Assembly (NCBI GenBank): GCA_030849075.1
Contig: JASAOO010002873.1
Coordinates: 1-12,055 of the forward strand
Direction: 5' to 3'
Source: Zelonia costaricensis
Taxonomy: Eukaryota; Euglenozoa; Kinetoplastea; Trypanosomatida; Trypanosomatidae
Length of the DNA: 12,055 nt
Shown piece by piece: positions 1 to 12,055 of the stretch. The notes under the pieces are model-generated. The model saw only the letters and a list, made by a program, of their open reading frames with translations. It had not been told where the DNA came from and made no database searches. Each line of letters begins with the position of its first letter. The stretch's first letter is position 1. A program made the position numbers and the translations under genes.

Positions 1-1294
1 ACGAAATGAGAAACAAAAGAGAATCGTTCAAGCAGGGCGAAAAAGGGGGCAATGGAAAGGAAGAGGGGCAGCGGGGCGGGGGTGGGGGTGGGTGGGAAGG
101 AAGCATCAAGAGAGCAATCACGAACAACAAGAGGCGTAGTGAAACACAACAGACGCCGAGGCAGAGAAAAAGATGACAAGGACAAGACAAAACCGCATGA
201 CAACGAGAAATACGTGCAGAAAAAAAAGAAACGAGGGAAAGCGGAACGGAACGACGACAGCGAAAGCGGTCAGCAGCAACCTTAGCCACAGTAGGCGCAG
301 CCACACAGGGGACGGTGCAAGACGGAAGGAAGTGAAGACACCACAGTCACAAACATATAGGGAGGGGAAAAAAGAAAACTGGATGCTGAATGCCTTGTGC
401 TCCCGCGCGCTCTCTCTCTCTCGGCACTCTCCCCGCCTCAAACTCCTCCGCTTTCTTTCTTCACATCAGCTCACGAGATGCATGACACGCGCCACCGCGT
501 CTTTCGCGCAACGTCCTTTCCTTCTCTGTGCCGTTCCCTCGTTTGCCATAACGCCTGACTGCGGCGCGTGCACGTGCGTCATGTGCACACCGTCACGCGC
601 GCTTTCTCCCGTCGCCGCCGTGGAAAGAACGGTTAGGTGTGGGGGGAGGAGCTCCGTAGCCATCGCACACAGACCCTCACACGCTCTCAAGTCACACCCC
701 CAAAAATGAAGCAGGGGACAAGGCTCAAAAAACAAAACAAAAGTCGACGAAAGAAGTCAAGAAGTCTGGCTCCCGACAAGAACTGGAAAGAAGCAGTTTT
801 GAGGGAGGGCAGAAGGGGTTCGTCGAGGTGGCCGGAGGTGAAGAAGCGCCGCAGCCATGCTGTGTGCTCGTGCGCGGGAGTGCGCGCGAAAGTCGCCGGC
901 GGCCGTGCGAGATCCAGACAAACCAGCCCATAACGCAAAGGGAGAGCCTGGGACATGAGCGCTGCACCTCGTAAAAAAAAAAAAGGAAAAGAGGCGTCGG
1001 CCGTTTTTGCCCCCCCCCCCTCCCCGCAACCTGAGCTCCACTCTTCCTCTCACCGGCTCGAGGCCCCTTCTTCCAGCCCCCCCCTCCCCCCAAACAGCGA
1101 AGCAGACGTGAACGGCAAACACGAAACGCCTCGCGTCTGCCTGAGCATTATGCTAGACGTGCTATCTCCATACCATGTGAGAAGCAAGCGTAAGCGGCGG
1201 CAGCGTGGGGGGCTTGGCGCACTTGCCCTCGTCAAGTCGCACATCTGCCGCAGCTCCGCCTGCGGGCCTGCCTTCTCAGTCGTCGCCGCGGCGA
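1..1294 (-). other. Downstream intergenic region / probable 3' UTR of the PUF gene
   Basis: No credible coding region was found on either strand; open frames here are low-complexity and unlike known proteins. The sense (minus) strand is pyrimidine-rich. It includes T12 (complement of 973-984) and T8 (complement of 219-226) tracts, plus a + strand C-run at 1011-1020 followed by TCCCC. Sense ATGs occur at ordinary frequency (about 13 in 1.3 kb), unlike the ATG-free leaders upstream of the two complete genes. This fits 3' UTR followed by spacer before another minus-strand gene to the left of the window. The exact polyadenylation site cannot be seen. Confidence 0.5.
73..96 (+). other. G-quadruplex motif
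   Basis: Five G tracts (4, 5, 5, 3 and 3 G) are separated by single bases on the + strand. The motif lies in the purine-rich, CT-free first 280 bases of the window and is opposite to the sense strand of the PUF transcript. Confidence 0.6.
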
Positions 1295-3802
1295 TCAGCG
1301 GCGGTGGTGGTTCATGCGGCCATCGCTGTGGTTGTTGTGGCTATTCATGTGGCCGCTGGCCTGCTCCGTCGATTCGTCGCCGGGGGCGAGGACCAGCTTG
1401 CGGCGCGACAGTCGCTGAACAATAGGGCGGCCGTAGGTGTACGTGCGGATGGGCAGGATGTACTTCTCGATGTTGTCGACAAGCTTCACGAATTGGTCCA
1501 CCTCGGACGCGTCAAGCACGCGCTGCACGACGTAGTTGGCGTACTGGTCGCTCATCATGAGGCACAGCATGCTCGGCTGGCCGAGGCCCACCGACACCGC
1601 CTCCTCAATGACGCCCATCGCCGCATCCTTGGCCTCGCGGTTCCTCTCCTTCACCTCCTTCACCGTCCCATCCGCGTTGTTGCGGGTCGGCGGCCACGTG
1701 CCCTCCTCGGCGTTCACCATCGCCGCCGTGCGTGTCGGCGAGCGCTTGAAGGTGACCACCTCGACCGGGTCTGCCTTGACGGGGAAGTCGGAACACATCA
1801 TCTCCACAATCGCCATGCGGTGCGCCGGCTTAGAGCGCGCGTACAGCTTCTCCATGACGTTCGAGGCGAACTTCTGCTTGCTCAGGTAGAAGAACTTCGG
1901 CTTCAGAGCCGCGTACACACGCTCGATCTTGCTCTCGTCCTTCACGTGCTGCAGCACGTGCTGAATGACGTAGTTGCCGTACTGGTCCTTGGCCAGCGCG
2001 TCGACTGCCTTGAGCAGCTCAGCAAAGATGGTGTCCTCCTGCTCTGGGCAGTGCTGCATAATGCACTGAATGACACGGCAGCCGTACGCGTGCGTCGCCA
2101 GCTCCATCACGCGGCCCGAGAAGGCGGAGATGATGAAGCCGCACTGGTGTGGAATGACCTCGACGCACTTTTGGATGACGTGGTTGCCGTTCTGGTCTTG
2201 GATGCACTTGGCGACGTTGTCCTTCAGCTCCGCCAGGATGATGTCGAGGCCGGCCGGCGGCATCACCTCGATGCACTTTTGAATAACGCGGCAGCCATAG
2301 GTCTGCATCGTCAGCTCCACCACGTGCCCGCAAAGCCGCTCCGCCGCAAACGTCAACTGCGCCGTGTTGCCCTTGTCCAGCAGCTTCTGCAGCACGTAGT
2401 TGCCGAAGATGTCTGTCACAAGCTCCAGCGGCGCCTCGAAGATCTCGTGGAACAGGTGGTCCAGCGACTCCGCGCTGGCCGAGTCGACAGCGCTCTGAAT
2501 AAAGCGGCTACCCTCTTGGTCCTTGGCGAATTCCACAGCGTAGCCGTTGAGGTCCTCGATGCGCCACTGCGACTGCTTCTGCTCCGCGATGTCATGCCGG
2601 AACATCCGCAGCTTCTCGGAGCCGACAAAGCGGTGGCTGTTGGGTCCGTTACCGCCCTCCATCCCCATGCCACCTGCCCCACCACGACCAGCACGGTAGC
2701 CGCCGCGACCGCCACCGCGACCGCCTGACCCGCCCGGACCCGAGGCTGCACCGTTTGCGTTGTTGAGGCGCCGGTTGCCACCCCGAGCGGCGGCGCCGCG
2801 GCCCTGGAAGCCGCCACTGCCGCCGTTGCTGACCTCAGGCTGGCTGTACAGCATCGCCGAGTCCACCTCCGGCATGCCCTCCATCAACTGGTACGTGTTG
2901 CCACGTCCGGCGGCGAGGGCGTTGCTGCTGCTCGTGCCCTGCGTCGCGTCGTAGTAGTTTGCTGCACCCTCCACACCGGTGTCGTAGAGGCCGAACGTGT
3001 TCATGGGCTCCTGCGTGTAGTACTGCTGCGACGCAATGCTCTTCGCTGCGGCGCCGGTACCACGGCCGTACGCCCCGGAGCCGACCATCTCGTGCTCGTA
3101 GCCGCCACGGTTGCTAGACGCAGGCATCGGCAGCTGACCGTGCGCGTAGGCGCGTAGCGTGCTTGGGGTGGCCATCGCGAGCGGCGTCGGCGCATAGGCG
3201 GCGAAGAACTGCGTGCCCGGGCTCATCATGTTGCTCTCCGCGATAAGGCTGTGCCCGTACGGGTTGATGGCCTGCGCCTCCTGCGTCTCGCGCAGGTCCT
3301 TCGCATCCAAGGCGAGGCTCTTGGCGCCCATCTTGCGCCCCATCGCGCCCACCCCCGGGCCGCCGCGGGTCACCGTCGTGGTCGGCATCGCGCTGACGTC
3401 CTCCCATGGCGTCTCCATGTTGCTGAGGGCCTCCTGCACCTCGATGGACGGCAGCGGCGGCGGTGCGCGCGGGTCGCGGGGCTGCTTGCTGTGGTACCAG
3501 TAGTAGTACTCCTGCGAGCGCCGCATCTCGTCCGTGGGGTCGCGGTTGCTGTTGATGAAAAGCTCAAAGTCCATCGGCGTAAAGCGGGACGAGGCGGGCG
3601 GGTAAAAGGCGGTCATCTGTTGCACAGGCTGACGCGCCGCCGCCACCGCACTGTACCCGCCGGTCGCCGTCGCGCTAGCCACTTCGTACCCGCCAGCCCC
3701 ACTGCGCGGGGCCGGGGTGCCACCGGCCACTCCACTGGCACCACCGCCGCGGCCAAAGCGCTGCCCGGCGTGGCTGTCGCCCCAGTTCTGCTCCGAGTAC
3801 AT
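1295..3802 (-). CDS. Pumilio/PUF-family RNA-binding protein, 835 aa
   Basis: Predicted cytoplasmic post-transcriptional regulator that binds short motifs in mRNA 3' UTRs. Eight PUF repeats occupy about residues 420-800. Their base-reading triplets are S432/R433/Q436, N468/Y469/Q472, C504/R505/Q508, N540/H541/Q544, C575/R576/Q579, N610/Y611/Q614, S647/N648/E651 and N756/Y757/Q760; a terminal half-repeat has YGRPIVQ near 790-796. Repeat spacing is 35-37 residues except between repeats 7 and 8, where it is 109. The N-terminal 400 residues are low-complexity (Gly, Ala, Ser, Tyr), with an aromatic/proline segment near 63-112 and an RGG/GGR-rich stretch at 325-385. The C-terminus is His/Asn-rich. 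ATG at 3802 is the only reasonable start: there is no in-frame ATG upstream, and no sense ATG for 635 bases. Stop is TGA. Family assignment is firm; which numbered trypanosomatid PUF this is was not determined, so no symbol is given. Confidence 0.96.
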
Positions 3803-3906
3803 GATGTACGGGATGAAGCGGTGAGTATACGCGGGGAGGAGGGAGGGGGGGGGGAGCGAAGGACGACGAAGGGAGGTGAAACTCTAAGAGAAGCAGAGGG
3901 TGCGTG

Positions 3907-3933
3907 CTACCAGGGAGGGGGGGGGAGAGGTGT
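3907..3933 (-). promoter_or_regulatory. Candidate trans-splice acceptor for the PUF mRNA (proximal)
   Basis: A sense-strand tract reading CTCTCCCCCCCCCTCCCTGGTAG places an AG at the complement of 3907-3908. This would give a 5' UTR of about 104 nt. It is equally compatible with the ATG start at 3802; choosing between this and the distal site needs spliced-leader read data. Another AG follows a weaker T-rich tract at the complement of 4149-4150. Confidence 0.35.
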
Positions 3934-4002
3934 GCCGTGGGTAGACCAAGTGTTTCTTGAAGGGAAGGAGCGTGCACGTGATTCGCGACAGAATGCCAGC
4001 AC

Positions 4003-4050
4003 GTGTATGTGTGTGTGTGAGTGTGCCTGTTTGTGTGTGTGTCTAGGTGT
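4003..4050. repeat. Imperfect TG/CA microsatellite
   Basis: This TG-rich stretch on the + strand (TGTATGTGTGTGTGTGAGTGTGCC, then TGTGTGTGTGTC) reads as CA-rich on the sense strand. It lies in the ATG-free leader of the PUF gene. Dinucleotide repeats of this sort are common in Leishmania-type intergenic DNA. Confidence 0.8.
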
Positions 4051-4290
4051 GAGCGGGGGTAGACCAGAGGCGAGACACAGTGGGAGCTCGGGACAAGCAC
4101 TGTATGTTGTGTCGGCGACGCTCTCTGCGTTTTGGAGGCGCTGGCGCACTCCGGAACAACAACAAGAAAAAAAGGAAGGCAATAAAACCGCCACAAACCG
4201 CAGCGCGAGAAAACAGACTAGAAGGGAAAACTAAACCGAAGGTGGAAGGTCGGAATGGGCGTGAGTCACAAACGCTTCAGCAACGGCGAT

Positions 4291-4365
4291 CTGCAGAAGC
4301 AATGAGCGGAAGAAAAAAAGAAACCTGTCGGAGTGNGGGGGGGGGGGGGGGGGGGGGGGGGGGGG
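4291..4365 (-). promoter_or_regulatory. Candidate trans-splice acceptor for the PUF mRNA (distal)
   Basis: On the minus strand a C29 run and then a TTTCTTTTTTTCTTCC tract lead to CTTCTGCAG. The first AG is the complement of 4291-4292, with none in the roughly 30 bases between it and the T-rich tract. Use of this site gives a 5' UTR of about 490 nt, still without an upstream ATG. It is the acceptor closest to the ATG-desert boundary at 4438. Confidence 0.38.
4336..4365. repeat. G29 homopolymer next to an ambiguous base
   Basis: One N at 4336 is followed by 29 consecutive G (C29 on the sense strand). The true length is probably uncertain because of sequencing or assembly limits at the homopolymer. 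Another long G run is G14 at 11142-11155, and a second N sits at 9533. Confidence 0.9.
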
Positions 4366-4437
4366 ATGTATGGCTTGTGTACCGCAATTATGCTTGGGCT
4401 TGGTTAGCGAAGGGAATGATGTAGCTGCGCGGCCGGA

Positions 4438-5626
4438 CATCAAGCACGGGCGCGTGTTTTTTAGTTTGTTAATGGGGTGGGTGGTTACGTAAATGCGTGA
4501 GTGTGCGCGTTGATCAAGAGAAAAGGGGAGCAGAGAAGGATTGAGAGGTCAAGGAGAAAACGCGGGGCGGGGGGAGGGGGAGGGGGAGCGTGACGCGGAA
4601 CACGCGGACATACGTAATACCGCTGCGCAAGCTACCAGAGGCAAAGCGGGGACGCGCACACTCGCTGTGCTGCGGTGGAGGTGTTCCACAGTCGGTCTCG
4701 ACACCCGAGACATAGGAGGCGGCGGAGAGGGGGAGCGTGCGCCGTCACGCAGCGGGCAGAGGACGGCAACTACTTGCACCCCCTCCTCCACAAGCAGACA
4801 CTTCGAAGCGAGACTGAACCCACGCTTCCGCAGACACCCTCATCCTTCCCCACCATGCGATTAGTATCTTCCTCTAGCGTTTTCGACTGTTCGCGGTAGC
4901 CACTTCGCAGCGGAGACGTGCCGCGATGGATGCGATTACGATCTCGTCACGGCTGCGCGAGGGCAAAACACGGTGGCACGACCCTTCCATACTCCTGTCT
5001 CGCGTCTGCACATCGGGATTGATTGGAGCCGCGCGTGATGAGGACGAGGCACAGGGCTACGAGCGGCCAAAAAACAAACGAAATGAAAAAAGGGAGGCTA
5101 AAGAGCGTCTTCGCAACGACACAGGTAAAAAAAAAACCACCGAGAGCGTGGCAGGTTTCCTTGCGGCTTGGCTTCCAGGGCATGCAAAGGTGGCGGGCTG
5201 ATCCGCTCACTCACCGCCCGCACGTGACTCACACTCAAACCCTTGCCTTTCGGCCGCAAACACATGTGCGAAGCGTCACGCGCCACACCTACGGGGTGGA
5301 AAAAAAAAAAACCTGTGCCAGGGGAGCGGGATATGGGGAGTGGGGCTGAAGAGGGCAGATGCGGCGCTTGCTAGTACTAGGCTACGTGACAGGGAGCGGC
5401 TCTGACGCGAGCGAGAGAGGCGTTTCCACTCTGCGTAGCAGCAGAGCCGAAAAACGCCACGAGACTCGGTGGCAGCGTGAGAGCCGCGAGAGAAAGAGAC
5501 AGACAGAGAACTGATTCCCTGGGCTGCTACCAACGCACGCCGACAAGCGCGATGAGCAGAGAAAAAAAAAAAGGATTCGAACTTCACAGACCCCTTCCTT
5601 CCCGCCTCCACTCCGGTGTAGAAGGT
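4438..5626 (-). other. Probable 3' UTR of the surface-protein gene and spacer
   Basis: About 1.2 kb follow the TAG stop of the surface gene with no recognisable coding region. Sense-strand T tracts occur at the complement of 5562-5572 (T11) and 5300-5311 (T12). Sense ATGs occur about nine times, in contrast to the ATG-free stretch that follows at 4437-3803. I read this as 3' UTR, but the polyadenylation position is not visible. Confidence 0.45.
4564..4586 (+). other. G-quadruplex motif
   Basis: Four G tracts (4, 6, 5 and 5 G) are separated by single bases C, A and A on the + strand, fitting the canonical G3+/N1-7 pattern. The motif lies in the spacer downstream of the surface gene, on the template strand. 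Confidence 0.6.
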
Positions 5627-8029
5627 CTAGTGAGGGAAGGAGCCCTCCTCCGTGAGTGCCTTTCCCCGCTGCCCTGCAGCGGCCAACTCGTTGCCTCCGT
5701 GCGTCTCCTGCCACGTCTGATTCGCTTCACGGAACTTCCGACTGCGCCGCGCACTTCGGAGGCATACGACAGTCAGGGCGACAAGCACAGCCACAAAGAG
5801 GACAGCAAAAATAACAGCGAACACGATGGCCGCGACGTACCCGCCTGTCATCGTGGAGCTGCCGGCTGCGTTGTCACCGGTGCCCTCCAGCATTGCAGCG
5901 TTGAAGCCCCCAGCGTTGTTGCCCGCACCGAGCACGAGGTTGCCCACGTACCGCATCGGTGTCATCATCCCCATGTAGCACACCTGCACCTCCACGAAAA
6001 TCGGGTAGCTACCAGGGCGCGTGCCGGCAGCGACGGTGAGCGTGGCCGTGAGGCTGGTCTTGTCGACGGCGGTGGGGGCGAGGGTGACGGCGCTGCGCTG
6101 CGCCGCCGTGACGCCGACAAAGAGCTTCTGGAAAGCGGCGTCACGGTAGTTGAAGTTGGTCCCGGTGAAAGTGATGCTGGCGCCGCTCGTGCACGACGCG
6201 CTGCTCGTGGCGCAGCTGCCGGTGGCGCCGGTCACCTCGGGCAGCGGCGGGTTGACGGCGATGGAGTAGAGCGCGGTGGAGCCCAGCAGCAGCGCACTGC
6301 TGGCTGTGTCCTGCACCACGAAGTTGTACATCCCCATGACGCCGTTGGCGGACGCGATGTTGCAGCTCAGGGCGGTGGCCGAGACCTTGACGGGGCTGCA
6401 CGTGGGCGAGGACGGGTTGCGAGCAGCTGCCATCGGCTGATTGTTGTAGAAGGAGACCTTGTACGCGGCGTTGGGGTCGAAGGTGCCGGTTACAGACCAG
6501 AGGTCGCCCGTGGAGGGCCAGTCGCTGGACTGCCCCGTCACCGAGTACGGGCTGGACGGCGTCGTGCTGGACCAAACGGGCACGCGCGCCTCCAAGAACG
6601 TGCCCACGGCGAGACTGCCGGCGCTGGACGTCTTGCTGTCGCTCTGCACGAGCGTCACGGGGTACACGCCGTCGCTGGCGGTGGCCGCCATGGCCAGTGT
6701 GCAGGACACCGTGCGCTCGCTCGAGACGACGCCGGTGCACGTGATGGACTGCTGGTCTGCCGTCGTCGAGCCGACGAGCACCGACGTAACCTTGGAGAGG
6801 CCGGTGCCGGTGAGCGTGACGGTGTTGTTGCGGCACAGATCGTTGCCGTCGTAGCAGAAACCGGAGACCACCGTTGCGCCCAGCGACGCGGCGCCGTTCA
6901 AGTCGAAGCCGGGCGCGCCGCTGCCGGCGCCGATGACGATGCTGCCGATGTAGTAGAGCGGCGACATCATCCCCATGTAGCACACCTGCAGCTTCGCGTA
7001 GACGGGGTAGGTGCCGGCGGGCGTGCCGGCAGCGACGGTGAGCGTGGCCGTGAGGCTGGTCTTGTCGACGGCGGTGGGGGCGAGGGTGACGGCGCTGCGC
7101 TGCGCCGCCGTGACGCCGACAAAGAGCTTCTGGAAAGCGGCGTCACGGTAGTTGAAGTTGGTCCCGGTGAAGGTGATGTTGGCGCCGCTCGTGCACGACG
7201 CGCTGCTCGTGGCGCAGCTGCCGGTGGCGCCGGTCACCTCGGGCAGCGGCGGGTTGACGGCGATGGAGTAGAGCGCGGTGGAGCCCAGCAGCAGCGCACT
7301 GCTGGCTGTGTCCTGCACCACGAAGTTGTACATCCCCATGACGCCGTTGGCGGACGCGATGGTGCAGCTCAGGGCGGTGGCCGAGACCCTGACGGGGCTG
7401 CACGTGGGCGAGGACGGGTTGCGAGAAGCTGCCATCGGCTGATTGTTGTAGAAGGAGACCTTGTATGCGGCGTTGGGGTCGAAGGTGCCGGTGACAGACC
7501 AGAGGTCGCCCGTGGAGGGCCAGTCGCTGGACTGCCCCGTCACCGAGTACGGGCTGGACGGCGTCGTGCTGGACCAGAATGACAGCTTCGCCAGCTGCGG
7601 CTGCTCGTACAGCGCACCGAGCAGCACGCTGCCGCCGTACACCGTTGTACTGTCGCTCTGCACGAGCGTAATGGGGTACAACCCCGCGTTGGCTGACACC
7701 GCCATGGCGACGGTGCAGTTGATGCTGGTGGCCGTGGCAGTGAAGCCGCTGGTGCACGTGATGAGCTGGTGGTCCACCGCCGTCGCGCCGATCGCGATGG
7801 AGGCGGTGGATGCGAGGCCGCTACCCTGCAGCGTAATCGTGTTGTTGATGCACCAGCCATCGCCGTTCCACGCGCAGGTGGCGCTGGTGACGGCGGGCGC
7901 GGCAGCCGCGACCGGCACAGTGAAGGCCAACAGCACTGCTGAGGTGAGTAGGAACGCACGCCCAAGCTGGAGGGTGCCGTCTGCTCCTGTGAAAGCTCTG
8001 CGTGAGCTGCGAGAGAGGCGGGTAGACAT
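5627..8029 (-). CDS. Type I surface membrane protein with duplicated IPT/TIG-like modules, 800 aa
   Basis: Predicted cell-surface glycoprotein of unknown function. A basic N-terminus is followed by a hydrophobic signal segment (about residues 25-44, ending VAAAA). The ectodomain consists of two tandem units (about 47-380 and 383-710). Each unit has a Cys-bracketed domain (C52/C60/C92/C105; C392/C399/C431/C443), a WSSTTP...DWPSTGDLW domain, and a domain with an ITFTGTNF strand pattern ending CYMGMM. The G-x-N/F and 'TGTxFN' patterns resemble IPT/TIG immunoglobulin-like folds, but this is judged by eye. N-linked sequons occur at N62, N104, N284 and N401. One transmembrane helix (about 730-757, core AVIFAVLF) precedes a basic 43-residue tail. 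ATG at 8029 is chosen because no sense ATG occurs for 2055 bases upstream and the next Met comes after the signal segment. Stop is TAG. A paralogue lies immediately upstream at 11578-12055. A ligand or adhesion role is only a guess. Confidence 0.93.
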   Translation of the reverse strand: MSTRLSRSSRRAFTGADGTLQLGRAFLLTSAVLLAFTVPVAAAAPAVTSATCAWNGDGWCINNTITLQGSGLASTASIAIGATAVDHQLITCTSGFTATATSINCTVAMAVSANAGLYPITLVQSDSTTVYGGSVLLGALYEQPQLAKLSFWSSTTPSSPYSVTGQSSDWPSTGDLWSVTGTFDPNAAYKVSFYNNQPMAASRNPSSPTCSPVRVSATALSCTIASANGVMGMYNFVVQDTASSALLLGSTALYSIAVNPPLPEVTGATGSCATSSASCTSGANITFTGTNFNYRDAAFQKLFVGVTAAQRSAVTLAPTAVDKTSLTATLTVAAGTPAGTYPVYAKLQVCYMGMMSPLYYIGSIVIGAGSGAPGFDLNGAASLGATVVSGFCYDGNDLCRNNTVTLTGTGLSKVTSVLVGSTTADQQSITCTGVVSSERTVSCTLAMAATASDGVYPVTLVQSDSKTSSAGSLAVGTFLEARVPVWSSTTPSSPYSVTGQSSDWPSTGDLWSVTGTFDPNAAYKVSFYNNQPMAAARNPSSPTCSPVKVSATALSCNIASANGVMGMYNFVVQDTASSALLLGSTALYSIAVNPPLPEVTGATGSCATSSASCTSGASITFTGTNFNYRDAAFQKLFVGVTAAQRSAVTLAPTAVDKTSLTATLTVAAGTRPGSYPIFVEVQVCYMGMMTPMRYVGNLVLGAGNNAGGFNAAMLEGTGDNAAGSSTMTGGYVAAIVFAVIFAVLFVAVLVALTVVCLRSARRSRKFREANQTWQETHGGNELAAAGQRGKALTEEGSFPH
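6020..6574 (-). repeat. Intragenic repeat, copy 2 (555 bp)
   Basis: Encodes residues 486-670 of the surface protein, the second copy of the block at 7022-7576. It has lost the N-I-T sequon present in copy 1 (N284 becomes S618). It continues toward the membrane with the RPGSYP...VEVQVCYMGMM sequence that the neighbouring paralogue shares, rather than the PAGTYP...AKLQVCYMGMM version found at the end of copy 1. Confidence 0.93.
7022..7576 (-). repeat. Intragenic repeat, copy 1 (555 bp)
   Basis: Encodes residues 152-336 of the surface protein at 5627-8029. It is nearly identical at DNA level to copy 2 (6020-6574): I count about 7 differences in 555 bases. The resulting protein differences are S/A, R/K, T/N and N/S. 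The sequences on either side (residues 47-151 versus 383-485) are clearly more diverged, so the homogenised block is shorter than the full duplicated unit. Confidence 0.93.
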
Positions 8030-8220
8030 GTGTGCTGCGGTTGGTAGGGCGCCTTGGTTGAGAAAGGGTACGGGCTGGAATGCGGGCAGAGCGGTGAAAT
8101 CGCGGTACTAGGCAGTGCTGAACGAAGGAGCTGGTGCGGTAGAAATTGCGGCCGTCAGTAGAGTAGTCACGAAGCAAAGCTCGGAAACGTTGCTTTTTTT
8201 GGTGAGCCACAGTACGCGTG

Positions 8221-8244
8221 CACACACACACACACACACACACA
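8221..8244. repeat. (CA)12 microsatellite
   Basis: A perfect dinucleotide repeat, TG on the sense strand, lies about 190 bases upstream of the surface-protein start and inside its predicted leader. Confidence 0.95.
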
Positions 8245-8295
8245 AATAAGAGCGAGTGTCCGGCGCTCACTAATCAGAACGCGACGCACAAGACG

Positions 8296-8337
8296 CTGTG
8301 ACGCGGCGATGGTGACCGCGGGAAAGCAAAAAAAAAA
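8296..8337 (-). promoter_or_regulatory. Candidate trans-splice acceptor, proximal, for the surface-protein gene
   Basis: A T10 tract on the sense strand (complement of 8328-8337) is followed by pyrimidine-rich sequence, and the first AG is at the complement of 8296-8297. The resulting 5' UTR would be about 267 nt, lacks any ATG and would contain the (TG)12 repeat. Confidence 0.35.
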
Positions 8338-8548
8338 GCTGATGCGGGAACCTCCAGAAAGGCGAGTACCAAGGAGCTCAGTCCTGTGCACACCACGCAG
8401 CGTTAGCGAATGCCACGCACAGAGCCACCCGTGAAGAGACGACTGTGAGCAATAGAGAGCTCAAGTGGCTTTCAGACACACAAAAGGGGGGAAGTGTGAG
8501 AGCGTCTGCAAGTACCTGCGCTGCTCGTGCGCCGTTGGCGCCCTTCAC

Positions 8549-8568
8549 GGGGTGGGGTTGGGGTTGGG
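8549..8568 (+). other. G-quadruplex motif
   Basis: The tracts are GGGG-T-GGGG-TT-GGGG-TT-GGG on the + strand. The motif lies in the ATG-free region upstream of the surface-protein gene, on the template strand. A weaker three-tract version occurs at 8662-8677. Confidence 0.6.
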
Positions 8569-8817
8569 AAGAAAGCAAGTGGACAGCGCAGAAATCCAGC
8601 AACCCTGGAAGCAGAGGCCGGGTTGGAGAGCGGGGTAGAGCCTCGAGCGAGTGAGTAGAGGTGGGGTGGGGTGGGGGATGCGGAGAAGGGACAGACGAGT
8701 CTGGTGGAGGAGAGCAGCACGGCCAAAGAGGGTTTGCAAGAGAGAGGGAAAAGAAGAAGCGAGGAAGGCTCTACAAACTCAGCGCTCACGCGGGCGGCAC
8801 GGAGGGTGACAACAACG

Positions 8818-8868
8818 CTAAAAACCAAAGAAGGAAGAAAAACGGGAGAGAGGAAAAGAGAACGGCGG
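8818..8868 (-). promoter_or_regulatory. Candidate trans-splice acceptor, strong pyrimidine tract
   Basis: The sense strand has roughly 50 bases of almost pure C/T without AG, ending in GGTTTTTAG (AG at the complement of 8818-8819). By sequence alone this is the best acceptor-like site upstream of the gene. It would give a 5' UTR of about 790 nt. Confidence 0.38.
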
Positions 8869-9919
8869 TGCTACGGTGGCCGGGCTTGCTCTGAGGGGGG
8901 CGGGGTGAAAGAGGGCTGGCGCGGCTACGCAACTGAGTGGGAGGCGCCGCTGAAGGCTCACGACGAGAAAAAAAACCAACAACAGCGAAGGCGTGCCGAA
9001 CAATAGAGAGAAAAGAAAAACGAGCGAAGCAGTCCTCGATCTCAACGGCTGGAAAAAAACAGGGGGGAGAGGCGGGGGAAGGAGTGGGTGAGCACAGCGA
9101 CTGCACCACTCACACAGGAATGCCAGCTAAGAATGGCGGCGGCCAAAGTCAGCAACTGCACACGCTAAAAGCACAGGCACGACAGTTACGAGAACACACC
9201 GCGGCAAGAGCGCACGCCGCAGGCACCGACAGGAAAGAGGAAGAGATGGGAAGGGGGCGCCAAGAGACGGGACGGAGTAGTCGTGCAAGCCGTGCGCGCA
9301 CGAGTCGAGACGGGTAACAGTCGTTTTTTTTTTTTCACGTCGCTGAAGCCCGGAAAGGGAAAACGAAGCCGAGCTGCTCGTCCAGGACTGACCCAACGCG
9401 ACACACGACGGGTGTGTCGTCAGCGTGAGGTCAGGAAGGGGGAAGTGTGATTCCTCGACGAGACAGCGTCGGTGTCCAAGCACTGACTTGGCGCAGACGG
9501 AGGGGGGGGGGAGGTCAGGGGGGCGAGGGGCGNCGTCTTCGGTATGTTGCGGCGCTTGTGTTGTTACTTTAAGAGACTGAAGGTGTGTGCGCGTGGCGCG
9601 TTTCAGGCTCAACGATCGAGCGAGTGGCGTGCGGGGAAAGGGGGGGGGCGGGGGCAAAATGGCTTTGTGTGGCAAGTTCAGACAAGAGAGACGCAAAGAA
9701 AAAGAAGTGTGGGAAACAACAGCAACAAAAAAAGGAGTGTGCCTGTGTCTGCGTTTGTGTGTGTATGACGCAGGGACGGGGTCGGGTGGGTCGGTAGGGG
9801 GCAAGAGAGGCTGGGGACACGTCAGAGAAACAGTGACGAACACCAGAAGAAGGAGAGCCACCAACAGAGCGCACACACAAATGCAAAATAGAAGGAGAAA
9901 AGAGGAGCACTGGATTTGT

Positions 9920-10020
9920 CTATCGGGCAGGAGGGAAGTCGTCGGCGGGTGCGTTAGAAGACGGGAGTTTTAGAGATGAAAGGAAGCGGAAAAAATGAAA
10001 CAGCGAGGCACGGAAAGGCA
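9920..10020 (-). promoter_or_regulatory. Candidate trans-splice acceptor at the edge of the ATG desert
   Basis: About 100 bases without AG on the sense strand, including TTTCATTTTTTCCGCTTCC-type tracts, end at GATAG (AG at the complement of 9920-9921). The site lies just inside the desert boundary at 10085. It would give a leader of about 1.9 kb, which is long for this group. Confidence 0.25.
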
Positions 10021-10084
10021 GCTTTAGAGGAAGAGGAGAGGTGATACGCAGGGCGTTGTCTGAGCACGCAGTGCGAAATGGAAG

Positions 10085-11577
10085 CATGCGGGATTGTTCA
10101 GAAGCCAGATCGTGCGCCAGGGCGTTGGGTGGCGACGGTAGAGAGTGGTGAGGTCGATGCCCGTTGTGAGAAAGGTGCAGTGCGGTCGATTAGTGGGACG
10201 TGGATGCGCAAACGGATGTGCGGGATGAGGAGGGGGGAGGCGGAAGATGAATGGGAGCCGTGAAAGAGAGTACCCATTGCCAGAAGCAAACAGCGTAGTT
10301 TTGCTGATCTCACCATCGTGCACGCGTGCCTAAGACCTCCTCCCATTAGAGGTGGAGGAAGTGAGCGACGATGCCCAGCGAGTGGAGGAGAGAGCGGGCC
10401 GTCCCCCAGCTTCGTAGTGGGCGGGGTAGAGGGCGAAAAAAGCAGCCCCACTCCAGCCTTGTGCTGTGGCAGGTGCCGTGCACCATGACAGATCTCGCCC
10501 GTGCGTCATGATGGAAGCGGGAACTGAGGAAGAAGTGGGGGGGGATGCCCTACCTGCGTGCAGACAGCTGCTAATGCGAGTGCAAGTCTTGTGCTCCAGG
10601 TGGCGAGGCTGTGCACTGACACGGTCGCAGGTGTCCCTTCGGAGACCCTTCTCTCTCTGTGCGAACTGCATCTGTCGTTTTTTTTTTGCACTACAGTTAG
10701 ATTTCATGGAGCTGCTTGCTTATCATAAGGGATTACACTTTTCGGTACTCTCTCACACACAGACACAAAGAAGAAGACAGTGACAAAAGTTGAAGAAATC
10801 GTGTCCGTGCGCCTCTTGTGGCCTGACGTCGCCCGCTGTCAGAGGAGCTGGAAATGGCGAAAAAGAAAAGAATGGAAGGCAGAAACGAGAATTTACCAAT
10901 AATGGCGACTCAGGAACACACCGTCGTCAGCGCGAGCACGTCGTCTTGTGCGATGCGGCAGTTTTTTTTTTTTTACCGGGGTGAGGAAGGGCCCTAAAGG
11001 GAGCAGCACTGCCGCGTTGGACGGCGCGCACCGCGCGTTGTTCGACCTCGCCGTGCACGCAGGCACACCAAAGGCGGCCAGAGCAACTCCCCGCACGCGA
11101 CTGAGGAGAGCAATAAAAAGAAGCGAGAATCGATGATCAGCGGGGGGGGGGGGGGAGGGGGAGGGTGTTAGAGGAAGGCCCAAAGGGGGTTCATAGACGT
11201 GTTGCCGAGCGAGGGAAACTGGAAGCGCAGGAGTGGGGAGAAAGAGAGACAGTGGCGCCTGCGCGAACACGCACGCAAGGCGGCGCTAAACGCTCCCCTC
11301 AGCGAGCAGAACCACCACGGTGGTGCAGGCAGCAGCAAAGTGCGAGGTGAGGGAGAAGTGGTGGTGGCGGTGAGGAGATGGGGTGGGGTGGGTTGGAGGC
11401 TGTTCTCCTCTCACAAGTTCAAGCCGACGAGAACACCACCATCGCTCCAAATCTCCGTTCATGCCTGCCACGCGAGTATAGTGAAGAGAGCATCCGCGTG
11501 CTGCCGTGCCGCTTTCGCTCTTATCAGCAGCACGCGCTTCAGCGCCGCAACAAGCTTCACCATGAACACGGTGCTCC
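10085..11577 (-). other. Probable 3' UTR of the partial upstream paralogue and spacer
   Basis: About 1.5 kb follow the TGA stop at 11578. No credible coding region was seen. Sense ATGs occur about 13 times, a normal density. The sense strand carries an A13 run (complement of 10962-10974), an A10 run (complement of 10678-10687) and a C14 run (complement of 11142-11155). The segment at about 10313-10687 differs in composition and is listed separately. Confidence 0.45.
10313..10687 (-). mobile_element. Possible degenerate SIDER-type retroposon in a 3' UTR
   Basis: This stretch of about 370 bases is more balanced in composition than the purine/pyrimidine-skewed flanks and resembles, from memory, the short degenerate retroposons (SIDERs) common in Leishmania 3' UTRs. 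It contains a short inverted pair (CCTCCTCCCATT / AGAGGTGGAGG near 10336-10360). I could not identify the 79-bp signature, and the A10/T10 run at 10678-10687 is at the wrong end for a poly-A tail if the element is on the minus strand. The call is tentative; unique UTR sequence is the alternative. Confidence 0.28.
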
Positions 11578-12055
11578 TCAATGTGTGCGACCGACACCGA
11601 CGCTGTCGTAATGGTTGAGTGGGGGTCCGTTGGGGTTCATCTCCACACTACCGTGCTCGAAGAACAGTTCTCGCTGCCGGTACTTCTTGGCCACGAGGTC
11701 AAACCGGCACCGGAGTACGATGAGAACCACCACCGCGGCCGCAAATAGGACGGCAAAAATAACGGCGAACGCGACGGCCGCCTTGTAGCCGCCCGTGTTG
11801 ATCTTCTCGATCACTGTCGCCGTCTCCTCCTCGACCGTGGCATTCAGCTGGGCAGTGTTGAAACCCTGAACGGCACCAGAAAACAGCACGAGGTTGCCCA
11901 CGTACCGCATCGGTGTCATCATCCCCATGTAGCACACCTGCACCTCCACGAAAACCGGGTAGCTACCAGGGCGCGTGCCGACAGCGACGGTGAGCGTGGC
12001 CGTGAGGCTGGTCTTGTCGACGGCGGTGGGGGCGAGGGTGACGGCGCTGCGCTGC
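11578..12055 (-). CDS. C-terminal part of a paralogous type I surface protein (5' end outside window)
   Basis: This partial reading frame is open to the right edge of the window; 158 codons are visible before TGA. It is the tandem paralogue of the gene at 5627-8029. It starts inside the last IPT/TIG-like domain (TAVDKTSLTATLTVA, then VQVCYMGMMTPMRYVGN) and is almost identical there. It then changes to an unrelated juxtamembrane stalk rich in Thr and Glu. The transmembrane helix (visible residues about 92-114) shares the FAVIFAVLF core with the paralogue. The cytoplasmic tail of about 44 residues (RCRFDLVAKKY... ending GVGRTH) has no clear similarity to the other gene's tail. By analogy the missing N-terminal part should carry a signal peptide and one or more modules. 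Function is unknown. Confidence 0.9.
   Translation of the reverse strand, partial: QRSAVTLAPTAVDKTSLTATLTVAVGTRPGSYPVFVEVQVCYMGMMTPMRYVGNLVLFSGAVQGFNTAQLNATVEEETATVIEKINTGGYKAAVAFAVIFAVLFAAAVVVLIVLRCRFDLVAKKYRQRELFFEHGSVEMNPNGPPLNHYDSVGVGRTH
11885..12055 (-). repeat. Block shared between paralogues (matches 5931-6101)
   Basis: These 171 bases match 5931-6101 with only two differences seen by eye (a C/T in the GTT/ATT codon and an A/G in the GTC/GCC codon). The match runs off the window edge, so the full shared block is probably longer. Identity ends abruptly at 11885/5931, just after the codons for NLVL, where the two genes diverge into different stalk sequences. Confidence 0.93.

What the first reader, a model, noticed from the sequence alone, without database searches (positions are those of the whole stretch)
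8030..10084. 2 kb without a single sense-strand ATG upstream of the surface-protein gene
CAT is absent from 2055 consecutive + strand bases, so ATG is absent from the sense strand, while about 15 ATGs lie on the other strand. Other intergenic DNA in this window has a sense ATG roughly every 100-130 bases. With the skewed base composition I would still expect more than ten by chance. Known selection against upstream ATGs in 5' UTRs would explain it if this is transcribed leader, but a leader of nearly 2 kb would be exceptional for a trypanosomatid. A regulated, alternatively spliced leader or a functional RNA are other options.
Basis: partly seen in the sequence, partly recalled or inferred. 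Interest (0 to 1): 0.75.

Follow-up and report, generated by a model that had tools for sequence, protein, structure and literature searches.

The report
Long ATG-free leader before a gene
A 2 kb stretch just before a surface-protein gene of a Leishmania-like parasite has no start codon on the coding strand, most likely because much or all of it becomes the untranslated front end of the messenger RNA, where stray start codons would be harmful; the length is unusual, but similar stretches turned up in a small sample of the same genome.

Summary
Confirmed: + strand 8030-10084 holds no CAT, so the sense (-) strand has 2055 nt without ATG, from the start codon (CAT 8027-8029) to the next sense ATG at 10085. 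Expected: 16.5 (base composition), 11.6 (own bases, dinucleotide bias of distal flanks elsewhere) or 7.1 (dinucleotide shuffles; 1 of 5000 had none). The 1493 nt beyond is normal: 14 seen, 13.5 expected.

In 80 kb of the same genome plus this window, 10 of 10 other 5' flanks are ATG-free for 341-761 nt, and 2 of 10 also hold ATG-free runs of 1675 and 1593 nt. This is the long end of a recurrent feature.

In 6 of 11 flanks the first upstream ATG lies 9-87 nt beyond the AG picked by a published Leishmania splice rule (7 of 88 mismatched pairs). Here the pick gives a 2030-nt leader; the desert ends at 2058. In 5 of 11 the rule fails. Best reading: a long, multi-acceptor spliced-leader 5' UTR purged of upstream ATGs. 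Main rival: a 670-790-nt leader plus pyrimidine-rich spacer lacking ATG partly by chance. No RNA data were available. Published Leishmania leaders reach 7 kb, so "exceptional" is not upheld.

The parts
8030..10084 (-). sense-ATG-free stretch (2055 nt) upstream of the surface-protein gene
   Evidence: no CAT on the + strand; 1 of 5000 dinucleotide shuffles also had none
5627..8029 (-). gene whose start codon ends the desert: 800-aa predicted surface protein with DUF7498 and DUF7497 stretches and a TIG-like match
   Evidence: seven relatives found, six of them named (Leishmania, Leptomonas, Lotmaria, Porcisia, capped candidate list)
10060..10061 (-). predicted outermost spliced-leader acceptor AG (5' UTR 2030 nt, first leader base 10059), after the longest AG-free fragment of the flank (242 nt)
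   Evidence: first upstream ATG 28 nt further upstream; nearest 20-nt polypyrimidine tract ends 165 nt upstream of the AG; prediction only
8818..8819 (-). alternative acceptor AG (5' UTR 788 nt, first leader base 8817) behind the longest polypyrimidine tract of the flank (36 nt, 22 T)
   Evidence: prediction only
8701..8702 (-). alternative acceptor AG (5' UTR 671 nt, first leader base 8700) behind a 31-nt polypyrimidine tract
   Evidence: top inter-AG pick if the search is limited to 700 nt; prediction only
9049..9050 (-). alternative acceptor AG (5' UTR 1019 nt, first leader base 9048) behind a 24-nt tract
   Evidence: prediction only
9321..9345 (-). most A-rich 25-nt sense stretch of the flank (15 A), a possible polyadenylation region of the upstream gene under the rival reading
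   Evidence: stretches with 14 A also at 10986 and 10704, outside the desert
10085..11577 (-). rest of the intergenic region with normal sense-ATG density (14 seen, 13.5 expected); probably 3' UTR and spacer of the upstream gene
11578..12054 (-). 3' end of the upstream gene, a partial paralogue of the surface protein, cut by the contig end
   Evidence: 11641-12054 is 64% identical to residues 644-781

Best explanation
The desert is a long leader zone of the surface-protein gene. The polycistronic pre-mRNA is read from the - strand; the spliced leader is joined at one or more AG acceptors between about 670 and 2030 nt upstream of the start codon, the outermost predicted at window 10060-10061. 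A scanning ribosome would stop at an AUG in such a leader, so sense ATGs are removed from the DNA that can enter the mature mRNA, while ATGs on the other strand and sense ATGs upstream of the outermost acceptor are not. The pyrimidine-rich, A-poor sense strand needed for trans-splicing lowers the ATG expectation and makes a very long ATG-free run easier. Shown: absence of ATG, its one-sidedness, the return to normal density at 10085, the same ATG exclusion next to every sampled start codon, and similar long runs in two other flanks. Inferred: transcription, acceptor positions, and selection as the cause.
For:: 0 sense ATG, 15 on the other strand (13.0 expected by shuffle); 0-2055 nt upstream 0 ATG; 2055-3548 14 seen, 13.5 expected; longest ATG-free run 2058 (start to start), shuffle 95th percentile 981, 0 of 1000 shuffles as long; ten other flanks, 0 sense ATG in 0-250 nt (13.2 expected), 6 in 250-500 (13.9 expected); other strand 29 and 31 (28.7 and 26.5 expected); at 800-2000 nt L025 and L029 have 0 (4.7 and 4.5 expected; P 0.001 and 0.004), the target 0 (3.7 expected, P 0.015); other strand not depleted in these three; the one sense ATG within 2.39 kb of the L025 gene is followed at once by a stop; the first upstream ATG lies 0-90 nt beyond the AG after the longest inter-AG fragment in 6 of 11 flanks (7 of 88 mismatched pairs; 0 of 5000 permutations reach 6; without the target 5 of 10, 0 of 5000). 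PMC4538839 and PMC12978572 (passages read): long leaders and multiple acceptors are normal in Leishmania.
Against: No RNA evidence. The inter-AG rule fails in 5 of 11 flanks, among them three of the five longest. PMC2335281 (passages read) credits the rule with about 60% valid sites and mentions a 700-nt search space; limited to 700 nt my pick for the target is 671, not 2030. The 0-90 nt cut-off was chosen after seeing the data (P at most 0.0032 for cut-offs of 30-250 with all 11 flanks, at most 0.0114 without the target). The seven other triplets score 0 of 11, but they first occur close to the start codon (medians 42-158 nt), so they are a weak control. For the target alone, a permutation that also moves the ATGs gives P 0.08 for the 28-nt coincidence, against 0.009 with the desert held fixed. 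The polypyrimidine tract of the 2030 site ends 165 nt from its AG, against a median of 64 in L. major (PMC4538839); the longest tract points to a 788-nt leader. Beyond 500 nt the absence is a 0.5% event under shuffles; ATG over all of the flank beyond 800 nt is not depleted (14 seen, 16.5 expected, P 0.27). In L029 the lone upstream ATG opens a 179-codon frame. The N at 9533 may hide a gap. Conservation could not be tested.
Confidence: 0.6

Rival explanations
1. Composite: the main leader is about 670-790 nt (first leader base 8700 or 8817) and is ATG-free by selection; the rest is spacer and 3' UTR of the upstream gene, which lacks sense ATG because its sense strand is pyrimidine-rich and A-poor, helped by chance.
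For: The two longest polypyrimidine tracts of the flank (36 and 31 nt) sit just upstream of these sites. The most A-rich sense stretch lies at about 9345, 528 nt upstream of 8817, near the published 558-nt median between polypyrimidine tract and upstream polyadenylation site (PMC4538839, passages read). 762-2055 nt lacks ATG in 48 of 5000 shuffles, not rare over thousands of genes. The other ten flanks have their first upstream ATG at 341-761 nt.
Against: Two of ten other flanks show a similar long depletion, more than chance readily gives; ATG density returns to normal 28 nt beyond the top predicted acceptor; stretches nearly as A-rich lie at 10986 and 10704, which would suit an acceptor at 10060.
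Confidence: 0.3
2. Pure chance in a locally AT-dinucleotide-poor stretch, without selection.
For: The AT dinucleotide is at 0.36 of expectation in the desert, below the 0.46-0.69 of the 11 whole flanks, which brings the expectation down to 7.1.
Against: 1 of 5000 shuffles has none; the first 340 nt are ATG-free in 11 of 11 flanks; low AT content may itself result from loss of ATG.
Confidence: 0.05
3. A separate functional or long non-coding RNA, or a structured regulatory RNA, occupies the stretch.
For: Leishmania has many long non-coding transcripts (PMC12978572, passages read). In a scan of the whole flank (46 windows a strand, 25 shuffles each) a few windows inside the desert fold better than shuffles: z -3.6 at 9477 and -2.8 at 8577 on the sense strand, -3.3 at 9380 on the other.
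Against: No Rfam family at the curated threshold, one chance-level match below it (20.9 bits against 41), no tRNA; mean z -0.14 and 0.05 on the two strands; a non-coding RNA by itself gives no reason for loss of ATG.
Confidence: 0.05

Closest known systems
Long, multi-acceptor 5' UTRs of Leishmania mRNAs
   Same: Predicted leader above 2 kb, several predicted acceptors, pyrimidine-rich sense strand; L. major leaders 0-7252 nt, median 233 for primary sites, about 98% of genes with more than one site (PMC4538839, passages); L. donovani 2-7744 nt (PMC12978572, passages)
   Different: No spliced-leader reads for this locus; complete absence of ATG over 2 kb was not described in the passages seen
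Scarcity and repressive effect of upstream ATGs in trypanosomatid leaders
   Same: Sense ATG excluded next to start codons; uORFs in 22% of T. brucei 5' UTRs, fewer than in mammals, and removal of one upstream ATG is reported to raise reporter protein 7-fold (PMC3973304, passages)
   Different: Here the ATG-free zone is about three times the median first-ATG distance of the 11 flanks (636 nt)

Membership tests
Trypanosomatid spliced-leader 5' UTR | directly upstream of a same-strand coding sequence | tested here: met
   desert ends at the start codon of ORF 5627-8029
Trypanosomatid spliced-leader 5' UTR | polypyrimidine tract and AG acceptor at the upstream end | tested here: inconclusive
   top inter-AG pick at 10060-10061, but its tract ends 165 nt away, and tracts of 20 nt or more are about as dense inside the desert (8, 3.9 per kb) as beyond it (5, 3.4 per kb)
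Trypanosomatid spliced-leader 5' UTR | spliced leader joined at that AG in RNA | not testable with these tools
   no reads or cDNA of this organism were available
Upstream-ATG-purged leader | ATG depleted on the sense strand only, relative to local composition | tested here: met
   0 sense, 7.1 expected; other strand 15 seen, 13.0 expected
Upstream-ATG-purged leader | depletion conserved between species | not testable with these tools
   G000 has no relatives in the genome search; relatives were found only as proteins
Known structured RNA family | match to a curated Rfam model | tested here: not met
   0 matches at gathering scores in the window

The most novel reading that the evidence does not exclude
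A distinct class of genes in this lineage carries about 2 kb leaders from which sense ATGs are almost wholly purged (3 of 11 sampled flanks: target, L025, L029), and the first upstream ATG marks the outermost functional spliced-leader acceptor so closely that leader length can be read from DNA alone. The class may share a translational control that needs long, scannable, pyrimidine-rich leaders.
Probability: 0.3. Interest if true: 0.5.

Novelty: new member of a known kind. Interest (0 to 1): 0.3.

Why it matters
It suggests that the reach of upstream-ATG exclusion can be measured from sequence alone in a trypanosomatid genome without transcript data, and it offers a simple test (first upstream ATG against predicted acceptor) for leader length. 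The locus itself is an ordinary, if long, case.

Tried and rejected
Functional RNA: Rfam at gathering scores and at E 0.5, ARAGORN, and a folding scan gave nothing convincing. Hidden coding gene: the longest - strand frame in the desert (9127-9876, GTG start, one X) has no Pfam match, and without a sense ATG no ordinary coding sequence can start there. Repeated element: the desert and the 1493 nt beyond it each match only themselves in the 28.67 Mb assembly, with the tool's caveat on simple repeats. Conservation test: not possible; relatives came back only as proteins, from capped candidate lists. Literature: seven searches listed no title on ATG-free deserts as such; only listings, abstract starts and, for eleven papers, passages found by term were seen; no paper was read whole. 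Three of those (PMC7059621, PMC4210626, PMC6084854) were searched for a statement that upstream ATGs are rarer than chance; the passages shown gave none, except that PMC6084854 reports in-frame methionine depleted just upstream of highly translated genes.

Rows dropped before counts: flanks came from 8 loci of 10 kb plus the window; L027 (one frame across the whole locus) and L028 (no frame passed the filter) gave none. Short or low-GC3 frames were set aside by eye as unlikely genes: L023 4660-5019, 8778-9107 and 9642-9998; L024 3-341; L029 1881-2342 and 8291-10000; L029 601-987 was counted as upstream gene. If L029 1881-2342 is real, that flank is shorter (2343-4201) and still holds one ATG. 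The L024 flank is open at the locus edge. Besides L025, L029 and the target, one short flank (L023 547-1869) is also low in sense ATG as a whole (6 seen, 14.7 expected, P 0.002).

Full report
What is there. The window is a whole 12,055-base contig (C63) of a 28.67 Mb assembly in 755 contigs. Three genes lie on the - strand: a pumilio-family protein (1295-3802), a predicted surface protein with DUF7498 and DUF7497 stretches and a TIG-like match (5627-8029), and the 3' end of a paralogue (11578-12054). The pumilio protein is 78-81% identical over its full length to Leishmania and Porcisia proteins and 74% to Leptomonas pyrrhocoris, with one unnamed entry at 98% (capped candidate list), so the organism is a close relative of Leishmania; the species was not settled.

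The observation. Between the start codon at 8027-8029 and position 10085 the + strand has no CAT, hence the sense strand no ATG, over 2055 bases; the other strand has 15. Expected numbers are 16.5 from base composition, 11.6 from the stretch's own bases with the AT and TG bias of eight other flanks beyond 800 nt, and 7.1 from dinucleotide content; 1 of 5000 dinucleotide shuffles had none. Upstream of 10085 the density is normal: 14 in 1493 nt, 13.5 expected; over the whole 3548-nt flank the count is 14 against 19.9, P 0.06. What stands out is the run, 2058 against a shuffle 95th percentile of 981, more than the total.

How unusual it is in this genome. I took eight 10-kb stretches from large contigs and defined 10 other 5' flanks, nine there and one in the window. 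In 10 of 10 the first upstream ATG lies 341-761 nt from the start codon. Pooled, the first 250 nt hold 0 sense ATG (13.2 expected) and the next 250 hold 6 (13.9 expected), with the other strand at expectation; beyond 500 nt there is little pooled depletion (91 seen in three bins, 102.6 expected). Two of the 10, L025 and L029, are different: each has one ATG about 720 nt upstream and then a further ATG-free run of 1675 and 1593 nt. In the fixed zone 800-2000 nt upstream, five flanks are long enough: L025, L029 and the target have 0 sense ATG (4.7, 4.5 and 3.7 expected; P 0.001, 0.004, 0.015), while L024 and the second L026 flank have 8 and 9 (7.5 and 8.0 expected); the other strand is not significantly depleted in any of the five. 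So the target is the longest of a recurrent kind, not a singular case.

Where a leader could begin. PMC2335281 (passages read) reports that in Leishmania the AG after the longest AG-free fragment upstream of a start codon is a valid splice junction in about 60% of cases. Applied here to whole flanks, by length or by length weighted with pyrimidine content (same pick in all 11), it places the target's acceptor AG at 10060-10061, a 2030-nt leader, with the first upstream ATG 28 nt further at 2058. The same near-coincidence, first upstream ATG 9-87 nt beyond the pick, occurs in 6 of 11 flanks including the target, against 7 of 88 mismatched pairs. Permuting fragment order with the first ATG fixed gives a mean of 0.6 and never 6 in 5000; moving the ATGs along with the fragments gives a mean of 1.05 and never 6 in 2000. 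For cut-offs of 30, 50, 150 and 250 nt P is at most 0.0032 with the target and at most 0.0114 without it. The 90-nt cut-off was chosen after seeing the data. Seven other triplets give 0 of 11, but as they first occur near the start codon this is a weak control. In the other 5 of 11 flanks the pick lies upstream of one or more ATGs (1, 2, 4, 6 and 18), so the rule is not the whole story, above all in long flanks.

Counter-evidence. The longest polypyrimidine tract in the flank (36 nt) precedes an acceptor that would give a 788-nt leader (first base 8817), and a 31-nt tract one of 671 nt (8700); further candidates give first leader bases at 8949, 9048, 9164, 9486, 9576, 9810 and 10059. The tract of the last one ends 165 nt from its AG, long against the published median of 64 nt (PMC4538839). 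Within a 700-nt search the inter-AG pick is 671. The most A-rich sense stretch of the flank lies inside the desert at about 9345, where the upstream gene could be polyadenylated if 8817 is used; nearly equal ones lie at 10986 and 10704, which would suit 10060. Between 762 and 2055 nt the absence occurs in 48 of 5000 shuffles. I therefore keep the composite reading at 0.3.

Literature (passages found by term, no paper read whole). L. major: 154,046 trans-splice sites, leaders 0-7252 nt, median 547 over all sites and 233 for primary sites, about 98% of genes with more than one site and 56% with at least 10; polypyrimidine tract to upstream polyadenylation site 558 nt (PMC4538839). L. donovani: mean 479, range 2-7744 nt (PMC12978572). 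L. mexicana: median 242 nt, mean 2.4 acceptors per gene, uORFs of 25 codons or more in 1,122 transcripts (PMC4599935). T. brucei: uORFs in 22% of leaders, and removal of one upstream ATG reported to raise a reporter 7-fold (PMC3973304); its spliced-leader tags put the major leader above 2 kb in 235-356 genes, depending on stage (PMC2916883). A 2 kb leader is thus in the tail but not exceptional.

Verdict. It is best read as a long, probably multi-acceptor spliced-leader 5' UTR from which upstream ATGs are excluded. It belongs to a known kind; the possibly new part is the close tie between the ATG-free edge and the predicted acceptor, which needs a genome-wide test with mapped spliced-leader sites.

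Noticed in passing
window 5627-8029: The surface protein appears to carry an internal duplication (three DUF7498 and two DUF7497 stretches); the six named relatives found are 450-488 aa (one marked partial), against 800 aa here and 775 aa in one unnamed JGI protein.
   Followed up: partly
window 1295-8029: The pumilio and DUF7497/7498 relatives in Porcisia hertigi have neighbouring locus tags (JKF63_02128 and JKF63_02127), which suggests conserved gene order.
   Followed up: no
window 4336-4365 and 9533: Single N beside a run of 29 G, and a single N inside the desert: possible small assembly gaps.
   Followed up: no
L025:4600: The only sense ATG within 2.39 kb upstream of the L025 calpain-like gene is followed directly by a stop codon, the least harmful kind of upstream start.
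   Followed up: partly
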